From: Bacilli bacterium
Lineage (GTDB): Bacteria; Bacillota_I; Bacilli_A; RF39; UBA660
DNA length: 64,000 bases
Assembly (NCBI GenBank): GCA_017934595.1
Contig: JAGBJG010000009.1
Span: forward strand, 188,839-252,838
Direction of reading: 5' to 3'
The translations under genes and the position numbers were made by a program. The notes below the pieces were generated by a model, which ran no database searches, was not told the origin of the DNA, and saw nothing but the letters and a program-made list of their open reading frames with translations. Below are positions 1-64,000 of the stretch, piece by piece. Position 1 is the first letter of the stretch. Each line of letters starts with the position of its first letter.

Positions 1-413
1 GTTGGGGTGAACGTGATTATATAGATTTGACACAATGCACTATGACAAAAGAATTTTATAATAACGAGTATAAAAAATATCTTGCTAATCAAATGATAAA
101 TAAAGACGTGGTGAATAGCAAAACTGGATATTATAATCTTAGAAAAGACGGAGTTAATTGTGAGACTATAACATTATTTTTTAATAATCCTAATGTTTAT
201 TCGAATTCTTGGTCTCAAGGAAATAATGCAAGAATATATATTAGAAATAATTCAGAAAAAACAGCTGAAATTAATTCTTATATTGAAACAACGATAGATA
301 AATTAAAAAAAGAATATCCTTACGCTTACATTAGCAATTTTCAAATTACAGAAAACCAAATAATAATAACAATCAATTCAAGAGAGGTTATAACGAAAGT
401 ATTTGATTTATAG
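1..413 (+). CDS. Hypothetical protein, 5'-truncated by window edge
   Basis: The reading frame is open to the left edge (codons from base 3 read WGERDYIDLTQ), so the start lies outside the window and the first in-window TTG/ATG are unlikely to be real starts. About 137 residues are visible. They contain no motif I recognise. The end looks like alternating strand and helix and is rich in Asn, Ile and Tyr, as in extracellular domains of low-GC Firmicutes. It ends just before an intrinsic terminator. Function unknown; coding status is likely from frame length and the terminator placement. Confidence 0.7.
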   Translation, partial: WGERDYIDLTQCTMTKEFYNNEYKKYLANQMINKDVVNSKTGYYNLRKDGVNCETITLFFNNPNVYSNSWSQGNNARIYIRNNSEKTAEINSYIETTIDKLKKEYPYAYISNFQITENQIIITINSREVITKVFDL

Positions 414-417
414 AACC

Positions 418-440
418 AGAGGTATAAATACCTCTTTTTC
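418..440 (+). terminator. Intrinsic terminator after the partial first gene
   Basis: Seven-base-pair stem AGAGGTA/TACCTCT with a TAAA loop, followed by TTTTC and more T residues. Confidence 0.8.
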
Positions 441-454
441 TTTTTGCTTATCTT

Positions 455-463
455 TGTTATAAT
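455..463 (+). promoter_or_regulatory. Extended -10 promoter element upstream of tcdA
   Basis: TGTTATAAT lies 16 bases before the tcdA ATG and directly after the T-tract of the preceding terminator. No good -35 hexamer is visible, which fits an extended -10 promoter. The same arrangement recurs at many junctions in this window. Confidence 0.6.
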
Positions 464-478
464 TAATATGGTGGTAAG

Positions 479-1147
479 ATGTTTACAAGAGAGAGTTGGC
501 TTATAGGTGATAAATTAGATTTAATTAAGTCTAAAACTGTACTTGTTATAGGATTAGGTGGAGTAGGTGGATATACAGTTGAAACACTTGTAAGAGCAGG
601 TATAGGTAATATCATTATAGTAGATAATGACGTTGTTGATATAACTAATTTAAATAGACAAATAGTATCTCTTCATTCAAATATTGGTAATAAAAAAGTA
701 GACGAATGGGAGAAAAGAATTAAAGATATTAATCCAGATATTAATCTAATTAAGTATGATATGTTTGTAACTAAAGATAATATAGGTGAAATATTTAATA
801 ATAAAATAGATTATGTCGTAGATGCATGTGATACTATCGAAACTAAAAAAGAAATAATTAGAATATGCGTTAAAAATAAGATTAAATTAATAACAAGTAT
901 GGGTACAGGTAATAAACTAGATCCATCTAAATTATCTATTAAAGATATTAGAAAAACTAGTTATGACCCTATAGCTAAAAAGCTAAGAAAAATGATTAAA
1001 GATGAAAGAATAAAAGATAAGATCATGGTAATATCAAGTGAAGAAGAACCTAAAATAAAAGGTAAGGTGGGGTCTATATCATATGTTCCATCTATAGCTG
1101 GAATATATGCCACTTCATATATTATAAATGACATATTAAGGAGTTGA
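479..1147 (+). CDS. tcdA: tRNA threonylcarbamoyladenosine dehydratase (ThiF/E1-like)
   Basis: Member of the ThiF/MoeB/E1 superfamily. TcdA uses ATP to dehydrate t6A37 of tRNAs to the cyclic form ct6A. A nucleotide-binding glycine loop GLGGVGG sits at residues 25-31, followed by the VDND and NLNRQ signatures near 48-61 and the late GSISYVPSIAGIYA segment typical of TcdA rather than MoeB. At 222 residues it is slightly shorter than the E. coli enzyme. No ubiquitin-like partner or rhodanese domain is present. It is followed within 4 bases by a small membrane protein gene; the AAGGAG ribosome site of that gene lies in the last codons here. Confidence 0.85.
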   Translation: MFTRESWLIGDKLDLIKSKTVLVIGLGGVGGYTVETLVRAGIGNIIIVDNDVVDITNLNRQIVSLHSNIGNKKVDEWEKRIKDINPDINLIKYDMFVTKDNIGEIFNNKIDYVVDACDTIETKKEIIRICVKNKIKLITSMGTGNKLDPSKLSIKDIRKTSYDPIAKKLRKMIKDERIKDKIMVISSEEEPKIKGKVGSISYVPSIAGIYATSYIINDILRS

Positions 1148-1151
1148 TTGT

Positions 1152-1469
1152 ATGCCAAATGAATTATATATTTATATGGTGATTATGTATTTTGCTATCG
1201 CGTTTGCTAGAAAGAAAGTAGAAATTAAAATTAGCTTATTTGGAGCTTTTGTAATAGCTACATTAACTAATTTAGGGAATATTGGGACTTTAAATTTTTT
1301 ACCTACTATTATATATGAAGTTGTTATGTTTATGCTATCTTTTATAGTACTAGGATTAACATATAACTTTACTAAGATGAGTAAACTGGGATATTTAGTT
1401 GAAATATTAGTAGCTATTGGATTAGTATATGTATACTATAGATTTGGTATATATATCTTTGCTATGTAG
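1152..1469 (+). CDS. Small multi-pass membrane protein, unknown
   Basis: A 105-residue protein that is hydrophobic throughout, with about four likely membrane segments (approximately 5-20, 28-45, 52-70, 83-103) separated by short basic loops (ARKK, KMSK). The AAGGAG ribosome site overlaps the end of tcdA, so the two are probably cotranscribed, and the GH25 lysozyme gene follows after 7 bases. No family recognised. The position suggests an envelope role, but this is only context. Confidence 0.75.
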   Translation: MPNELYIYMVIMYFAIAFARKKVEIKISLFGAFVIATLTNLGNIGTLNFLPTIIYEVVMFMLSFIVLGLTYNFTKMSKLGYLVEILVAIGLVYVYYRFGIYIFAM

Positions 1470-1476
1470 GTGATAT

Positions 1477-2649
1477 ATGAAGAAGTTATTAATAATTTTA
1501 ACTAGTATATTTTTTATATCAGTAAGTGTAGTATTTTATTTTAAGTTTAGATTTAAATTAGAAGTTACATTAAGTGATGATTTATATGTAAAATCAGGTG
1601 AAGAAGTAAACTTAAAGAATTATATTATTGAGTCAAATGGTATATTTAAAGATTCATTAGTCACTTTTTATGAAGCTGGTGAAAAAGAAGTTACTCTATT
1701 ATATTTAGATAAATATAATAATGAAAGAGAATATAGTTTTAAAATAAATGTTATTGATAAAGATATGCCATTTATATTATCAAGTGGCTCTGTTACTACA
1801 TATGTAGGGGAAGAAATAGATCTATTAAAAGGTGTTATATGTGCTGATTATACTTCAGGTAATGTTACATGTATTGTTGAAGAGGAATATGACATTAATG
1901 AAATAGGTAAGTATTATCTTACATATAAGGCTACTGATGAAAGTGGTAATAGTGCAACTAAGAATTTCACTTTAAATGTCATAGAAAAGCCTAAATATAC
2001 ACCATATGTTGAGCCATCAGAACCTAATTATGTATATTTTAATGATGTTTTAGAAACTTATAAAAACGATAATACTAAAATAGGTATAGATGTATCTAGA
2101 TTTCAAGGAGATATTGATTTTACTAAGATAAAAGAAGCAGGAGCTGAATTCGTAATTATAAGATTAGGTTGGTATATTGATGAAGAATTAGGTTTAGATT
2201 ATAATTATGAGAAATATATTGAAGATGCTACTAATGCTGGATTAGATATAGGACTATATTTCTATAGTGAAGCAAGAACTAAAGATGAAATAGATGCAAT
2301 AGTAAAATTTATAAAAGATAATGTTAAACATGAAATAAAGATGCCTATAGCTTATGATTGGGAAGATTTTAAGAATTATAATTCATATAAATTAAGTATT
2401 TATGAATTCAATAATTTAGCTTATAGATTTATGGATGGCATAAAAAATATTGGTTATAAATCTATGTTATATGGTAGTAAATCATATCTAACTAATATGT
2501 GGATTCCTAGTAGTTATCCTGTTTGGGTGGCTCAATATTACAAAGAAGTAACATATACAGGTGACTATGATATGTGGCAACTTACAGAGGATGGAAAAAT
2601 CGATGGAATTGCTGGTACAGTAGATATTGATATTTTCTATATAAAATAG
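1477..2649 (+). CDS. Membrane-anchored GH25 lysozyme with Ig-like modules
   Basis: Predicted muramidase that cleaves the MurNAc-GlcNAc bond of peptidoglycan outside the cell. Residues about 4-24 form an N-terminal membrane anchor. Two Ig-like/DUF5011-type modules follow (about 28-165; 'DESGNSATKNFTLNV' is typical), then a GH25 domain from about 200 to 390. Catalytic signatures are visible: GIDVSRFQGDIDF with D205, and AYDWED with D294 and E296. The domain order is reminiscent of cell-wall remodelling or surface enzymes of gut Firmicutes. The start ATG follows the GGTGAT ribosome site at 1470-1475. It is the last gene of the tcdA cluster. Confidence 0.9.
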   Translation: MKKLLIILTSIFFISVSVVFYFKFRFKLEVTLSDDLYVKSGEEVNLKNYIIESNGIFKDSLVTFYEAGEKEVTLLYLDKYNNEREYSFKINVIDKDMPFILSSGSVTTYVGEEIDLLKGVICADYTSGNVTCIVEEEYDINEIGKYYLTYKATDESGNSATKNFTLNVIEKPKYTPYVEPSEPNYVYFNDVLETYKNDNTKIGIDVSRFQGDIDFTKIKEAGAEFVIIRLGWYIDEELGLDYNYEKYIEDATNAGLDIGLYFYSEARTKDEIDAIVKFIKDNVKHEIKMPIAYDWEDFKNYNSYKLSIYEFNNLAYRFMDGIKNIGYKSMLYGSKSYLTNMWIPSSYPVWVAQYYKEVTYTGDYDMWQLTEDGKIDGIAGTVDIDIFYIK

Positions 2650-2748
2650 TAGAAAAATACCAAAAAAAATTTAATCTATTATATATTGTTTTATAAATAA
2701 AAAAGGTAATATTTTCTTATAATACCTATGAAAAATAAAGAAAAACTA

Positions 2749-2777
2749 TTGCAAAGCCTTTAAAATAATGGTAATAT
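2749..2777 (+). promoter_or_regulatory. Promoter of the HU gene
   Basis: TTGCAA at 2749-2754, a 17-base spacer and TAATAT at 2772-2777, about 57 bases before the HU start. The long leader (2778-2833) ends in a strong AAGGAGG ribosome site. Confidence 0.75.
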
Positions 2778-2833
2778 GTAATTGTAAGCAAGATAGATGA
2801 CTTGCTACTAAGACATAACAAGGAGGTAACAAT

Positions 2834-3106
2834 ATGTCAAAAACTGATTTAGTAACTTATGTTGCAGAAAACGCAGGATTAACTAAAGCTGATGCTTCAA
2901 GAGCTGTTGAAGCTGTTATCGCTGGAGTTGAAAAAGGATTAAAAAAAGAAGGTAAAGTAACTATCACTGGTTTTGCTACTTTCACAGCTAAGAAAAAAGC
3001 TGCTAAAAATGGTAGAAACCCAAGAACTGGTGAAACTGTTAAAATCCCTGCAAGAACTGCTGTTACAATTAAAGCTGGCTCTAAATTAAAAGATGCTTTA
3101 AACTAA
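2834..3106 (+). CDS. hup: HU family DNA-binding protein
   Basis: Nucleoid-associated histone-like protein of 90 residues, the usual length. It binds and bends DNA as a dimer. The N-terminal helices (MSKTDLVTYVAENAGLTKADA) are followed by the conserved beta-arm signature GRNPRTGETVKIPAR at about 61-75. Codon use is enriched in GCT, GTT and AAA and the ribosome site AAGGAGG is strong, as expected of an abundant protein. It is transcribed from its own promoter and ends at an attenuator-like hairpin before cca. Confidence 0.95.
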   Translation: MSKTDLVTYVAENAGLTKADASRAVEAVIAGVEKGLKKEGKVTITGFATFTAKKKAAKNGRNPRTGETVKIPARTAVTIKAGSKLKDALN

Positions 3107-3126
3107 GAGGCTAAGGTCTCTTTTTT
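3106..3126 (+). terminator. Terminator between HU and cca
   Basis: Six-base-pair stem AGAGGC/GGTCTCT-type pairing with one G-T wobble, a TAAG loop and six T residues. It lies only 14 bases before the cca start, so partial read-through probably feeds cca. Confidence 0.65.
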
Positions 3127-3139
3127 CTTGGAGGTTCGA

Positions 3140-4231
3140 ATGTATAAAACTGCTTTAGAATTATTAAAACAAATAAATAGTAATGGATATAAGGCTTATA
3201 TAGTAGGAGGATATCCTAGAGACTTATATCTTAATAGAGAAAGCCTTGATGTAGATATATGTACTAATGCTACTCCAAAAGATTTAAGAAAGATCTTTGG
3301 AGATATAATGTTACCAAAAGAAAGTTATGGTTCAGTAACAGTCGTTAAAAATAAAATAAGATTTGAAATAACAACTTTTAGACGAGATATTAAATATGAA
3401 AACAATAGGACACCATTAGAAATAGAGTATATCAACGATTTAGAAGCTGATTTAAAAAGAAGAGATTTTACTATTAATACATTATGCATTGATAGTGAAG
3501 GTAATACTATTGATTTATTAGACGGTAAAGAAGATTTAGATAATAAGTTAATTAAGATGGTAGGAGATCCAGACGTTAAACTTATGGAAGATGCCTTAAG
3601 AATATTAAGAGCTATAAGATTCGCGGTTACTTTAAATTTTAAAATAGATAAAGAATTAAAAGAATCTATTAAGAAAAATAGATATCTATTAAAAAACTTA
3701 TCATATTTTAGAAAGAAAGATGAATTGGATAAGATATTTACATCACCTAATGTAAGTTATGGTATAGATTTAATTAAGGAATTAGGCCTAGATAAACCAT
3801 TAGATCTATCTAATATAGATAAGTTAGTAGTAACTGATTATTCTATTGGTATATGGGCACAATTAGATGTACTTGATAAATATAGTTTTACTAATAATGA
3901 GAAAAATACTATAAATAAGATAAATGAACTTAGTGATAAAGATGTTTTAGATGTAGATATATTATATAAATACGGTCTATATGTATGCTCAATAGCTGGT
4001 GATATTAAAGGTATTGATAGGACTTTAGTAACAGCTAGTTATAATGCTTTACCAATTAAAAGTAGTGTTGAAATAGTTGTTCAACCAATAGATATAATGG
4101 GTATTTTAAATAAGGAATCAGGTCCATATTTAAAAGTAATTATGACTGATTTAGAATATAAAATATTACATAGTGAATTAGAAAATGACGAAAATATTTT
4201 AATTGATTACATAGTTAAAAATTATAAATAG
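3140..4231 (+). CDS. cca: CCA tRNA nucleotidyltransferase
   Basis: Class II CCA-adding enzyme that builds or repairs the CCA 3' end of tRNAs from CTP and ATP. The pol-beta head carries VGGYPRD at about 22-28 and the metal-binding pair D37xD39, followed by RRDFTINTL and the EDALRILRAIRF segment of the RNA-binding neck. I use the ATG at 3140 because the upstream in-frame TTG at 3128 lies inside the ribosome site TTGGAGGTT. The resulting 363 residues are somewhat short for the family. Both tRNA genes in this window already encode CCA, so the enzyme may act mainly in repair here. Confidence 0.9.
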   Translation: MYKTALELLKQINSNGYKAYIVGGYPRDLYLNRESLDVDICTNATPKDLRKIFGDIMLPKESYGSVTVVKNKIRFEITTFRRDIKYENNRTPLEIEYINDLEADLKRRDFTINTLCIDSEGNTIDLLDGKEDLDNKLIKMVGDPDVKLMEDALRILRAIRFAVTLNFKIDKELKESIKKNRYLLKNLSYFRKKDELDKIFTSPNVSYGIDLIKELGLDKPLDLSNIDKLVVTDYSIGIWAQLDVLDKYSFTNNEKNTINKINELSDKDVLDVDILYKYGLYVCSIAGDIKGIDRTLVTASYNALPIKSSVEIVVQPIDIMGILNKESGPYLKVIMTDLEYKILHSELENDENILIDYIVKNYK

Positions 4232-4242
4232 GGAGGTTTTTT

Positions 4243-4734
4243 ATGTGTACGTTTGAAGAAGGAAAGTATTATGATACTGATACAAATTGTTTAAGAGCTA
4301 GTTTTGTTAAAGTGAAAAATGATGGTACATCTACATTGAAACCTATATGTAGTTATGTAGGAGATAGTTGTGTAGTACTTCTTAGATGTATTAATGTATT
4401 AGATGATGAAGTTATCTTTAGAGAACCTGATACAGATATGTTAATATATGGTCATAATAATTTAGGTAGTGTATCTACTAGTTATGATACATTAAATGAG
4501 AATAATTATGATATGATAAGAACTGATTTATTAAATGAAAAAATGATATGGGTATCATTAGAAAATGTTCATGAAGCAAATATTGCTACATATAAAAATA
4601 ATATTGAAGTGGTTAAATCTATAAATCATTTATGTGATACAGCAAATCAAAACTTAGTAAAAGGATTTGATGGTATGTGTGCTGCTGCAAATTTATCTCA
4701 TAAAAATGCTAAACGTATACAATTAAAAAGGTAG
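4243..4734 (+). CDS. Hypothetical cysteine-containing protein
   Basis: A 163-residue soluble protein with no signal peptide or membrane segment and seven cysteines (CTFEEG, NCLRAS, PICSYVGDSC, LLRC, HLCDT, GMCAAA). It has a strong ribosome site (GGGAGG) 11 bases after cca and ends at its own terminator. I do not recognise the family. The Cys-rich, beta-strand-rich first half could suit a spore-coat-like protein, since other coat genes occur in the window, but I see no diagnostic motif. Confidence 0.7.
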   Translation: MCTFEEGKYYDTDTNCLRASFVKVKNDGTSTLKPICSYVGDSCVVLLRCINVLDDEVIFREPDTDMLIYGHNNLGSVSTSYDTLNENNYDMIRTDLLNEKMIWVSLENVHEANIATYKNNIEVVKSINHLCDTANQNLVKGFDGMCAAANLSHKNAKRIQLKR

Positions 4735-4748
4735 TTAACTATCTTTTT
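4728..4748 (+). terminator. Intrinsic terminator
   Basis: Stem AAGGTAG/CTATCTT with a TTAA loop, then TTTTTC. The stem includes the stop codon of the preceding gene. Confidence 0.7.
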
Positions 4749-4785
4749 CTTTGTATTTATGATAAAATAACTTTAGGTGATTCAA

Positions 4786-5130
4786 ATGAGTTATAAAATA
4801 GATAGAATAGAAAGCAGTATGGTAAAAGAAGTAAGTTATATTTTAATGACTGAAGTAAAAGATCCTAATGTTAAGTTTGTAACAGTTACAGCTGCAAAAG
4901 TAACTAGTGATTTATCATACGCGAAGATATATGTAACAGTATTAAATAAAGAATATACAAAAGATACATTAAAAGCTTTAAATAATGCTAAAGGATTTAT
5001 TAGAAATGAGTTAAAAGAAAGAATGGATATAAGAAATATTCCTGAATTAGAATTCGTTTATGATGAATCTATTGAATATGGTAATAAGATAGAAAAAATT
5101 ATAGAAGATATTCATAAAGATGATAATTGA
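4786..5130 (+). CDS. rbfA: Ribosome-binding factor A
   Basis: Small KH-like factor that binds the 30S subunit and assists 16S rRNA 5'-end maturation. Family signatures are MSYKIDRIESSMVKEVSYIL at the start, DPNVKFVTVTAAKVTSDLSYAKIYV in the middle and PELEFVYDESIEYGNKIEKII at the end. I chose the ATG at 4786; the in-frame GTG at 4777 is part of the ribosome site TAGGTGAT. The length of 114 residues is normal. An extended -10 (TGATAAAAT, 4760-4768) lies just upstream. Confidence 0.93.
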   Translation: MSYKIDRIESSMVKEVSYILMTEVKDPNVKFVTVTAAKVTSDLSYAKIYVTVLNKEYTKDTLKALNNAKGFIRNELKERMDIRNIPELEFVYDESIEYGNKIEKIIEDIHKDDN

Positions 5131-5171
5131 TTTAATATATAAAATATGTTAAACTTATGTTGGTGAAGCAA

Positions 5172-5357
5172 ATGATTAATTTAGAATTTTTAACACCAAA
5201 TTTAGATAAAGTGAAAAAAGCATCTAAGATAGAAAAGAAAAAAGACGATAAAAAAGATCAGGATCTTTCTAAAAAGAAAGATGATGAAAAAGGTTTCCAA
5301 GAAATATTTGATAAGGAAACAGAAAAATATAAAAGTAACGATGAAAAATCTAAGTAG
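5172..5357 (+). CDS. Small lysine-rich hypothetical protein
   Basis: 61 residues, highly charged, with runs of Lys and Asp (for example KKKDDKKDQDLSKKKDD) and probably disordered after the first 15 residues. The ATG at 5172 is preferred to the ATG at 5157 because GGTGAAG just upstream is the better ribosome site. It sits between rbfA and the Tyr T-box. No homologue recognised. Confidence 0.5.
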   Translation: MINLEFLTPNLDKVKKASKIEKKKDDKKDQDLSKKKDDEKGFQEIFDKETEKYKSNDEKSK

Positions 5358-5373
5358 TTATATTATTAGTAAT

Positions 5374-5527
5374 TAGAAAAATAGTGGTTGATGAAAACTA
5401 TTCAAGATAATATAATAAAATACATATTTGGAGTTACAACGTATACCGCGTTAAGGAGAAAAGATAGACATCTATGAAGTAAGGTGGTACCACGGTAACG
5501 CGTCCTTATAATTTAGGTGTTTTTTTG
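5374..5527 (+). promoter_or_regulatory. T-box leader, tyrosine-specific
   Basis: The apical Stem I motif (AGTGGTTGATGAAAACT) is followed by a specifier-loop segment with UAC (Tyr) at 5421-5423, and then the canonical antiterminator core GGTGGTACCACGG at about 5482-5494. The competing terminator is formed by ACATCT (about 5468-5473) with the AGGTGT just before the T-run at 5521-5526, enclosing the antiterminator. Uncharged tRNA-Tyr is expected to stabilise read-through into the HAD, deoC and tyrS genes. The Tyr assignment agrees with tyrS being in the operon. Confidence 0.92.
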
Positions 5528-5542
5528 TTTAAAGGAGCCAAC

Positions 5543-6133
5543 ATGATTAAGAGAATAATATTTGATTTAGATAATACACTAATCGAATGGATAGATGAAT
5601 ATGATGATGCATTAAAAGATACATTAATCAAATATAATATTGATTTTGATTACCGTGTATTAACCAATACTATAGATGAATATGATTATAATAGTGAAAT
5701 TTATAATAGTTATGATTTAATAGACTATATAAATACTAAGCATAATCTGAATATAACAATTGATTTCATAAATGATTGGTTATGTGAATTAGGTACTAAA
5801 GGTGATGTTTCAAAAGAAGTAGTTGAATTACTAGAATATTTATCAAGTAAATATGAATTGGTAGTTTTAACTAATTGGGAAGGTGCATGCCAAAGAAATA
5901 GATTAAAAGCTGCTGGGATATATAAATATTTTAAAGAAGTATATGGTGGAGAAGTATTTAAAAAACCTAATCTAGAAGCATTTAAAAATGCTATAGGGCC
6001 ATATAATATAGATGAATGTATTATGATTGGTGATAGTATGAAATTTGATATTGAACCTGCTAAAAAGTTGGGAATCAAAACTTATATGGTAGGTCAAGAT
6101 ATAGATATATTAGATTTAAAGGAGATGTTATAA
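5543..6133 (+). CDS. HAD superfamily hydrolase
   Basis: HAD-type phosphatase, 196 residues. Motif I DLDNTL has nucleophile D8 and acid D10, motif II VLTNW is near 108, the Lys of KKPNLEAF lies near 140 and motif III MIGDSMKFDIEPAKKLG near 160-175. The size and cap suggest a class IA phosphatase of small phosphorylated metabolites. The ATG follows AAAGGAG; the upstream TTG at 5525 overlaps the T-box T-run and is rejected. It abuts deoC without a gap, which hints at nucleotide or sugar phosphate metabolism. The substrate is unknown. Confidence 0.85.
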   Translation: MIKRIIFDLDNTLIEWIDEYDDALKDTLIKYNIDFDYRVLTNTIDEYDYNSEIYNSYDLIDYINTKHNLNITIDFINDWLCELGTKGDVSKEVVELLEYLSSKYELVVLTNWEGACQRNRLKAAGIYKYFKEVYGGEVFKKPNLEAFKNAIGPYNIDECIMIGDSMKFDIEPAKKLGIKTYMVGQDIDILDLKEML

Positions 6134-6862
6134 ATGAATGAATATATTGATTCAACATTATTAAGAAGTGACGCGACAATAGAAGATATTACAAAATTAT
6201 GTGAAGACGCAATGAAGTATCATTTTGCTACAGTATGTGTAAATCCATATTATGTACCACTTGCTAAGGAATTATTAGAAGATTCCACAGTAGAAGTATG
6301 TACAGTAATAGGTTTTCCACTAGGTGCATCTACTACTAATGTAAAAGTATATGAAGCAGTTGATGCACTAGAAGCAGGTGCTGATGAAATTGATATGGTT
6401 ATCAATATTGGTGCTTTAAAGGATAAAGAATATGAATATGTTAAAAAAGAAATAGAACAAGTTAGAAATGTCTTAGATGGTAAAGTATTAAAAGTTATCA
6501 TTGAAACATGTTGTTTAACTAAAGAAGAAATTATTAAAGCAACTGAAATATGTAATGAAACATTTGTTAATTTTATAAAAACATCTACAGGATTTGGTAG
6601 TAGAGGAGCTTCATTAGAAGATATAAAAATAATAAATGAACATAAAAATGAAGTATTAGAAGTAAAAGCATCAGGTGGAATTAAAACAAGAAAAGATGCA
6701 GAAGAATTTTTAAAATTAGGTGTTACTAGAATAGGTACTAGTAAAGCTATAGATTTGATAGATGGTTGTCATTGTGATGATGAATGTCAATGTGGTGATA
6801 ACTGTGAATGTGGTGATGATTGCCACTGTGGTGAACATTGCCACTGTCATGAGGAGGAATAA
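6134..6862 (+). CDS. deoC: Deoxyribose-phosphate aldolase with Cys/His-rich tail
   Basis: DERA cleaves 2-deoxyribose 5-phosphate into glyceraldehyde 3-phosphate and acetaldehyde. The TIM barrel covers residues 1-210, with NIGALK, the Schiff-base lysine K178 in EVKASGGI and the phosphate-binding GTSKAI end. After residue 210 a tail of about 32 residues follows with ten cysteines and five histidines in repeated CxCG/CHC units, resembling a metallothionein or metal-binding tag. It ends in three Glu codons that double as the GAGGAGGAA ribosome site of tyrS. The tail is absent from ordinary DeoC. It starts one base after the HAD gene stop, inside the Tyr T-box operon. Confidence 0.93.
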   Translation: MNEYIDSTLLRSDATIEDITKLCEDAMKYHFATVCVNPYYVPLAKELLEDSTVEVCTVIGFPLGASTTNVKVYEAVDALEAGADEIDMVINIGALKDKEYEYVKKEIEQVRNVLDGKVLKVIIETCCLTKEEIIKATEICNETFVNFIKTSTGFGSRGASLEDIKIINEHKNEVLEVKASGGIKTRKDAEEFLKLGVTRIGTSKAIDLIDGCHCDDECQCGDNCECGDDCHCGEHCHCHEEE

Positions 6863-6863
6863 T

Positions 6864-8084
6864 ATGAAGTGTTTTGAAGATTTAAAATGGAGAGGTTTAA
6901 TTAAAGATATCTCAAGTCCAGAATTAGAAGATAAATTAAATAATGAAGAAGTTACATTTTATATAGGAACAGATCCAACTGCTGATTCTATGCATATAGG
7001 TCATTTTTCAAGTTTCTTAATCGCGACTAGATTAGCTAAATATGGACATCATCCAATTTTATTAGTAGGTGGTGCTACAGGTTTAATCGGTGACCCTAAA
7101 CCTAGTCAAGAAAGAAAAATGATAACTAAAGAAGAAGTTATGCATAACGTTGAAGGATTAACTAATCAAGCTAAAAAAATCTTTGGTTTTGAAGTAGTTA
7201 ATAACTATGATTGGATTAAAGATATTAATACTATTGATTTCTTAAGAGATTATGGTAAATATATAAATGTTAATTACATGCTAAATAAAGATATTATCGC
7301 TAGAAGATTAGATACAGGTATTACATTCTGTGAATTTGCTTATACAATTTTACAAGGATTAGATTTCGTACATTTATATGAAGATAAAGGTGTTACATTA
7401 GAAGTGGCTGGTTCTGATCAATGGGGTAATATTACAACTGGTATTGAATTAGCTAGAAAAATGAAGGATGTTGAATTATATGGTCTTACTATGCCTTTAG
7501 TATTAGATGCCAATGGAGTTAAATTTGGTAAAACAGAAGGTAATGCTTTATGGTTAGATATTAATAAAACATCTAGTTATGAATTATATCAATATTTAAT
7601 AAATTCTGATGATAAATGCGTTATTGATTACTTAAAGAAATTAACATTCTTAACTAAAGAAGAAATTGAGGCTATCGAAAAAGAACATAATGAACATCCA
7701 GAACTTAGAATAGCCCAAAAAACATTAGCTAAAGAAGTTATAACATTCTTACATGGTGAAGAAGAATATAATAAAGCAGTTAAGACATCTGAAAATTTAT
7801 TTGGTGGAAATATCAAAGATATAGATATTAAAGATTTATTGACTGGTTTAAAAGATGTACCTCATTTTGATATAGAAGATTGTACATTAATTGATTTATT
7901 AGTTAATAATGGAGTAGCGTCATCTAGAAGAGAAGCAAGAGAATTCTTATCTAGTAATGCAATTTCTATAAATGGTGATATCGTAACTGATGAAAATATG
8001 ATGATTACTAAAGAAGTATCAATGGATGGAGTAGTAATCATAAGAAGAGGTAAAAAGAAATACTTTGTAGCAAGTTTTAAATAA
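6864..8084 (+). CDS. tyrS: Tyrosyl-tRNA synthetase
   Basis: Class I synthetase that charges tRNA-Tyr. HIGH is at residues 44-47, the KMSKS-like loop is KFGKT near 228, and a C-terminal S4 RNA-binding domain occupies about 340-406 (NNGVASSRREAREFL). The 406-residue length is typical. The start is ATG 6864 behind GAGGAGG; a longer in-frame extension upstream only rereads the cysteine-rich end of deoC in another frame. It is the last gene of the Tyr T-box operon. Confidence 0.96.
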   Translation: MKCFEDLKWRGLIKDISSPELEDKLNNEEVTFYIGTDPTADSMHIGHFSSFLIATRLAKYGHHPILLVGGATGLIGDPKPSQERKMITKEEVMHNVEGLTNQAKKIFGFEVVNNYDWIKDINTIDFLRDYGKYINVNYMLNKDIIARRLDTGITFCEFAYTILQGLDFVHLYEDKGVTLEVAGSDQWGNITTGIELARKMKDVELYGLTMPLVLDANGVKFGKTEGNALWLDINKTSSYELYQYLINSDDKCVIDYLKKLTFLTKEEIEAIEKEHNEHPELRIAQKTLAKEVITFLHGEEEYNKAVKTSENLFGGNIKDIDIKDLLTGLKDVPHFDIEDCTLIDLLVNNGVASSRREAREFLSSNAISINGDIVTDENMMITKEVSMDGVVIIRRGKKKYFVASFK

Positions 8085-8093
8085 CTTGCTTTT
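8070..8093 (+). terminator. Intrinsic terminator after tyrS
   Basis: Stem GCAAGTT/AACTTGC with a TTAAAT loop, then TTTTATTTTG. It is followed at 8105-8113 by an extended -10 (TGTTATAAT) for the next gene. Confidence 0.75.
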
Positions 8094-8138
8094 ATTTTGT
8101 TATATGTTATAATAATAAACAGTTTTTGGGGTGATATA

Positions 8139-9689
8139 ATGGCTAGTTATAGGGCAGATGTGATTGATGATATTAATAAATTAAATGCTGTAGGAAAATA
8201 TGAGAAAAGTTTAAGAAAAATTCAAGACTATTTAAAAAAGCATCCGTTTGACGAATGTATCAGATTAGAAGAAGCACATGTCTATATAAAATTATATAAG
8301 AAAAATGACGCAAGAATTATATTTGAAAATATAATTCAGACAAGTAGTAAAGATAGTTACATATTGAAATCTTTAAGCGAATTAGCTGAACTAGAAGCTT
8401 CATGTGGAAATTATGAACGTGCAATAACTCTTTATAAAACATATCTAGATAATGTAGATACTAAATTATGTATTTCGGTACGTTGTAAGATGTCTAAAAT
8501 ATATTGTTGTATAGGCGATTATAAAAATGCACTTGATATAATAAATGTTGAAGGAATAAAAAACCTTCAGATAAATAATGCGCGTGCTCAAGTTTATTTT
8601 TATTTACGTGAGTATGACAAATGCTTAGAAGTTTTAAATGAAATAGACGTATCGTCTTCCTGTGATAATAAGGTTGTTCTCAATAATTATGCATTAAAAG
8701 CTTCTGCATGTATAAAATTAAAAAAATATAATGAGGCTATTGGATATCATAAATTAGTTATTAATAACTCTAATAAAGTAAATGGTGCATATTATAGCGC
8801 TAAACTTGAACTTGCGACTGTTTATCAAGTATATGGTGATACTATATCTGCTATAAGAGAATGTGAAGATGTGTTAGCAGAATGCAAAAGCCCTAAAATA
8901 CTTAATAAGACTAATTATACACTAGGCCTTATATATTTGAGTATGCATGATGATGAAAAATCCTATAAATATTTTTCACAATGTTATGACAATGATAGAA
9001 ATATTGGCTATGCTAAAATAGCATATTATAACGGTGATTTCAATGGAGCTTTAAATTTTGTTTCTAAAATCTCTATAACTGATAATTATCTTTATAGAGA
9101 TGTGCATATATTAATAGCTCAAATTATGTTTAGATTAAAAAGATATAAGGATTTCGCTAATGCATATTATAAAGTTTTTGATAATAACGAAAATATCGGA
9201 AACAAAACGGCTTTCAATGCGGATACATATAGTATAGAATTTATGCGTATATATGTAGATAAGTTTTGTGGAGTTAGAATGTATGGAAGTCGTACATATT
9301 TGGGACAATATGCATATAAGCAAATTTTATCATATGATAAAGAAAAAGCTATTAATCATATAAAAAACAGGCATACAGGGCATTCGTATGACAATAATAG
9401 TTATTTTAAAGAAGGTACAGATATAGAAAATTTATTCACGTTTGTCCAAGAACATTTACCTGAATGTAAAAGAAAATTTGAAGATTCAAAAGATTTATAT
9501 TTATTAGATTTAAGGAAATTAGGGTGCCCATATTCAGATGAATTGATTGAAGTTATATGTAATTTTAATAGTTATGATATTGTTACTATGTATCCAGTTG
9601 GTTATCGTGAACATTATGAACAAATAGAGGCATCCAAAGTAAGAAGTAAAAAGAATATTGATAAGTTTAATAAAAAATATGGTTTATAG
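8139..9689 (+). CDS. TPR-repeat protein with BECR-nuclease-like C-terminus
   Basis: 516 residues. Residues about 10-330 form tandem TPR-like helical hairpins (for example GNYERAITLYKTYLD, GDYKNALDIINVEG, REYDKCLEVLNEI), a scaffold for protein or peptide binding. The last 110 residues differ: H407-I-K-N-R-H412, then DLYLLDLRKLG, then TMYPV at 483-487. That HIxx(R/K)H ... (S/T)x(F/Y)YPV pattern resembles the phage-associated Barnase-EndoU-ColicinE5/D-RelE nucleases and recurs in the gene at 40748. Codon use includes CGT Arg and GCG, unlike neighbours that use almost only AGA, which suggests transfer. No antitoxin or secretion signal seen. Confidence 0.7.
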   Translation: MASYRADVIDDINKLNAVGKYEKSLRKIQDYLKKHPFDECIRLEEAHVYIKLYKKNDARIIFENIIQTSSKDSYILKSLSELAELEASCGNYERAITLYKTYLDNVDTKLCISVRCKMSKIYCCIGDYKNALDIINVEGIKNLQINNARAQVYFYLREYDKCLEVLNEIDVSSSCDNKVVLNNYALKASACIKLKKYNEAIGYHKLVINNSNKVNGAYYSAKLELATVYQVYGDTISAIRECEDVLAECKSPKILNKTNYTLGLIYLSMHDDEKSYKYFSQCYDNDRNIGYAKIAYYNGDFNGALNFVSKISITDNYLYRDVHILIAQIMFRLKRYKDFANAYYKVFDNNENIGNKTAFNADTYSIEFMRIYVDKFCGVRMYGSRTYLGQYAYKQILSYDKEKAINHIKNRHTGHSYDNNSYFKEGTDIENLFTFVQEHLPECKRKFEDSKDLYLLDLRKLGCPYSDELIEVICNFNSYDIVTMYPVGYREHYEQIEASKVRSKKNIDKFNKKYGL

Positions 9690-9700
9690 CCATATTTTTT
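9671..9700 (+). terminator. Intrinsic terminator of the TPR gene
   Basis: Near-perfect AT-rich stem AAAAATATGG/CCATATTTTT with a TTTATAG loop that includes the stop codon, followed by T residues. Confidence 0.75.
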
Positions 9701-9703
9701 GTA

Positions 9704-9732
9704 ACAAAAAAAGATAGGAATTAATCCTATCT
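9704..9732 (-). terminator. Intrinsic terminator of rpsD
   Basis: On the minus strand, stem AGATAGGA/TCCTATCT with a five-base loop followed by seven T residues. It overlaps the rpsD stop codon and lies tail to tail with the TPR gene terminator. Confidence 0.85.
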
Positions 9733-10329
9733 GTTGTAGAATTCTACGATTAGTGATTCGTTGATTTCGTTATTTAATTCGCTTCTTTCTGGATATCTTA
9801 CGAAAGTGCCAGCCATTTTCTTTTCATCGAAACTAACAAAGTCAACTCTATTCTTTAATGCTTCTAATGAAGATTTAACGATAGCTAAATCTCTATCAGA
9901 TTCTTTAATAGAAATAACATCACCAGCTTTACATCTATAAGATGGAATATCAACTTTCTTACCATTAACAGTAACGTGACCATGGTTAACAAGTTGTCTA
10001 GCTCCTCTTCTTGTAGTAGCAAAACCGATACGGTAAACTAGGTTATCTAAACGGCTTTCTAATAATTTTAAGAAGTTTTCACCGTGAACACCTTTCATTT
10101 TACCAGCGTCTTCAAATGTAATTCTGAATTGTTTTTCATTAACACCATACATTAATCTAACTTTTTGTTTTTCTTGTAATTGAACACCATAGTTAGATAA
10201 TTTAGAAGCTTTCTTTTGTCCATGTTGTCCTGGAGCGTATGGTCTTCTTGCTAATTCAGTACCAGTTTCAAGGATAGAGAATCCTAATCTTCTAGATTTA
10301 CGTCTAACGGGACCTGTATATCTTGCCAT
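9727..10329 (-). CDS. rpsD: 30S ribosomal protein S4
   Basis: Primary 16S rRNA-binding protein of 200 residues. It opens with [16 protein letters not shown], followed by [13 protein letters not shown], and its S4 domain ([27 protein letters not shown]) is intact. In Bacilli it is a stand-alone gene with an autoregulated leader, and that layout is kept here: single gene, own promoter, leader of about 150 bases, own terminator. There is no zinc-binding Cys motif, so this is the Cys-free paralogue type. Confidence 0.97.
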
Positions 10330-10478
10330 AAGTGTCTCCCTTCTAGCACTGAAATCCTTTTGCCAATAATTTTGATGTTTATTTAAATTATGTTCACATA
10401 GCAGCTAAGTAAAAGTTACTTATAACCCCTATAGGTAATAAACATATAATTATTTCAAAAGATGCTGCTTCAATGCAC
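10330..10478 (-). promoter_or_regulatory. Candidate S4 autoregulatory leader RNA of rpsD
   Basis: About 150 bases of untranslated leader precede rpsD. On the minus strand AGCAGC (10469-10464) can pair with GCTGCT (10405-10400), and a short hairpin AAGTAA/TTACTT lies between them next to a GGGGTTATAAG segment. The ribosome site GAAGGGAG is close to the start. S4 represses its own translation through such leaders in Firmicutes. I infer the same here from position and pairing, not from a covariance-model hit. Confidence 0.5.
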
Positions 10479-10483
10479 TATTA

Positions 10484-10512
10484 ATTATATGTTAAAATGC
10501 TCAAATAGTCAA
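10484..10512 (-). promoter_or_regulatory. Promoter of rpsD
   Basis: On the minus strand TTGACT (10512-10507), a 17-base spacer and TATAAT (10489-10484): near-consensus sigma-A promoter. Confidence 0.88.
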
Positions 10513-10596
10513 TATAAATAAGGAAAAAACATTAAAATTCGACAAATATCTACTAAAAAGATTAAAAATATGGTATCATTATAATAGGTGATGGAT

Positions 10597-12327
10597 ATGG
10601 GTGGTAACATTATATTAACAATAGTCGCGACAACCGCTATTACTATGTTCTTAGTAATAGGTATGCTTTTTATTATTCAATACCGCAAAAATAAAAAATT
10701 CAAAAAGATGATTGAAAATCTTGAAATAGAAAAAAATAAATTGGATTCATCTCCAATTACACCAGAATTAAATAAAATCGAAAGCTTCTTAAATAATAAG
10801 GCTTTATCCGAAAAATATGATGAGTGGAGAGAACGTTTAGAAAACATCAAAGAAAAACAAATTCCATATATTAATAATATGTTAATAGAAGCTGATTATT
10901 CACTTTCAAAAATGGATTATAAAAGTACCATGTACAAAATAGCTAAACTTGAAATGGAAATGTATAAAGTAAAAAGTAATTCTGAAGTTTTACTTGCTGA
11001 AGTTAAAAAAGTAACTGATAGTGAGGCTGAAAATAGAGAAAAAATCATTTCATTAAAAACTAAATATAGAGAATTATATAATCGTTTTAATGAGGAAATT
11101 AAAGAATTTGGTGGAGCAGCTAAATATGTTGGATTACAATTTGAAAATATATCAAAAAGATTTGAAAATTTCGAAGTAGCTATGGATAAGAATGATTACT
11201 TAGAAGCTTCTGCTATTGTAACGTCTATAAAAGATATGTTGGAACATATGACAGTTGTTATAGAAGAAGTACCTTCAATAGTTTTACTTGCTTACAATGT
11301 TATTCCAAAACGTATTGAAGATTTAAAGAAAATCTATAAAGAAATGATAGATCAAAAATATCCACTTGATTATTTAAATGTTGAATATAATATAGATGAA
11401 GCAACAAAGAAAATCACTGATATTAAAGATAGACTTAAAATATTAAATATTGAAGATAGTCTATTTGAACTTAAAATATTAATGGAATACTTTGATGGTG
11501 TATTTAAAGACTTAGACAAAGAAAAAGTTAATAGAAGTACATATGAAGAAGTAAGTAAAAGTTTTAAAACTAAATTGGATTCAGTTAATATGTTAGTAGG
11601 TAATGTATTCAGTCAATTAGGTGAAGTTAAGAATTTATATGATTTAAATGAAAATGATATTAAATTACTTAATGATGTTAAAACTACTTTAGATGAAATT
11701 AATAAAGATTATGAACTACTTTGTTCACATACAAGTAATAATACATTTGCGTATTCTAAATTGATTGAAGAAATAGAATCTTTAGCTAATAGATTAATGG
11801 CATTAGAGGATAGATTAGATAATAGTTTAAATGCCATTGGTAATATGAAAGATGATGAATCAAGAGCTAGACAACAATTAGAAGAAATAAAAATTATCTT
11901 AAAAGATTCTAAATATAAGATTCGTGATTATAGTTTCCCTGTTATTCCAGATAGCTATTTTGTTGAATCAACTGAAGCTACAGACGCGATAAAAGAAATT
12001 ATAAAAGAATTAAATAATAAACCTATTAATATAGCTACTTTAAATACAAGAGTTGATACAGCTAGAGATTTAGTATTAAAACTATATTCTAAGACAAAAG
12101 AAATGGTTAAGAATGCTAGACTTGCTGAAACAGCTATTGTATATGGTAATTTATATAGACCATTAGATAAAGATTTAGATAAATCACTTAGTAATGCTGA
12201 AATCTTATTCTTTAAAGGTGAATATAATAAATCATTAGAAATATCTGTAAATGCTCTTAATAGAATAGATTCAGGTGTATATGATAAATTAATGGCTATA
12301 TATGATAATAAAGTAACAGAAAGATAA
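10597..12327 (+). CDS. ezrA: Septation ring formation regulator EzrA
   Basis: Membrane-anchored coiled-coil protein that restrains FtsZ ring assembly and links it to cell-wall synthesis in Bacilli. One N-terminal membrane segment (about 5-27) is followed by about 550 residues of spectrin-like coiled coil with family motifs such as KYDEWRERLENIKEKQIPYI and VVIEEVPSIVLLAYNVIPKRIEDL. The size of about 576 residues is normal. Start choice is uncertain between 10591 and 10597; I prefer 10597 because AGGTGATGG then acts as the ribosome site. It sits alone between rpsD and cotE. Confidence 0.9.
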   Translation: MGGNIILTIVATTAITMFLVIGMLFIIQYRKNKKFKKMIENLEIEKNKLDSSPITPELNKIESFLNNKALSEKYDEWRERLENIKEKQIPYINNMLIEADYSLSKMDYKSTMYKIAKLEMEMYKVKSNSEVLLAEVKKVTDSEAENREKIISLKTKYRELYNRFNEEIKEFGGAAKYVGLQFENISKRFENFEVAMDKNDYLEASAIVTSIKDMLEHMTVVIEEVPSIVLLAYNVIPKRIEDLKKIYKEMIDQKYPLDYLNVEYNIDEATKKITDIKDRLKILNIEDSLFELKILMEYFDGVFKDLDKEKVNRSTYEEVSKSFKTKLDSVNMLVGNVFSQLGEVKNLYDLNENDIKLLNDVKTTLDEINKDYELLCSHTSNNTFAYSKLIEEIESLANRLMALEDRLDNSLNAIGNMKDDESRARQQLEEIKIILKDSKYKIRDYSFPVIPDSYFVESTEATDAIKEIIKELNNKPINIATLNTRVDTARDLVLKLYSKTKEMVKNARLAETAIVYGNLYRPLDKDLDKSLSNAEILFFKGEYNKSLEISVNALNRIDSGVYDKLMAIYDNKVTER

Positions 12328-12353
12328 AACTATGTTAAATACATAGTTTTTTT
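12326..12353 (+). terminator. Intrinsic terminator after ezrA
   Basis: Stem AAAACTATGT/ACATAGTTTT with a five-base loop and a run of seven or more T residues. Confidence 0.85.
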
Positions 12354-12400
12354 GTGTACATTTTTCTTTATTCGCATAAACTAAATTGAGAGGTGAATAT

Positions 12401-12925
12401 ATGGCGTTTAAAGAAATAGTTACCAAAGCTATCATCGGTAAAGGTAAAAAATATTTTAAAAATAATTATGAGATTGAACCAGAAATAGTTCCTACAACTA
12501 TATTAGGATGTTGGGTAATAAATCATAATTTCAAAGGATATAAAAAGGGTAGTGAAGTAGGAGTTGATGGATCATATGATGTCAATGTATGGTATTCATA
12601 TGATAATGATTCAAAGACGGGTGTAGCTACTAAGACAATTAATTATAATGAAAACTTTAATGTAAAATTAAAAGAAAACGCAGAATTAAATAGAGATACA
12701 GATATTATTGTTAGAAGTTTAAAACAACCTAATGTATCCAAAGTCGATATTAAAGATAATAAAATAGTGTTTGATGTAGAAAAAGAATTAGGTGTTGAAA
12801 TAGTGGGTGATACTAAAGTAAAAATAAACATATATGATGATGAAGAACCATGGGATGTTATAGAAGATGATTATACTGAACAAGTTGATAAAGAAATAGA
12901 TTCTATTAATGAAGAATATTTATAG
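12401..12925 (+). CDS. cotE: Spore coat morphogenetic protein CotE
   Basis: CotE directs assembly of the outer spore coat. The protein (174 residues) aligns from memory with Bacillus CotE along its length: FKEIVTKAIIGKGKKY, the hallmark TTILGCWVINHNF, GSYDVNVWYSYDNDSKT, IVRSLKQPNVSKVDI and VEIVGDTKVKINI, ending in the usual acidic tail (DDEEPWDVIEDDYTEQ). The start ATG 12401 follows GAGGTGAA. A CATAAACTA element at 12375-12383 with AC 15 bases upstream resembles sporulation-sigma promoters. This is a strong family call and implies that the lineage sporulates or did recently. Confidence 0.88.
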   Translation: MAFKEIVTKAIIGKGKKYFKNNYEIEPEIVPTTILGCWVINHNFKGYKKGSEVGVDGSYDVNVWYSYDNDSKTGVATKTINYNENFNVKLKENAELNRDTDIIVRSLKQPNVSKVDIKDNKIVFDVEKELGVEIVGDTKVKINIYDDEEPWDVIEDDYTEQVDKEIDSINEEYL

Positions 12926-12951
12926 GTGTCAACCAAAAAGTGTTGACACTT
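12925..12951 (+). terminator. Intrinsic terminator after cotE, overlapping the rpsP -35
   Basis: Stem GTGTCAAC/GTTGACAC around a CAAAAAGT-type loop, followed by TTTTA. The 3' arm supplies the TTGACA used by the next promoter. Confidence 0.75.
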
Positions 12952-12971
12952 TTATTTAATTGTGTTATACT
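12943..12971 (+). promoter_or_regulatory. Promoter of rpsP-khpA
   Basis: Perfect -35 TTGACA (12943-12948), 17-base spacer, extended -10 TGTTATACT (hexamer 12966-12971). Confidence 0.88.
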
Positions 12972-12996
12972 CTTATAAAGAAACGGAGGAATAATA

Positions 12997-13350
12997 ATGG
13001 CAGTTAAATTAAGATTAAAAAGAATGGGCGCTAAAAAAAGACCATTTTATCGTATCGTAGCAGCTGATTCAAGAAGTCCAAGAGATGGTAGATTTATTGA
13101 AACAGTAGGTACTTATAATCCAATTATGCAACCAGCTGAATTAACTATTAATGAAGAAGTTGCACTTAAATGGTTAAGCGTTGGAGCAATCCCAACTGAT
13201 ACAGTTAGAGCTTTATTAAGTAGCAAAGGTATCATGAAGAAATTCCATGAATCAAAAATGGGTAAATCTGAAGTAGAAGCTAAACCAGCTAAAAAAGCTA
13301 CAACTACAAAGAAAACTACAGCTAAGAAAACTACAAAAGAGGAGAAATAA
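12997..13350 (+). CDS. rpsP: 30S ribosomal protein S16
   Basis: Small-subunit protein recognised by [21 protein letters not shown] and [16 protein letters not shown]. The core ends near residue 85; the remaining 30 residues are a Lys/Ala/Thr-rich disordered tail ([14 protein letters not shown]...), longer than in most S16 proteins and resembling histone-H1-like RNA-binding tails. It has a strong GGAGGA ribosome site and is followed after 2 bases by khpA, the usual rpsP neighbour in Firmicutes. Confidence 0.97.
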
Positions 13351-13352
13351 TT

Positions 13353-13601
13353 ATGGATTTAGTGAAATTAACTGAATTTTTAGTTAAATCTTTAGTTAGT
13401 AATCAAGATGCAGTTTCTGTAAATGAATTTACTGATGAAGAAGGAATCAATATTGAAGTTATTGTATCAGCAGATGATATGGCTTCAGTTATTGGTAAGG
13501 CAGGTAGTAACGCTAATGCTATTAGAACTTTAGTTCAAGCAGCAGCTTACAACAATCGTATGCCTAGAGTAAGAATTAATATTGATTCAAAAGAAGCATA
13601 A
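13353..13601 (+). CDS. khpA: KH-domain RNA-binding protein KhpA
   Basis: An 82-residue single KH domain with the GKAG (GxxG) loop near residues 48-51 and the SVIGKAGSNANAIRTL helix. KhpA forms a dimer with KhpB and binds many RNAs, affecting division and cell length in Firmicutes. Its place directly behind rpsP is conserved across the phylum. Translation is probably coupled to rpsP (2-base gap, ribosome site GAGGAGA in the rpsP tail). Confidence 0.9.
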   Translation: MDLVKLTEFLVKSLVSNQDAVSVNEFTDEEGINIEVIVSADDMASVIGKAGSNANAIRTLVQAAAYNNRMPRVRINIDSKEA

Positions 13602-13616
13602 GGCTTCTTTTTTTTC
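13591..13616 (+). terminator. Intrinsic terminator after khpA
   Basis: Stem AAGAAGC/GCTTCTT with a five-base loop that includes the stop codon, then eight T residues. Confidence 0.85.
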
Positions 13617-13649
13617 TTTTTTATTGATATAATTATAATAGGTGGTAGT

Positions 13650-14243
13650 ATGATGGCACTCAGTTCAATATTAAATATATTATGGTTATTCTTTAAATTT
13701 GTTGGGATACCTGTTATTATAATCATCTTTATAGTTATTATAATTAAAACTATAGTTGAATGTACTAGATATGGTAAGAATGTATTTTCAGCCTTTAAAA
13801 CTAGAGATATATCTAATACACGTGATGAATTATTATTTATAAGTTTAGATAAGATAACATGGTATAAAAAAATAATAAAACCAAAGTTTTTAAAATCAAA
13901 TTATATATTAATTGATGGTAATGGGATATCTATATTTAAAGTATTTACTAAAGTTGGTAATTTTGATGGAACAGCTACTTCTAAATATTTATATTATAGA
14001 AGTAATGGAAGAGAGTATCGAATAAATAATCCTGTATTAACATTAAATAGTGATGAAAAAATAATAAAAAAATTATTACCTGATGCTAAAATAAATAAAT
14101 ATTTGGTATTAACAGAAGGTACATATGTAAATATGATTAATGGTATAGAGCAAATTCATTTCAATAAATTACCTTACGGATTACCGGAAAGCCATCACTA
14201 TATAGCAGATGAGATTGACACAATTGAAAATAAATTAATGTAA
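13650..14243 (+). CDS. Membrane-anchored protein, possible degenerate NERD domain
   Basis: 197 residues. The first 35 form a hydrophobic membrane anchor. The soluble part (about 50-190) has a NERD-like layout: YILIDGNGISIFKVFTKVGNFDG, INNPVLTLNSDEKIIKKLL, then INKYLVLTEG. In true NERD domains the GIxVIEVK strand holds catalytic Glu and Lys; here it reads GISIFKVF, so nuclease residues appear absent. Family assignment is tentative. An extended -10 (TGATATAAT, 13625-13633) lies 17 bases before the start, so it is expressed separately from khpA. Confidence 0.55.
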   Translation: MMALSSILNILWLFFKFVGIPVIIIIFIVIIIKTIVECTRYGKNVFSAFKTRDISNTRDELLFISLDKITWYKKIIKPKFLKSNYILIDGNGISIFKVFTKVGNFDGTATSKYLYYRSNGREYRINNPVLTLNSDEKIIKKLLPDAKINKYLVLTEGTYVNMINGIEQIHFNKLPYGLPESHHYIADEIDTIENKLM

Positions 14244-14308
14244 AAAAGTGTCTAATTACTTGCATTTACTTTTAAAAAAGTATATAGTTAAAATAGGAGA
14301 GTGATTAT

Positions 14309-14515
14309 ATGATATATCCTTCAATCGATAAATTAACAAATCAAGTAGGATCAAAATATTTATTAATTAATGTGGTAGCTAAGAGAGCTAAAGAAATACA
14401 AGTTACTGGTCACTATCAAATGAAAGAAAACGAATATAAATCAGTTAAACCAATTGGTAGGGCTATGGAAGAAATTTCTAAAGGATTAGTTCACATTAAA
14501 GAAGAAGAGGAGTAA
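14309..14515 (+). CDS. rpoZ: RNA polymerase omega subunit
   Basis: 68 residues matching RpoZ of Firmicutes: MIYPSIDKLTNQVGSKYLLINVVAKRAKEI, then KSVKPIGRAMEEISKGLV and an acidic end. It stabilises beta-prime during core assembly. The gene is monocistronic here, with no gmk upstream as is common elsewhere. A weak hairpin AGGA/TCCT over the stop codon followed by T residues (14508-14526) acts as a probable terminator. Confidence 0.9.
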   Translation: MIYPSIDKLTNQVGSKYLLINVVAKRAKEIQVTGHYQMKENEYKSVKPIGRAMEEISKGLVHIKEEEE

Positions 14516-14593
14516 TCCTTTTTTTTATTGATTAAAATTAGATTTAACGATATAATATTTATATAGAATAAACTATGATAAGGGATGTGTCAT

Positions 14594-17500
14594 ATGAAAA
14601 AGGGATTTACATTAGTTGAAGAATTAGGAATAATAATAATACTGGCGATTATTTTTTTAATATTAACGCCGGTTGTTAGTGGTGTTATAAAAAGCGCAGA
14701 TAAGCGTACTTTTAAAGAATCAATAATCGGTATACTTGATTCTGCTGATACATATATAAACGCTAAAAAGACTATAAAATATAGTGGACCTATTGAATAT
14801 CCAATAGTATTTATATGTGATGGAACATCTTGTAAAAATGAGATAGATGACACATTATCTTTCTCAGGGAAAATACCATTAAGTGGTAAAGTTATTATTA
14901 TATCTGAGAATTCATCCGCTTCTTTTGTAACAAATGGTAAATGGTGTGCATCTGGAATTAAGGACGATTTAGAAATAGCTTCCAACTGTAATCTATTAGA
15001 TCATTCTGATCCAGAAATTAATACAGATGAAGATATAACTTTAGTTAGTACAACTAATAGCATATTGGTATCATTCCCATTAAATTTAATGTATGATATT
15101 GAATCTGGTATTTCAAAATATGATGTATCTTTATATCAAGGTGATACATTAATAGAAACAAGAGAATATAGTGAACCTAGTATTTTATTTGAAAATTTAA
15201 CAAAAGGTTTAGAATATAGAATTGTTATAGTAGGAACAAATGGTAATAATGGTACAATAACTACCGAAAGGACAATTACAACATATGATATAACAAATCC
15301 AGTTATTGCTTATACAAATGTACCTACAGGTGAACATGATTATTATAGTAGTCAAACACTTGATATAACTTATATAAAAGGTCATATTGAAAATCCAACT
15401 TATTATATTAAAAGCAGTAGATCTGCTTCTACTAATATAAACGTATTAGGAAGCTGTGGAACGGATACTAATCCTGGTGAATGTAGTGATTTGGATACAA
15501 ATAGTATTGAAAATGATATATGGTATAAAGTATCAGGAGATATAAATGTTATCTATAATGTTGATGCGAGTGAAACAGCATCTTTAATAGCACTTACGTA
15601 TGATGGTGTAAATTATAGTGGTGCGACATCAAGGACAGTAGCTAAGATTGAACATACAAATCCAACTGCACCAGTAATAGCAGGTGGTTCAAATGATTGG
15701 TCAAATTCAGGAAGAACAATAACTGTTTCAGAAGCAGGTAGTGCCTTCTCAGGTATTGCTAAATATCAATATTATGTATCAACATCAAATAGTGATCAAG
15801 TAAATGGAGATTGGGCAGATGTATCAGGTAACAGTGTCACTGTATCAACAGAAGGTACACATTATGTATTCTTTAGAACAGTATCTAATGCTGGAAATAT
15901 CTCAGATGTATCAAATAGTCAAACAGTTAAAGTAGATCGTACAGCGCCAACTGTCTATGCATATATCGGTAAGATGATGTATACTGATCCAACATTCAGT
16001 GGTGGCGTTAATAGTACAAAAGTATATAACAATAACGGTAATGGTGCCGTAACGCATACTAGAACTTCAGGATCTACACCGGAAGGAAGCTATTATCTAC
16101 ATATAAGAACAAATGGTTCAGCTAGTCCTGGAGCTGGTGGTTTCTATTTTGCAAATCAAACATATGCAAATAAAGTATTCGTTACTAGAATAATTGCAAG
16201 AATACCAGTTGGATACAATATTAACTGGGCAAGTAATGCATATGGTAATGGTGGAACTAATACATGGTTAACTAGTCAAGCAGGAACTGGAACATGGCAA
16301 GAATATTTAAACGTTACAAAAGTAGGCTCTTCAGGAAGTTTTTCATCAACAACATTCTTCTATTTAACAGGACCAAATAATACTTCAGTTGAATGGGATG
16401 TTGCTTATGCTACAGTATTTGATACAACAGCATGGTCAAGTAATCAATATTTAGTATCAGGTGCTGTTGATAGTTTAACAGGTTTAAGCTATTATGGATA
16501 TAATCAAAGTAATACAAATCAACCTGGATATAATACATATACAAATAATAAGAATATGAGTAAAGTATCATTAATTACATCTAATGGAACATATTATGCG
16601 TGGTATAAAGATTTAGCTGGAAACGCGAATAAAGCAAGTGCAGCAACATCTTATGTATCACCAAAATATACTATTACTTTGAATAATCAATCTGCTACAT
16701 CAGCAGGTACAACAAGTATAGTAGAAGAATATGGTAATTCATATAATGTAACTACTATAACTAAACCTACAAGAACAGGTTATACATTTGGTGGATATTA
16801 CACTTCAACAAATGGTGGAGGTACACAAATAATTAATGCATCAGGTACAGTAGTTGCATCTACAACTCAATTCTCGGGAAATGCAACTATATATGCTAAA
16901 TGGACTCAAAATTGTACATTTACTTCAAAAGATTTTGCTTATACAGGTGGGGTTCAATCATGGACTGTACCAACTGGTTGTGGTGGAACATACAAATTAG
17001 AAGTATGGGGAGCACAAGGTGGAAATGTTGATGGTTATACAGGTGGTTACGGTGGATATTCTACTGGTAATGCAACTTTAACAGATGGTCAAACAATTTA
17101 TATTGTTGTTGGTCAAGCTGGTGGAAATGCACACTCAACTGGAGGTTATAACGGTGGTGGACGTGGTTATAACGAAGGTGAAGCTGGTTGGGGCGGCGGA
17201 AGTGGAAATGCCGGCGGTGGAGCTACTCACATTGGAAAACAAAATGCCTTATTAAAAAATACGTCTTCAGGAAACGTTTACATTGTTGCCGGAGGCGGCG
17301 GTGGAGCTTATACTGAAGGTAATGGTGGAGCCGGAGGAGGAACAACTGGCAGTCAAGGTGCAAAAGGTAATGCTTCTAGTGGCGGAGCCGGAGGCGGAAC
17401 TCAATCTGCAGGTGGAGCAAGTAGTTTTGGTTCTAATGGTTCATATGGCCAAGGCGGTGTTCCATATGGAGGCGACCAAGCTGCTGGCGGTGGCGGCGGC

Positions 17501-17626
17501 TGGTATGGCGGTGGTTGTGGTAGAGCTGCTGGTGGTGGTTCTGGTTACATCGGTGGTGTATCAGGTGGATCTATGTCTAATGGTCAACGTGGTGGTAACG
17601 GTTATGCTAGAATAACTAAACAATAA
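14594..17626 (+). CDS. Giant prepilin-type surface protein with glycine-rich domain
   Basis: 1010 residues. The N-terminus MKKGFTLVEELG is a class III (type IV pilin) signal, with predicted cleavage after G4 and E9 conserved, then a hydrophobic helix. Residues about 150-230 look FN3/Ig-like. A module at about 269-345 (YYIKSSR...C...C...WYKVSG) is shared with the protein at 61660. Bacterial Ig-like segments follow, then a List-Bact/InlB B-type repeat at about 690-772 (KYTITLNNQ...GYTFGGYYT...IYAKWTQ) and from C774 a glycine-rich domain like that of ALK/LTK (YKLEVWGAQGG, GGYSTGNATL, IYIVVGQAGG). The start is ATG 14594, 14 bases after AAGGG. Likely an adhesin exported by a pilin-like route. Confidence 0.85.
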   Translation: MKKGFTLVEELGIIIILAIIFLILTPVVSGVIKSADKRTFKESIIGILDSADTYINAKKTIKYSGPIEYPIVFICDGTSCKNEIDDTLSFSGKIPLSGKVIIISENSSASFVTNGKWCASGIKDDLEIASNCNLLDHSDPEINTDEDITLVSTTNSILVSFPLNLMYDIESGISKYDVSLYQGDTLIETREYSEPSILFENLTKGLEYRIVIVGTNGNNGTITTERTITTYDITNPVIAYTNVPTGEHDYYSSQTLDITYIKGHIENPTYYIKSSRSASTNINVLGSCGTDTNPGECSDLDTNSIENDIWYKVSGDINVIYNVDASETASLIALTYDGVNYSGATSRTVAKIEHTNPTAPVIAGGSNDWSNSGRTITVSEAGSAFSGIAKYQYYVSTSNSDQVNGDWADVSGNSVTVSTEGTHYVFFRTVSNAGNISDVSNSQTVKVDRTAPTVYAYIGKMMYTDPTFSGGVNSTKVYNNNGNGAVTHTRTSGSTPEGSYYLHIRTNGSASPGAGGFYFANQTYANKVFVTRIIARIPVGYNINWASNAYGNGGTNTWLTSQAGTGTWQEYLNVTKVGSSGSFSSTTFFYLTGPNNTSVEWDVAYATVFDTTAWSSNQYLVSGAVDSLTGLSYYGYNQSNTNQPGYNTYTNNKNMSKVSLITSNGTYYAWYKDLAGNANKASAATSYVSPKYTITLNNQSATSAGTTSIVEEYGNSYNVTTITKPTRTGYTFGGYYTSTNGGGTQIINASGTVVASTTQFSGNATIYAKWTQNCTFTSKDFAYTGGVQSWTVPTGCGGTYKLEVWGAQGGNVDGYTGGYGGYSTGNATLTDGQTIYIVVGQAGGNAHSTGGYNGGGRGYNEGEAGWGGGSGNAGGGATHIGKQNALLKNTSSGNVYIVAGGGGGAYTEGNGGAGGGTTGSQGAKGNASSGGAGGGTQSAGGASSFGSNGSYGQGGVPYGGDQAAGGGGGWYGGGCGRAAGGGSGYIGGVSGGSMSNGQRGGNGYARITKQ

Positions 17627-17649
17627 AAGACTTCATTGAAGTCTTTTTC
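17625..17649 (+). terminator. Intrinsic terminator
   Basis: Stem AAAAGACTTC/GAAGTCTTTT with a three-base loop and T-tract. Confidence 0.88.
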
Positions 17650-17707
17650 TATGCTTAAATATACTCTAAATATTAATTTTATCATCTTATATATTAGGGG
17701 TGATAAA

Positions 17708-18733
17708 TTGGATAATTATGAATTTATAGATATAGCTAAAAGAATCGCGAATACGATACCTACTAGATATGAATTAGGCGGATGGGGCCAGCAAGATAAT
17801 GGTGTATATTTATTTGATTGTGTATGTTTTATAAAGTCAATATTATGGGGCTTTAATTTTTCAAAAGGTGGCCATGGTGGAGCTATATATTTAGCTAATG
17901 GTGTACCTGATGTAGGTGCTAATAGAATGATCGAGTTATGTACTAATATATCATATGATTTCAATAATATTGAAATAGGCGAAATATTATGGCTAGATGG
18001 TCATGTAGGTATATATATAGGTAATAGATGTGTTGCTGAAGCTACGGCTGCTTGGGAAGATAAAGTATTAATATCTAATGTACTTAATGATGGTGTAAGA
18101 ATAAGAAATAATCATCAAGTATATAGATGGATTAAACATGGTAAATTGCCTTATATAAAATATAATAATGCATATGTCAAAATCACTGATTTTAATATAA
18201 CAGATATTAAAACTACTAGTATTAAAATAGATTATAAAACAGATTTACCTATATCTAATGCTTTATATACTTTTGATGGTATTAATTATCTTAAAATACC
18301 TGATAATGGCATTATAACTAATCTAAAACCTAATACTAATTATAATATTAAAATAAAATTAGAAAGAAAATATACATCTAACTATACTGAATCAAATACT
18401 ATATCTTTTATAACAGAAGATGATCCAATATATACAAAATATAATATAGGTAATATTGTTACTTTAAATGGTAAAGTATATATAGATCCATATAGTGATG
18501 AAACACTTATGGAATTAAAAAATTATATAGGGGAAATAACTGATGTAAATAATCATTATGATACTAAAAATCCATATCAAATAAATGATATAGGTTGGGT
18601 GAAAGAAGATGATATAAGATTATATGAACCACCTAAATATGATGTTTTAGATAAATTAAAAAATATATTAAAAAAATTAATATATTTAATGATTCCAATA
18701 ATTATATTTTTAATCTTATTTATATTAATATAA
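17708..18733 (+). CDS. NlpC/P60-CHAP-like hydrolase with C-terminal membrane anchor
   Basis: 341 residues. The N-terminal domain (about 8-165) has the cysteine-peptidase pattern F-D-C38-V-C and H99 in DGHVGIYIGN, followed by a beta strand (CVAEATAAWEDKVLI), as in NlpC/P60 or CHAP peptidoglycan hydrolases. Residues about 170-240 resemble FN3, about 255-305 may be SH3-like, and the last 25 residues are a hydrophobic anchor (LIYLMIPIIIFLILFILI). No N-terminal signal is seen, so topology is unclear. TTG at 17708 is chosen because GGGGTGAT lies 4-10 bases upstream; the in-frame ATG at 17651 has no ribosome site and falls by the terminator. Confidence 0.75.
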   Translation: MDNYEFIDIAKRIANTIPTRYELGGWGQQDNGVYLFDCVCFIKSILWGFNFSKGGHGGAIYLANGVPDVGANRMIELCTNISYDFNNIEIGEILWLDGHVGIYIGNRCVAEATAAWEDKVLISNVLNDGVRIRNNHQVYRWIKHGKLPYIKYNNAYVKITDFNITDIKTTSIKIDYKTDLPISNALYTFDGINYLKIPDNGIITNLKPNTNYNIKIKLERKYTSNYTESNTISFITEDDPIYTKYNIGNIVTLNGKVYIDPYSDETLMELKNYIGEITDVNNHYDTKNPYQINDIGWVKEDDIRLYEPPKYDVLDKLKNILKKLIYLMIPIIIFLILFILI

Positions 18734-18755
18734 AAAGCATCAAATTGATGCTTTT
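18733..18755 (+). terminator. Bidirectional terminator between convergent genes
   Basis: Stem AAAAGCATCA/TGATGCTTTT with a three-base loop, flanked by A and T runs, so it can serve both the gene on the left and the lipoprotein gene on the minus strand. Confidence 0.85.
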
Positions 18756-19623
18756 AATTATTATATATTTCTTTTCTAAGTAAATCTATATTGTCATTCA
18801 TGACACTTATATAATCTCTATTATTTTTTCTATCATTTTCAGATAAATTAGATAAATCATTAACTTTTAATACTTGAAGTTTATAATTATCTTTAAACGA
18901 TTTTACTGTATCAGTATCTTCTTCATCTAGTGAATAAATATAAGCTATTTTATTTTTACTTATAACTGATTTGATAGTTTCAATAGTTTTATCATTTATA
19001 GTATCTTCATCTAATGAATAAACGGTAAGTCCATATTTTTCTAAGAATTTTAATGAGTTATTGGCTACTACAATATTTTTATTGTCAGATGTTTCCACAG
19101 TAAAATATATTTTTGATTCTAATTTACTTATTTTTAGTTTTAAATCATCGTAATTAGTAGATATATTATTTCTTAAATATTGGTTAGATACATATTCATA
19201 AAATCCTTCTTTGATGTTTTTAGCCATCATAAGTACATTAGAAGGATTTAACCATAATTCTGCATCTCCATATTCATAATCAATAGTTTTAGTACTGTCA
19301 ATGATTTTTAACTTTTTATTATAAGTAAGCATTTTACTTATATAATCTTTTTCTTTATCAATACCATTGAATATAAATAATGATGCCTCAGAACCATATA
19401 GTTTAATTTGTTCATCAGTAAGTTCATAGGTATTATTATTTATTCCATATGGATAAATACTTTCAACTTTACTATATTTACCGTATAGTGAATTAGTTAT
19501 ATATTCAATAGGATATGATGATGTATAAATTGTTATATTTTCCATTGTATCCCTTCTTAATGCACATCCCATTGGGATAATCGTTATTATAGCTAGTATT
19601 AATACTAAGATTTTCTTTTTCAT
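18754..19623 (-). CDS. ZnuA-like lipoprotein lacking histidine ligands
   Basis: Substrate-binding lipoprotein of the metal-ABC (cluster A-I, ZnuA/TroA) type by layout: lipobox IPMGC with C20, the [15 protein letters not shown] start, the EASLFIFNG and [17 protein letters not shown] segments, a long linker helix and the [15 protein letters not shown] segment. Each place where ZnuA has a metal-binding His is changed (normally HxYEPxP, DPHxWL, xAHxAF), and the 289-residue protein has no His at all. It may bind something other than Zn/Mn, or have lost function. No ATPase or permease gene is adjacent. It overlaps yidD by 4 bases (ATGA). Confidence 0.75.
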
Positions 19624-19841
19624 AAATCCTCCTTTTCTGGTACTGGGTCATAACCAAATCCACCTTTAGGATGACATCTAGCTAATCTTTTAAAACCCAA
19701 TTTCAATCCTTTTATAACACCAAATCTTTCAATTGCTATTTTCATATATTCAGAACATGTTGGTGTAAATCTACAGTATGAATGTGAAGAAAAAGGTATT
19801 TTTTGATATATGTTAATTAAACATATAATTATTTTCTTCAT
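19620..19841 (-). CDS. yidD: Membrane protein insertion efficiency factor YidD
   Basis: 73 residues with the family signature [48 protein letters not shown]. YidD is an inner-face peripheral protein that aids YidC-dependent insertion. It is normally found with rnpA, rpmH and yidC near the origin; here it is separate and coupled by ATGA to the ZnuA-like lipoprotein gene. The ribosome site AGGTGAT is 4 bases before ATG. Confidence 0.93.
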
Positions 19842-19939
19842 ACAATCACCTATATAATTATACTAAAATTATAAAAAAATGTAAAATAATATTCAATGTT
19901 TTAGTATTATTTGATATAATTATTTGTAGGTGGTTATAT

Positions 19940-20602
19940 ATGAAAATATTAGATGATTTAGGCATTACTCCAAATAATATTAAATTATATGAACGTGCTT
20001 TTTCACATACGTCATATGCCAATGAACATCATGTAGAAAGTTATGAAAGATTAGAATATCTTGGTGACGCAGTTCTAGAACTTATCATTTCAGAATACCT
20101 ATATAAAAATACAGAATATCCTGAAGGTGAAATGACTAAGTTAAGAAGTGGTTATGTTTGTGAAAATGCCAATTTTGAATATGCCATGGAATTAGGACTT
20201 AATGAGTACATGTTACTTGGTAACGGTGAAGAAGAAAATGGTGGAAGAACGAGAAAAGCTATTGTGGCTGATGTGTTTGAATCATTTGTAGGTGCCTTAT
20301 ATTTAGATCAAGGAATCGAAGCCGCTAAAAAATTCATATGTAAAGTAGTTATACCTAAAATCGAAAATAAGAAAATTGAATTTACAGATTATAAGTCAGT
20401 ATTACAAGAATTAGTACAAACTGATAAAAGAAGTTTAGAATATGTTGTAGTGGATGAGTCAGGTCCATCACATGATAAAACTTTTAAAGTGGTTGTAAAA
20501 ATAGATAACATAATATATGGTACAGGAGTAGCTCACAGTAAAAAAGAGGCAGAACAGCAAGCAGCTAAAGATGCCTTAAAGAAAGCTCAAAATGGATATT
20601 GA
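19940..20602 (+). CDS. rnc: Ribonuclease III
   Basis: Double-strand-specific endoribonuclease that processes rRNA precursors and structured mRNAs. The signature ERLEYLGDAVLELII lies near residues 36-50, a second acidic set is in VADVFESFVGALYLDQG near 110-125, and a dsRNA-binding domain covers about 150-220 (YVVVDESGPSHDKTFKV, AHSKKEAEQQAAKDALK). The length of 220 residues is typical. An extended -10 (TGATATAAT at 19912-19920) precedes it. Confidence 0.96.
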   Translation: MKILDDLGITPNNIKLYERAFSHTSYANEHHVESYERLEYLGDAVLELIISEYLYKNTEYPEGEMTKLRSGYVCENANFEYAMELGLNEYMLLGNGEEENGGRTRKAIVADVFESFVGALYLDQGIEAAKKFICKVVIPKIENKKIEFTDYKSVLQELVQTDKRSLEYVVVDESGPSHDKTFKVVVKIDNIIYGTGVAHSKKEAEQQAAKDALKKAQNGY

Positions 20603-21410
20603 AAAAATCTTTGATGAAATTATAGATGAAGCATATGATGGAATAACTTATGATGGTATATTTCTAAAATTTCATACATTAGATAAAGTAACTTTGAGTG
20701 GCACTTTTAACGATGTACCAATACTAGTTATTAAAAACAAAAAAGAATTAGTAAATAAATTAAAGACTTATGTATATACAGTATTAGATTATAAAAGATT
20801 AGATATTAGTAGATCAAATATAAAAAAGATAATATCTCTTTTATGGGCTAATGCATGTTATGAAGATTTTAGTAGACCTAATAACTATATAGATAACCAT
20901 ATAAATTTTTATATTAATGATGATTTTTTAAATAAAGATAAAGAAATTAATAATATTGTTATTAAGAAAAGAGCAGAATCAATTTATAAAGAAACACCTT
21001 ATGCTTTTAAATCATATATGAGGATAGGAGAAGATAAATATTATCTACCTTATATCAATTATGGTATAAGTAATGATACATGTTATATTTATAATATAGT
21101 TGATTCTAAAAATGATGGTAAACATAAAGATATAGAAGATAAGTATAATACTAAGTTATTATCTTTATCCTTATTTATGAAAGAATTATATAACTATGGA
21201 ATAGGTAGAGTAAAAGTAGTATCTTGCTTACCTATGAGAGAAAATAAAAATAGTATTGTAGACTATTTTATAGATATGGAACATATATTTAAAAATATAA
21301 TCATATCAAGTAGACCATTTGAATGTGATGAATATATGAATATAAGTATATCTGAATTTGATAAAAAAAATAAAGTTAATTTTAATGAATTAATATTTGA
21401 TAAGGAGTGA
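20592..21410 (+). CDS. Hypothetical protein overlapping rnc
   Basis: 272 residues in a different frame overlapping the last 11 bases of rnc, so translation is likely coupled. It is soluble and rich in Asn, Asp, Ile and Tyr, with no signal, membrane segment or motif that I recognise. Its own stop is 5 bases before yebC. The tight spacing in rnc-orf-yebC suggests a translation or RNA-related role, but this is only guilt by association. Confidence 0.75.
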   Translation: MDIEKIFDEIIDEAYDGITYDGIFLKFHTLDKVTLSGTFNDVPILVIKNKKELVNKLKTYVYTVLDYKRLDISRSNIKKIISLLWANACYEDFSRPNNYIDNHINFYINDDFLNKDKEINNIVIKKRAESIYKETPYAFKSYMRIGEDKYYLPYINYGISNDTCYIYNIVDSKNDGKHKDIEDKYNTKLLSLSLFMKELYNYGIGRVKVVSCLPMRENKNSIVDYFIDMEHIFKNIIISSRPFECDEYMNISISEFDKKNKVNFNELIFDKE

Positions 21411-21414
21411 AGTT

Positions 21415-22128
21415 ATGGGAAGATTTCCAAATATAGCAGCAGCTAAAGCAAAAACCGGTGCGGCTAAAGGTAAGTTATATGGTATGTACGCAAGAGAAAT
21501 ATACCAAGTAGCTAAAAATGGTGGTGTTACACCTGAAGGTAATCCAAGTTTAAAAAGATTAATTGAAAAAGCTAAGAAAGAACAAGTTCCAGCTGATATT
21601 ATTAAAAGAGCTATTGATAAAGTAAATAGTGGTACAGCTGAAGATTATCAAGAAAATACATATGAATTATTTGGACCAGCTGGTTCTACTTTAATTGTTA
21701 AATGTTTAACTGATAATGTTAATAGATCTGTATCAGACTTAAGAGCAGTAGTTAATAAACATAAAATTAAAATGGGTGGTATGGGTTCAGTATCATATAT
21801 GTATGATAACTTATGTACAGTAGGATTTACTGGATTAGATGAAGATACTATTATGGAAGCATTAATATCTAATGATGTTGATATCGTAGATATGGAACAA
21901 GACAATGGTCATACATTAATCTATGGTAATCCAACTGATTTATTTAAAATTAAAGAAGCTATTTCAAGTGTTAAAAATGATATTGAATTTGATGTAGATG
22001 AAATATCTATGTTACCTAAAGAAAGAATTACTTTATCTGGTGAAGATTTAGAATCATTTAATAAACTTTTAGATGCATTAGACGCAGTGGATGATGTACA
22101 AAGTGTATACCACAATGTAGAATTATAA
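21415..22128 (+). CDS. yebC: YebC/PmpR family protein
   Basis: 237 residues beginning MGRFPNIAAAKAKTGAAKGKLYGMYAREIY, the short N-terminal form typical of YeeN-like members. Conserved AKKEQVPADIIKRAIDK and the middle YELFGPAGSTLIVKCLTDNVNRS confirm the family. YebC proteins were described as transcription regulators and more recently as ribosome-associated factors that help translation of proline stretches. The ATG at 21415 is preceded by AAGGAG; the upstream TTG at 21397 lacks a ribosome site. Confidence 0.93.
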   Translation: MGRFPNIAAAKAKTGAAKGKLYGMYAREIYQVAKNGGVTPEGNPSLKRLIEKAKKEQVPADIIKRAIDKVNSGTAEDYQENTYELFGPAGSTLIVKCLTDNVNRSVSDLRAVVNKHKIKMGGMGSVSYMYDNLCTVGFTGLDEDTIMEALISNDVDIVDMEQDNGHTLIYGNPTDLFKIKEAISSVKNDIEFDVDEISMLPKERITLSGEDLESFNKLLDALDAVDDVQSVYHNVEL

Positions 22129-22152
22129 GATTGATTTATATCAATCTTTTTT
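22127..22152 (+). terminator. Intrinsic terminator after yebC
   Basis: Stem AAGATTGAT/ATCAATCTT with a TTAT loop and T-tract; the stem includes the stop codon. Confidence 0.85.
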
Positions 22153-22215
22153 CGTAATATAGTAATATTGCGTTCCATATAGGTATAATTTTTATACCTA
22201 TTTTTTTATGGTTTA

Positions 22216-22244
22216 TTGACTAAACTAATTGAATTAGTTATAAT
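22216..22244 (+). promoter_or_regulatory. TetR operon promoter with embedded palindromic operator
   Basis: TTGACT (22216-22221), 17-base spacer, TATAAT (22239-22244). The spacer holds a perfect 17-bp palindrome at 22223-22239 (AACTAATT-G-AATTAGTT). A second half-site AATTAGTTA recurs at 22253-22261, 21 bp (two helical turns) after the first copy. This is the layout expected for autorepression by the TetR-family product of the next gene. Confidence 0.88.
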
Positions 22245-22271
22245 GATAATGTAATTAGTTAGGAGGATATT

Positions 22272-22844
22272 ATGGCAAGAAATAGTATTAGTGATGAGCT
22301 AATTATTGAAACATCTGCTAGACTTTCAAATAAAGTTGGATTAGATAATTTATCTTTAAAAATGATTGCTGAAGAATTGGATATAAAATCTCCATCTTTA
22401 TATAACCATATTTCAAGTCTTGACGACATTAAAGAAAAACTAATGATTTATGGTTGGAAAGAATTGGGAGAAAAGGCAATTGATTCAGCAGTTGGTGTAT
22501 CAGGTTATGATGCACTAAGAAAAATGTGTTATGCATTTTATGACTATACTACAAATAACAAAGGTGTATTTCAAGCAATGCTTTGGTATAACAAATTTAA
22601 AAGTGAAGAAATGGCAAATGCAACAATAAAAATATTTGGCATATTACATAAAATATTAGAACCGTTAAATATTAGTAGTAATAATGTAGAGCATATTATA
22701 AGAACTTTAAGAAGTTTTTTAGAAGGTTTTTCTTTATTGGTTAATAATAATTCATTTGGTAATCCAATATCTATTAAAGAAAGTTTTGATTTATCGTTAG
22801 ATATCATTATTAATGGAATAAAATCTTTGGAAGGAGTTAAATAA
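22272..22844 (+). CDS. TetR/AcrR family transcriptional regulator
   Basis: 190 residues. The N-terminal helix-turn-helix (about 8-50) reads LIIETSARLSNKVGLDNLSLKMIAEELDIKSPSLYNHISS. The C-terminal ligand domain resembles the WHG/TetR_C_33 type (EELGEKAID.., GVFQAMLWYN). It is the first gene of a three-gene operon with a GNAT enzyme and a radical SAM protein (gaps of 1 base each), behind a palindromic operator, so it probably represses its own operon and is released by an unknown ligand. Confidence 0.9.
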   Translation: MARNSISDELIIETSARLSNKVGLDNLSLKMIAEELDIKSPSLYNHISSLDDIKEKLMIYGWKELGEKAIDSAVGVSGYDALRKMCYAFYDYTTNNKGVFQAMLWYNKFKSEEMANATIKIFGILHKILEPLNISSNNVEHIIRTLRSFLEGFSLLVNNNSFGNPISIKESFDLSLDIIINGIKSLEGVK

Positions 22845-22845
22845 A

Positions 22846-23589
22846 ATGAATGAGTATATTAATTTAGATGAAAAGAATATTGATGAAGAACATATTTGTT
22901 GTGCAATTGGAGATCCTAAACATCAAGATGGAGTAGATAAAAAGAAAGAATGGATTAAAAGCAAATTAAAAGATGGTCATGTATTTAGGAAATTAAATGC
23001 AAGAGGGAAAATATTTATTGAATACGAACCAATAGAAACTGCTTGGGTTCCTATTAATGGAAAAAACTATATGCATATTTATTGCTTATGGGTAGCAGGT
23101 AGTTTTAAAGGGAAAGGTATTGGTAAAGAATTATTAGAATATGCAATTGAAGATGCTAAAAATAAGAAAATGAGTGGTGTTTGTACATTGGTGTCCCTTA
23201 AGAAGAAACCATTTATTGGAGATAAAAAATTCTTTGAACATTATGGATTTAAAGTTGTAGATACAATTAATGATTATGAATTAATGGCACTTTCCTTTGA
23301 GACATCCGAAACACCAAAGTTTAGTGATACAGCTCGTAAGATGGAAATTGATAGTCAAGATTTTACTATTTATTATTCTAATGAATGTCCTTATGTAGAA
23401 TATGAAGTAAAAGAATTATCTGATTATGCCAAAGATAAAGGAATAAAATTAGATTTTATAAAAATAGACTCATTAGATAAAGCAAAAAATGCCCCATGTA
23501 TATTTAATAACTGGGCAAACTTTTATAAAGGAAAATTTGTTTCAAATACAATATTAAATGCAAATGCCTTTGAGAAGTTAATTAAGTAA
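22846..23589 (+). CDS. GNAT acetyltransferase with YoaP-like C-terminal domain
   Basis: 247 residues. The first half is a GNAT fold with acetyl-CoA loop WVAGSFKGKGIGKELLEYAIEDAKNK near 83-108. The second half (about 165-247) is a YoaP-type thioredoxin-like domain with FTIYYSNECPYVEYEVKEL and an ending of KFVSNTILNANAFEKLI. The Bacillus YoaP architecture is the same. Such enzymes are thought to modify small molecules or toxic compounds; the substrate is unknown. It is translationally coupled to the TetR gene (1-base gap). Confidence 0.85.
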   Translation: MNEYINLDEKNIDEEHICCAIGDPKHQDGVDKKKEWIKSKLKDGHVFRKLNARGKIFIEYEPIETAWVPINGKNYMHIYCLWVAGSFKGKGIGKELLEYAIEDAKNKKMSGVCTLVSLKKKPFIGDKKFFEHYGFKVVDTINDYELMALSFETSETPKFSDTARKMEIDSQDFTIYYSNECPYVEYEVKELSDYAKDKGIKLDFIKIDSLDKAKNAPCIFNNWANFYKGKFVSNTILNANAFEKLIK

Positions 23590-23590
23590 T

Positions 23591-24478
23591 ATGGAATTTG
23601 TAAAAGCAAAAACTATACTATCAAAAGTTAAATATGGTTCTGATTGGTATGGTATAGATTATAATATGAATCTATATAGAGGTTGTTCTCATGGGTGTAT
23701 ATATTGTGATAGTAGAAGTAATTGCTATCATATAGATAATTTTGATATTCCTAAAGGAAAAGAAAATGCTCTTGCAATATTAGAAAGTGAATTATCTAAA
23801 AAATGCGAAAAAGGTGTTGTGGGTATTGGATCAATGTCTGATACTTATAATCCACTTGAAAAACAATATGAGCAAACAAGAGGAGCATTAAAACTTATAT
23901 CAAAATATAACTTTGGAGTTTCTATTGATACAAAGAGTGATTTGATTTTAAGAGATTTAGATTTACTTAAAGAAATTAATTCAAAGAATAATGTAATAAT
24001 TAAATTTACAATAACAACTCCTAATGATGAATTATCTAAAATAATTGAACCCCACGTATGTACATCTTCTAAAAGATTTGAAGCAATAAAGACATTGTCT
24101 GATAATGGTATATTTGCAGGAATAATGATGAATCCAGTTTTACCATTTATTACTGATGATGAAGAAGATATTAAGAAATTAGTTAAAAAGGCTTATGAAA
24201 GTGGAGCAAAGTTTATTCATACATATATGGGAATGACTTTAAGAGAAAATCAAAGAGATTATTATTTTGAAAAATTAGATAAACATTTTAAAGGTTTAAA
24301 AGAAAAGTATATCAAATATTATGGAGAAAGATATAATTGCGCTGTTCCTAACTACAAATCATTATATAAAGTATTTACTAATGAATGTGATAAGTATGGA
24401 ATACTTTATAATATGAAAGATATTATTAAAGCATATAAAAAAGAAATAAAGGATAATGAACAAATATCATTATTCTAA
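23591..24478 (+). CDS. SPL-family radical SAM protein
   Basis: 295 residues. The cluster-binding motif CSHGCIYC lies near 33-40, preceded by NLYRGC, and GIGSMSDTYNPLEKQYEQTRGAL and FTITTPNDELSKIIEPHV match the SplB-like/Rv2578c radical SAM group, which is related to spore photoproduct lyase but not known to repair spore DNA. The extreme C-terminus NEQISLF fits the QxSLF beta-clamp-binding pattern. It is the third gene of the TetR operon, one base after the GNAT gene. A DNA repair or modification role is possible. Confidence 0.85.
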   Translation: MEFVKAKTILSKVKYGSDWYGIDYNMNLYRGCSHGCIYCDSRSNCYHIDNFDIPKGKENALAILESELSKKCEKGVVGIGSMSDTYNPLEKQYEQTRGALKLISKYNFGVSIDTKSDLILRDLDLLKEINSKNNVIIKFTITTPNDELSKIIEPHVCTSSKRFEAIKTLSDNGIFAGIMMNPVLPFITDDEEDIKKLVKKAYESGAKFIHTYMGMTLRENQRDYYFEKLDKHFKGLKEKYIKYYGERYNCAVPNYKSLYKVFTNECDKYGILYNMKDIIKAYKKEIKDNEQISLF

Positions 24479-24490
24479 AATAATCGTAAG

Positions 24491-24536
24491 ATTAAGATTT
24501 TAAGAGAATGTAAAAATTCTCTTTTTTTATGGTAAA
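24491..24536 (+). repeat. Intergenic terminator-promoter module, copy 1
   Basis: AGATTAAGAT..., then hairpin AGAGAAT/ATTCTCT, T-run, ATGGTAAAATA. It is closely related to the modules at 25206 and 26078, each ahead of an XRE regulator gene. Confidence 0.65.
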
Positions 24537-24642
24537 ATAGATATGTGATTTAAATGTTAAAAATATTTGCGTAACTTCCAAAGAAATTTGGTAGATAAAA
24601 TGAATAATAAAAAGTAAAATGTTTAGTGAAAGGAATGATTAT

Positions 24643-25188
24643 ATGAATATTGGTCAAAATATTTTAAATTTAAGAAAAAGTGCTAATCTTTCACAAGAAC
24701 AACTTGCTGAAAAGATGGGAGTAACAAGACAAACAATAAGTAACTGGGAGTTAGACGAGTCCAGCCCTGATTTAAAGCAAGGTAGAGAATTATCTAAAAT
24801 ATTTAATGTGAGTTTGGATGATTTAGCTGGCGATTCAACATTTGAATACTTAGGAGAAACAGATAGTAACAAAAAAATTACTATAATATCGCCAATTGAA
24901 AATGTTATAGTAACTTGTAATAAGGTTCAATCATCAGGTAAGTATAATGGTGGTAAAGATTCACCGAAATATGCCTTATTTGGATGTGATGAAAGTAATT
25001 CTAATGCTTTTGGACACAATACTTTTTTAGGTTGGTATGAAGATAAAGAACAAATATCAAAAGAAATTATGGGTATAAAAGAAGCATTAGTATCTGGTAC
25101 TCAATCTTATGAACTAAAACATAATGTTGAAGTTGAAAAGAAATTAATGGGTATGATATTAAAAATGAAAAAGCAATGCAAATTATAA
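24643..25188 (+). CDS. XRE-family regulator with novel C-terminal domain
   Basis: 181 residues. The HTH covers about 7-60 (LRKSANLSQEQLAEKMGVTRQTISNWELDESSPDL). The C-terminal part (about 75-181) contains KITIISPIENVIVTCNKVQSSGKYNGGKDSPKYALFGCDE and ends basic (KMKKQCKL). No family recognised for it; it may sense a ligand or be membrane-independent. ATG 24643 follows AAAGGA. First of three XRE regulators in a row. Confidence 0.8.
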   Translation: MNIGQNILNLRKSANLSQEQLAEKMGVTRQTISNWELDESSPDLKQGRELSKIFNVSLDDLAGDSTFEYLGETDSNKKITIISPIENVIVTCNKVQSSGKYNGGKDSPKYALFGCDESNSNAFGHNTFLGWYEDKEQISKEIMGIKEALVSGTQSYELKHNVEVEKKLMGMILKMKKQCKL

Positions 25189-25205
25189 TTTAAAAAAAGC
25201 ATGGA

Positions 25206-25250
25206 AGATTAAGATATTAGGAACGAAAGTTCCTTTTTTATGGTAAAATA
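25206..25250 (+). repeat. Intergenic terminator-promoter module, copy 2
   Basis: GATTAAGATATTAGG, then hairpin GGAAC-GAAA-GTTCC (a GNRA tetraloop), T-run, ATGGTAAAATA. The flanks match copies 1 and 3 while the hairpin sequence differs. Confidence 0.65.
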
Positions 25251-25355
25251 TATATGGAAATTATATTTCTAGTTTATAAAATATGCCAACTCTCGAATCA
25301 TTTCCTGTTTAATTAAACTTAAATGATATATGATTTATGTGAAAGGAGAAAGATT

Positions 25356-26066
25356 ATGAATCAAGAAAAGATTGGGAAATTCATAGCAGAGTGTCGAAAG
25401 AACAAAAAAATGACACAATCGGAATTAGCAGAAAAATTAGGAGTATCAGATAAAACTATAGGAAATTGGGAAAACGGAAGAAATATGCCAGACTTATCTT
25501 TATTTAAACCATTATGTAATGAATTAAATATTAGTATTAATGATTTATTAAGTGGTGAAAAGATAAGTAAGGAAAAATATCAAGAGAAGTTTGAAGAAAA
25601 TATAGTAAATACTATAGATTATACTAATAAACAAATAACTAATAAAAATAGAAATATATCTACTTTATTAATTATATTTGGATTATTAATATCTGTAACA
25701 GCATTAACTATGTTTGTATCTGAAAGTTCTTGGGGATCTATTTACTCTGTAATAGGAGTACTAATAGCTTTAGTAGGTTTTTCAAGATTAACTAAAAAAC
25801 ATCCATATCATATTAGATTGTTCATGAATTTTGGTTTCTTTATAGCATTATTATCTATATTATTTACTATAGATTTCTTAGGAGTTATAAATATACATCA
25901 AGCACCAAGATTTTCAACATATAAAGTTTCAGGAGAAAACATGGTTTACTATGATACACCATTTTATGATGTTATAAGGTGTAATATCGATAAGGAAAAT
26001 GAAACATATAAAGTGATTAAAAATCAAAAATATGATAAAGAGAATATACAAGTATATTGTGAATAA
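25356..26066 (+). CDS. XRE-family regulator with three membrane segments
   Basis: 236 residues. MNQEKIGKFIAECRKNKKMTQSELAEKLGVSDKTIGNWENGRNMPD is a helix-turn-helix at about 8-60. After a linker there are likely membrane helices at about 102-122, 128-146 and 158-180 and a short outer tail with YDTPFYDVIRC. This is a one-component membrane-bound regulator. The start ATG 25356 has AAAGGAG. It is a paralogue of the next gene (shared MNQEKIGKFIAE and SINDL/ELxxGEKIS). Confidence 0.85.
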   Translation: MNQEKIGKFIAECRKNKKMTQSELAEKLGVSDKTIGNWENGRNMPDLSLFKPLCNELNISINDLLSGEKISKEKYQEKFEENIVNTIDYTNKQITNKNRNISTLLIIFGLLISVTALTMFVSESSWGSIYSVIGVLIALVGFSRLTKKHPYHIRLFMNFGFFIALLSILFTIDFLGVINIHQAPRFSTYKVSGENMVYYDTPFYDVIRCNIDKENETYKVIKNQKYDKENIQVYCE

Positions 26067-26077
26067 AGTATTGTCAT

Positions 26078-26124
26078 ATTAAGATATTAGGAGAATGTAA
26101 AAATTCTCTTTTTTAATGATATAA
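26078..26124 (+). repeat. Intergenic terminator-promoter module, copy 3
   Basis: ATTAAGATATTAGG, then hairpin GAGAAT/ATTCTC, T-run and TGATATAAT. The hairpin is the same as in copy 1; the promoter part is a better extended -10. Confidence 0.65.
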
Positions 26125-26209
26125 TAGTTATATAAATGTAACTCTACATTTTGTATGGATACTTTTTGTAATTAATTTGATATGATTATTCATGAAAAGA
26201 GGGAAAAAT

Positions 26210-26722
26210 ATGAATCAAGAAAAAATTGGTAAATTTATTGCTGAATTAAGAAAAGAAAAAAAGATGACACAACAAGAATTAGCTGATAAGCTAAATGTTA
26301 CTGATAGGGCAGTATCACATTGGGAAAATGGAAGAAGATTACCTGATTATTCATTATTGAAAGAATTATGTGATATTTTATCGATTTCCATAAATGAATT
26401 ATTTGCTGGTGAAAAAATATCAAATGAAGATTATAAAAAGAAAGCTGATGAAAATTTAATGAAAGCATTAGAAAATAGTAGTTTTTCATTGAAAGAAAAA
26501 ATTGCATATTATAAGAAAAAATGGAAGAAAGAACATATTTCCACATTTGTGGTCGCGGTAATATCTTGGATAGTATTAGTTATTTCTTTAAAAATCAAAA
26601 ACGTAGATTTTTATCTTATAGGTACAATAGGTGGTTTACTTGCATTATTATTTTATATTGTACTTTATAATAGAATGATGATATATGTTGAAAATAATGC
26701 ATACAAAAAAATAGAAAAATAA
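26210..26722 (+). CDS. XRE-family regulator with two membrane segments
   Basis: 170 residues: HTH at about 8-60 (LRKEKKMTQQELADKLNVTDRAVSHWENGRRLPD), linker, then membrane helices at about 112-132 and 137-157 with a basic C-terminus. Close paralogue of the gene at 25356, probably from a tandem duplication that included the intergenic module. It lies directly upstream of the ABC exporter operon, which it may regulate. ATG 26210 is preceded by AGAGGGA. Confidence 0.85.
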   Translation: MNQEKIGKFIAELRKEKKMTQQELADKLNVTDRAVSHWENGRRLPDYSLLKELCDILSISINELFAGEKISNEDYKKKADENLMKALENSSFSLKEKIAYYKKKWKKEHISTFVVAVISWIVLVISLKIKNVDFYLIGTIGGLLALLFYIVLYNRMMIYVENNAYKKIEK

Positions 26723-26758
26723 AGAAATGTAAAAATTTATTAAACCAATTGAGAGATT

Positions 26759-26785
26759 ATAAGTAGGTAGAAATACTTACTTTTT
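26759..26785 (+). terminator. Probable terminator after third XRE gene
   Basis: Stem TAAGTA/TACTTA with an eight-base loop and TTTTT; short and AT-rich. Confidence 0.5.
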
Positions 26786-26796
26786 AATTTGTTCGG

Positions 26797-26825
26797 TTGT
26801 ATTAAGTGATATAAAAGTGTATAAT
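26797..26825 (+). promoter_or_regulatory. Promoter of the ABC exporter operon
   Basis: TTGTAT (26797-26802), 17-base spacer, TATAAT (26820-26825), followed by AAGGAGG just before the first ABC gene. Confidence 0.7.
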
Positions 26826-26849
26826 TAGTATGTTTGTAAGGAGGACAAC

Positions 26850-28592
26850 ATGATAAAGTTATTTAAAAATTTAAATAAAAAAGATTTATTAATAGTATTA
26901 GCATGTATATTGATAATGTTATTCCAAGTATGGATAGAACTTAGATTACCTGAATATATGAGTGAAATAACAAGATTAATAGAAACTAATAAAGATAACA
27001 TATCTGAAATCATGATGCAGGGTGTATATATGTTATTATGTGCATTCTTATCTATGATATCAGCTATAATAATTGGATATTTCGCATCTTCTTTATCTGC
27101 TTCTTTCTCACTTAATTTAAGAGAAAGAGTATTTAAGAAGGTTAATGATTTATCTAATAAAGAAATGAAAGAGTTTAAAACTAGTAGTTTAATTACAAGA
27201 ACTACTAATGATGTTACTCAAATAGAGATGTTAATAGCTATGGGGTTACAGGCTTTAATTAAGGCCCCTATAATGGCTTTCTTTGCTGTATCTAAGATAT
27301 TAGGTAAGAGTATAGAACTAAGTAGTATCGTTGGAGCAGGTGTATTAATCTTACTTATCAATATAATATTTATTATGATAAGTGTATTACCTAAGTTTAA
27401 AGTAGTTCAAAAATTAACTGATGGTGTTAATAATATAGCTAGGGAAAACTTAATGGGTATTAGAGTTATTCGTGCTTTTAATGCATCAAAATTCGAAGGT
27501 AAAAGATTTAATAAAGTTAATACAGAATTAACAAATACACATATATCAATTACTAAAACATTCGCGAGAATGTCACCAATTATGAATATGGTTATGCATT
27601 CTCTAACTTTATTTATCTACTTTGTAGGAAGTTTTTTAATTGTCGAAGCTAAGATGGTAGATAAAATTGAAATATTTAGTAACATGGTTGTATTTACAAG
27701 TTATGGTATGCAAGTTATAATGTCATTTTTGATGTTAACAATGATATTTATGATTTTACCAAGAGCTAATGTATCAGCTAAAAGAATTAATGAAGTATTA
27801 GATAGTGAAATAGCTATTAAAGATGGATTTAAAAATAAAGGATATGAAAAGGGTACAATAGAATTTAGAGATGTATCATTTAAATATCCAGATGCTGAGG
27901 GTTATTTACTTAAAAATATATCATTTAAAGTAAATAAGGGTGAAACAGTCGCGTTTATCGGTTCAACTGGATCTGGTAAATCTACATTAATTAATTTAGT
28001 TCCAAGATTTTATGACGCTACTGAAGGTATTGTCTTAGTAGATGGTGTTGATGTTAAAGATTATAAAGTTGCTAGTCTAAATAATATTATAGGATATGTA
28101 CCACAAAAAGCATTTATGTTTACAGGTACTGTTAAATCAAATGTAAAGTTTGGTAGTAAAGTAAAAGATGAAGATATTTTAAAATCTTTAAAAGTAGCTC
28201 AAGCAGAATTTGTATCAAAGCTAGATAATGGTATTAATAGTCATATAGCTAGAGGTGGTACTAATGTATCTGGTGGTCAAAAACAAAGATTATCTATCGC
28301 ACGAGCTATAGCTAAAAATCCAGAAATATATATCTTTGATGATACTTTCTCAGCGCTAGATTATAAGACTGATTTAAGATTAAGAAAAGCATTAAAAAAA
28401 TATACTAAAGATGCAACCACTTTAATAGTTGCCCAAAGAATTGGTACTATTATGAATGCTGATAAGATTGTTGTATTAGATAAAGGTGAATGTGTAGGAA
28501 TAGGTACTCATAAGGAATTATTAAATACTTGTGAAGTATATAAAGAAATTGCATATTCACAACTTTCAAAGGAGGAATTAGAAAATGCCTAG
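26850..28592 (+). CDS. ABC exporter half-transporter, degenerate-site subunit
   Basis: 580 residues: six-helix exporter domain (1-310) and ATPase domain (340-580). Walker A GSTGSGKST begins at residue 371 and the signature VSGGQKQR near 472 is canonical. After Walker B the sequence is IFDDTFSALD, so Asp replaces the catalytic Glu, and the H-loop is IVAQRIG with Gln for His. Those changes are typical of the degenerate subunit of heterodimeric exporters (BmrC, LmrC, TM287 type). It overlaps the partner gene by 8 bases. The cargo could be a drug, lipid or peptide and cannot be told from sequence. Confidence 0.92.
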   Translation: MIKLFKNLNKKDLLIVLACILIMLFQVWIELRLPEYMSEITRLIETNKDNISEIMMQGVYMLLCAFLSMISAIIIGYFASSLSASFSLNLRERVFKKVNDLSNKEMKEFKTSSLITRTTNDVTQIEMLIAMGLQALIKAPIMAFFAVSKILGKSIELSSIVGAGVLILLINIIFIMISVLPKFKVVQKLTDGVNNIARENLMGIRVIRAFNASKFEGKRFNKVNTELTNTHISITKTFARMSPIMNMVMHSLTLFIYFVGSFLIVEAKMVDKIEIFSNMVVFTSYGMQVIMSFLMLTMIFMILPRANVSAKRINEVLDSEIAIKDGFKNKGYEKGTIEFRDVSFKYPDAEGYLLKNISFKVNKGETVAFIGSTGSGKSTLINLVPRFYDATEGIVLVDGVDVKDYKVASLNNIIGYVPQKAFMFTGTVKSNVKFGSKVKDEDILKSLKVAQAEFVSKLDNGINSHIARGGTNVSGGQKQRLSIARAIAKNPEIYIFDDTFSALDYKTDLRLRKALKKYTKDATTLIVAQRIGTIMNADKIVVLDKGECVGIGTHKELLNTCEVYKEIAYSQLSKEELENA

Positions 28593-30507
28593 ACATAATA
28601 AAATAGAAAAATCAAAAGATTTAAAAGGCTCATCTAAGAAAATCCTTCTAAGTCTAAAACCTTGGATTACACCAATTGTAATATCAATTATTTTATCATT
28701 TATAAGTGCTTATATATCATTAATATCACCTAATAAATTATCTAGTCTAACAGATTATATTACAGATGGATTAAAACCAAATGTATCTGAAGAAGTAATA
28801 ACATCTATTATGACTGATCCTAATATAAGTGATAGTGATAAGTATTCTTTAATGTCATTACAAATAGATGAAAACATATTATCTAAATTAGATGAGTTAC
28901 CAACTCCAATATATAATAAAATTAAACCAGTAATGGATATGGATGCCATTAAAACTACATCACTAGTATTACTTATATATTTTACTGTAAGTGCTTTAGC
29001 GTCTTATATAGAACAACTAATTTTAGCTAAAGTAACAAATAATTATGGTAAGACTTTAAGAAATAATATTATAAGTAAAACTGATAAATTACCACTTAGA
29101 TATTTTGATAATCATGAAAATGGAGATTTATTATCTCGTATTACTAATGATGTTGATACATTATCACAAAACCTAAATCAAGGTTTTTCATCTTTAATTA
29201 CATTATCAGTATTATTTATAGGTTCAATTATTATGATGTTTTATAATAACTTCTATATGGCTATTACAGGTATATTAGCTAGTTTAATTGGATTTATGTT
29301 TATGGGTGTTATCTTAAGTAAAAGTCAAAAATACTTTGTTGAAAGACAAGAAAGATTAGGTAACTTAAATGGATATATTGAAGAGATGTATTCAGCTCAT
29401 AATGTTATAACTACTTATAATGCCAAAGAAATGGTTAATAAAGAATTTGATAAGATAAATAATAGATTATATAGAAGTAGTAAGTATAGTCAGTTTTTAT
29501 CAGGTATTATGCAACCGATGATGGGATTTATTGGAAATTTAGGATATGTTTCAATATGTATTGTAGGCGCTATTCTATGTATTAAAGGTAAGATTACTTT
29601 TGGTGTTATAGTTGCTTTCATGGTATATGTAAGAATGTTTACTTCATCACTTTCTCAACTTGCTCAAATAGCTACAGCTGTTCAATCTACAGTTGCTGCT
29701 GGTGAAAGAGTATTTGAATTCTTAGATGAAGAAGAGATGCCAAAAGAAGAAGTTACTAGTCATCTAGATATTAGTAAGGTAAAAGGTAGTGTAGAATTTA
29801 ATCATGTTAAATTTGGATATAATCCTGGTAAAACTATTATTAAAGATTTTACAGCTAAGATTAAACCTGGATATAAAGTTGCTATAGTAGGACCAACTGG
29901 TGCTGGTAAAACAACACTTGTAAATTTACTTATGAAATTTTATAATATTGATAGTGGTAGTATTTTAATTGATGGAGTAGATACTAAAGATTTATCAAGA
30001 GAAAATATTCACGAATTATTTACTATGGTATTACAAGATACATGGTTATTTGATGGAACTATAAAAGAAAATATTATCTTTAATAGGACTGGTATAACTG
30101 ATGATGAAGTATGGGAAAAATGTAAGCTTGTTGGAATCGATCACTTTATTAAAACTTTACCAAATGGAATTGATGCTTTAGTAAATGAAAATGATACTAT
30201 AAGTAGTGGCCAAAAACAATTGATTACTATTGCTCGTGGTATGATTAAAGAAACACCATTCTTAATCTTAGATGAAGCAACATCTAATGTAGATACTAGA
30301 ACAGAAGAATTAGTTCAAAAAGCTATGGATAAATTAACTAAAGGTAAAACATCATTTATAATCGCACATAGATTATCTACAATCAAAAATGCTGATTTAA
30401 TTTTAGTTATGAAGAATGGTAACATCGTTGAACAAGGTAATCATGATGAATTACTTAAGAAAAATGGGTTCTATGCTGAACTTTATAATTCACAATTTGA
30501 AAATTAG
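28585..30507 (+). CDS. ABC exporter half-transporter, catalytic subunit
   Basis: 640 residues. The N-terminal extension has an extra loop of about 75 residues between the first two helices (TDYITDGLKPN...IYNKIKPVMDMDAI) that probably lies outside. The ATPase domain has Walker A GPTGAGKTT, signature ISSGQKQL, Walker B LILDEATSNVD with the catalytic Glu, and H-loop IIAHRLST. With the subunit encoded just upstream it should form a heterodimer having one active and one degenerate site. It is followed by a fucosyltransferase gene after 8 bases. Confidence 0.92.
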   Translation: MPRHNKIEKSKDLKGSSKKILLSLKPWITPIVISIILSFISAYISLISPNKLSSLTDYITDGLKPNVSEEVITSIMTDPNISDSDKYSLMSLQIDENILSKLDELPTPIYNKIKPVMDMDAIKTTSLVLLIYFTVSALASYIEQLILAKVTNNYGKTLRNNIISKTDKLPLRYFDNHENGDLLSRITNDVDTLSQNLNQGFSSLITLSVLFIGSIIMMFYNNFYMAITGILASLIGFMFMGVILSKSQKYFVERQERLGNLNGYIEEMYSAHNVITTYNAKEMVNKEFDKINNRLYRSSKYSQFLSGIMQPMMGFIGNLGYVSICIVGAILCIKGKITFGVIVAFMVYVRMFTSSLSQLAQIATAVQSTVAAGERVFEFLDEEEMPKEEVTSHLDISKVKGSVEFNHVKFGYNPGKTIIKDFTAKIKPGYKVAIVGPTGAGKTTLVNLLMKFYNIDSGSILIDGVDTKDLSRENIHELFTMVLQDTWLFDGTIKENIIFNRTGITDDEVWEKCKLVGIDHFIKTLPNGIDALVNENDTISSGQKQLITIARGMIKETPFLILDEATSNVDTRTEELVQKAMDKLTKGKTSFIIAHRLSTIKNADLILVMKNGNIVEQGNHDELLKKNGFYAELYNSQFEN

Positions 30508-30515
30508 GAGGATTT

Positions 30516-31415
30516 ATGATTTATATTAAAATGCAAGGTGGCTTAGGTAACCAAATGTTTGAATATGCTTTTGCTAAGGCGTTATCACTTAAATTAAATG
30601 ATGAATTAACTTTGGATTTAAGTGGTATAACTAATGTCACGCATAATGTATATTCACTTAACCATTTTAAAGTTAAGGCTAATATAGTTGATAACTATGA
30701 TGTAGCTAATAAAAAGAAAATTGCTTTCAAAGTAAAAGAACATTTTTTATGGCGTGCTTTTAATAAAAATGGTATTAAAGGTAAATATAAAGTAGAAAAG
30801 AATATGCAATGGCTATTTAATATGATGGGAATATATACTTGTACAGATGGATATGTTAAAATGTATAAATCTTTAACTAAGGATAAATATCTTGAAGGTT
30901 ATTTTCAATCATCTAAATATTTTGATGAATATAAAGATGTTATAAGAAAAGAATTTACTGTAAAAGATAAAGTACTAGATAGGAATAAAAAATTACTAGA
31001 GAAAATCAAAAAAGAAGAATCTGTATGTATTCATATTAGAAGAGGGGATTACACTAAAGTAACTAATCATTTAGTATGTGATATAGATTATTATAAAAAG
31101 GCATTTAACTTAATGAAGTCTAAAGTTCCTAATGCTAAATATTATATATTTTCTGATGATATAGAATGGGTTAAAGAGAATATTGATTTTGGTAAGAAAG
31201 TTAATTATGTAGAAGGTGGTAATCCTAACTATGAAGAACTAAGATTAATGTATTCATGTAAACATTTTATAATGTCTAATAGTAGTTTTAGTTTCTGGGC
31301 ACAATATCTATCTACTAATAAGAAAAAGGTAGTTATCGCGCCTTCAAAATGGTTTAATGATCCAAATCAAATATGTGATATTTTTGAAGATTCATGGATA
31401 AAAATAGATGTTTAA
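30516..31415 (+). CDS. Alpha-1,2-fucosyltransferase (GT11)
   Basis: Glycosyltransferase that moves fucose from GDP-fucose to galactose in glycans. Family motifs: MIYIKMQGGLGNQMFEYAFAKAL at the start, HIRRGDY at 173-179, and FSDDIEWVK and MSNSSFSFWAQYL toward the end. The 299-residue length is usual. It lies 8 bases behind the ABC exporter genes. Gut bacteria use such enzymes to decorate capsule, LTA-like polymers or glycoproteins with host-like H/Lewis antigens. No GDP-fucose synthesis genes are in the window. Confidence 0.9.
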   Translation: MIYIKMQGGLGNQMFEYAFAKALSLKLNDELTLDLSGITNVTHNVYSLNHFKVKANIVDNYDVANKKKIAFKVKEHFLWRAFNKNGIKGKYKVEKNMQWLFNMMGIYTCTDGYVKMYKSLTKDKYLEGYFQSSKYFDEYKDVIRKEFTVKDKVLDRNKKLLEKIKKEESVCIHIRRGDYTKVTNHLVCDIDYYKKAFNLMKSKVPNAKYYIFSDDIEWVKENIDFGKKVNYVEGGNPNYEELRLMYSCKHFIMSNSSFSFWAQYLSTNKKKVVIAPSKWFNDPNQICDIFEDSWIKIDV

Positions 31416-31429
31416 TAACATCTATTTTT
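31402..31429 (+). terminator. Intrinsic terminator of exporter-fucosyltransferase operon
   Basis: Eleven-base-pair stem AAATAGATGTT/AACATCTATTT with a TAAT loop, then T residues. Confidence 0.88.
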
Positions 31430-31456
31430 CATATAATTATATCTAATACATATAAT
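31429..31456 (+). promoter_or_regulatory. Candidate sigma-E-type sporulation promoter of yabP
   Basis: TCATATA at 31429-31435 and CATATAAT at 31449-31456, separated by 13 bases, resemble the sigma-E -35 (about GTCATATT) and -10 (about CATACAAT). In B. subtilis yabP is a sporulation gene. AT-rich DNA gives chance matches, so this is tentative; TATAAT read as sigma-A is the alternative. Confidence 0.4.
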
Positions 31457-31470
31457 GTATTGGTGATAAT

Positions 31471-31749
31471 ATGGAAAGAGTAGAAGCAGTATCTGAGTCT
31501 AGAGTTACATTAGATGATAGAAAAAGTATAGTAGTAACAGGTGTTAAAAAAATAGATAGTTTTAATACTACTGAATTTTTAATGGATACAGTATTAGGTA
31601 ATATGTCTATTAAAGGGAATGGATTAGAAATAGTAAAATTAGATACATATCAAGGTAATGTATCTATAAAAGGAGTTATTGATAGTATTACTTATAAAGA
31701 TAGTCAAAAGCAAAAAGAAGAAAGTATATTATCTAAGTTATTCAAATGA
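31471..31749 (+). CDS. yabP: Sporulation protein YabP
   Basis: 92 residues of the YabP/YqfC family: ESRVTLDDRKSIVVTGVKKIDSFNTTEFLMDTVLGNMSIKGNGLEIVKLDTYQGNVSIKGVIDSITY, the short beta-rich fold of that family. YabP is needed for efficient sporulation in Bacillus. The order yabP-yabQ-divIC matches B. subtilis exactly, which strengthens the call. It overlaps yabQ by 4 bases. The ribosome site is GGTGAT. Confidence 0.9.
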   Translation: MERVEAVSESRVTLDDRKSIVVTGVKKIDSFNTTEFLMDTVLGNMSIKGNGLEIVKLDTYQGNVSIKGVIDSITYKDSQKQKEESILSKLFK

Positions 31750-32012
31750 TTTTAAAATTACAAATATATAGTTTGATATTCTCATTTATATATGGATTTA
31801 TCTTTTATTTTCTGGTAGTACTTAATAAAAAGTATTTATATAATAATAAATTTTCTTTTATTATTGATATATTATTTATAATTAATAATGTATTAATATA
31901 TTTTATAATATTAAGATATATTAATAATGGTATATTTCATATTTATTTTTCTATTATGATTATATTAGGATTTATCATAGGATACTTTCTAGACAAAAAA
32001 ATAAGGAAATGA
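31746..32012 (+). CDS. yabQ: Sporulation membrane protein YabQ
   Basis: 88 residues with three likely membrane helices (about 5-27, 37-58, 62-82) and a basic end (DKKIRK). The sequence is low in diagnostic residues. The call rests on size, topology and on the syntenic place between YabP and DivIC. YabQ is a spore-cortex-related membrane protein. It is shorter than Bacillus YabQ, probably lacking part of the C-terminal region. Coupled to yabP by ATGA overlap. Confidence 0.75.
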   Translation: MILKLQIYSLIFSFIYGFIFYFLVVLNKKYLYNNKFSFIIDILFIINNVLIYFIILRYINNGIFHIYFSIMIILGFIIGYFLDKKIRK

Positions 32013-32038
32013 TATAATCTTAATGGAGAGTAGATAAT

Positions 32039-32455
32039 ATGGCAAGAATATCAAAAAGTCGTAAAAGAAGATTAGCTATTATTGGTACTGCAAGTATTAT
32101 TGCTTTTGCTTTTTTTTGCCTTACTACAATAAATTATACTTATAAGATAATTAAATTAACTAATAAGCAAAATGAGTTAGTTGAAACTTTAAATAATCTT
32201 AAAACTGAAAAAGAACAGTTAGATATAGAAATAGAGAAATTACAAAATGAGGAATATATTGCAAGGTATGCAAGAGAAAATTATCTATATACTAAAAATA
32301 ATGAATACGTAATTAAGATGCAAGAAAATAGTAATGAAATAGATGCGACAGAAAAAGAAATAAATAAACTTAACAACGCTAGAACATATATAGTTTATGC
32401 ATCTTTAGCTGGTCTTGTTATATTAGTAATAATCGCTAGAACAAAAAAATCATAA
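32039..32455 (+). CDS. divIC: Cell division protein DivIC (FtsB-like) with extra C-terminal helix
   Basis: 138 residues: cytoplasmic basic head, membrane helix at about 14-34, and coiled coil at about 40-75 (LTNKQNELVETLNNLKTEKEQLDIEIEKLQ) followed by EEYIARYARENYLYTKNNEYVIKM, which is the DivIC/FtsB signature. It partners DivIB and FtsL in the septal complex. Unusually, a second coiled segment (90-110) and a second hydrophobic helix (about 114-133) follow; typical DivIC ends before that. An extended -10 (TGATATAAT, 32010-32018) allows expression apart from yabPQ. Confidence 0.88.
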   Translation: MARISKSRKRRLAIIGTASIIAFAFFCLTTINYTYKIIKLTNKQNELVETLNNLKTEKEQLDIEIEKLQNEEYIARYARENYLYTKNNEYVIKMQENSNEIDATEKEINKLNNARTYIVYASLAGLVILVIIARTKKS

Positions 32456-32471
32456 CTTAGTTATGATTTTT
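32445..32471 (+). terminator. Bidirectional terminator between divIC and lemA
   Basis: Stem AAAAATCATAAC/GTTATGATTTTT with a three-base loop; flanked by A and T runs on both sides, serving both convergent genes. Confidence 0.85.
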
Positions 32472-33000
32472 ATATTTGTATATCTTTTTTATCTTCTTTC
32501 TTATCAAAGTAAGCCCTTTTTTTATATCTTGATATTAAAGCTACTATATTAGATGGAAATGTTTTAACCATTTTATTATAATCTGTTATAGTATCATTAT
32601 AATATTTTTTAAATGCTTCTATTTCTGATTCAGTTTCAGCTAATCCATAATTAATGTTAACAAATAATTCGTTAGTTTTTAATTCGGGATATTTATTAAC
32701 ATATGAATCAAATTCATTTTTAGCTTCAATTAATTCTCTATCAAATTCAAAATTATTTAACTTCATACTTCTTAGTTTTTTGATTTTATCTAAAACATTT
32801 TTTTCTTTTGTTTCATTTTTAATTATATTGATAGATTTATTTAGTAAATCGAATTTCTTTCTTAATGTTGAATCAATATTTGCTTCAGCTTCATTAATCC
32901 TAATTACATTTATTTGGAATCTATTATATACAGAAATAAAAGCCATAATTATTAAACAAGCAATTATAACTATAAAGATTATTAATTCATATATTTCCAT
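32470..33000 (-). CDS. LemA family protein
   Basis: 176 residues: N-terminal membrane helix (about 4-24), then YNRFQINVIRINEAEANIDSTLRKKFDLLNKSINIIK, PELKTNELFVNINYGLAETESEIEAFKKYYNDTITDYNKMVKTFPSNIVALISRYKK, all typical of LemA. The protein has a short outer N-terminus and helical bundle inside. Function is unclear in the family. It ends basic/acidic (KKEDKKDIQI) and is not in an operon. Confidence 0.9.
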   Translation of the reverse strand: MEIYELIIFIVIIACLIIMAFISVYNRFQINVIRINEAEANIDSTLRKKFDLLNKSINIIKNETKEKNVLDKIKKLRSMKLNNFEFDRELIEAKNEFDSYVNKYPELKTNELFVNINYGLAETESEIEAFKKYYNDTITDYNKMVKTFPSNIVALISRYKKRAYFDKKEDKKDIQI

Positions 33001-33045
33001 ATCATCACCATAATCATTATAGCAAAACTATTAATTTTTTACAAT

Positions 33046-33411
33046 CTAATTTGGTATAAAAGCATTACTATAATTTATTGATTCATCGAATGTAATAAAA
33101 TCAACATAAATCATTAGAAGTAAAAACCATTTACCAGTAGCTGGATCACTTAAGATTAAATGATCTCTTCCTGCTTGTTCAACGATACCCTTAAATTCTC
33201 TATCTTTAAATTCTATAGAATCTGGAAATGTCATATGAACTGTTACTTTCTTACCTTTATTTAATCTTAAAATATTTTCAATATAAGATTGTTCTAAAGT
33301 AAGTTCATTGGAAGCTACATTTGCCATAGCTTGGTTAGGTGTATTCATTCCATCATTATATATTGGTGTACCAGGGAATACATTTGGGTTTTTATAATAT
33401 GCATTATTCAT
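33046..33411 (-). CDS. gerQ: Spore coat protein GerQ
   Basis: 121 residues. The conserved GerQ core is evident at about 41-115: QSYIENILRLNKGKKVTVHMTF, then GIVEQAGRDHLILSDPATGKWFLLLMIYVDFITFDE. In Bacillus GerQ is a coat protein cross-linked by transglutaminase and needed for CwlJ localisation and germination. The N-terminal 38 residues are Asn/Pro-rich as in homologues. A CATAAATTA element on the minus strand (33458-33450), close to the sigma-K -10 consensus, lies about 40 bases before the start. Single gene, divergent from pduL. Confidence 0.88.
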   Translation of the reverse strand: MNNAYYKNPNVFPGTPIYNDGMNTPNQAMANVASNELTLEQSYIENILRLNKGKKVTVHMTFPDSIEFKDREFKGIVEQAGRDHLILSDPATGKWFLLLMIYVDFITFDESINYSNAFIPN

Positions 33412-33481
33412 AAAATCATCCTTTCCATTAATTATATTTATTAAATAATTAATTTATGATACAATTAAGTTAGGTGATATT

Positions 33482-34048
33482 ATGAAGGTACAAGTTGGAG
33501 TTTCAAATAGACATATCCATTTAACTAAAGAGGATTATATTAAGTTATGTGGTGAGAAAGAAATAGAAGTATTAAGACCAATTAATCAACCTGGTATGTT
33601 TGTAACTAAAGATATATTTACAATTAAAACAGAAAAAAGTGAAATACCTAATGTTAGATTACTTGGACCATTAAGAGATTATTCTCAAATAGAAATATCT
33701 AGGACAGACGCTTATAAATTAGGTTTAAATCCACCTGTCAGAACTTCTGGTGACTTAAAGGGTAGTGAAGCTATTACTATAGTAGGACCTATGGGTGAAT
33801 TACATTTAAACGAAGGTTGTATTATAGCTGATAGACATATTCATGTTACAGAAGATATGAAGAAGTATTATCACTTAGAAGGTAAAGATAAAGTAAATGT
33901 TTTAGTCGGTGGAGAAAAGGGTGGCATTATGTTTAATGTCGATTTAAAAGTATCAGATGAAGCATATTTTGAAATGCATATAGATACAGATGATGCCAAT
34001 GCCTTTATGCTAAAACAAGGCGATATAGTAGAAATTATAGAAGATTAA
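33482..34048 (+). CDS. pduL: Phosphate acyltransferase PduL
   Basis: 188 residues: VQVGVSNRHIHLTKEDYIKLCG, LLGPLRDYSQIEISRTDAYKLGLNPPVRTSGDLKGSEAITIVGP and IADRHIHVTEDM with the metal-binding HxH pairs and DTDDANAF. PduL interconverts acyl-CoA and acyl phosphate (acetyl or propionyl). No microcompartment genes or encapsulation peptide are seen, so it probably acts as the housekeeping phosphotransacetylase making acetyl phosphate for ATP. The ribosome site TAGGTGAT lies 4 bases before ATG. Confidence 0.93.
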   Translation: MKVQVGVSNRHIHLTKEDYIKLCGEKEIEVLRPINQPGMFVTKDIFTIKTEKSEIPNVRLLGPLRDYSQIEISRTDAYKLGLNPPVRTSGDLKGSEAITIVGPMGELHLNEGCIIADRHIHVTEDMKKYYHLEGKDKVNVLVGGEKGGIMFNVDLKVSDEAYFEMHIDTDDANAFMLKQGDIVEIIED

Positions 34049-34073
34049 TAGACTAAGTCTATTGTCTTTTTTT
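34047..34073 (+). terminator. Intrinsic terminator after pduL
   Basis: Stem AATAGAC/GTCTATT with a short TAA loop, a three-base gap and eight T residues; an extended -10 (TGATATAAT, 34082-34090) follows at once. Confidence 0.7.
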
Positions 34074-34114
34074 ATTTCAGTTGATATAATTATAAAGAAT
34101 AGGGAAGTGTGAAA

Positions 34115-35740
34115 ATGAATAAAAAAGGATTTACTTTAATAGAGTTATTAGCCGTTATTTTAATATTAGCTATAATCGCGATGATACTATCTCCAATAGT
34201 ATCTAAAATAATAGAAAGTGCAAGAGAACAATCAGATAGAAGAAGTGCGGAAAGATATGTTAAAGCTGCACAAGAATTCTATGTTGAGTCTCAGATGGAC
34301 GCAAATAAAAGAGCATTTTTAGGTTCTAATATAATTAATCAATTAGAATTAGATAATGACAATGCAGGCGGTAGTATAGTTGCCTATGAAGATGGTACAG
34401 TAGAGATGGCTATTACAATTAATGGAAGATGTTTTACTAAGACAACTACGCAAGATACAGGTGAAATAGAAGTGTCTAAAGATACATCTAATTGTACTGT
34501 AAATAGTTCAAGTGTAGCTATAAAATCTATATCATCAGGTAATGATTCTGTTACTATTGAATTAGATGATCCTAGTGTGTCAGTTTCTTCATGTAAATAT
34601 GGTACAACAAAATCTAATTTAGATAGAGATTGTACAGTATCTGGTAATAATCTTGTATTATCTAATACAGTACCAGGTACAAAATATAATTACGAAATAG
34701 TATTCTCAGATGGTTCAAAAAGAAGCGGAGTAATAGTAGCTAATCCAGGAGAAGTAATTAATCCTATTAATGGTGGTGGCTCTGCTGGAGGAGGAACCGG
34801 TTATTCTGGTGGAGGTTCTGGTTCAGGTGGATCAGGTTCTGGTGGAACATCAGGGGGCGGAGTAGCAGCTCCAACACGTACTGAAGTAAACGGTAGAACA
34901 GTTTACACTGGTAGAATGCTTTCTCGAGCAGATTATAAATATTTCAATGTGGATACAGGAACAAAATGTGATATTGTAGATTTTACAGCAAATAATGGTA
35001 ATACAACAAACGCTATGACTTCAGGATGTTTAAAATTCTGGGCATATATGGAAGATGATTTATCATATACAATGATATTAGATAGAAATATTGAAGCCGG
35101 CTATAACTGGGCTGATACAACTAATAATGGTTCAGGACCAACTGCTGCATATGCAAGACTAAAAGAACTTACAGCTAATTGGCAAGGTACTATTACACCT
35201 AAAAATTATGTAAATGTATATGCAATGAGTGGCACAGAATCAGCATATAGAATTGCTTATGAAACAGATGGTGCACATGCAAGATTTATAACAACAGATG
35301 AAGTTGCACGTATAACTGGAAATAATAATTTTAATCCAGTAACATCAAGTACAGGTGATTGGTTCTATTTAGATGGTGGTACGTCAGTGTCAACTGGTCA
35401 AACATGGCAAACTCAAATCGCGACATCATCAGAAGCGAGTGCTTATAAATGGCTATTTAATTATACTTATGGTTGTACAGATTATGGATGTGCTGTTGCA
35501 ACTAATGGTACATTTGGTTATTGGACAAGTGATGCAGTAGCAGGTACAACTAATGATGCTTGGTTAGTCGGTTATAATGGGGCCTTAAACTATAGAGCTG
35601 GTGGTGGAAACGTTAATAGTCCATATCCATACTTTAACGGTAATGGAAATTATGCTGCAGGTGTTAATTATACTGGTGGTAGTAGAAGATGGATGGGTAT
35701 TCGTCCTGTAATATCAGTACTAAAAAGTGCAGTAGACTAA
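34115..35740 (+). CDS. Prepilin-type surface protein with Gly/Ser linker
   Basis: 541 residues. MNKKGFTLIELLAVILILAIIAMI is a classic type IV prepilin signal with cleavage after G5 and E10. Residues about 55-125 form a pilin-like globular part with CFTKTT...TSNC cysteines. A module 'SSCKYGTTKSNLDRDC' near 165-180 recurs in the protein at 61660. A Gly/Ser linker (about 220-250) leads to a C-terminal domain (about 260-541) rich in Trp, Tyr and Asn with FGYWTSDAV and RWMGIRPVISVLKS, resembling C-type-lectin/FGE-like domains of surface proteins. ATG 34115 follows GGGAAG; the GTG at 34109 is upstream of it and rejected. Confidence 0.85.
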   Translation: MNKKGFTLIELLAVILILAIIAMILSPIVSKIIESAREQSDRRSAERYVKAAQEFYVESQMDANKRAFLGSNIINQLELDNDNAGGSIVAYEDGTVEMAITINGRCFTKTTTQDTGEIEVSKDTSNCTVNSSSVAIKSISSGNDSVTIELDDPSVSVSSCKYGTTKSNLDRDCTVSGNNLVLSNTVPGTKYNYEIVFSDGSKRSGVIVANPGEVINPINGGGSAGGGTGYSGGGSGSGGSGSGGTSGGGVAAPTRTEVNGRTVYTGRMLSRADYKYFNVDTGTKCDIVDFTANNGNTTNAMTSGCLKFWAYMEDDLSYTMILDRNIEAGYNWADTTNNGSGPTAAYARLKELTANWQGTITPKNYVNVYAMSGTESAYRIAYETDGAHARFITTDEVARITGNNNFNPVTSSTGDWFYLDGGTSVSTGQTWQTQIATSSEASAYKWLFNYTYGCTDYGCAVATNGTFGYWTSDAVAGTTNDAWLVGYNGALNYRAGGGNVNSPYPYFNGNGNYAAGVNYTGGSRRWMGIRPVISVLKSAVD

Positions 35741-35764
35741 AAAGAGCTTTATTTAGCTCTTTTT
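35739..35764 (+). terminator. Bidirectional terminator
   Basis: Stem AAAAAGAGCT/AGCTCTTTTT with a six-base loop; it also serves the convergent PBP gene. Confidence 0.87.
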
Positions 35765-37646
35765 ATTTTGGTTCAGTACCTTTTAGATAATATACAATTC
35801 TTTTATTTTTATCTTCATTAGTAGCTATTTCACCAGTAATAGGATTTACAAGTAATCCAATGACATCATCTGGTTTTTCGTACATAGTCTCATCTTTATC
35901 TTTTAAATATTTTTCAATTGTATCTATCCATATATTTTTAACTAATATACCTCCCGTAGGTGATACTTCTTTATTATCATCATATCCAGCCCATATACCT
36001 ACAATCGCATCTTTATTATATCCAAATATTAAATAATCAGTATCTGTAGTACCTGTTTTAACTGAATAATTATGTGTCATTTTATTTTTAATAACATAAC
36101 ATGTTGGATATTCATAATCTATTAAGGATGGATCATATGTAGCTTTTAAGGCATCATTTAAAATATAGACATAACTTTCATTTAAAACTCTTTCATATAA
36201 ATTATCTACATTATATAAAGTATTACCATGTGAATCTATTACCTTTCTAATAAAATGTGGTTTTATGATATACCCTGTATTAGCTAAAGTAGAATATGCT
36301 TTTGTCATTTCAAGTAGACTTATTCCCATTGATCCTAAGGCTAGGGAAGGGATAGGCTCTAGTGTGGTACTTATACCAACTCTTTTAGCTATGTCAACTA
36401 AGTTTTCTTCACCCATGAATAAATGCGTTTTAACGGCATAAATATTATCAGAGTAGGCTAATGCTTCTATCATAGTTATATCTTTATTAGGATATCTATC
36501 CGCGAAGTTTTGAGGAGTATAAATGTCATTATTAGAGAATACAAAATTAGTTTTTTCGCTTCTAAAAGTAGATGTCACTGTCATACCATTTTCTAATGCT
36601 TTATAGTATAAAAATGGTTTCATCGTAGATCCAACTTGTCTTTTAGAATATAAAGCTCTGTTATACTGACTTATGTTATAATCTTTGCCACCAGCTATAG
36701 CTAATATAGCGCCTGTATTTGGATCCATAAGAATACCGCTTGCTTGTATCTCATTATCAGTGACATTATTTTTTATGCTTTCTTCTAAACTAGTTTGTGC
36801 ATCCATATCTAAGTTAGTATATATTTTTAATCCTCCGGTATTTATAAGAGATCTAGGTATACTTTTTATATCGTTTAATTCTTTTATTACGGCATCCTGA
36901 TAATACATTAAAGTATTTGGTTTATCTGTTATTAAGTTACCTTCATAAGTAAGATTAGTTTTATAGGCTATTTCTTTTTCTTCCTCAGTAATATATCCAT
37001 TTTTAACCATTGAATCTAAAACTACTAATTGTCTTTTTTTGGCATTTAATGTATTACCTATAGGTTCATAGTTATTAGGAGATTTAGGTATACCAGCTAA
37101 GATAGATGCTTCAGCTAATGTTAAATCTCTAGAACTTTTACCAAAGTAATATTGTGATGCATTTTCAATTCCAAAGACACCACCATAATTTATAGTATTT
37201 AAATAACCTTCTAGTATTTCATTTTTAGAATAATGTGTTTCCATTCTAAGAGTTAACCATGCTTCAGCTATTTTTCTTTTTAAAGTTTTATCAAAATTTA
37301 AATAATTATTTTTAGCATATTGCTGAGTAATAGTAGAGGCACCTTCAACATAATCTCTATTTATGATATTTTTAATAATTGCTTTTACAATTCTTGGATA
37401 ATCAAATCCTTTATGTTTATAGAAATTTTTATCTTCAACAGAAATAGTCGCGTCAATTAAATTACTTGATATTTCATCTATATTTATCCAATCATTATTA
37501 TTAGTTTCAAAAGAATTATCATATATATCGTATAAATAGTAATTATTTTCTTTACCTAAGTTTAATTTAGGAAATAAAAACGCTACTAAATATATGCCAT
37601 AATAAATAGATATTATAATTAATATAGGTAGTATTATTTTTTTCAT
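35763..37646 (-). CDS. Class A penicillin-binding protein
   Basis: Bifunctional glycosyltransferase and transpeptidase, 627 residues, with an N-terminal membrane anchor (about 5-24). Glycosyltransferase motifs: ATISVEDKNFYKHKGFD, VEGASTITQQYAKN and RKIAEAWLTLRME, then NTINYGG and AEASILAGIPKSPNNYEP. The transpeptidase has STMKP (active Ser in SxxK), YSDNIYAVK (SDN) and KTGTTD. It polymerises and cross-links peptidoglycan. It lacks the long C-terminal extensions of PBP1a. Monocistronic on the minus strand. Confidence 0.93.
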   Translation of the reverse strand: MKKIILPILIIISIYYGIYLVAFLFPKLNLGKENNYYLYDIYDNSFETNNNDWINIDEISSNLIDATISVEDKNFYKHKGFDYPRIVKAIIKNIINRDYVEGASTITQQYAKNNYLNFDKTLKRKIAEAWLTLRMETHYSKNEILEGYLNTINYGGVFGIENASQYYFGKSSRDLTLAEASILAGIPKSPNNYEPIGNTLNAKKRQLVVLDSMVKNGYITEEEKEIAYKTNLTYEGNLITDKPNTLMYYQDAVIKELNDIKSIPRSLINTGGLKIYTNLDMDAQTSLEESIKNNVTDNEIQASGILMDPNTGAILAIAGGKDYNISQYNRALYSKRQVGSTMKPFLYYKALENGMTVTSTFRSEKTNFVFSNNDIYTPQNFADRYPNKDITMIEALAYSDNIYAVKTHLFMGEENLVDIAKRVGISTTLEPIPSLALGSMGISLLEMTKAYSTLANTGYIIKPHFIRKVIDSHGNTLYNVDNLYERVLNESYVYILNDALKATYDPSLIDYEYPTCYVIKNKMTHNYSVKTGTTDTDYLIFGYNKDAIVGIWAGYDDNKEVSPTGGILVKNIWIDTIEKYLKDKDETMYEKPDDVIGLLVNPITGEIATNEDKNKRIVYYLKGTEPK

Positions 37647-37738
37647 AGTATCACCAGTCTATATTTATTATTAACAATTAGTAATAAAATATATATACAA
37701 ATTAATAAAATGTGTGTTATAATTTCATGGGTGATGTT

Positions 37739-38083
37739 ATGGATATAAAATTAAATATAACATTAAAACATGATGGAATTACTGAAATTAATGAATTTGA
37801 TGGAACATTTATAGATAATAGAATAGTATATAATGATGATGTTAGAGTAATCATTGATTTGGATAAAAAGAAAATCGAAAGAATAAGTGATGATTATAAA
37901 GTAGAATTAGATTTTATTAATGACATATGTAGAATCTATGTTAAAGAATTAGATAATTATTTAAATTTAAATATGATAAAAGAAAAATATGAACATAATA
38001 ATAATTTATTAAATATTGTGTATTATATTGAAAATGAAAAGGAAAATAAAATTGAGTATAATATAACTTATAAAAATATATAA
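37739..38083 (+). CDS. DUF1934/YwiB-like beta-barrel protein
   Basis: 114 residues, beta-rich: MDIKLNITLKHDGITEINEFDGTFIDNRIVYNDDVRVIIDLDKKKIERISDDYKVELDF ... IVYYIENEKENKIEYNITY. It looks like a short YwiB-type calycin-like barrel, and its place just upstream of rpoE fits the ywiB-argS-rpoE region of Bacillus, though argS is missing. Start ATG 37739 after GGGTGAT. Assignment by fold-like pattern and synteny only. An extended -10 (TGTTATAAT) lies about 20 bases upstream. Confidence 0.6.
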   Translation: MDIKLNITLKHDGITEINEFDGTFIDNRIVYNDDVRVIIDLDKKKIERISDDYKVELDFINDICRIYVKELDNYLNLNMIKEKYEHNNNLLNIVYYIENEKENKIEYNITYKNI

Positions 38084-38091
38084 AAAATATA

Positions 38092-38119
38092 TTGACACTA
38101 CGTCATAATATGTTATACT
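38092..38119 (+). promoter_or_regulatory. Promoter of rpoE
   Basis: TTGACA (38092-38097), 16-base spacer, extended -10 TGTTATACT (hexamer 38114-38119). Confidence 0.85.
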
Positions 38120-38145
38120 TATGAATTGTAAGAAAGAGTGATTTT

Positions 38146-38598
38146 ATGAAACTAAAAGATATGAACATAACTGAATTAAAAGCTATGTCTTATACAGATA
38201 TTGCTTACATGATTTTAAAAGAAGAAAAGAAAAAAATCAACACACCTAAATTATTTAAAAAGGTATGTGATTTATTAGAATATACAGATGAAGAATACGA
38301 AGCTAAAATAGGTGATTTTTATACATCATTAACTACTGATTGTAGATTCATTATCTTAGATACAGCTGAATGGGATTTAAAAGATAAACATATCGTTAAA
38401 GAGACTGTTGATGAAGATGATGATGAAGAAGCTGATATTTCTATTGAAGAAGTAGAAGATGAAGAAGTAGAAGATGAAGAAACTGACGAATTAGATGAAG
38501 ATAGTATCGACAATATAGATGAAGAATTAGATGACGATATTGATGACGATATGGAAGACTTAAGAGTAATTGAAGAAGATGAGGAAGAAGAAAGCTAG
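38146..38598 (+). CDS. rpoE: RNA polymerase delta subunit
   Basis: 150 residues. The N-terminal folded domain (HARE-HTH, about 1-88) reads MSYTDIAYMILKEEKKKINTPKLFKKVCDLLEYTDEEYEAKIGDFYTSLTTDCRFIIL; the rest is an almost purely Asp/Glu disordered tail. Delta displaces RNA and speeds polymerase recycling and is characteristic of Bacilli, which helps place the organism. Own promoter and terminator. Confidence 0.93.
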   Translation: MKLKDMNITELKAMSYTDIAYMILKEEKKKINTPKLFKKVCDLLEYTDEEYEAKIGDFYTSLTTDCRFIILDTAEWDLKDKHIVKETVDEDDDEEADISIEEVEDEEVEDEETDELDEDSIDNIDEELDDDIDDDMEDLRVIEEDEEEES

Positions 38599-38612
38599 TA
38601 TACTAGTTTTTT
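38592..38612 (+). terminator. Intrinsic terminator after rpoE
   Basis: Stem AAGCTAG/CTAGTTT (one G-T) with a TATA loop, then seven T residues. Confidence 0.75.
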
Positions 38613-38668
38613 TCTTGATTAAAAAAAGGTAATATAGTATAATCTATATAGTTTGAAAGGGTGATACC

Positions 38669-39751
38669 ATGAATGAAGAAAATTTAGTAGCGCGTTTAGA
38701 AAATATATCAAATAGATATAATGAAATCAATAATGAACTTATGAATCCAGAAGTATTATCTGATATCAAAAAAACTAGAGAATTATCAAAAGAACAATCT
38801 GGTTTAGCTGATGCTTATAATGCTTATAATGAATATAAAACTTTAATGAGTGATATGGAAGCAGCTAAAGAAATGGCTAAAGATCCTGAAATGGCAAGTT
38901 ACGCTAAAGAAGAATTAGAAGGTTATAAAGCTAGAAAAGAAGAATTATTACATGAATTAGAAATCTTATTATTACCAAAAGATCCTAATGATGGTAAAAA
39001 CGTTATTGTTGAAATCAGAGGAGCAGCAGGTGGAGATGAAGCTAATATCTTTGCTGGTGATTTATATGATATGTATACACATTTAGCAGAAAAAGAAGGT
39101 TGGAAGATTGAAGTAATGGAAGAAGAACCTGGTACTGCTGGTGGATATACACTTATAAGTTTTATGGTTAAAGGTGATAATGTATATTCAAAATTAAAAT
39201 ATGAAAGTGGAGCTCATAGAGTTCAAAGAGTTCCTGTAACAGAATCACAAGGAAGAGTACAAACATCTACAGCTACAGTACTTGTTATGCCAGAAGCAGA
39301 TGAAGTTGATGTTGATTTAGATATGAATGATGTTAGAATAGATATTACTAGAAGTTCAGGTTGTGGTGGTCAAGGAGTTAATACAACAGATTCAGCTGTT
39401 AGACTTACACATATACCTACAGGTTTAGTTGTTTATTCTCAAACAGAAAGAAGTCAAATTAAGAATAAGGAAAAAGCTATTAAAATATTACAAGCTAGAT
39501 TAGCTGATTTAAGGATGCGTGAAGCAGAAGAAAAAGCTGGTGTAGAAAGAAGAAGTAAGATAGGTACAGGAGATCGTTCTGAAAAGATTAGAACATATAA
39601 TTATCCACAAAATAGGGTAACTGATCATCGTATAGGATTTACTTTAAATGCACTTGATAGAGTTATGGCTGGAGATATTGATAAAGTAATCGAAGCTTTG
39701 ATTACGGAAGATCAAGCTAGAAAACTTAAAGGTGAGGAATCTTTTGAATAA
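38669..39751 (+). CDS. prfA: Peptide chain release factor 1
   Basis: Class I release factor reading UAA and UAG. Length 360. Motifs: GAHRVQRVPVTESQGRVQTSTATV with the P-V-T tripeptide region, and SSGCGGQGVNTTDSAVRLTHIPTG with the catalytic GGQ whose Gln is methylated by PrmC, encoded next. UGA stops are used in this window too, so an RF2 must exist elsewhere in the genome. The overlap with prmC is 8 bases. Confidence 0.97.
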   Translation: MNEENLVARLENISNRYNEINNELMNPEVLSDIKKTRELSKEQSGLADAYNAYNEYKTLMSDMEAAKEMAKDPEMASYAKEELEGYKARKEELLHELEILLLPKDPNDGKNVIVEIRGAAGGDEANIFAGDLYDMYTHLAEKEGWKIEVMEEEPGTAGGYTLISFMVKGDNVYSKLKYESGAHRVQRVPVTESQGRVQTSTATVLVMPEADEVDVDLDMNDVRIDITRSSGCGGQGVNTTDSAVRLTHIPTGLVVYSQTERSQIKNKEKAIKILQARLADLRMREAEEKAGVERRSKIGTGDRSEKIRTYNYPQNRVTDHRIGFTLNALDRVMAGDIDKVIEALITEDQARKLKGEESFE

Positions 39752-40454
39752 TATAGAGTATTTAAAGAAATATTATGATGGTAATATTGAAGAGGCAACT
39801 AAAAGATTAGAAGCTGGTGAAGCAGTTCAATATATTGTTGGTAATGTAGATTTTTGTGGATATAATTATAACATTACTCATGATACTTTAATGCCTAGAT
39901 TTGAAACTGAAGAATTAGTTAGTAAATTAATTAAATATGCTAAAGATAAATTTGATACAAAAGTATCTATCTTAGATATAGGAACTGGTACAGGTTGTAT
40001 TGCTATTACACTAAGTTTAGAATTAGATAGTAATGTTACTGCAGTTGATATATCAGATAAGGCATTAGAAGTAGCTAAAGGTAATGCTTTAAAACATAAA
40101 AGAGATATTAAGTTTATAAAAAGTGATATATATAGTAATATCTTTGATAGATATGATATTATCGTTTCTAATCCTCCTTATATTAGGGAAGATGAAGAAA
40201 TTGAAGATATTGTTAAAACAAATGAACCTGCTATTGCTTTATACGCGACTGATAATGGATTATATTTTTATAAAAAAATTATTAGTAATGCATATAAATA
40301 TATCAAGAAAGATCATATCCTTGCGTTTGAAATAGGTATGGATCAAGGCGAAGATGTAGTAGAAATCGCCAAGAAGTTTTTTAAAGATGATGATATTATT
40401 TTAGAAAAAGATATGCAGGGTAGAGATAGGTTTGTCTTTATAATAAGTAAGTAG
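39744..40454 (+). CDS. prmC: Release factor glutamine methyltransferase PrmC
   Basis: SAM-dependent enzyme that N5-methylates the GGQ glutamine of release factors. Rossmann motif ILDIGTGTGCIAITLS near 72-87 and the catalytic NPPY in IIVSNPPYIREDEE; N-terminal LMPRFETEELV is typical. The start is probably TTG 39744, inside the last codons of prfA, with GGTGAGG about 6-13 bases upstream; the GTG at 39732 is in that ribosome site. The 236-residue length is a little short because of a reduced N-terminal helical domain. Confidence 0.93.
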   Translation: MNNIEYLKKYYDGNIEEATKRLEAGEAVQYIVGNVDFCGYNYNITHDTLMPRFETEELVSKLIKYAKDKFDTKVSILDIGTGTGCIAITLSLELDSNVTAVDISDKALEVAKGNALKHKRDIKFIKSDIYSNIFDRYDIIVSNPPYIREDEEIEDIVKTNEPAIALYATDNGLYFYKKIISNAYKYIKKDHILAFEIGMDQGEDVVEIAKKFFKDDDIILEKDMQGRDRFVFIISK

Positions 40455-40475
40455 TGATTTAATCACTACTTTTTA
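40450..40475 (+). terminator. Intrinsic terminator after prmC
   Basis: Stem AGTAGTGA/TCACTACT with a TTTAA loop and five T residues; includes the stop codon. Confidence 0.85.
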
Positions 40476-40489
40476 TGGTCCATATGGTC

Positions 40490-40517
40490 TTGCAAAAAAA
40501 TAAAAATGTGGTACAAT
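40490..40517 (+). promoter_or_regulatory. Promoter of the structured RNA
   Basis: TTGCAA (40490-40495), 16-base spacer, TACAAT (40512-40517). The same TTGCAA -35 is seen for HU and ssb. Confidence 0.75.
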
Positions 40518-40523
40518 AATATT

Positions 40524-40725
40524 GTCTTTGAAAGACAAGAAGTGACATTTATATACAAAGATATTGTATATTATGTATTTGAGTAGATGAGGGTGTAAAT
40601 TCTTCTTGCACTGACGCTTACATAATGTAAGTTGGAGTAGGTTGTACCGAAAGTATACATGTAGAACTGGGAGACTACCATTTACTCAAAAAGCCATACC
40701 TTTTGGGTATGGCTTTATTTATTTT
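40524..40725 (+). ncRNA. Structured noncoding RNA of about 200 nt, family not identified
   Basis: The region has a promoter, no sizeable reading frame and dense pairing: a 5' hairpin TTGTCTTT/AAAGACAA; a closing stem TTGAGTAGATG with CATTTACTCAA (one G-T) that encloses about 90 bases; an inner hairpin CTTACA-TAA-TGTAAG; GTAC-CGAAA-GTAT; and GTAG pairing with CTAC. It ends in a strong terminator hairpin AAGCCATACC/GGTATGGCTT (40691-40715). It is unlike tmRNA, SRP RNA, RNase P RNA and T-boxes. It may be a free-standing RNA or the leader of the nuclease-like gene at 40748. A raiA-type or 6S-type RNA should be tested. Confidence 0.7.
40691..40725 (+). terminator. Terminator hairpin at the end of the structured RNA
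   Basis: Ten-base-pair GC-containing stem AAGCCATACC/GGTATGGCTT with a TTTTG loop, followed by a broken T-tract (TATTTATTTT). Confidence 0.82.
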
Positions 40726-40747
40726 GGAAAAGAGGTGAGGATTATTT

Positions 40748-41149
40748 ATGAGTAAAGTTACTAAAGTTGTTGGTAAAATTAGTCATGAGATTGCTTTAAA
40801 ATATGATTTACATGATTACGAAAACCATAATATTGTGCAATCGTTAGATTTATATGCGCACATTCAAAAGCATATCAGTGAATTCAAAAGTATAGATAGT
40901 TATAATAATAGTGTTTTTAATGTTGATAAAATAATAAATAATCCTTACTTTGTATACTATGATACTAATAGAAATTCGTTGTTATATTACAAAGAAATAG
41001 ATGAGTTTACATGCGTTGTAGTTAAACTTAATATTAGAAAAAATAAAGATATATATGTATCTACTATATATCCTGTTAATAAGTTAAAAATTGAAAAACT
41101 TAAAAGGAAACAATTAATTGAAAAATATACATATCAAGGGGAATTTTAA
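40748..41149 (+). CDS. Small BECR-fold nuclease-like protein
   Basis: 133 residues without signal or membrane segment. H38-I-Q-K-H42, then IINNPYFVYYD, LLYYKEI, TCVVVKL and YVSTIYPV (105-110 for STIYPV) follow the layout of phage Barnase-EndoU-ColicinE5/D-RelE-like (PBECR) RNases, in which His, Lys/Arg and Ser/Thr act in catalysis. A similar pattern ends the TPR protein at 8139. It begins 23 bases after the RNA terminator behind GAGGTGAGG. No antitoxin gene is adjacent. The nuclease call is from pattern and needs profile comparison. Confidence 0.6.
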   Translation: MSKVTKVVGKISHEIALKYDLHDYENHNIVQSLDLYAHIQKHISEFKSIDSYNNSVFNVDKIINNPYFVYYDTNRNSLLYYKEIDEFTCVVVKLNIRKNKDIYVSTIYPVNKLKIEKLKRKQLIEKYTYQGEF

Positions 41150-41229
41150 TATATAAATAAAATGTAAAATACCCGTATAATCTATTGAAAATAGGTTATT
41201 AATATATTATAATGTAGGTGGTGATTAAT

Positions 41230-41769
41230 ATGGATTTTATAGATAATGCAGAATTAAGAATGGCTGAAGCGATTGAAGCTATGGAAAAAAGATTTTCAAA
41301 TGTAAGAGCAGGAAGAGCTAATCCAAGTATTTTGGATAAAGTTATGGTTAATTATTATGGAGTAGATACACCTTTAAAGGGAGTAGCTAATATATCAATT
41401 CCTGAAGCAAGACAATTGATGATTAAACCTTTTGATAAAAGTTTATTAGGCGCAATTGAAAAAGGAATTTATGAAGCTAATATTGGATTAACTCCAAATA
41501 ATAATGGTGAAACTATTATATTAAATATTCCAGCTTTAACAGAAGATACAAGAAGAGATTATGTTAAACAAGTTAAATCTATGGCTGAAGATTGTAAGAT
41601 ATCTTTAAGAAATATTCGTCAAGATGTTAATAATGATATTAAAAAAGCTGAACTTACAGATGATGATAAAAAATCATATGAAGAAGATGTACAAGAATTA
41701 ATTAATAAATATAATAAAATTGTAGAAGATAAAGCAAAAGAAAAAGAACAAGAGTTAATGACAGTATAG
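41230..41769 (+). CDS. frr: Ribosome recycling factor
   Basis: 179 residues of the normal three-helix-bundle protein: KRFSNVRAGRANPSILDKVMVNYYGVDTPL, IPEARQLMIKPFDKSLL, NPNNGE-like LTPNNNGETIILNIPALTEDTRRDYVKQVK. It splits post-termination ribosomes with EF-G. ATG 41230 follows GGTGGTGAT; the upstream GTG at 41218 is inside that ribosome site. pyrH, the common partner, is not adjacent; an AI-2E family permease gene follows. Confidence 0.96.
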   Translation: MDFIDNAELRMAEAIEAMEKRFSNVRAGRANPSILDKVMVNYYGVDTPLKGVANISIPEARQLMIKPFDKSLLGAIEKGIYEANIGLTPNNNGETIILNIPALTEDTRRDYVKQVKSMAEDCKISLRNIRQDVNNDIKKAELTDDDKKSYEEDVQELINKYNKIVEDKAKEKEQELMTV

Positions 41770-41777
41770 GAGATATT

Positions 41778-42896
41778 ATGAAAGGGAATAAAAAGAATTT
41801 AGAAGAATTAATTAGTTCTTCAAAAAAATTAGTTAAATTACTATATGTTATCTTCATTATACTTGGTGTATATGTCGGTATCTTAGTATTTAATGCATTA
41901 GGTATTGGTAAATTTTTACTTACATTACTTAAAATATTATTACCATTATTTATTGGTATATTAATAGCTTGGTTATTTAAACCACTAGTAGCTAAGTTAC
42001 AAGCTAAAGGAATGAGAAAAGGATTAGCTTGTAGTTTGGTATACATTTTATTTGTAGGTATTATTGCATGGATATTATTTACATTAATTCCATTATTATA
42101 TAATCAAACTAATGATTTAATTAATCAAATACCTACTATTTCAAATAATGTTCAAGAGTGGGTTAATAATACATTTGATAAATTAGACAATATTCCTGGT
42201 GTTAGTGCTGATGATATTAAATTGAGTTTAATGTCTAAATTACAAACATTTGGTAATGAATTAGCTTCATCACTACCTGAAAAGATTGTTAAAATAGCTA
42301 CATCATTTATTTCAGGAGCAGGAACATTCTTATTAGGATTAGTAATTGGATTCTTTATACTTATTAGTATTGATAGTCCATTAGAAGCAGTAAGAGATTT
42401 CTTGCCTAAGAAAGCTAGAGATACATTTGAAGGTATCGTATCAAGTATTAATGGTGCAGCTAGAAGTTTTATATCAGGCGCGATTATTGATAGTACATTA
42501 GTATTTGTAGTAACAAGTTTACTTTTATGGATAGTTGGTTTAAAAGCACCTTTACTATTTGGTCTATTCTGTGGTATAACTAATATTATCCCATATGCAG
42601 GACCATATATTGGTGGTGCGCCTGCTGTAATAGTAGGTTTATCACAAGGACCTATAACTGGTTTATTAGTACTAGCTATGTTAGTAATTATTCAAACTCT
42701 AGAAGGTAGTTTCATTCAACCTTTAATTATGAGTAAATCAACTAAATTACATCCAGTAACAATCATGATGGGATTATTAATATTTGGTCATTTCTGGGGT
42801 ATTCCTGGTATGTTTATATCAACTCCATTAATGGCTGCTATTAAAGCTGTATTTGTATATTTAGATGAAAGATTTGGTATATTTAATTTTAAGTAG
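41778..42896 (+). CDS. AI-2E family transporter
   Basis: 372 residues of the PF01594-type permease with about seven or eight membrane helices: LLKILLPLFIGILIAWLFKPLV, a hydrophilic insert (about 100-165) and GLKAPLLFGLFCGITNIIPYAGPYIGGAPAVIVGLSQG, then QTLEGSFIQPLIMSKSTKLHPVTIMMGLLIFGHFWGIPGMFISTPLMA. Members export diverse substrates or act as sodium/proton antiporters; the AI-2 role is true for few. It follows frr after 8 bases. Confidence 0.92.
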   Translation: MKGNKKNLEELISSSKKLVKLLYVIFIILGVYVGILVFNALGIGKFLLTLLKILLPLFIGILIAWLFKPLVAKLQAKGMRKGLACSLVYILFVGIIAWILFTLIPLLYNQTNDLINQIPTISNNVQEWVNNTFDKLDNIPGVSADDIKLSLMSKLQTFGNELASSLPEKIVKIATSFISGAGTFLLGLVIGFFILISIDSPLEAVRDFLPKKARDTFEGIVSSINGAARSFISGAIIDSTLVFVVTSLLLWIVGLKAPLLFGLFCGITNIIPYAGPYIGGAPAVIVGLSQGPITGLLVLAMLVIIQTLEGSFIQPLIMSKSTKLHPVTIMMGLLIFGHFWGIPGMFISTPLMAAIKAVFVYLDERFGIFNFK

Positions 42897-42934
42897 AAAA
42901 CAATAATGAAAGATTAGTATATAGTTTTTGTTTT

Positions 42935-43092
42935 ACAGAAAGTTAGTGGTTGATGGAAACTAATAAATAAGACTATAGAAGCTCCTTTCTAGTGTAGTTA
43001 ATAACTACCGGGTAAAACCGTTATCGAATTGAGTTTAATTAGGATGGTACCACGGATTTTCGTTCCTAGATATGGTATCATCTTTTTTGTTT
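42935..43092 (+). promoter_or_regulatory. T-box leader, alanine-specific
   Basis: Apical motif AGTTAGTGGTTGATGGAAACT at about 42940-42960, specifier segment TAGAA-GCT-CCTTTCTAG with GCU (Ala) at 42981-42983, and antiterminator core ATGGTACCACGGATT. The terminator is GATGGTACC (about 43044-43052) pairing with GGTATCATC, then six T residues at about 43084-43088. It controls the operon that ends with alaS, consistent with the Ala specifier; the two genes in between are nucleotide kinases. Confidence 0.92.
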
Positions 43093-43104
43093 ATAGGAGG
43101 TAAT

Positions 43105-43650
43105 ATGGAATTTGTAAAGAAAAATACTAAGATTTATATTTTAAGTGGTAAATCTGGATCTGGTAAAGATACAGTAGCTTCTATGATTAAGAATATGATT
43201 AATAAGAAAGTTATTTCACTAGCCTATGCAAGCTATCTAAAGATGTACGCTAAAGAAGTATTGGGTTGGGATGGCAATGATCCTAAACCAAGAGATTTCT
43301 TACAACAACTTGGTGTAGAATTAATTAAAAATAACATTGATAAAAAAATGTTAGTAAGAAGAATGATAGAAGATATAAAAGTATATAATTATTTTTATGA
43401 TGTAATTATTATAACTGATGCAAGATTCCCTGATGAAATAGATGATATTAAAGCAAACTTTGATAATGTTACAGTCTTGCATTTATCTGATAGGGAAAAT
43501 AAATTAACTGATAAAGAAAAGATGCACGCAACTGAAACTTCATTAAATAATTATAATAATTATGATTATGTAGTATCTGAAGATAATTTAGATGATTTAT
43601 CTAATACTATAGAAAAAATAATAGGTGAGACATATGATAGTCGCGATTGA
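43105..43650 (+). CDS. P-loop (deoxy)nucleoside monophosphate kinase-like protein
   Basis: 181 residues. Walker A GKSGSGKDT at 15-23; ASYLKMYAKEVLGWDGNDPKPRDFLQQLGVELIK and IIITDARFPDEIDDIKANF resemble dNMP kinases of phage and Firmicutes, with an RFPxE lid-type motif. It could also be a dephospho-CoA-kinase-like enzyme. ATG 43105 is placed by AGGAGG; the longer in-frame start at 43072 overlaps the T-box terminator. It is the first gene of the Ala T-box operon and overlaps cmk by 17 bases. Confidence 0.75.
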   Translation: MEFVKKNTKIYILSGKSGSGKDTVASMIKNMINKKVISLAYASYLKMYAKEVLGWDGNDPKPRDFLQQLGVELIKNNIDKKMLVRRMIEDIKVYNYFYDVIIITDARFPDEIDDIKANFDNVTVLHLSDRENKLTDKEKMHATETSLNNYNNYDYVVSEDNLDDLSNTIEKIIGETYDSRD

Positions 43651-44278
43651 TGGACCTGCTGGTAGTGGTAAGGGGACAGTATCTAAAAAACTATCAGAAT
43701 TATGTGGATTAACTTATATTGATACAGGTGCTACTTATAGATGTATTGCTTTAAAAGTTTTACAAAATAATGTTGATTTAGATGATATTGGTGCTATAAT
43801 AGATATCGCTTCTAAAATTAATATTAAATTTACAAAGGACGCCAAAACATTTATGGATGGCATAGATGTATCTGAAGCTATCAGGACTATGGAAGTAACT
43901 AAAATAGTTTCTCCTATATCTAGTATTCCAGAAGTAAGAAGTTATATGGTGGATTTACAAAGAAAAATGGCTGATAGTAATGATATTATCATGGAAGGTA
44001 GAGATATAACTACTATTGTATTTCCTAATGCAGATTACAAATTCTATTTAGACGCAAATGTAGATGAAAGAGTAGAAAGAAGATATAAACAAAACATAGA
44101 AAAAGGAATAAATAGTAGTAGAGAAGAAATAAAAAAATCTATTATAGATAGAGATTATAATGATATACATAAAGTTGTAGGTTTTCTTAAAAGAACTGAT
44201 GAACAAGTATATATAGATACTTCAAATATGGCTATAGATGAAGTAGTAGATGAGATAAGAAAGGTGATTAAAAGATGA
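43634..44278 (+). CDS. cmk: Cytidylate kinase
   Basis: 214 residues: MIVAIDGPAGSGKGTVSKKLSELCGLTYIDTGATYRCIAL is the CMP kinase start, followed by MEGRDITTIVFPNADYKFYLDANVDERVERRYKQ and RDYNDIHKVVGFLKRTDEQVYIDTSNM. It phosphorylates CMP and dCMP. ATG 43634 is used since GGTGAGA lies just before it. It sits between another nucleotide kinase and alaS with overlaps on both sides, so all are under the Ala T-box. Catalytic RDxxR-type lid residues (SIIDRDYND) look intact. Confidence 0.94.
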   Translation: MIVAIDGPAGSGKGTVSKKLSELCGLTYIDTGATYRCIALKVLQNNVDLDDIGAIIDIASKINIKFTKDAKTFMDGIDVSEAIRTMEVTKIVSPISSIPEVRSYMVDLQRKMADSNDIIMEGRDITTIVFPNADYKFYLDANVDERVERRYKQNIEKGINSSREEIKKSIIDRDYNDIHKVVGFLKRTDEQVYIDTSNMAIDEVVDEIRKVIKR

Positions 44279-46017
44279 ATTTAAAAGATATGTATATAGA
44301 GTTCTTTGAAAGTAAAGGACATAAAAGAATTCCTAGTGCTCCTGTAGTACCAGAAAATGATGCATCAGTATTATTTAATACAGCTGGTATGCAACCATTA
44401 ATTCCTTATTTAATGGGTCAACCACATCCTTATGGAACTAGATTATGTGATTATCAAAAATGTATAAGAACTAATGATTTAGATGCCATAGGTGATACTT
44501 ACCATCATACATTCTTTGAAATGTTAGGTAACTGGAGTTTAGGTGATTACTTTAAAAAAGAAGCGATTACTTGGAGTTTTGAATTTGTAACTAAATATTT
44601 AAATATTCCGTTAGAAAGATTCGCGGTTACAGTATTTGCAGGTAATGATTTAATACCTGAAGATAAAGAAGCTATAGAATTATGGAAAAGTTTAGGTATA
44701 AAAGAAGATAGAATAGCTAAGACAGTAGAAGATAATTTCTGGATAGCAGGTGAGTCTGGACCTTGTGGACCAGATACTGAAATGTTTTATTGGAGAAGTA
44801 ATGATCCAGTACCTGATAAATTTGATCCTGAAGATAATAGATGGGTAGAAATCTGGAATAATGTATTTATGCAATTTAATAAAAAAGTAGATGGTACTAT
44901 AGAAGAATTACCTAAGAAAAATGTAGATACAGGTATGGGAGTTGAGAGAGTTACATCAATATTAGAAGGTGTTAATGATAACTATATGTCTTCTATTTGG
45001 AAAGATGTAATTGAATTAATTGAAGAATTATCACCATATACTTATTCTGAAAGACCAGAAAGTATGAGAATTATAGCTGACCATATTAGGACGTCTGTAT
45101 TTATCATAGCTGATCCAGCTGGTATAAGACCTTCTAATACAGATCAAGGTTATATCTTAAGAAGATTAATTAGAAGAATGATTAGACACGCTAAAAAATT
45201 AGATATTGATATTAATAGTAATTTTGAAGAATTATTAGCTAATAAGATTATTGATAAATATGCTAAATACTATAGTGAATTATCTAACAAAGATATTATT
45301 ATTGAAGTATTAAAAAATGAAAAAGTTAAATTTAGTCGTACACTAGAAAAAGGTTTAAGAGAATTTGAAAAAGTATCTGATAAAGATATCGATGGTGTAA
45401 CTGCTTTCCATTTATTTGATACTTATGGATTCCCATTAGAATTAACTGAAGAATTAGCTAATGAAAAAGGTATAAAAGTAGATGTAGATGGATTCAATAA
45501 GAAATTCAAAGAACATCAAGAATTATCTAGAACTGCATCAGCTGGTAAATTTAAAGGTGGTTTAGCTGGTAATAGTGAAATTGAAACAAGATATCATACA
45601 GCTACACATTTACTTAATGCAGCTTTAAAGAAAGTAATTGGTCCTACTGTACATCAAATGGGTTCAAATATTACTGATGAGAGAATGCGTTTTGACTTTA
45701 GTTGTGATCATAAATTAACTGATGAAGAAAAAGCTAAAGCTGAAGAAATCGTTAATAATTGGATTAAAGAAGGTTTAAACGTTACCGTAGAAGAAATGAG
45801 TAAAGAAGATGCTATTAATAGTGGTGCTGAATGTATGTTTATAGAAAAGTATCCTGATAGAGTAACAGTTTATTCAATTGGAAATGATGAAGTTGTATCT
45901 AAAGAATTATGTGGTGGTCCACATGTTAAGAATACAAGTGAAATCGGTGAATTCCATATTATTAAAGAAGAAGCATCTTCAGCAGGTGTAAGAAGAATTA
46001 AAGCAGTAATAAAATAA
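44275..46017 (+). CDS. alaS: Alanyl-tRNA synthetase, short form without C-terminal domain
   Basis: 580 residues. The class II catalytic core (FNTAGMQPLIPYLMG, HHTFFEMLGNWSLGDYFKKEAI, WIAGESGPCGPDTEMF) and tRNA-recognition domain are normal. The editing domain keeps its zinc/water site: H441xxxH445 and C546-G-G-P-H550. The protein stops about 30 residues after this motif, so the coiled-coil and C-Ala (DHHA1) domain of about 250 residues in usual AlaRS are missing. The stop is followed by a good terminator, so it is not an assembly break. Short AlaRS is known from reduced genomes. Controlled by the Ala T-box. Confidence 0.95.
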   Translation: MNLKDMYIEFFESKGHKRIPSAPVVPENDASVLFNTAGMQPLIPYLMGQPHPYGTRLCDYQKCIRTNDLDAIGDTYHHTFFEMLGNWSLGDYFKKEAITWSFEFVTKYLNIPLERFAVTVFAGNDLIPEDKEAIELWKSLGIKEDRIAKTVEDNFWIAGESGPCGPDTEMFYWRSNDPVPDKFDPEDNRWVEIWNNVFMQFNKKVDGTIEELPKKNVDTGMGVERVTSILEGVNDNYMSSIWKDVIELIEELSPYTYSERPESMRIIADHIRTSVFIIADPAGIRPSNTDQGYILRRLIRRMIRHAKKLDIDINSNFEELLANKIIDKYAKYYSELSNKDIIIEVLKNEKVKFSRTLEKGLREFEKVSDKDIDGVTAFHLFDTYGFPLELTEELANEKGIKVDVDGFNKKFKEHQELSRTASAGKFKGGLAGNSEIETRYHTATHLLNAALKKVIGPTVHQMGSNITDERMRFDFSCDHKLTDEEKAKAEEIVNNWIKEGLNVTVEEMSKEDAINSGAECMFIEKYPDRVTVYSIGNDEVVSKELCGGPHVKNTSEIGEFHIIKEEASSAGVRRIKAVIK

Positions 46018-46044
46018 GAAATACATAAAGTATTTCTTTTTTTT
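46016..46044 (+). terminator. Intrinsic terminator after alaS
   Basis: Stem AAGAAATAC/GTATTTCTT with an ATAAA loop and eight T residues. Confidence 0.85.
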
Positions 46045-46171
46045 CATATTATATATGAAAATTATGAAGTTCATGATATAATTATAAAGCAATTTAATAA
46101 AATGTTTTTCAATTTAATTTGACAAATAATATAGATAATATATAATAAATACTAATTAAAGAGGGGATTAT

Positions 46172-47632
46172 ATGAATGTTGTATTTGATATTGATGATAC
46201 TATAACAAAAGAGACGGAGTTCATGCTTAAGTATGCACCAACTTTTCTTATGAAAAAATATAATATTCAAGCTAAAGTAGTAAATCCTAATGGATATAAT
46301 GTAGATGAAGTATACGGTATTAGAGACATATTAATAAGTAAGGGTGTAAAGAAAGAAAATCTTGATAAAGAGGCTAAAAAGATAGTTGATTCATTTTGGA
46401 ATAAACATTTCCTTAAATATATGTTTTATCCATTAAAAAGTGATATAAAAGATATTACTAAGGAATTAAAGAAAATGGGTTATAATATCAACTTTGTTAG
46501 TTTAAGGGGTAAAAAGACTATTGATAAATTAAATCCTATTGAAAAAATAGTTAGACTTGGTATTGTACCATTTTTAACTAAGATGCAGTTAGTTATGAAC
46601 GGGGTTAAATATGATAAGTTATACTTAGTAGGATCAAATGAAGAAAAGTTAAGGATTGCCGAAGATTTAAATGCCAAAATAATGTTTGATGATAATGTTA
46701 ATTTATTAGAAAGTGTCAAACATAGTATTCCAATATGTATTGAAACACCACATAATGTTAATCATGAATTTGAAAATAGAAATGTAAGAAAATGTTTACT
46801 TGATATAGATGAAATACTTGATATAGCAGAAGAATGCAAAAAGAATAATAAAGGCACTATAAAATCAGATAGATTTAAAAACTTAAAGATATATCAAAAA
46901 GCTTATACAGAAACTGTTTATAAATTATGTCGAAATGCAAGCAAAAAACAAGTTATGAAAATGTTTAAACCTTTTGTAATAGGTGAAGAAAACTTGCCAA
47001 TAATTGGTGGGCCAAATGTCTTTGTTGGAAATCATAGAAATATTAAAGATCCAGTAATAACAATATCATTACTTGAAAATCCAACGCATTTTGCTGCGTT
47101 AAAAAGAATGTTTGAATATAATGAAAATATATTTGGACCAGTTGGTAAAAATTTAGGTACTTATTTTACTACATGGTTTGTTAAATCAATTGGGGCATTA
47201 CCAATAGCTAGATCTAACGAAGAAAACTTTATGTCTATAAATTTTCAGACTTTTAAATATATTGAAGATTATTTGAATTTAAACTCTTCAGTAGCAATTT
47301 ATCCAGAAGGTACATTAAATAGACATCCTGACGAAAATGGTGATATATTACCATTAAAATCAAATCATGCATTTAAAATAGCCGAAAATGGCAAAGCTAT
47401 AATAAGACCAGTAGCTATTGTATGGGTGCCAAAAGAAGTTGATATAGAAAATAGAGTATTAATAAATTTCTTACCACCTATTTATACTAATGGTATGAAA
47501 GCAAAAGAAATAGCAGAAAAATGGGAAAAAGATATGCGTGAAGCTATCACATCTATGAATTCAATTTTAGACGAATTAATTAAAATGCATAATAATGGTG
47601 ATAACGTAAAAGTTAAACATCGTATAAAATAA
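46172..47632 (+). CDS. HAD-like domain fused to PlsC-type acyltransferase
   Basis: 486 residues. Residues 1-215 form a HAD-like phosphatase: DIDDTI motif I, VSLRGKKT near 110 and IMFDDNVNLLESV as motif III. Residues about 260-480 form an sn-glycerol-3-phosphate acyltransferase: NHRNIKD with H288 and D293, and YPEGTLNR with E379-G-T, then HAFKIAENGKAIIRPVAIVW. The fusion resembles the HAD-PlsC arrangement known in actinobacteria and could link phosphatidate synthesis with dephosphorylation of a lipid intermediate. No membrane segment is evident. It is monocistronic with GAGGGGAT ribosome site. Confidence 0.82.
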   Translation: MNVVFDIDDTITKETEFMLKYAPTFLMKKYNIQAKVVNPNGYNVDEVYGIRDILISKGVKKENLDKEAKKIVDSFWNKHFLKYMFYPLKSDIKDITKELKKMGYNINFVSLRGKKTIDKLNPIEKIVRLGIVPFLTKMQLVMNGVKYDKLYLVGSNEEKLRIAEDLNAKIMFDDNVNLLESVKHSIPICIETPHNVNHEFENRNVRKCLLDIDEILDIAEECKKNNKGTIKSDRFKNLKIYQKAYTETVYKLCRNASKKQVMKMFKPFVIGEENLPIIGGPNVFVGNHRNIKDPVITISLLENPTHFAALKRMFEYNENIFGPVGKNLGTYFTTWFVKSIGALPIARSNEENFMSINFQTFKYIEDYLNLNSSVAIYPEGTLNRHPDENGDILPLKSNHAFKIAENGKAIIRPVAIVWVPKEVDIENRVLINFLPPIYTNGMKAKEIAEKWEKDMREAITSMNSILDELIKMHNNGDNVKVKHRIK

Positions 47633-47637
47633 TGAAG

Positions 47638-47662
47638 CATCTATAAAACTATAGATGTTTTA
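47638..47662 (+). terminator. Intrinsic terminator
   Basis: Stem CATCTATA/TATAGATG with an AAAC loop and TTTTATTT. Confidence 0.75.
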
Positions 47663-47711
47663 TTTACAAAAAAATAAGTAGATGATATAATTTATAATAG
47701 GGTGTGATACT

Positions 47712-49514
47712 ATGAATGCTAACGTTTTATTAATGATTGCAAGTTTATTTTATTTATCTTTAGTTGCGATTATGTATTTTTCTAAGAGAAAAGTAAATAA
47801 TTTTGAAACAAAGATATATAAGTATGTTTTGGTTATCGCGATAATAGGGGTTATATTGGATTTGATTGGTGTATATGTAAGTATTAATATTCCTGATACA
47901 CATGTTATACGTTGGATTGTATTAAAAGCTTACTATACTTATTTATTAACTATTACATATTTATTATCTGTTTATTTATTTATACCAGGTAAAGCAGTTA
48001 AACTTAATAGGAAACAAAAAAATAAACTTTTAATATATACCATTGTTTTTGTAATATGTGAAACAATACACTTATTATTACCAATTCACTATTATAAAGA
48101 TGGTAGTATTATATATGCATATGGACCTGATAACAACTTCTTATATGCTGTTGTTGGTGTTACAATGGTTATATGGTTTATTTATATAATGAAAGATATA
48201 AATAAAATTAAACAAAAGAAAAATTTACCAATTGCAGCAGCTGTTGTACTTATGACACCAATCGTATTAATTCAAATGTTGAATCCAGAATTATTATTAG
48301 TATCTGGCTTAATCAGTTTTATAATTGTTATGATGTATTTTACAATAGAAAACCCAGATGTAAAAATGTTAGAAGAATTTAAACTAGCTAAGAATAGAGC
48401 TGAAAAAGCTAATGAAGAAAAAGAACTATTCTTATATAATGTTACTCAAGATGTAAGAAATCCATTATACGACATTAAAAAAGCATCTAATTGGCTTTCT
48501 GAAAACGCCAAAGAAATAAAAGAAAAAGATATAAAAGATGGAATGTATTATATTAATAGTAGGACATCTAGTATTTTAGAAAAAGTAAATAATATTTTAG
48601 ATGTAACTAATATGGAAATCACAAATATAAAAGTATATAATACTAAATATGATATAAGATTATTATTAGAAGAATTAAATAAAACTTATATTAGTAAAGT
48701 ACCTAAAGGTGTTAAACTAAAATTCAATATAGATAGTAATATACCATCATATTTAGATGGTGATATGTTAAGATTAAAACAGTTATTATCTGTTATGTTA
48801 GATAATGCTTGTAAATATACTGAGAAGGGATATATTGAAGTTAATTTAAATACAGTTGTAAAAAGAAATGTATGTAGATTAATAATAAATGTTGAAGATA
48901 CTGGTTGTGGTATTAAAGCTACTGATATAGATGAAATATTTAATAAGGATAACCAAATGTATGCTAGTTTAGATAAAATTGACGATAACAAGAAAAATCT
49001 TGCTATTGCCAAAAGTATAGCTACTTTATTAGGTGGTATCTTAATGCTTGAAAGTGAAATAGGTAGTGGTACTAAAGTAACTTTAGTATTAGATCAAAAA
49101 ATATACGATGAAAAATCAGAATCATTAGAAAAACTAGAAGGTGATTCTAAAAAATATATTGATGTACCTAAAGTAATGGTAGTATCTGAAGATGAAGAAT
49201 ATTTGGATTTCTTGGTTAAAAAATTATCTAAGTATGAAATCGAAATAGAAGCATTAGATTTAGGTGAAAAGTGTTTAACTAAAGTAAGACTAAGACATAA
49301 ATATGACTTAATTATTATGGATGAAGAATTAAAAAAATTAAATGCATTAGAAATATTAAATAAATTAAAAGAAATTAATGGATTTGATATTGATGTTGCT
49401 ATATTAACTAATAATCCAGATAATAAAGGTTATATTAAAGATGGATTTAAATATATCTTAAATAGAAAGATAACTAAAAAAGAAATAGATGAATTAATAA
49501 ATGGAATAGATTAA
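47712..49514 (+). CDS. Histidine-kinase-like membrane protein with altered H-box and receiver
   Basis: 600 residues. Seven likely membrane helices in 1-215 (7TM/histidine kinase N-like), a coiled linker, then a dimerisation helix reading FLYNVTQDVRNPL where the phosphoacceptor His is replaced by Gln (Q246). The ATPase domain (about 335-455) keeps the N-box MLDNACKYTEKG and G1 DTGCGI. A receiver-like domain (about 490-600) has DEDEE and the Asp of IIMDEEL, but the conserved Lys is not clear. It thus resembles a hybrid kinase that cannot autophosphorylate on His. No cognate response regulator is adjacent. Confidence 0.85.
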   Translation: MNANVLLMIASLFYLSLVAIMYFSKRKVNNFETKIYKYVLVIAIIGVILDLIGVYVSINIPDTHVIRWIVLKAYYTYLLTITYLLSVYLFIPGKAVKLNRKQKNKLLIYTIVFVICETIHLLLPIHYYKDGSIIYAYGPDNNFLYAVVGVTMVIWFIYIMKDINKIKQKKNLPIAAAVVLMTPIVLIQMLNPELLLVSGLISFIIVMMYFTIENPDVKMLEEFKLAKNRAEKANEEKELFLYNVTQDVRNPLYDIKKASNWLSENAKEIKEKDIKDGMYYINSRTSSILEKVNNILDVTNMEITNIKVYNTKYDIRLLLEELNKTYISKVPKGVKLKFNIDSNIPSYLDGDMLRLKQLLSVMLDNACKYTEKGYIEVNLNTVVKRNVCRLIINVEDTGCGIKATDIDEIFNKDNQMYASLDKIDDNKKNLAIAKSIATLLGGILMLESEIGSGTKVTLVLDQKIYDEKSESLEKLEGDSKKYIDVPKVMVVSEDEEYLDFLVKKLSKYEIEIEALDLGEKCLTKVRLRHKYDLIIMDEELKKLNALEILNKLKEINGFDIDVAILTNNPDNKGYIKDGFKYILNRKITKKEIDELINGID

Positions 49515-49528
49515 TCTATTCTTTTTTT
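49504..49528 (+). terminator. Intrinsic terminator
   Basis: Stem GAATAGA/TCTATTC with a TTAA loop and seven T residues. Confidence 0.8.
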
Positions 49529-49571
49529 ATGACATTTTGCTATAAAATCATAAAATATATTGAGGTGTTTT

Positions 49572-50879
49572 ATGAAAGATGATTCAAGGAAAGTAGTTAA
49601 AGGTGATACTTTTATATCACTTACTGATAATGAAGAATATATAAAAGACGCGATAAATAGAGGAGCTTCTAAAATAATATGTAAAAATGGAATATATAAT
49701 GTAAATACTATTAATGTAGATGATCCAAGATTATATTTAGAAAAGTACTTAGATGATTTATATAAGGAAAAATTTAATCAAATAAAAATAATAGGTATAA
49801 CAGGTACTAATGGTAAAACAACATCATCTTATTTATTATGGCAAATATTAAATAAACTAGATATTAAATGTGGATATATAGGTACAATAGGTTTTTATAT
49901 AAAAGATAAAATAAGAAATCTAAATAATACAACTCCAGATATGTTAGATCTATATAATATGATTAATGAGTGTATTGATAATGAATGTAGCTATGTAGTA
50001 ATGGAAATAAGTAGTCAAGCTTTAAGTTATAATAGAATAGGTAGGTTATTATTTGATTATGCTGTATTCACTAATTTAACTGAAGATCACTTAGATTATC
50101 ACAAAGATATCAAAAGTTATGCTTTAGCTAAACAAAAGTTATTTTATCATGTAAAAAATAAAGCTATTATAAATTATGATGACATAAATAAATATTATTT
50201 TATGTTAGATATAAATGATAATATAGAATATGGATTTGACGGTGGAGATTACCATATAACAGAATATAGTTTAGGTAGCATTTCTAAATTCAGATTAAAT
50301 AATAAATTGTATATAACTAACTTAATAGGAAAATATAATATTTATAATTTATTGATCTCTATAATTATATTGGATTTAGAAAATATTATTTATAATAAAG
50401 ATATATTAAAGGAATTAAAATATCCAGATGGTAGAATGGATATAATAAAATATAGGAATAATAAAATAATAATTGATTATGCTCATACTCCTGATGGCGT
50501 AAGAAATGTTATTAGTACAGTTAAAGAATTAAATTCAAATAAGATAATTACAATATTAGGTTGTGGTGGTGATAGAGATTCATCAAAAAGGAGTATAATG
50601 GGGGCTATATCTACATCACTATCGGATTATGTCGTATTTACTAATGATAATCCTAGACATGAAAATGAGTTAAGTATAATTGACGATATTATACAAAATA
50701 TTGACACTGACAATTATGAAATAATAACAAATAGGGAAAAAGCCATTATAAAGGGTATACAAATGTTAGGTGAAAATGATATACTATTAGTGTTAGGAAA
50801 AGGTCATGAAGATTATCAAATTATAGGTGATAAAAAACTACCTTTCAGTGACAAAGAAACAGTATTAAAAAATATATAG
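49572..50879 (+). CDS. murE: UDP-MurNAc-tripeptide synthetase MurE
   Basis: Mur ligase of 435 residues that adds the third amino acid of the peptidoglycan stem. ATP loop GITGTNGKTT begins near 75; SYVVMEISSQALSYNRIG, FTNLTEDHLDYHKDIKSYA and ILGCGGDRDSSKR follow. The amino-acid pocket motif is D359-N-P-R362, the form found in meso-DAP-adding enzymes rather than DNPA of Lys-adding ones. ATG 49572 follows GAGGTG; the TTG at 49560 is rejected. It is 10 bases before mraY; the murF gene is not present between them. Confidence 0.92.
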   Translation: MKDDSRKVVKGDTFISLTDNEEYIKDAINRGASKIICKNGIYNVNTINVDDPRLYLEKYLDDLYKEKFNQIKIIGITGTNGKTTSSYLLWQILNKLDIKCGYIGTIGFYIKDKIRNLNNTTPDMLDLYNMINECIDNECSYVVMEISSQALSYNRIGRLLFDYAVFTNLTEDHLDYHKDIKSYALAKQKLFYHVKNKAIINYDDINKYYFMLDINDNIEYGFDGGDYHITEYSLGSISKFRLNNKLYITNLIGKYNIYNLLISIIILDLENIIYNKDILKELKYPDGRMDIIKYRNNKIIIDYAHTPDGVRNVISTVKELNSNKIITILGCGGDRDSSKRSIMGAISTSLSDYVVFTNDNPRHENELSIIDDIIQNIDTDNYEIITNREKAIIKGIQMLGENDILLVLGKGHEDYQIIGDKKLPFSDKETVLKNI

Positions 50880-50889
50880 GAGTGATTTT

Positions 50890-51882
50890 ATGTTAATTTT
50901 AGCAAAAGCTACATTAGCTTTAATGATAGGATTTATATTAAGTGCCTTTGCAGGATTAGTTATTATTCCACAACTTAAAAAAATTAAAGCTAAACAAAAT
51001 ATATCAATATTTTTGAAAAGAGAGCATGGAAGCAAACAAGGTGTCCCAACAATAGGTGGAATAATATTTATAATACCAACTATTATAGCTATAGGAATAC
51101 TACTTGCGATGGGAAAGATTGAATATAGTACTAACTTAGCTATAGTATTAGTAACATTTATATTGTATGGATTACTTGGATTTATAGATGATTTATTATC
51201 TATTAAAAGAGGTAATAATGAAGGATTATCAGAATTACAAAAATTAATAGGTCAAATCGTTATAGCGTTAATATTCTTTTGGTTATTTAAAAGAGCTGGA
51301 AATCCGACTAACTTAGATATTACATTCTTAAATATCAATATTCCATTTGGATGGTTCTATCCAGCATTTATATTACTTGTATTAGTAGCTACTACAAACG
51401 CAGTTAATTTAACTGATGGATTAGATGGATTAGCTGGCGGTTTATCTGGTATAGCATTTTTAGCTTATGGTTTAATCAGCTGGGCATCAACTGCTATTAT
51501 GGGATATGAGTCAATCGCTGTATTCTGCTTTGTATTAGTAGGATCAATATTAGGATTCTTAATATATAATTCGCATCCTGCTAAAGTAATAATGGGTGAT
51601 ACAGGTTCATTAGCATTAGGTGGAGCATTAGCAGCTGTAGCAATTCTTACAAGACACGAAATAACATTGATTGTAGTTGCTGGTGTATTTGTTATAGAAA
51701 CTTTATCAGCGATTATTCAAAGATTTGTTGGCAGATATTGGGGTAAAAGAGTATTTTTAATGGCACCACTTCATCATCATTTTGAAAAGTTAGGATGGAG
51801 TGAACAAGATATTGTTAAACTATTTTGGGCAGTAGGATTAATACTTGCTATGGCAGCTATAATATATGGAGTATGGATTTAA
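50890..51882 (+). CDS. mraY: Phospho-N-acetylmuramoyl-pentapeptide transferase
   Basis: 330-residue, ten-helix membrane enzyme that transfers phospho-MurNAc-pentapeptide to undecaprenyl phosphate, giving lipid I. Motifs: KQGVPTIGGIIFIIPT, GFIDDLLSIKRGNNEGLSELQK with the catalytic DD, NAVNLTDGLDGLAGG, VIMGDTGSLALGG and FLMAPLHHHFEKLGWSE. Cotranscribed with murE. Confidence 0.96.
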   Translation: MLILAKATLALMIGFILSAFAGLVIIPQLKKIKAKQNISIFLKREHGSKQGVPTIGGIIFIIPTIIAIGILLAMGKIEYSTNLAIVLVTFILYGLLGFIDDLLSIKRGNNEGLSELQKLIGQIVIALIFFWLFKRAGNPTNLDITFLNINIPFGWFYPAFILLVLVATTNAVNLTDGLDGLAGGLSGIAFLAYGLISWASTAIMGYESIAVFCFVLVGSILGFLIYNSHPAKVIMGDTGSLALGGALAAVAILTRHEITLIVVAGVFVIETLSAIIQRFVGRYWGKRVFLMAPLHHHFEKLGWSEQDIVKLFWAVGLILAMAAIIYGVWI

Positions 51883-51897
51883 TCCATACTTTTTTTA
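51870..51897 (+). terminator. Intrinsic terminator after mraY
   Basis: Stem AGTATGGAT/ATCCATACT with a TTA loop covering the stop codon and seven T residues. Confidence 0.87.
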
Positions 51898-51900
51898 TGC

Positions 51901-51927
51901 ACAAAAAAGGAGGTATTAATTACCTCC
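51901..51927 (-). terminator. Intrinsic terminator of the LCP gene
   Basis: On the minus strand, stem GGAGGTA/TACCTCC with a five-base loop and TTTTTT; it includes the stop region of the LCP gene. Confidence 0.88.
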
Positions 51928-54186
51928 GTTTGTATTATTGTTACTATCTTTATTTTCATCAGTTGTTGAATTATTGCTTTCAGTACTAGTTTCATCGTTA
52001 CTTTCACTTGAATTATTATTCTCGTTTGAAGTACTTGTATCTTCTTCAGGTTTTTCTTGCTTTTTAGCAAAGTATGTAACAACTATTTTAGAACTCTTTG
52101 CTTCATATATACTTAATGTAGTTAAATTATCACCATCTACGGTAATTGATTTGATTAAACCAGATTTATTTTGATTATAATCATCACTTTTTTCATCAAT
52201 AATTTTATAACTGATATTTTTCTTTATAGCAGGGAAGTCTGATAACCAATCTATGAAATCATCATATGATTCACCTGTGAAATCTTTAAATTTACATTTT
52301 GTATTATTCTTATTAGTTTCTTTTAAACATTCAGTATAATCAAACGCTTTACTGCCTTCTTTAATAACAACATTAATTCCTCCGGTAGTAGTCATTTCGC
52401 TTAAATCCATTTTAGCACCTGGAGTTTGATAAATAACAGTACCTGGTATACCATCACCATCAGAAGTATATTCTATTGTAAGTTTTATATTTCTAGCGTC
52501 GGCATAACTTTGTACTTCGGATTTTGTCATACCTGTAAAATCAGGAAGTAGGGCAATTGAACTTTCATTATAATATCTTTGACCTATAATAGTTTTTTCA
52601 TAAGGCTCAGCTGCATCATATGAGAAGTCTTTTACAACATCGTTAGTAGAAAGTCCTAAGTTTAATTTCATTGCATTTGATACATCTTGAATACTTCCTT
52701 CATATGGTACATAATCCCATAATACTAATTGTGAACCAGATTCAGTAGCTTGACTATAATCATATATCATAGCGCCATAACCACTTAAATATAATTTTTC
52801 AATATTAACTAATTCATCAATAGGTGCGCCATCTCTAAATTTAGTAGCTAAATCTTTAGCTATATTGTAGAATGATAAGATAGTGTTAATATCCATATTT
52901 GTCTCCATATTATTACTTATAGTATCTAATATGCCATATAGTGTATTTAAATCTCTTACACCTTTAATTTTGTTAATAATTGCTTTTATAATATCTTGTT
53001 GATGTGATCCTCTTATAAAATCATTACTATCATAATCTGAATATTCAGGACCACACATATCCGGATTAGGGTGTCTATTTCTTGCATAGGCTAGTGCTTG
53101 TTCGCCACCAATAGTTTGGAATCCTTTAGCTACCCAAACAGTATGTTCAGCCCATAATCTTTGGCTATTTTGTTCACAGAAGCTGTATTCAACGTCTATA
53201 TCAATACCACCTAGGATATCGACTAATTTAACAACACCATTAAAGTTTATTTTCGCGTAATAATCAATTTTAACTCCTGTAAGGTTTTGAATTGTATTTA
53301 TAATACATCTTTCACCACCCCAAGATGAGTGAGTAATTTTATTTTTCTTATTTCCCATACAACTGATTGGTACATATGAATCACGTGGTATACTCATCAT
53401 TGTTACATTAAACGTATTTGGATTAAATGTAACTAGTATTAATGAATCCCCATTAGCTGTCATATTAGCTATACCATCACCAGTACCATCAACTCCCATA
53501 AGAAGTAGAGTAAATGGCTCGTTTATACTTTTAGTACTAATTTCTTCTTTTTCTTGTTTATTTTCTTCATATATGGTTTTTAACTTTTCAGATATTTTTT
53601 CATAACCATCTACTGTAGAGAAAGCTTCAATATAATTAGATGGTAAGAACGCAAATTCTATTTTTCCATCAATTAAATCATCTATTATTTTAAAGTAACT
53701 ATTATATTCAACTAATTTATTAGACATATTTTTATCTTTTAATATTGCCTCTGCAAAAATATATCCATTAGCTATTTCATGATCATCTATAACACCAATA
53801 TCTTTTGAACCAATATCTTTTATATTAGTAATATTACTATCTTTCGTTGTAACTAAACTAATTGAATAAGTTGTATAATTAGTAGTAACTTTATTTAAGC
53901 TATTATATATAATCTTAAAATTAATATTTAAAAATCCTACCGCACCAATTACAATTATTCCTAAAATAATAAGTATTATTTTTGGTGCAATTTTTTTAAT
54001 ATTGGAAATCTTAATATTTAAGAATACAATAAGTAGTGTTATTAATACAATAATAATTGATCCTACTAATCTTAATGTATTTTCAATTCCATTTAATCCT
54101 TTAATATTTATTAATAAGTATATATTATTTATCACCATCAATACACTAAATATAGTATATATAATTTTCCATATATTTTTTTTCAT
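51916..54186 (-). CDS. LCP-family (LytR-CpsA-Psr) wall-polymer ligase with PASTA-like domain
   Basis: 756 residues. Three membrane helices (about 8-30, 38-58, 68-88) precede an SBP-like segment (about 105-215: DIGSKDIGVIDDHEIANGYIF ... GKIEFAFLPSNYIEAF). The LCP domain follows at about 235-470: LLLMGVDG, SLILVTFNPNTFNVTMMSIPRDSYV, VKLVDILGGIDIDV and ALAYARNRH. A PASTA-like unit is near 555-620 (LPDFTGMTKSEVQSYADARNIKL), and the tail is Asn/Ser/Thr/Glu-rich. LCP enzymes attach teichoic acids or capsule to peptidoglycan. The start follows GGAGGT. The three-helix plus SBP-like front is less common than the single-pass form. Confidence 0.9.
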   Translation of the reverse strand: MKKNIWKIIYTIFSVLMVINNIYLLINIKGLNGIENTLRLVGSIIIVLITLLIVFLNIKISNIKKIAPKIILIILGIIVIGAVGFLNINFKIIYNSLNKVTTNYTTYSISLVTTKDSNITNIKDIGSKDIGVIDDHEIANGYIFAEAILKDKNMSNKLVEYNSYFKIIDDLIDGKIEFAFLPSNYIEAFSTVDGYEKISEKLKTIYEENKQEKEEISTKSINEPFTLLLMGVDGTGDGIANMTANGDSLILVTFNPNTFNVTMMSIPRDSYVPISCMGNKKNKITHSSWGGERCIINTIQNLTGVKIDYYAKINFNGVVKLVDILGGIDIDVEYSFCEQNSQRLWAEHTVWVAKGFQTIGGEQALAYARNRHPNPDMCGPEYSDYDSNDFIRGSHQQDIIKAIINKIKGVRDLNTLYGILDTISNNMETNMDINTILSFYNIAKDLATKFRDGAPIDELVNIEKLYLSGYGAMIYDYSQATESGSQLVLWDYVPYEGSIQDVSNAMKLNLGLSTNDVVKDFSYDAAEPYEKTIIGQRYYNESSIALLPDFTGMTKSEVQSYADARNIKLTIEYTSDGDGIPGTVIYQTPGAKMDLSEMTTTGGINVVIKEGSKAFDYTECLKETNKNNTKCKFKDFTGESYDDFIDWLSDFPAIKKNISYKIIDEKSDDYNQNKSGLIKSITVDGDNLTTLSIYEAKSSKIVVTYFAKKQEKPEEDTSTSNENNNSSESNDETSTESNNSTTDENKDSNNNTNGGN

Positions 54187-54285
54187 AAATACCTCCTAGA
54201 CAGTATAATAAAATTATATAATAAATGATTCTTTTTAACAATAGAATATTAGTTCTAGAAATGTATATAAACATAAACTTTACAC

Positions 54286-54308
54286 AAAAAAGAAGCATAA
54301 TGCTTCTT
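54286..54308 (-). terminator. Terminator of tRNA-Cys
   Basis: On the minus strand, AGAAGC/GCTTCT with a five-base loop and TTTTTT, 12 bases after the tRNA. Confidence 0.85.
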
Positions 54309-54319
54309 TTAATTTCTAA

Positions 54320-54394
54320 TGGAGGACCCAGCCGGATTTGAACCAGCGATCAGGGAGTTGCAGTCCCACGCCTTAGCCACTTGGCTATGGATCC
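54320..54394 (-). tRNA. tRNA-Cys (GCA anticodon)
   Basis: 75 bases including the encoded CCA. Acceptor GGATCCA pairs with TGGGTCC (one G-T), discriminator base is U, as expected for Cys. The anticodon loop CTGCAAC gives GCA. The T-arm holds GGTTCAAATCC. Own promoter and terminator. Confidence 0.97.
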
Positions 54395-54420
54395 ATTTGT
54401 TGACTCAATCAACAATATAA

Positions 54421-54449
54421 ATTATATCAGCCATATATATATTTGTCAA
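54421..54449 (-). promoter_or_regulatory. Promoter of tRNA-Cys
   Basis: On the minus strand, TTGACA (54449-54444), 17-base spacer, TATAAT (54426-54421), with TGA before the -10: a consensus promoter. Confidence 0.9.
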
Positions 54450-54570
54450 TTAAGTTATGCTATATTTTATGCTAATATGGTTATAAATAATGCATAAATA
54501 TGCAAAATAATAAAGAATTAAGGTTCAAATATTATGAAATATGTGATAAAATGGATGAGTGAGGGATGCT

Positions 54571-55335
54571 ATGATATACACATATATTTTACAATTTTTC
54601 TTCTATGCTATATTAGGTTGGTCAATGGAAGTTGTTATTTCATTAATCCTTAGACATAGATTTATAAATAGAGGATTTATGATTGGTCCATACTGTCCTA
54701 TATATGGAGTAGGTGGATGGTTAATAACAGGCCTACTTGGAAGATATGAAAGTGATCCTTTAGTATTCTTTGTTATGACAGTTGTATTATGTACAATATT
54801 AGAGTATATAACAGGGTACTTAATGGAAAAAATATTTCATGCAAGATGGTGGGACTATAGTGATAAACCATTTAATCTAAATGGAAGAGTATGTCTACAA
54901 ACATGCATAGGATTTGGTGTTGTGGGAATTGGCGTAATTTATGTAGGAAATCCAATCTTCTTCAAAATTGTAGGATTAGTTCCGGAAATAATTACTAAGA
55001 TATTAGCTATTTTAGGAGCTATAATATTCTTTATAGATTTAGCTGTATCCATAGAAGTTATGTCTAATATTAAAAGAGTTAGATATACTAAAAAAGACAA
55101 TACTGAAGAAATTACTAAACATGTTAAAAAAGCTTTAAGTGAGAAAAACTTTATTACAAGACGTTTAGTAAATGCATTCCCTAATTTTGAATTAATTAGA
55201 AAAAGAACAAAAGAAACAATTGAAAATACTAAAAAAGAAATAAGAAAAAAACAAAGACAAATTCAAAAGATGAGAAAGACTCTTAAGAAAAATGAAAAAC
55301 AATTGAATAAAATGAATAAGAAAGGTCGTGCATGA
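54571..55335 (+). CDS. CmpB-like putative ABC transporter permease (PF06541 type)
   Basis: 254 residues. Four or five membrane helices in 1-165 with the family signatures FYAILGWSMEVVISLILRHRFINRGFMIGPYCPIYGVGGW and ARWWDYSDKPFNLNGRVCLQT. The last 90 residues form a basic coiled coil (KRTKETIENTKKEIRKKQRQIQKMRKTLKKNEKQ). The family is called a putative ABC permease, but no ATPase is encoded nearby and its role is not established. ATG 54571 follows GAGGGA. It overlaps the next small gene by ATGA. Confidence 0.85.
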   Translation: MIYTYILQFFFYAILGWSMEVVISLILRHRFINRGFMIGPYCPIYGVGGWLITGLLGRYESDPLVFFVMTVVLCTILEYITGYLMEKIFHARWWDYSDKPFNLNGRVCLQTCIGFGVVGIGVIYVGNPIFFKIVGLVPEIITKILAILGAIIFFIDLAVSIEVMSNIKRVRYTKKDNTEEITKHVKKALSEKNFITRRLVNAFPNFELIRKRTKETIENTKKEIRKKQRQIQKMRKTLKKNEKQLNKMNKKGRA

Positions 55336-55424
55336 TGGCTGGTTTAGTTGTTGGAGTAGTTACTGTTGCGATAGTATTTATTGTAATCGCATTAATATTA
55401 TTTGGTATGGGAAGGGATGAATAG
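55335..55424 (+). CDS. 29-residue membrane microprotein
   Basis: ATG 55335 overlaps the stop of the preceding gene (ATGA) and the frame ends 1 base before the pspC start. The product MAGLVVGVVTVAIVFIVIALI continues LFGMGRDE: one membrane helix and a short charged end. The position, tight coupling at both ends and a membrane-helix composition support a real gene. The ribosome site would lie in the AAGAAAGG of the preceding gene. It may be a small regulator of the neighbouring membrane proteins. Confidence 0.6.
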   Translation: MAGLVVGVVTVAIVFIVIALILFGMGRDE

Positions 55425-55425
55425 A

Positions 55426-55659
55426 ATGAAAAAGAAAATTTATCGTTCAGAATCAGATAGAAGAATCGCTGGTGTATGTGGAGGTATTGGTGAATATTTT
55501 GATGTAGATTCTACATTAATTAGACTTGCATTTGTATTCTTCGTTTTAGCTGCTGGTACTGGTATTTTAGCTTATGTAATTGCAGCTATTATAATGCCAA
55601 ACGAATCAGAAGTTGAAATGGTAATAAAAAAAGATAGTAAAAAGAAAAAAAGTGAATAA
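55426..55659 (+). CDS. PspC domain protein
   Basis: 77 residues: KKKIYRSESDRRIAGVCGGIGEYFDVDSTLIRLAFVFFVLAAGTGILAYVIAAIIMPNE is a full PspC domain with one or two membrane passes, and a lysine-rich tail follows. PspC proteins act in envelope-stress responses in Gram-positives. ATG 55426 with GGGATGA; the upstream in-frame start at 55402 lies in the microprotein frame overlap and is rejected. It is the last gene of the small membrane-protein operon. Confidence 0.92.
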   Translation: MKKKIYRSESDRRIAGVCGGIGEYFDVDSTLIRLAFVFFVLAAGTGILAYVIAAIIMPNESEVEMVIKKDSKKKKSE

Positions 55660-55689
55660 GACATTGATAAAAGAAAAGTATATTAATAA

Positions 55690-55852
55690 TTATTTATAGA
55701 GAGTTAGTGGTTGGTGTAAACTAATAGTAATTATGATAGAAAGAAACTTTTGAGTTTTATACGTTAACTCGCGTTAAGAGGAAAGATAGATATCTATGAA
55801 ATAAGGTGGTACCACGGTAATGCGTCCTTATATTATAGGTATCTTTTTGTTT
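55690..55852 (+). promoter_or_regulatory. T-box leader, glutamate-specific
   Basis: Apical motif GAGTTAGTGGTTGGTGTAAA at about 55700-55720, specifier segment ATAGAAA-GAA-ACTTTTGAG with GAA (Glu) at 55743-55745, and antiterminator core GGTGGTACCACGG (about 55806-55818). The terminator stem AGATATCTAT...CCTTATATTATAGGTATCT is followed by TTTTTG. It leads directly into gltX. Confidence 0.93.
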
Positions 55853-55865
55853 ATAGGAGGTATTT

Positions 55866-57509
55866 ATGAATAGAAAAGAATTTGCAGAATTTTTATTAGG
55901 AAAAACAGAACATACTAAAGATGAGTATGAAGCGATGTATCCAGAAAGAAATCTAGATAGTAATGCTATGGTAACTAGATTTGCTCCATCACCAACTGGA
56001 TTTGTACATATTGGTAGTTTATTTGTATCATTTTTAGATAGAAAATATGCTAGTCAAACTAATGGTGTATGTTATCTAAGAATAGAAGATACTGATACTA
56101 AAAGAACAGTAGATAATGGTGTATCTAATATTATAAGAGATTTAGCTAACTTTGATATTAATTTTGATGAAGGAATGATTTCTGATACAGAAGATAAAGG
56201 TAATTATGGTCCTTACTTACAAAGTAGTAGAGAAGATATATATAAAGCGTACGCGAAAGATTTAATTGAAAAAGATTTAGCTTATCCATGTTTCTTATCT
56301 CCAGAAGAAATGGAAGATATTAGAAATATGCAAGAAGATATCAAAGCTAGAATTGGTATTTATGGTAAATACGCTAAATATAGAAATCTAAGTGTAGAAG
56401 AAGCTGTGGAAAAAATAAATAATGGTGAAAAATATATAATTAGATTAAAGTCACCAGGTAACTTTGATAACAAAATTATTTTTGAAGATGTTATTAGAGG
56501 TAGAATGGAATTTAATGAAAATGATTTAGATATCGTTATTATTAAAAGCGATGGACTTCCAACATACCATTTTGCTCATGCTATAGACGATCATTTAATG
56601 CATACAACTCATGTAATAAGAGGAGATGAATGGGTAAGTTCAATTCCATTACATGTTCAATTATTTGATGTATTAGGTTTTAAAGCACCTAAGTATTTAC
56701 ATATTTCACCTTTAATGAAAAAAGAAGGAGAAACAGTAAGAAAATTATCAAAAAGAAAAGATGCAGAAGCAGCTGTATCATATTATCATGAGGAAGGTAT
56801 TCCTACATATGCAGTACTTCTATATATCATGACTGTAGCTAACTCTAACTTTGAAGCTTGGCTAGATGCAAATCCAAATGGAAAGATTGAAGATTTTGAA
56901 TTAACATTTAATAAAATGAGTGCTTCTGGTTCATTATTTGATATGGATAAATTATTAAATATATCTAAGAATTATATATCTAGATTAAATAAAAATGAGG
57001 TATATGATATGGCTATTAATTATACTAAAGAATATGATAGTGAATTATATGATTTATTAACTAAATATAAAGATTATTCAATAGATGTATTCAATATTGA
57101 AAGAGAACAAGCAAAACCAAGAAAAGATTTAGCTAAATTTAGTGAAATAAGACCATATTTATGGTATATGTATGATGAATTATATGAACCTGAAACTTAT
57201 GAATTTATGAATGTATCTGATAAGGATGAAATATCTAGAATATTATCTACATATATGGATAAATATTATGATGTAACAGATAAAGATACATGGTTTAATA
57301 ATATAAAATTATTAGCTGATGAACTTGGATATGCCTCTAATATGAAAGAATATAAAGCTAATCCGGAAAACTTTAAAGGTAATGTTGCTGATATAGCTAC
57401 AGTACTTAGAGTAGCTTTAACTTCTAAATCTCAGACACCAGATCTATATGAAATTATGAGACTATTTGGTAAAGATAGAGTATTAAATAGATATAAAAAA
57501 TTTATTTAA
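55866..57509 (+). CDS. gltX: Glutamyl-tRNA synthetase
   Basis: 547 residues. After an N-terminal extension of about 35 residues (MNRKEFAEFLLGKTEHTKDEYEAMYPERN) the class I core reads RFAPSPTGFVHIGSLFVSFLDRKYA with the HIGS version of HIGH. LRIEDTDTKRTVDNG, then KLSKRKDAEA (KMSKS loop) and an anticodon-binding helical domain follow. The extension and total length are larger than in E. coli GltX (about 470). In Firmicutes GltX often also charges tRNA-Gln; whether that is so here cannot be judged. Ribosome site AGGAGG. Under the Glu T-box. Confidence 0.95.
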   Translation: MNRKEFAEFLLGKTEHTKDEYEAMYPERNLDSNAMVTRFAPSPTGFVHIGSLFVSFLDRKYASQTNGVCYLRIEDTDTKRTVDNGVSNIIRDLANFDINFDEGMISDTEDKGNYGPYLQSSREDIYKAYAKDLIEKDLAYPCFLSPEEMEDIRNMQEDIKARIGIYGKYAKYRNLSVEEAVEKINNGEKYIIRLKSPGNFDNKIIFEDVIRGRMEFNENDLDIVIIKSDGLPTYHFAHAIDDHLMHTTHVIRGDEWVSSIPLHVQLFDVLGFKAPKYLHISPLMKKEGETVRKLSKRKDAEAAVSYYHEEGIPTYAVLLYIMTVANSNFEAWLDANPNGKIEDFELTFNKMSASGSLFDMDKLLNISKNYISRLNKNEVYDMAINYTKEYDSELYDLLTKYKDYSIDVFNIEREQAKPRKDLAKFSEIRPYLWYMYDELYEPETYEFMNVSDKDEISRILSTYMDKYYDVTDKDTWFNNIKLLADELGYASNMKEYKANPENFKGNVADIATVLRVALTSKSQTPDLYEIMRLFGKDRVLNRYKKFI

Positions 57510-57552
57510 TTAAAAAAATATGTTATAATGTAATAAGAATAGGTGATTATAT

Positions 57553-57954
57553 ATGGATAAAAATAAAATAAGAGGCTTTATGGAAGGCTTTAATAAAAAA
57601 ATTCCATTTGATGTTAAGGATATAACTATTACAGCAGGTTTCATTGCAGTTTTATTAGCAGCTTATGCTGGAAAGAATTTGCATGATGAATATGTAGAAC
57701 GCGTTAATAACCAACCACAAATAATTGAAGTAGGGAGCGTCATTGAAGTAGGAGAAGACGGTATAGCATATAGAGTTAATTATTATACAGAATCAACATC
57801 TCCTGTTACTTATACAGATGCAGTAACTGGTGAAATTTGCTATGCTGCACCAGCAGGATATTCATTAACTTATGATGTAAATGGTGAACCTGTTTGTACA
57901 AGAACATATATAGAAAGAGATTCAGATACAATAGAAGTATCAAAAACAAAATAA
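57553..57954 (+). CDS. Hypothetical single-pass membrane protein
   Basis: 133 residues. Residues about 1-22 are basic and inside, a membrane helix lies at about 24-43 (ITITAGFIAVLLAAYAG) and the outer part is acidic with two cysteines (EICYAAPAGYS, EPVCTRTY) that could form a disulfide. No family recognised. Extended -10 (TGTTATAAT, 57521-57529) precedes it, and the ribosome site is AGGTGAT. Confidence 0.7.
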   Translation: MDKNKIRGFMEGFNKKIPFDVKDITITAGFIAVLLAAYAGKNLHDEYVERVNNQPQIIEVGSVIEVGEDGIAYRVNYYTESTSPVTYTDAVTGEICYAAPAGYSLTYDVNGEPVCTRTYIERDSDTIEVSKTK

Positions 57955-57971
57955 TATTTATATAAAAAGTA

Positions 57972-58000
57972 TTGACCTATAATAAAAAATAGGTTATACT
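57972..58000 (+). promoter_or_regulatory. Promoter of tRNA-Gly
   Basis: TTGACC (57972-57977), 17-base spacer, TATACT (57995-58000). Confidence 0.85.
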
Positions 58001-58029
58001 TTTATATGTAAGTTTTAAAACTTACATAT

Positions 58030-58104
58030 GCAGGTGTAGTACAGCGGTTAGTATGCGGCCTTGCCAAGGCTGAGACGGCAGTTCGATTCTGCTCACTTGC
58101 TCCA
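58030..58104 (+). tRNA. tRNA-Gly (GCC anticodon)
   Basis: 75 bases with encoded CCA. Acceptor GCAGGTG pairs with CACTTGC, anticodon loop TTGCCAA gives GCC, T-arm has GTTCGATTC. Own promoter and, at 58115, own terminator. Confidence 0.97.
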
Positions 58105-58112
58105 TTTGAATT

Positions 58113-58907
58113 TTAACTAGTCTTATGACTAGTTTTTTTGTGAGCAGAATTGCCGTCAAAACCTTGGCTTTGTTTGAATTCAATTATACTTTCTTTAATA
58201 AAATTCCATCTAACACATACAATATATCGCTCATTTCGATATATTGAATTTTGATTTATATCACGCTTTTTTGGGCCTATCGTCATGCAGGCTATATGTG
58301 GTGAAGTATAATTTGAATTCTTTTTAGCTAGAATTAAATCATATATGTCATATTTCATTATCCACACATAATCATCTATTTTTCCGCATATTAAAGCATC
58401 TATATCATAGTCGGAATTTCTACCTCTTATAATAAATCTATCAATCATATCAATGATAATTCTAGTTTTATTGATGGCATTATTGAAAATATCAATTTCA
58501 TTTTGATATAAGGCTTTGTATTCATCTGAACTTAATATTTTCGAGAAATCAGTTTTACCATCTTCATTTTTTTTATATCCATAGTGGTAACCTATATATT
58601 TGTCTATGACATTATATGGAATATTTAATTTTTCCAAGTATCTCTTAAATTCTTGAATTTGTTCATGATGCATAGAGTTACTGTTCCCACATTTTAAACT
58701 TATGTTTTTAATATGTTTTTTATATTTGATAAATATATCAGTTTTTTGAACACTATTATTTTTCCATGATTTAATTTTTTCTTCATTATTTATATTATTA
58801 CCAAATAATTCTACTAAGAATAACTGTGAATTATTATCTAACTCATATAAATATTTATCATTAAATAAAGTTACAAAATCTTTTTCGTTTTGATATCCAT
58901 AATTCAT
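58113..58907 (-). CDS. Orphan restriction-endonuclease-like protein
   Basis: 264 residues. The first 90 look like a PD-(D/E)xK fold: NEKDFVTLF helix with E8, D57 in KTDIFIKYKK, and S70-L-K72 in NISLKCGNSN, followed by MHHEQIQEF. The rest (IDALICGKIDDYVWIMKYDIY ... YIVCVRWNF) is beta-rich. No methyltransferase gene is adjacent. The start is ATG 58907 behind AGGAGGAAAT. The last 20 residues (from about QGFDGNSAHKK) are encoded by the inverted tRNA-Gly fragment and the tRNA terminator, so the original C-terminus seems to have been replaced. Family call is by pattern only. Confidence 0.6.
   Translation of the reverse strand: MNYGYQNEKDFVTLFNDKYLYELDNNSQLFLVELFGNNINNEEKIKSWKNNSVQKTDIFIKYKKHIKNISLKCGNSNSMHHEQIQEFKRYLEKLNIPYNVIDKYIGYHYGYKKNEDGKTDFSKILSSDEYKALYQNEIDIFNNAINKTRIIIDMIDRFIIRGRNSDYDIDALICGKIDDYVWIMKYDIYDLILAKKNSNYTSPHIACMTIGPKKRDINQNSIYRNERYIVCVRWNFIKESIIEFKQSQGFDGNSAHKKTSHKTS
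58115..58139 (+). terminator. Terminator of tRNA-Gly
   Basis: Stem AACTAGTC/GACTAGTT with a TTAT loop and seven T residues. The same bases encode the last codons of the nuclease-like gene on the minus strand. Confidence 0.87.
58141..58168 (-). repeat. Inverted partial copy of the tRNA-Gly 3' half
   Basis: Read on the minus strand: GCCAAGG, four changed bases, GACGGCA, then ATTCTGCTCA. This equals tRNA-Gly bases 58063-58095 except that the T-loop segment GTTCG is deleted and CTGA is replaced by TTTT. Three identical blocks give 24 matching bases. The copy lies within the 3' end of the nuclease-like gene and is inverted with respect to the tRNA, with the tRNA terminator at the centre of symmetry. 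Confidence 0.85.
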
Positions 58908-58920
58908 ATTTCCTCCTATA

Positions 58921-58955
58921 TAAAAAATAAGATGCACAAATACATGTACATCTTA
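58921..58955 (-). terminator. Terminator of the nucleotidyltransferase gene
   Basis: On the minus strand, stem TAAGATG...CATCTTA with a long AT-rich loop and TTTTTT. Confidence 0.75.
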
Positions 58956-59021
58956 CTTATACTAAAATTTTATCAAAATAAGTTTAAAAAAGCAACGGAA
59001 GATTTCAATGCTATATAAAAT

Positions 59022-59819
59022 TTATTCGTGATTCATATTTATAGGATTATTTCTAGATTTAATTAATATCTTATAATTATTAGGATCAACATTTACATTA
59101 CGGGTTGCGTAATTATATAATTCATCTATTATTTTCATTTTTTCTTCAGTTGTGCCATTAATAGTAGCTGCTTTAAAATACATATTTATAAACTTTTCAT
59201 CTGGAATATCACTTTTACAATAAGATTCTCTATATGATTTATCAGTGTATAATTTGAAAGATTTATTAAATGGTATATTTGCGCAACCACATATTCTAGA
59301 ATAGAATTTTCTAATTTTTTCTATAACTAAATAATAATTAAAGTTAAACTCTGGCATATTAGATTCAGCCATTAATCTTAATTTTTCCATTCTATTATCT
59401 ATTATAACAGCCATTTCTTTTGCGTCATCGCCTGATAATGGAGGTAATGATTGGCTATATTTTTTTAATATATACTTTTGTAAATCATGTATTCTGTCAT
59501 AACTATCAAATATTATTTTGCCATGGCCAATAATCGATAAATAAGCATTTTCATTAGTTAAGAAATCTTTTTCAATTGATAAATAAATATCAGAAATAGG
59601 TTTTTCAAAATATTCAATTTTAAATCCGTCAACAGTAGAAACGCCACGATATATATTTGAATCGTTATAATTTTTTATGATATGCAAATCTATATCAGAT
59701 TTTTTATTATTATAACCAGTTATATAGCTGCCATAGATAACTATACCTATAACATGTGAATTAGATAAATAATTCATTTCATTGATAAACTTTTCAACAG
59801 CCATTTGAAATTTTTCCAT
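59022..59819 (-). CDS. Nucleotidyltransferase-domain protein
   Basis: 265 residues. The pol-beta-type NTase motif is complete: IYG30-S31-YITGYNNKKSD42-I-D44-L, with a further acidic strand FKIEYFEKP (E near 70). The C-terminal half is helical (about 125-260). The layout resembles aminoglycoside nucleotidyltransferases (AadA/ANT-like), but also stand-alone NTases of unknown target. ATG 59819 is used as TTGGTGAT precedes it. It is separated from the nuclease-like gene by a terminator, so a MNT/HEPN-like pairing is not supported. Confidence 0.8.
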   Translation of the reverse strand: MEKFQMAVEKFINEMNYLSNSHVIGIVIYGSYITGYNNKKSDIDLHIIKNYNDSNIYRGVSTVDGFKIEYFEKPISDIYLSIEKDFLTNENAYLSIIGHGKIIFDSYDRIHDLQKYILKKYSQSLPPLSGDDAKEMAVIIDNRMEKLRLMAESNMPEFNFNYYLVIEKIRKFYSRICGCANIPFNKSFKLYTDKSYRESYCKSDIPDEKFINMYFKAATINGTTEEKMKIIDELYNYATRNVNVDPNNYKILIKSRNNPINMNHE

Positions 59820-59861
59820 ATTAATCACCAACTAATGTTTATTATTATACCACATATACAT

Positions 59862-59886
59862 AAAAAACTACACTATGTGTAGTTTT
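59862..59886 (-). terminator. Terminator of the HD-domain gene
   Basis: On the minus strand, stem AAAACTACAC/GTGTAGTTTT with an ATA loop and T residues. Confidence 0.85.
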
Positions 59887-61147
59887 ATGCTCTTTTTCTT
59901 GCTGATTCTTCTTCAAAACTTTCTATATCTCCACCTGCCATATATAGGCTATACATTTGAATTTCATCTCCAATTACTTGTTTGATAACTGTATCAGTAG
60001 TCTTTCTTAAGTCTACATATTTTTTATCAGGTATAGTAAGTAAAATTGGTTTTGAATAATTTATAGGGTCAGCAAAGTTTACTTCTACAACTGCATAACC
60101 ACTAATAGAACCTTCTAATAATACTTTAGTACCTTTAGGGTATAATGGAATAGTTTCTATAAAGTCTTTTAAAAGTTCTTTATTAAATCTATTTTCAAGA
60201 AATAACTTAAATAAATCATATTGAACTTTTTCTAATGAAACTTTATCTTTAAGGTTTTCCATCATATATTCATCAAAACGACTACATATATTAATCATTT
60301 TAGCACCCATGATGTGACTTGCATTAGAACTTATTAAATTTTGTTGCATTTTAAGTGGACCAAGTCCAGCTTCATCTTCACTACTTACTAAAATCATAGC
60401 TTTAACACTTGATCTAGTTTTTAAAGCATCTATTTCATTGGCTATATGATATCCGTAGTATGAAACGAATTTTTCATCATAATTTTCTTGCAAATCGAAG
60501 TATTTATCTTTAGTGATTCCAGGGAAACTATCTCCAAAGAATGAATAACTTTTAATACCTTTTCTTACTTTTTCATCCGCACATAATTTACCTATATCAT
60601 GAAGCAGAGCAGCAATAGCGATATTTTCTAAATCAATTTTTCTTTTTCTTTTACTTTCTTCAGTTAGTGTTTCTATTTTATCTATTTTTTTGTTATATGC
60701 ATTAGCTAAGGCAACAGCATATGTAGCAGTTCTAACGGAATGTTCAGATGGTTCAGTATTCATCTTGTAATCAGTAAGTTTATAAGTGAAGTTAGCATCT
60801 AATAATATGCTGTCAACAATTTTCTTAGCATGTTCTATAACATCTTCAATAGCTTCTTCATCTACTTCTTTAATTCCGTTAATTCCTCTGATAGCTCTTA
60901 CTGAACCCTTAATAACACTTCTGTTAACTGTAGGTATAATGTTATTATCGTATTGATATTTTATTTTTTCTTCTTTAGTAAGATTAACAGTTAACTCATC
61001 TATATTTCGTCTTTTTAATATATCAATATGTCTTTCTGTTAATGTAGTACCAGCTGCTATTAAAGTAGCACCTGCATTATAATCTTTTATGGTCTCAGCT
61101 AACTGCATACCAGGTCTTACCATATCAATATCAAAAATATGCTTCAT
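59885..61147 (-). CDS. HD-GYP-related phosphohydrolase
   Basis: 420 residues. The N-terminal region (about 1-60, DMVRPGMQLAETI, LTERHIDILKRRNID) is the short beta domain common ahead of HD-GYP. The HD domain includes H136 (PSEHSVRTATYAVALA), the motif LLHDIGKL with H183-D184 and K187, but the GYP loop is replaced by YYGYHIANEIDALK, and downstream the family's HHE residues are only partly visible. It could be a c-di-GMP phosphodiesterase with altered specificity. No GGDEF gene in the window. Start ATG 61147 after AAGGTGG. Confidence 0.8.
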   Translation of the reverse strand: MKHIFDIDMVRPGMQLAETIKDYNAGATLIAAGTTLTERHIDILKRRNIDELTVNLTKEEKIKYQYDNNIIPTVNRSVIKGSVRAIRGINGIKEVDEEAIEDVIEHAKKIVDSILLDANFTYKLTDYKMNTEPSEHSVRTATYAVALANAYNKKIDKIETLTEESKRKRKIDLENIAIAALLHDIGKLCADEKVRKGIKSYSFFGDSFPGITKDKYFDLQENYDEKFVSYYGYHIANEIDALKTRSSVKAMILVSSEDEAGLGPLKMQQNLISSNASHIMGAKMINICSRFDEYMMENLKDKVSLEKVQYDLFKLFLENRFNKELLKDFIETIPLYPKGTKVLLEGSISGYAVVEVNFADPINYSKPILLTIPDKKYVDLRKTTDTVIKQVIGDEIQMYSLYMAGGDIESFEEESARKRA

Positions 61148-61229
61148 ACATACCACCTTATCTTAATAAATTATACTATATAATTGCTTATTCAGTCAAT
61201 TAATATAATAGAAAAACATATATTTAATT

Positions 61230-61607
61230 ATGAATGACGTATCAAATAGATTAAAAGAAATTAAAATAGAAAATCATATCTGGATTATATATTTAGGTAT
61301 AATTTTTCTTTCGTATTATTCAAATAGTTTAGAAAAAGATTATTTACTGAATAATAATTACATAAGTAGGGAAAAGTATAGATATATAATGATTATTATA
61401 TTTACTACTTTAGTTTTAATATATTTATATTTCTTAGTTGATTCATATAGTAGTATTAAAAATATTGATATAAACAGTATGAATGAGACAGATAGATTAT
61501 CTTTATTATCATTTATAGGGTCATTATTAGTATTTATAAGTGGGATTATATTTTTATATATAGCTATTAATGATAAAGATATAAATGTGGAACTTGCGTT
61601 TAATTGA
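61230..61607 (+). CDS. Small membrane protein, unknown
   Basis: 125 residues with three likely helices (about 16-31, 50-70, 90-112). MNDVSNRLKEIKIENH is amphipathic. No clear ribosome site is present ahead of the ATG (TTTAATT), so the start or expression level is uncertain. It is followed by a surface protein gene after 52 bases. No family recognised. Confidence 0.6.
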   Translation: MNDVSNRLKEIKIENHIWIIYLGIIFLSYYSNSLEKDYLLNNNYISREKYRYIMIIIFTTLVLIYLYFLVDSYSSIKNIDINSMNETDRLSLLSFIGSLLVFISGIIFLYIAINDKDINVELAFN

Positions 61608-61659
61608 TTTTAAAAAAATAGATAATTATGTTATAATATAGGCGAATTGGAGGCTTTTT

Positions 61660-62967
61660 ATGAAAAAGAAGACATTAATAAGTGTAATTACTGTTATAGT
61701 TTTAGTCTTCGTATCCATTTTAACAGCTAAGATAGTTCATTATAATGTGATGAAAAAGAAAAAGGGTTTATATGAAGAAAAGATATCTTATTTTATAGAC
61801 AATGTTAAAAAATATAAAGAAGATAAAATATCTAAAGATTCTATAATAGTTAAATTAACACTTAAAGATTTAGTAAGTAATAATTATGTTGAAGATTATC
61901 AATATGATCCACTTCATAATGAATTTTTTAAAGATGATTTAACATTTTGTATTATAAATAATAATGGGGAATATGAATATTTAATAGATGATGGTAAAAA
62001 CTGTGGTGAGACAATAATCGAACTTAAAAATACACCAAAAGAAGCTTATAATGATTATTTGTATACACAAGTTGCATATGTAGATTTTTCTAACTTAGAA
62101 GGATTAGAATATTATATTAAATCAACTAGGGATGCAGTAAGTAATACGAATATCAATTATATGTGTAATAAAGGTGATGCACCATCATCATGTAGAGGTA
62201 TTAAAAGTACTAAAACAATTAAAGCTGATTATTGGTACAAAGTATCAGGTGATATTGAAATAACTTATGATGAGCATAGTGATTCAGTATCATTCATATA
62301 TGCTTTAGTAACTGATGATGTTGAATATAAAAATGTTACTAGTGAAACTATTGATAAAATTGATAGAACTAGTCCTGTAGTTGTTTTAGATACACCAGTA
62401 TCATCAACAAATTCTATATCTGTAAAAATTAAAGATATGTTAGATAATGAAACAGGGGTAGCTAGTTCAGTATGTAGATATGGAACTACAGAAGATGAGT
62501 ATAAGACTATATCTATGTCTAATACGAGAGGTAAATTATCTAAGTGTATTATTAACTATAAACTTAAAGATAAAGTATATTATTATCAAGTTTGTGCGAC
62601 TGATGAAGTAGGTAATGTTGGTTGTGCGAAAGGAAATAGTTTAATTGAGAGTGTAAATAGTCCCATAGCTACATATTCAGATAATGAGATTAAGATAGAT
62701 TTTAATAATAAAAAAAATAAGAACTTAACTTATTATATTAAGACTACAAAAGAAGTAATTTTAGAAGATGATACAATTGCTTATTGTGATAAAGGACTAC
62801 TTCCAGATGAATGTATAAAAAATGAAGTAACAAAATTAAAACCAAATATATGGTATCAAGTATCAAGTAAAACAAATCTAAATTATGAAGATGGGGACTT
62901 TATAATTTATGCAGTTATATATTCTGGAGAAGAATACGCGACATCTCAAACAATTGTTATAAAATAA
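61660..62967 (+). CDS. Surface protein with paired cysteine modules
   Basis: 435 residues. N-terminal membrane anchor (about 5-25), then a pilin-like helical segment (about 28-60) with 'LVSNNYVEDYQYDPL' and two cysteines. The outer region has two copies of a module 'YYIKS/T..C...C...WY(K/Q)VS' (about 150-225 and 360-435) that also occurs in the 14594 protein, and a FN3-like middle with VCRYGTTEDEYKTI, shared with the pilin-like protein at 34115, ending YYQVCATDEVGN. The start lacks a prepilin cleavage Gly (MKKKTLISV), so it may be a signal anchor. Likely displayed on the cell surface. Confidence 0.8.
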   Translation: MKKKTLISVITVIVLVFVSILTAKIVHYNVMKKKKGLYEEKISYFIDNVKKYKEDKISKDSIIVKLTLKDLVSNNYVEDYQYDPLHNEFFKDDLTFCIINNNGEYEYLIDDGKNCGETIIELKNTPKEAYNDYLYTQVAYVDFSNLEGLEYYIKSTRDAVSNTNINYMCNKGDAPSSCRGIKSTKTIKADYWYKVSGDIEITYDEHSDSVSFIYALVTDDVEYKNVTSETIDKIDRTSPVVVLDTPVSSTNSISVKIKDMLDNETGVASSVCRYGTTEDEYKTISMSNTRGKLSKCIINYKLKDKVYYYQVCATDEVGNVGCAKGNSLIESVNSPIATYSDNEIKIDFNNKKNKNLTYYIKTTKEVILEDDTIAYCDKGLLPDECIKNEVTKLKPNIWYQVSSKTNLNYEDGDFIIYAVIYSGEEYATSQTIVIK

Positions 62968-62993
62968 TTATTTGATATATAGTAATAAAAATA

Positions 62994-63029
62994 AAAATAG
63001 TATTTTTGTATGCGATACTATTTTTTATT
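62994..63029 (+). terminator. Intrinsic terminator
   Basis: Stem AAAATAGTAT/ATACTATTTT with an eleven-base loop and T residues. Confidence 0.8.
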
Positions 63030-63095
63030 ATATTAAATTATGAAAAAATGAAAAAATGATATTAAAATGCTTACAAAAAAATAAGAATTTCTTAT

Positions 63096-63124
63096 TTGCA
63101 AATAATGTCGAATAAAGATATTAT
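63096..63124 (+). promoter_or_regulatory. Promoter of ssb
   Basis: TTGCAA (63096-63101), 17-base spacer, TATTAT (63119-63124). With a start at 63148 the leader is only about 17 bases. Confidence 0.75.
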
Positions 63125-63147
63125 GTCGGTGAAAGGAGGGGATTAAT

Positions 63148-63477
63148 ATTCTAAATCAAGTTGTCCTAGTAGGACGTATTGTAAGAGATCCTGAGCTATA
63201 TGAAGCAGAAAATGGTAATAAACTTACATATATTACCGTAGCTGTTCCAAGACCATTTAAGAATGTTAATGGTGAATATGATACTGATTTTATATCATGT
63301 TCAGTATGGAAAGGTGTAGCTGAGAATGTATGTGAATATTGTAAAAAGGGTGATTTAGTAGGCGTGCGTGGGCGCATAGAGACATATAAAGATGAAGAAA
63401 ATCATCAAGTTATGGATATCGTAGCTGATAAGATTACTTTTTTACAAACTGGTAAGTCTAAAGAAGCAGAAGCATAA
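63148..63477 (+). CDS. ssb: Single-stranded DNA-binding protein, apparent ATT start
   Basis: 109 residues of the SSB OB-fold: (I/M)LNQVVLVGRIVRDPELYEAENGNKLTYITVAVPRPFKN, DFISCSVWKGVAENV, KKGDLVGVRGRIETY, MDIVADKITFLQTGK. It normally begins M(I/L)N, and here the homologous position is ATT at 63148, 6-8 bases behind a strong AAGGAGGGG. An in-frame TGA lies upstream at 63130-63132 and no ATG, GTG or TTG follows before the conserved core, so AUU initiation (as in infC) is the simplest reading. It lacks the acidic C-terminal tail seen in replicative SSBs (DDDLPF-like), so it may be a short, secondary form. Confidence 0.85.
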   Translation: MLNQVVLVGRIVRDPELYEAENGNKLTYITVAVPRPFKNVNGEYDTDFISCSVWKGVAENVCEYCKKGDLVGVRGRIETYKDEENHQVMDIVADKITFLQTGKSKEAEA

Positions 63478-63488
63478 TCTGCTTTTTT
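63464..63488 (+). terminator. Intrinsic terminator after ssb
   Basis: Stem AAGCAGA/TCTGCTT with a seven-base loop holding the stop codon and six T residues. Confidence 0.8.
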
Positions 63489-63506
63489 AGATTAGAAGGG
63501 AGTAAT

Positions 63507-64000
63507 ATGAATTATTATAATGAGATAAGAAATGAATTAGTAAATAATGAGATGAATAGGAAAGTTAAAAACTATTCGATTAATAGAAGCGATTTAAATA
63601 CATATTATAATGTTGGAAAAATATTAAGTGCAGCTGGTAGTCATTATGGTGAGGGTATAATTAATGAGTATTCAAAAAGATTAACAAACGATTTAGGAAA
63701 AGGTTATAGTAAGAGGAATTTATGGTTAATGTTAAGATTCTATGAGTTCAAAGAAAAAGTGCAGACAGTGTCTGCACAATTATCTTGGTCGCATTATTGT
63801 GAATTACTATCTTTTGAAAATGTTGATAAAATTAATTATTATATAGGATTAACAAAAATAAACAATTTATCAGTTAGACAACTTCGTGATAAAATAAAAT
63901 CTAATGAGTATGAAAGATTACCAGAAGATACAAAAAATAGAATAGTAAGAAAAGAAAAATTAAATGTAGATAGTTTTGTGAAGAATCCGGTTATAATAAA
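63507..64000 (+). CDS. YhcG/DUF1016 N-terminal domain protein, truncated by window end
   Basis: 164 residues visible. NTYYNVGKILSAAGSHYGEGIINEYSKRLTNDLGKGYSKRNLWLMLRFYEF and SAQLSWSHYCELLSFEN are diagnostic of the DUF1016/YhcG N-terminal domain, a predicted PD-(D/E)xK nuclease family often found near defence or mobile genes. The catalytic C-terminal part would lie past the window edge. ATG 63507 follows AGAAGGGAG. It contains a perfect 9-bp-arm palindrome at 63759-63777. Confidence 0.88.
   Translation, partial: MNYYNEIRNELVNNEMNRKVKNYSINRSDLNTYYNVGKILSAAGSHYGEGIINEYSKRLTNDLGKGYSKRNLWLMLRFYEFKEKVQTVSAQLSWSHYCELLSFENVDKINYYIGLTKINNLSVRQLRDKIKSNEYERLPEDTKNRIVRKEKLNVDSFVKNPVII

Follow-up and report, generated by a model that had tools for sequence, protein, structure and literature searches.

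A conserved structured RNA precedes a predicted PBECR3 RNase gene in Bacilli and may form an RNA-antitoxin module with it

To our knowledge, only a few kinds of toxin are bound by an RNA antitoxin, namely MazF-like ToxN, the AbiF HEPN proteins and the AvcD deaminase. The type II toxins RelE, HigB and BrnT are neutralised by the protein product of an adjacent gene, and RelE shares the BECR fold with barnase and relatives of colicins D and E5. In the type III systems ToxIN, CptIN and TenpIN, a promoter, an antitoxin RNA, a terminator and an endoRNase gene follow one another in that order, the classical antitoxins being tandem repeats and the toxins having a MazF/Kid-like fold (PMC5086642). In AbiF-RCd22 (abiF RNA motif, RF03085) of C. 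difficile prophages, a ncRNA binds the toxin directly and so neutralises it, both in cis and in trans (PMC12373285). PBECR domains are found in phage polyvalent and MuF proteins, with solo versions known in phages, and the available part of the source describes no partner RNA for them (PMC5512222). Here we describe a solo PBECR3 gene that has one, located in a 64,000-nucleotide stretch of a Bacilli bacterium genome (contig JAGBJG010000009.1), hereafter called the window.

On the + strand of the window, a promoter-like site, a structured RNA, an intrinsic terminator and a gene of 133 aa were found in that order. The promoter claimed by the earlier note could be recognised only as a promoter-like site (40490..40517; TTGCAA-16 nt-TACAAT with TG before the -10), whose 9/12 match to the consensus is weak evidence alone. 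The stretch around it, 40490-40535 (query 1-46), gave short blastn matches elsewhere in its own and in related genomes, which are probably common promoter sequence. The interval from promoter to core contains a computed 5′ hairpin (40545..40576), the sequence of which was not conserved among homologues when upstream regions were compared by eye. The RNA core (40579..40689) is closed by P1 (TTGAGTAGATG/CATTTACTCAA, 40579-40589/40679-40689) and encloses P2 with a pyrimidine loop (40592..40612, paired 40592-40598/40606-40612), P3 (40616..40632, paired 40616-40621/40627-40632), the short P4 (40640..40648, paired 40640-40642/40646-40648) and P5 with the loop AACTGGGAGA (40661..40678, paired 40661-40664/40675-40678). 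A strong terminator had also been claimed, and it is present as a 12-bp stem-loop (40690-40716) with a T-rich tail (40690..40726 in all); three terminator-like sites were found in the locus stretch against 0.1 expected. The ribosome binding site AAGAGGTGA (40730..40738) and the gene (40748..41149) come next. The 23-base gap given earlier between terminator and gene holds if the T-rich tail is counted as part of the terminator, but from the end of the stem there are 31 bases to the ATG.

That a highly paired RNA with a closing stem and inner hairpins lies directly upstream of the gene was upheld by both folding and covariation. The window RNA folds at -53.2 kcal/mol (z = -3.8), and none of 200 shuffles was as good. 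Two types of this RNA are distinguished below; across 44 type 1 sequences, 85% of cells were paired in the named structure, 20 pairs were changed on both sides, and the covariation score was 0.343 versus 0.163 for shuffled alignments, a value not reached by any of 500 shuffles. Controls in which the structure was slid along the alignment scored far below the real one. A model-fitted alignment of 49 distinct rows, which is biased toward the structure, had 93% of cells paired and a score of 0.542. Separate support came from type 2 RNAs (0.374 versus 0.225 shuffled, 0/500, n=8). We regard the predicted fold as strongly supported by covariation, beyond chance. P1 is the best-supported helix, with double changes in 10/10 counted pairs; P2 had 98-99% of cells paired across homologues, P3 had 99% with double changes in three pairs, and P4 had 99-100% with double changes (GC to AU, others) in its outer two pairs. 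No part of the type 1 RNAs is more conserved than P5, which had 76-81% of cells paired. Its length differs by one base pair among homologues, which the alignments do not resolve, and its pairing thus rests on hand reading (variants GTAGG/CCTAC and GTAAG/CTTAC); it is further backed by the P5 of type 2.

A kissing loop between P2 (5′ side TCTTCT, 40601..40606) and P5 (3′ side GGGAGA, 40669..40674) is proposed. Complementarity of the two loops is kept while the loop letters differ between RNA types (TCTTCT/AGAGGG, TCGGTG/AGCCAT and GATGG/CTATC, partner written antiparallel), with permutation p values of 0.001-0.0024. As loop boundaries were set by hand in a sample of only 8-10, we consider this contact supported, not proven. 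Reasoning from the loop sequences, the P2 loop could possibly sequester the Shine-Dalgarno sequence, for type 1 RNA only; the P2 loops of type 2 are not anti-SD-like, which speaks against it.

The 133-aa protein carries HIQKH and STIYPV, the pattern from which a BECR-like RNase had been suggested, and profile and structure comparisons agreed with that assignment. Pfam yielded PBECR3 (PF18812; E=3.2e-12, 46.8 bits against a cut-off of 30) and, as a weak second match, PBECR2 only. PHROGs, NCBIfam and PADLOC returned nothing useful for this protein, a PDB sequence search found no relative, and cultured phage records held no match. An AlphaFold2 model, for which 31 window and locus sequences were the input with the plasmid-collection row left out, had a pLDDT of 92.1 and a pTM of 0.86. 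In BFVD, Foldseek matched this model to phage domains of the MuF C-terminal/PBECR type (best E 4.8e-4), and its top PDB matches, individually weak, were the RelE-type toxins HigB2 and BrnT (best E 0.04). These toxins would thus be related in fold, but they have an adjacent protein antitoxin and no such antitoxin gene is present in the window unit. According to the available part of one source, a BECR active site needs an H within an N-terminal helix and an S or T on a late strand (PMC5512222); in the model H38 lies in helix 35-45 and T106 in strand 102-109, which meets this criterion, and homologues kept H38 in 34/35 and T/S106 in 35/35 cases. The protein is predicted to be an RNase of the PBECR3/BECR fold, with no RNase activity data. 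Values of dN/dS among homologues (0.02-0.33) indicate purifying selection on the gene, and the protein family is basic, with a median pI of 9.3.

Since blastn of the RNA region against relatives gave only short matches, mostly to the promoter stretch, the protein was used as query instead. Homologues were found by protein searches of 193 family genomes, and reading upstream of them revealed the identical RNA-terminator-gene order in other genera. All 16 solo genes of one clade (clade A) recovered by protein searches had the RNA, 15 of them intact and one with an internal stop (our loci L026, L027, L028, L029, L030, L032, L035, L036, L038 (= L040), L039, L041, L045, L201, L203, the interrupted L044, and the window gene). 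Outside this count are L031, a truncated pseudogene without the RNA, and L033/L034, which are weak, different matches. A search with the RNA-core pattern, made without reference to the gene, selected 45 genome contigs and 2 viral (IMG/VR) contigs. Two weak matches, L214 (21.9 bits) and L213 (34.8 bits), were not counted. A PBECR3 match lay at most 900 nt downstream of the RNA in 32 of the 45 genome contigs, and a few of these genes were damaged (L083, L090). All 34 type 1 loci that bear the gene, some being nearly identical to one another, have a terminator behind P1, as do 10/13 orphans. The carriers are small gut bacteria and their prophages; the pair occurs in dozens of Bacilli MAGs, most loci being MAG contigs. 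Several loci are in a prophage lysis region: in one viral contig the pair is just behind an M23 endolysin, other pairs are near endolysin-like genes (L027, L035, L041, L063), and others are at scattered chromosomal sites. An empty-site comparison at prmC-frr found a different gene order in relatives. Because the pair recurs, we reject chance placement; on the evidence of these genomes, the RNA-gene neighbourhood is not accidental.

Type 2 RNAs have diverged while keeping the P1-P5 plan unchanged (AAGTGTAG...GATRAGAT), and they precede a second protein subgroup. They were found in Bacilli, in the IMG/VR viral contig L107 and in a Mycoplasmatota plasmid (CP074574). The type 2 pattern matched viral contigs 99 times, with the gene present in one case (L107), and nearly all of these matches are probably chance. 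RNA type tracks protein subgroup, type 1 occurring with IVQS..HxxKH and type 2 with IVLY..HxEKH, and within type 1 RNA distances rise with protein distances (Mantel r=0.75). Such correlation would be expected for partners, but co-inheritance, which predicts it as well, is not excluded. In L032 and L072, a type 2 RNA and gene come after the type 1 RNA; the tandem in L032 (complement 1919-2419) runs from a type 1 RNA that lacks a gene of its own, through a repeat of the promoter region, to a type 2 RNA with a type 2 PBECR3 gene. No such RNA was found upstream of a second solo PBECR3 clade (clade B: L042, L196, L198, L199), whose motif is like FLGTSNIxHMKxxHP. Other PBECR3 matches are parts of very large proteins (L047-L049).

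In 13 of the 45 RNA-selected contigs, the PBECR3 gene was absent or present only as remnants, which were recognisable at L059, L086 and L092. Orphan RNAs were identical to those of gene-bearing relatives at 117/118 (L064), 115/118 (L086) and 115/116 (L092) positions, while some others looked decayed (L211, L073). Three type 2 orphans (L251, L252, L253) were also found, G471 carries an orphan RNA at a distance of about 4.4 kb from a pair in which the gene is interrupted by a stop, and some conserved copies precede unrelated genes. A site downstream of rpsI is common to L078, L085, L092 and L095, among which only L085 retains the gene. For the three orphans at this site, rpsI dS was 0.37-0.98 and RNA distance 0.091-0.124, the RNA being 4- to 9-fold less changed. 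This comparison supports constraint on the RNA, with the reservations that the gene losses are undated and that the pattern search selects intact RNAs. Judged from sequence, the RNA persists after loss or decay of the nuclease gene. In L093, two copies of the type 1 RNA (4061-4197 and 4948-5085) are separated by about 0.9 kb, neither with a PBECR3 gene behind it. In L064, L082, L084, L092 and L252, orphan or paired RNAs lie beside toxin-antitoxin-like genes (PemK/MazF-like, RelBE-like, Phd/Txe-like; by eye).

The earlier note had left room for a housekeeping RNA such as 6S or raiA placed here by chance. Besides the recurrence of the pair, the Rfam scans spoke against this, as no family, including raiA, reached its gathering score at the RNA. 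6S RNA (RF00013) was rejected because it had no match at the RNA, and the best 6S match of the genome is on another contig (G000:C12:34657-34820, our L037; 42.6 bits against a gathering score of 46.4), likely a divergent 6S RNA. The RNA family is absent from Rfam 15 and has enough covariation to be added. Elsewhere in the window, two T-box leaders (42894-43070 and 55655-55832) scored just above the gathering score. Downstream of the first lie an ORF (43072), a cytidylate-kinase-like ORF (43625) and alaS (44275); the alanyl-tRNA synthetase ORF (44275-46017) has only 580 aa, which is shorter than usual, and the protein may lack its C-terminal region.

The likeness to type III toxin systems pointed out earlier is real as far as the layout goes: an RNA upstream of a predicted RNase gene with an intrinsic terminator between them meets the type III criterion. 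Classical type III systems differ in having a tandem-repeat RNA and the MazF/Kid-like ToxN fold, whereas no tandem repeat was found in the window RNA and the protein matches PBECR/MuF-C and RelE-like structures. AbiF-RCd22 shares a prophage lysis-region location, a single promoter, a structured ncRNA, a Rho-independent terminator and an RNase-like toxin gene reached by read-through (PMC12373285). Its toxin, however, is HEPN Abi_2 and not a PBECR3/BECR protein, and its RNA contains the short abiF motif, in two copies in RCd22, in place of one five-helix RNA with a kissing loop. Rfam scans gave no match to RF03085 around the RNA, even to E 10, and the Pfam matches of the downstream protein (PBECR3 and PBECR2 only) did not include Abi_2. 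Since the unit fails both of these AbiF features and two defining features of classical type III, we treat it as a variant that would work like them and not as a member.

We believe, with a probability of about 0.66, that the locus is a two-part module of RNA antitoxin and RNase that works like type III toxin-antitoxin or AbiF-RCd22, although there are no expression, toxicity or binding data. One promoter would give mostly a short terminated RNA of ~200 nt, and occasional terminator read-through would give the mRNA for the small basic RNase. With a terminator in 34/34 loci and only 31 bases from its stem to the ATG in the window, expression of the gene most likely requires read-through, and the RNA should be more abundant than the mRNA, so the terminator would hold the RNA in excess over the enzyme. 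The compact core (P1-P5 with the P2-P5 kissing loop) would bind the RNase and block it, and freed enzyme would cause a growth stop or protect the element, a unit that appears to travel with prophages, near the endolysin, and also to occupy scattered chromosomal sites. The transcription pattern, toxicity, direct inhibition of protein by RNA and biological role in this scheme are inferred. It is favoured by the covarying RNA that many genomes have immediately before the gene, the 16/16 pairing, the terminator between RNA and gene in type 1 loci, the matching of RNA and protein types, the slowly changing stand-alone RNAs left after gene deletion or decay, the predicted active site in a basic protein family, the lysis-region location of several loci, and the experimentally shown mode of AbiF-RCd22, which has the identical layout (PMC12373285). 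Against it, the RNA is not repetitive like classical type III antitoxins, no RNA-protein contact has been shown, most loci come from MAG contigs, and orphan RNAs would also fit an RNA with its own job.

The constant terminator directly after P1, together with complex conserved junctions resembling those of riboswitch aptamers, would also suit a cis-acting sensor leader, in which a signal (phage product, metabolite or tRNA) refolds the RNA and opens the terminator with no inhibition of the protein. We think this unlikely without dismissing it, as many conserved RNAs have no nuclease gene behind them or stand before unrelated genes, sometimes after gene deletion, and a look by eye, not a systematic one, showed no conserved pairing of an antiterminator to the arms of the terminator. 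The recurring RNAs that have lost their gene point to action in trans, even though sequence does not settle antitoxin versus leader. The same orphans, those of type 2 included, are what would be left by an independent small RNA with a cellular or phage function of its own, with the RNase gene often riding along as a passenger or else encoding its processing enzyme. A passenger would not predict 16/16 pairing and the matching of types, and this counts against such an RNA, which we consider improbable. The tight match of types, and the proposal that AbiF-type modules are Cas13 ancestors (PMC12373285), would be in keeping with RNA and protein forming an active complex, the RNA guiding or activating the RNase instead of inhibiting it. 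We give this very little credence: the RNA shows no obvious spacer-like variable region, and both RNAs without a gene and nuclease genes in decay are frequent.

The principle by which an RNA-antitoxin module works is known. The literature examined describes no such module with this nuclease fold, this RNA family or recurring stand-alone RNAs, although an earlier listing of the RNA in the supplementary tables of a paper on structured RNAs of the microbiome (PMC8040213) is not excluded. A literature search for PBECR3 met the name in one unrelated paper, and no RNA partner for PBECR is described in those parts of the sources that were available. It is possible, as a tentative proposal that we would sooner doubt than assert, that the module represents a new toxin-antitoxin class, in which a BECR-fold RNase is kept inactive by one compact, non-repetitive kissing-loop RNA and the stand-alone RNAs are immunity genes against incoming nuclease-carrying prophages. 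If true, this would extend RNA antitoxins to the BECR fold and link phage PBECR nucleases to RNA control in a small testable system. Orphan RNAs that outlive their nuclease gene would then be unusual RNA immunity genes, and the persistence of solitary RNA antitoxins would be directly testable.
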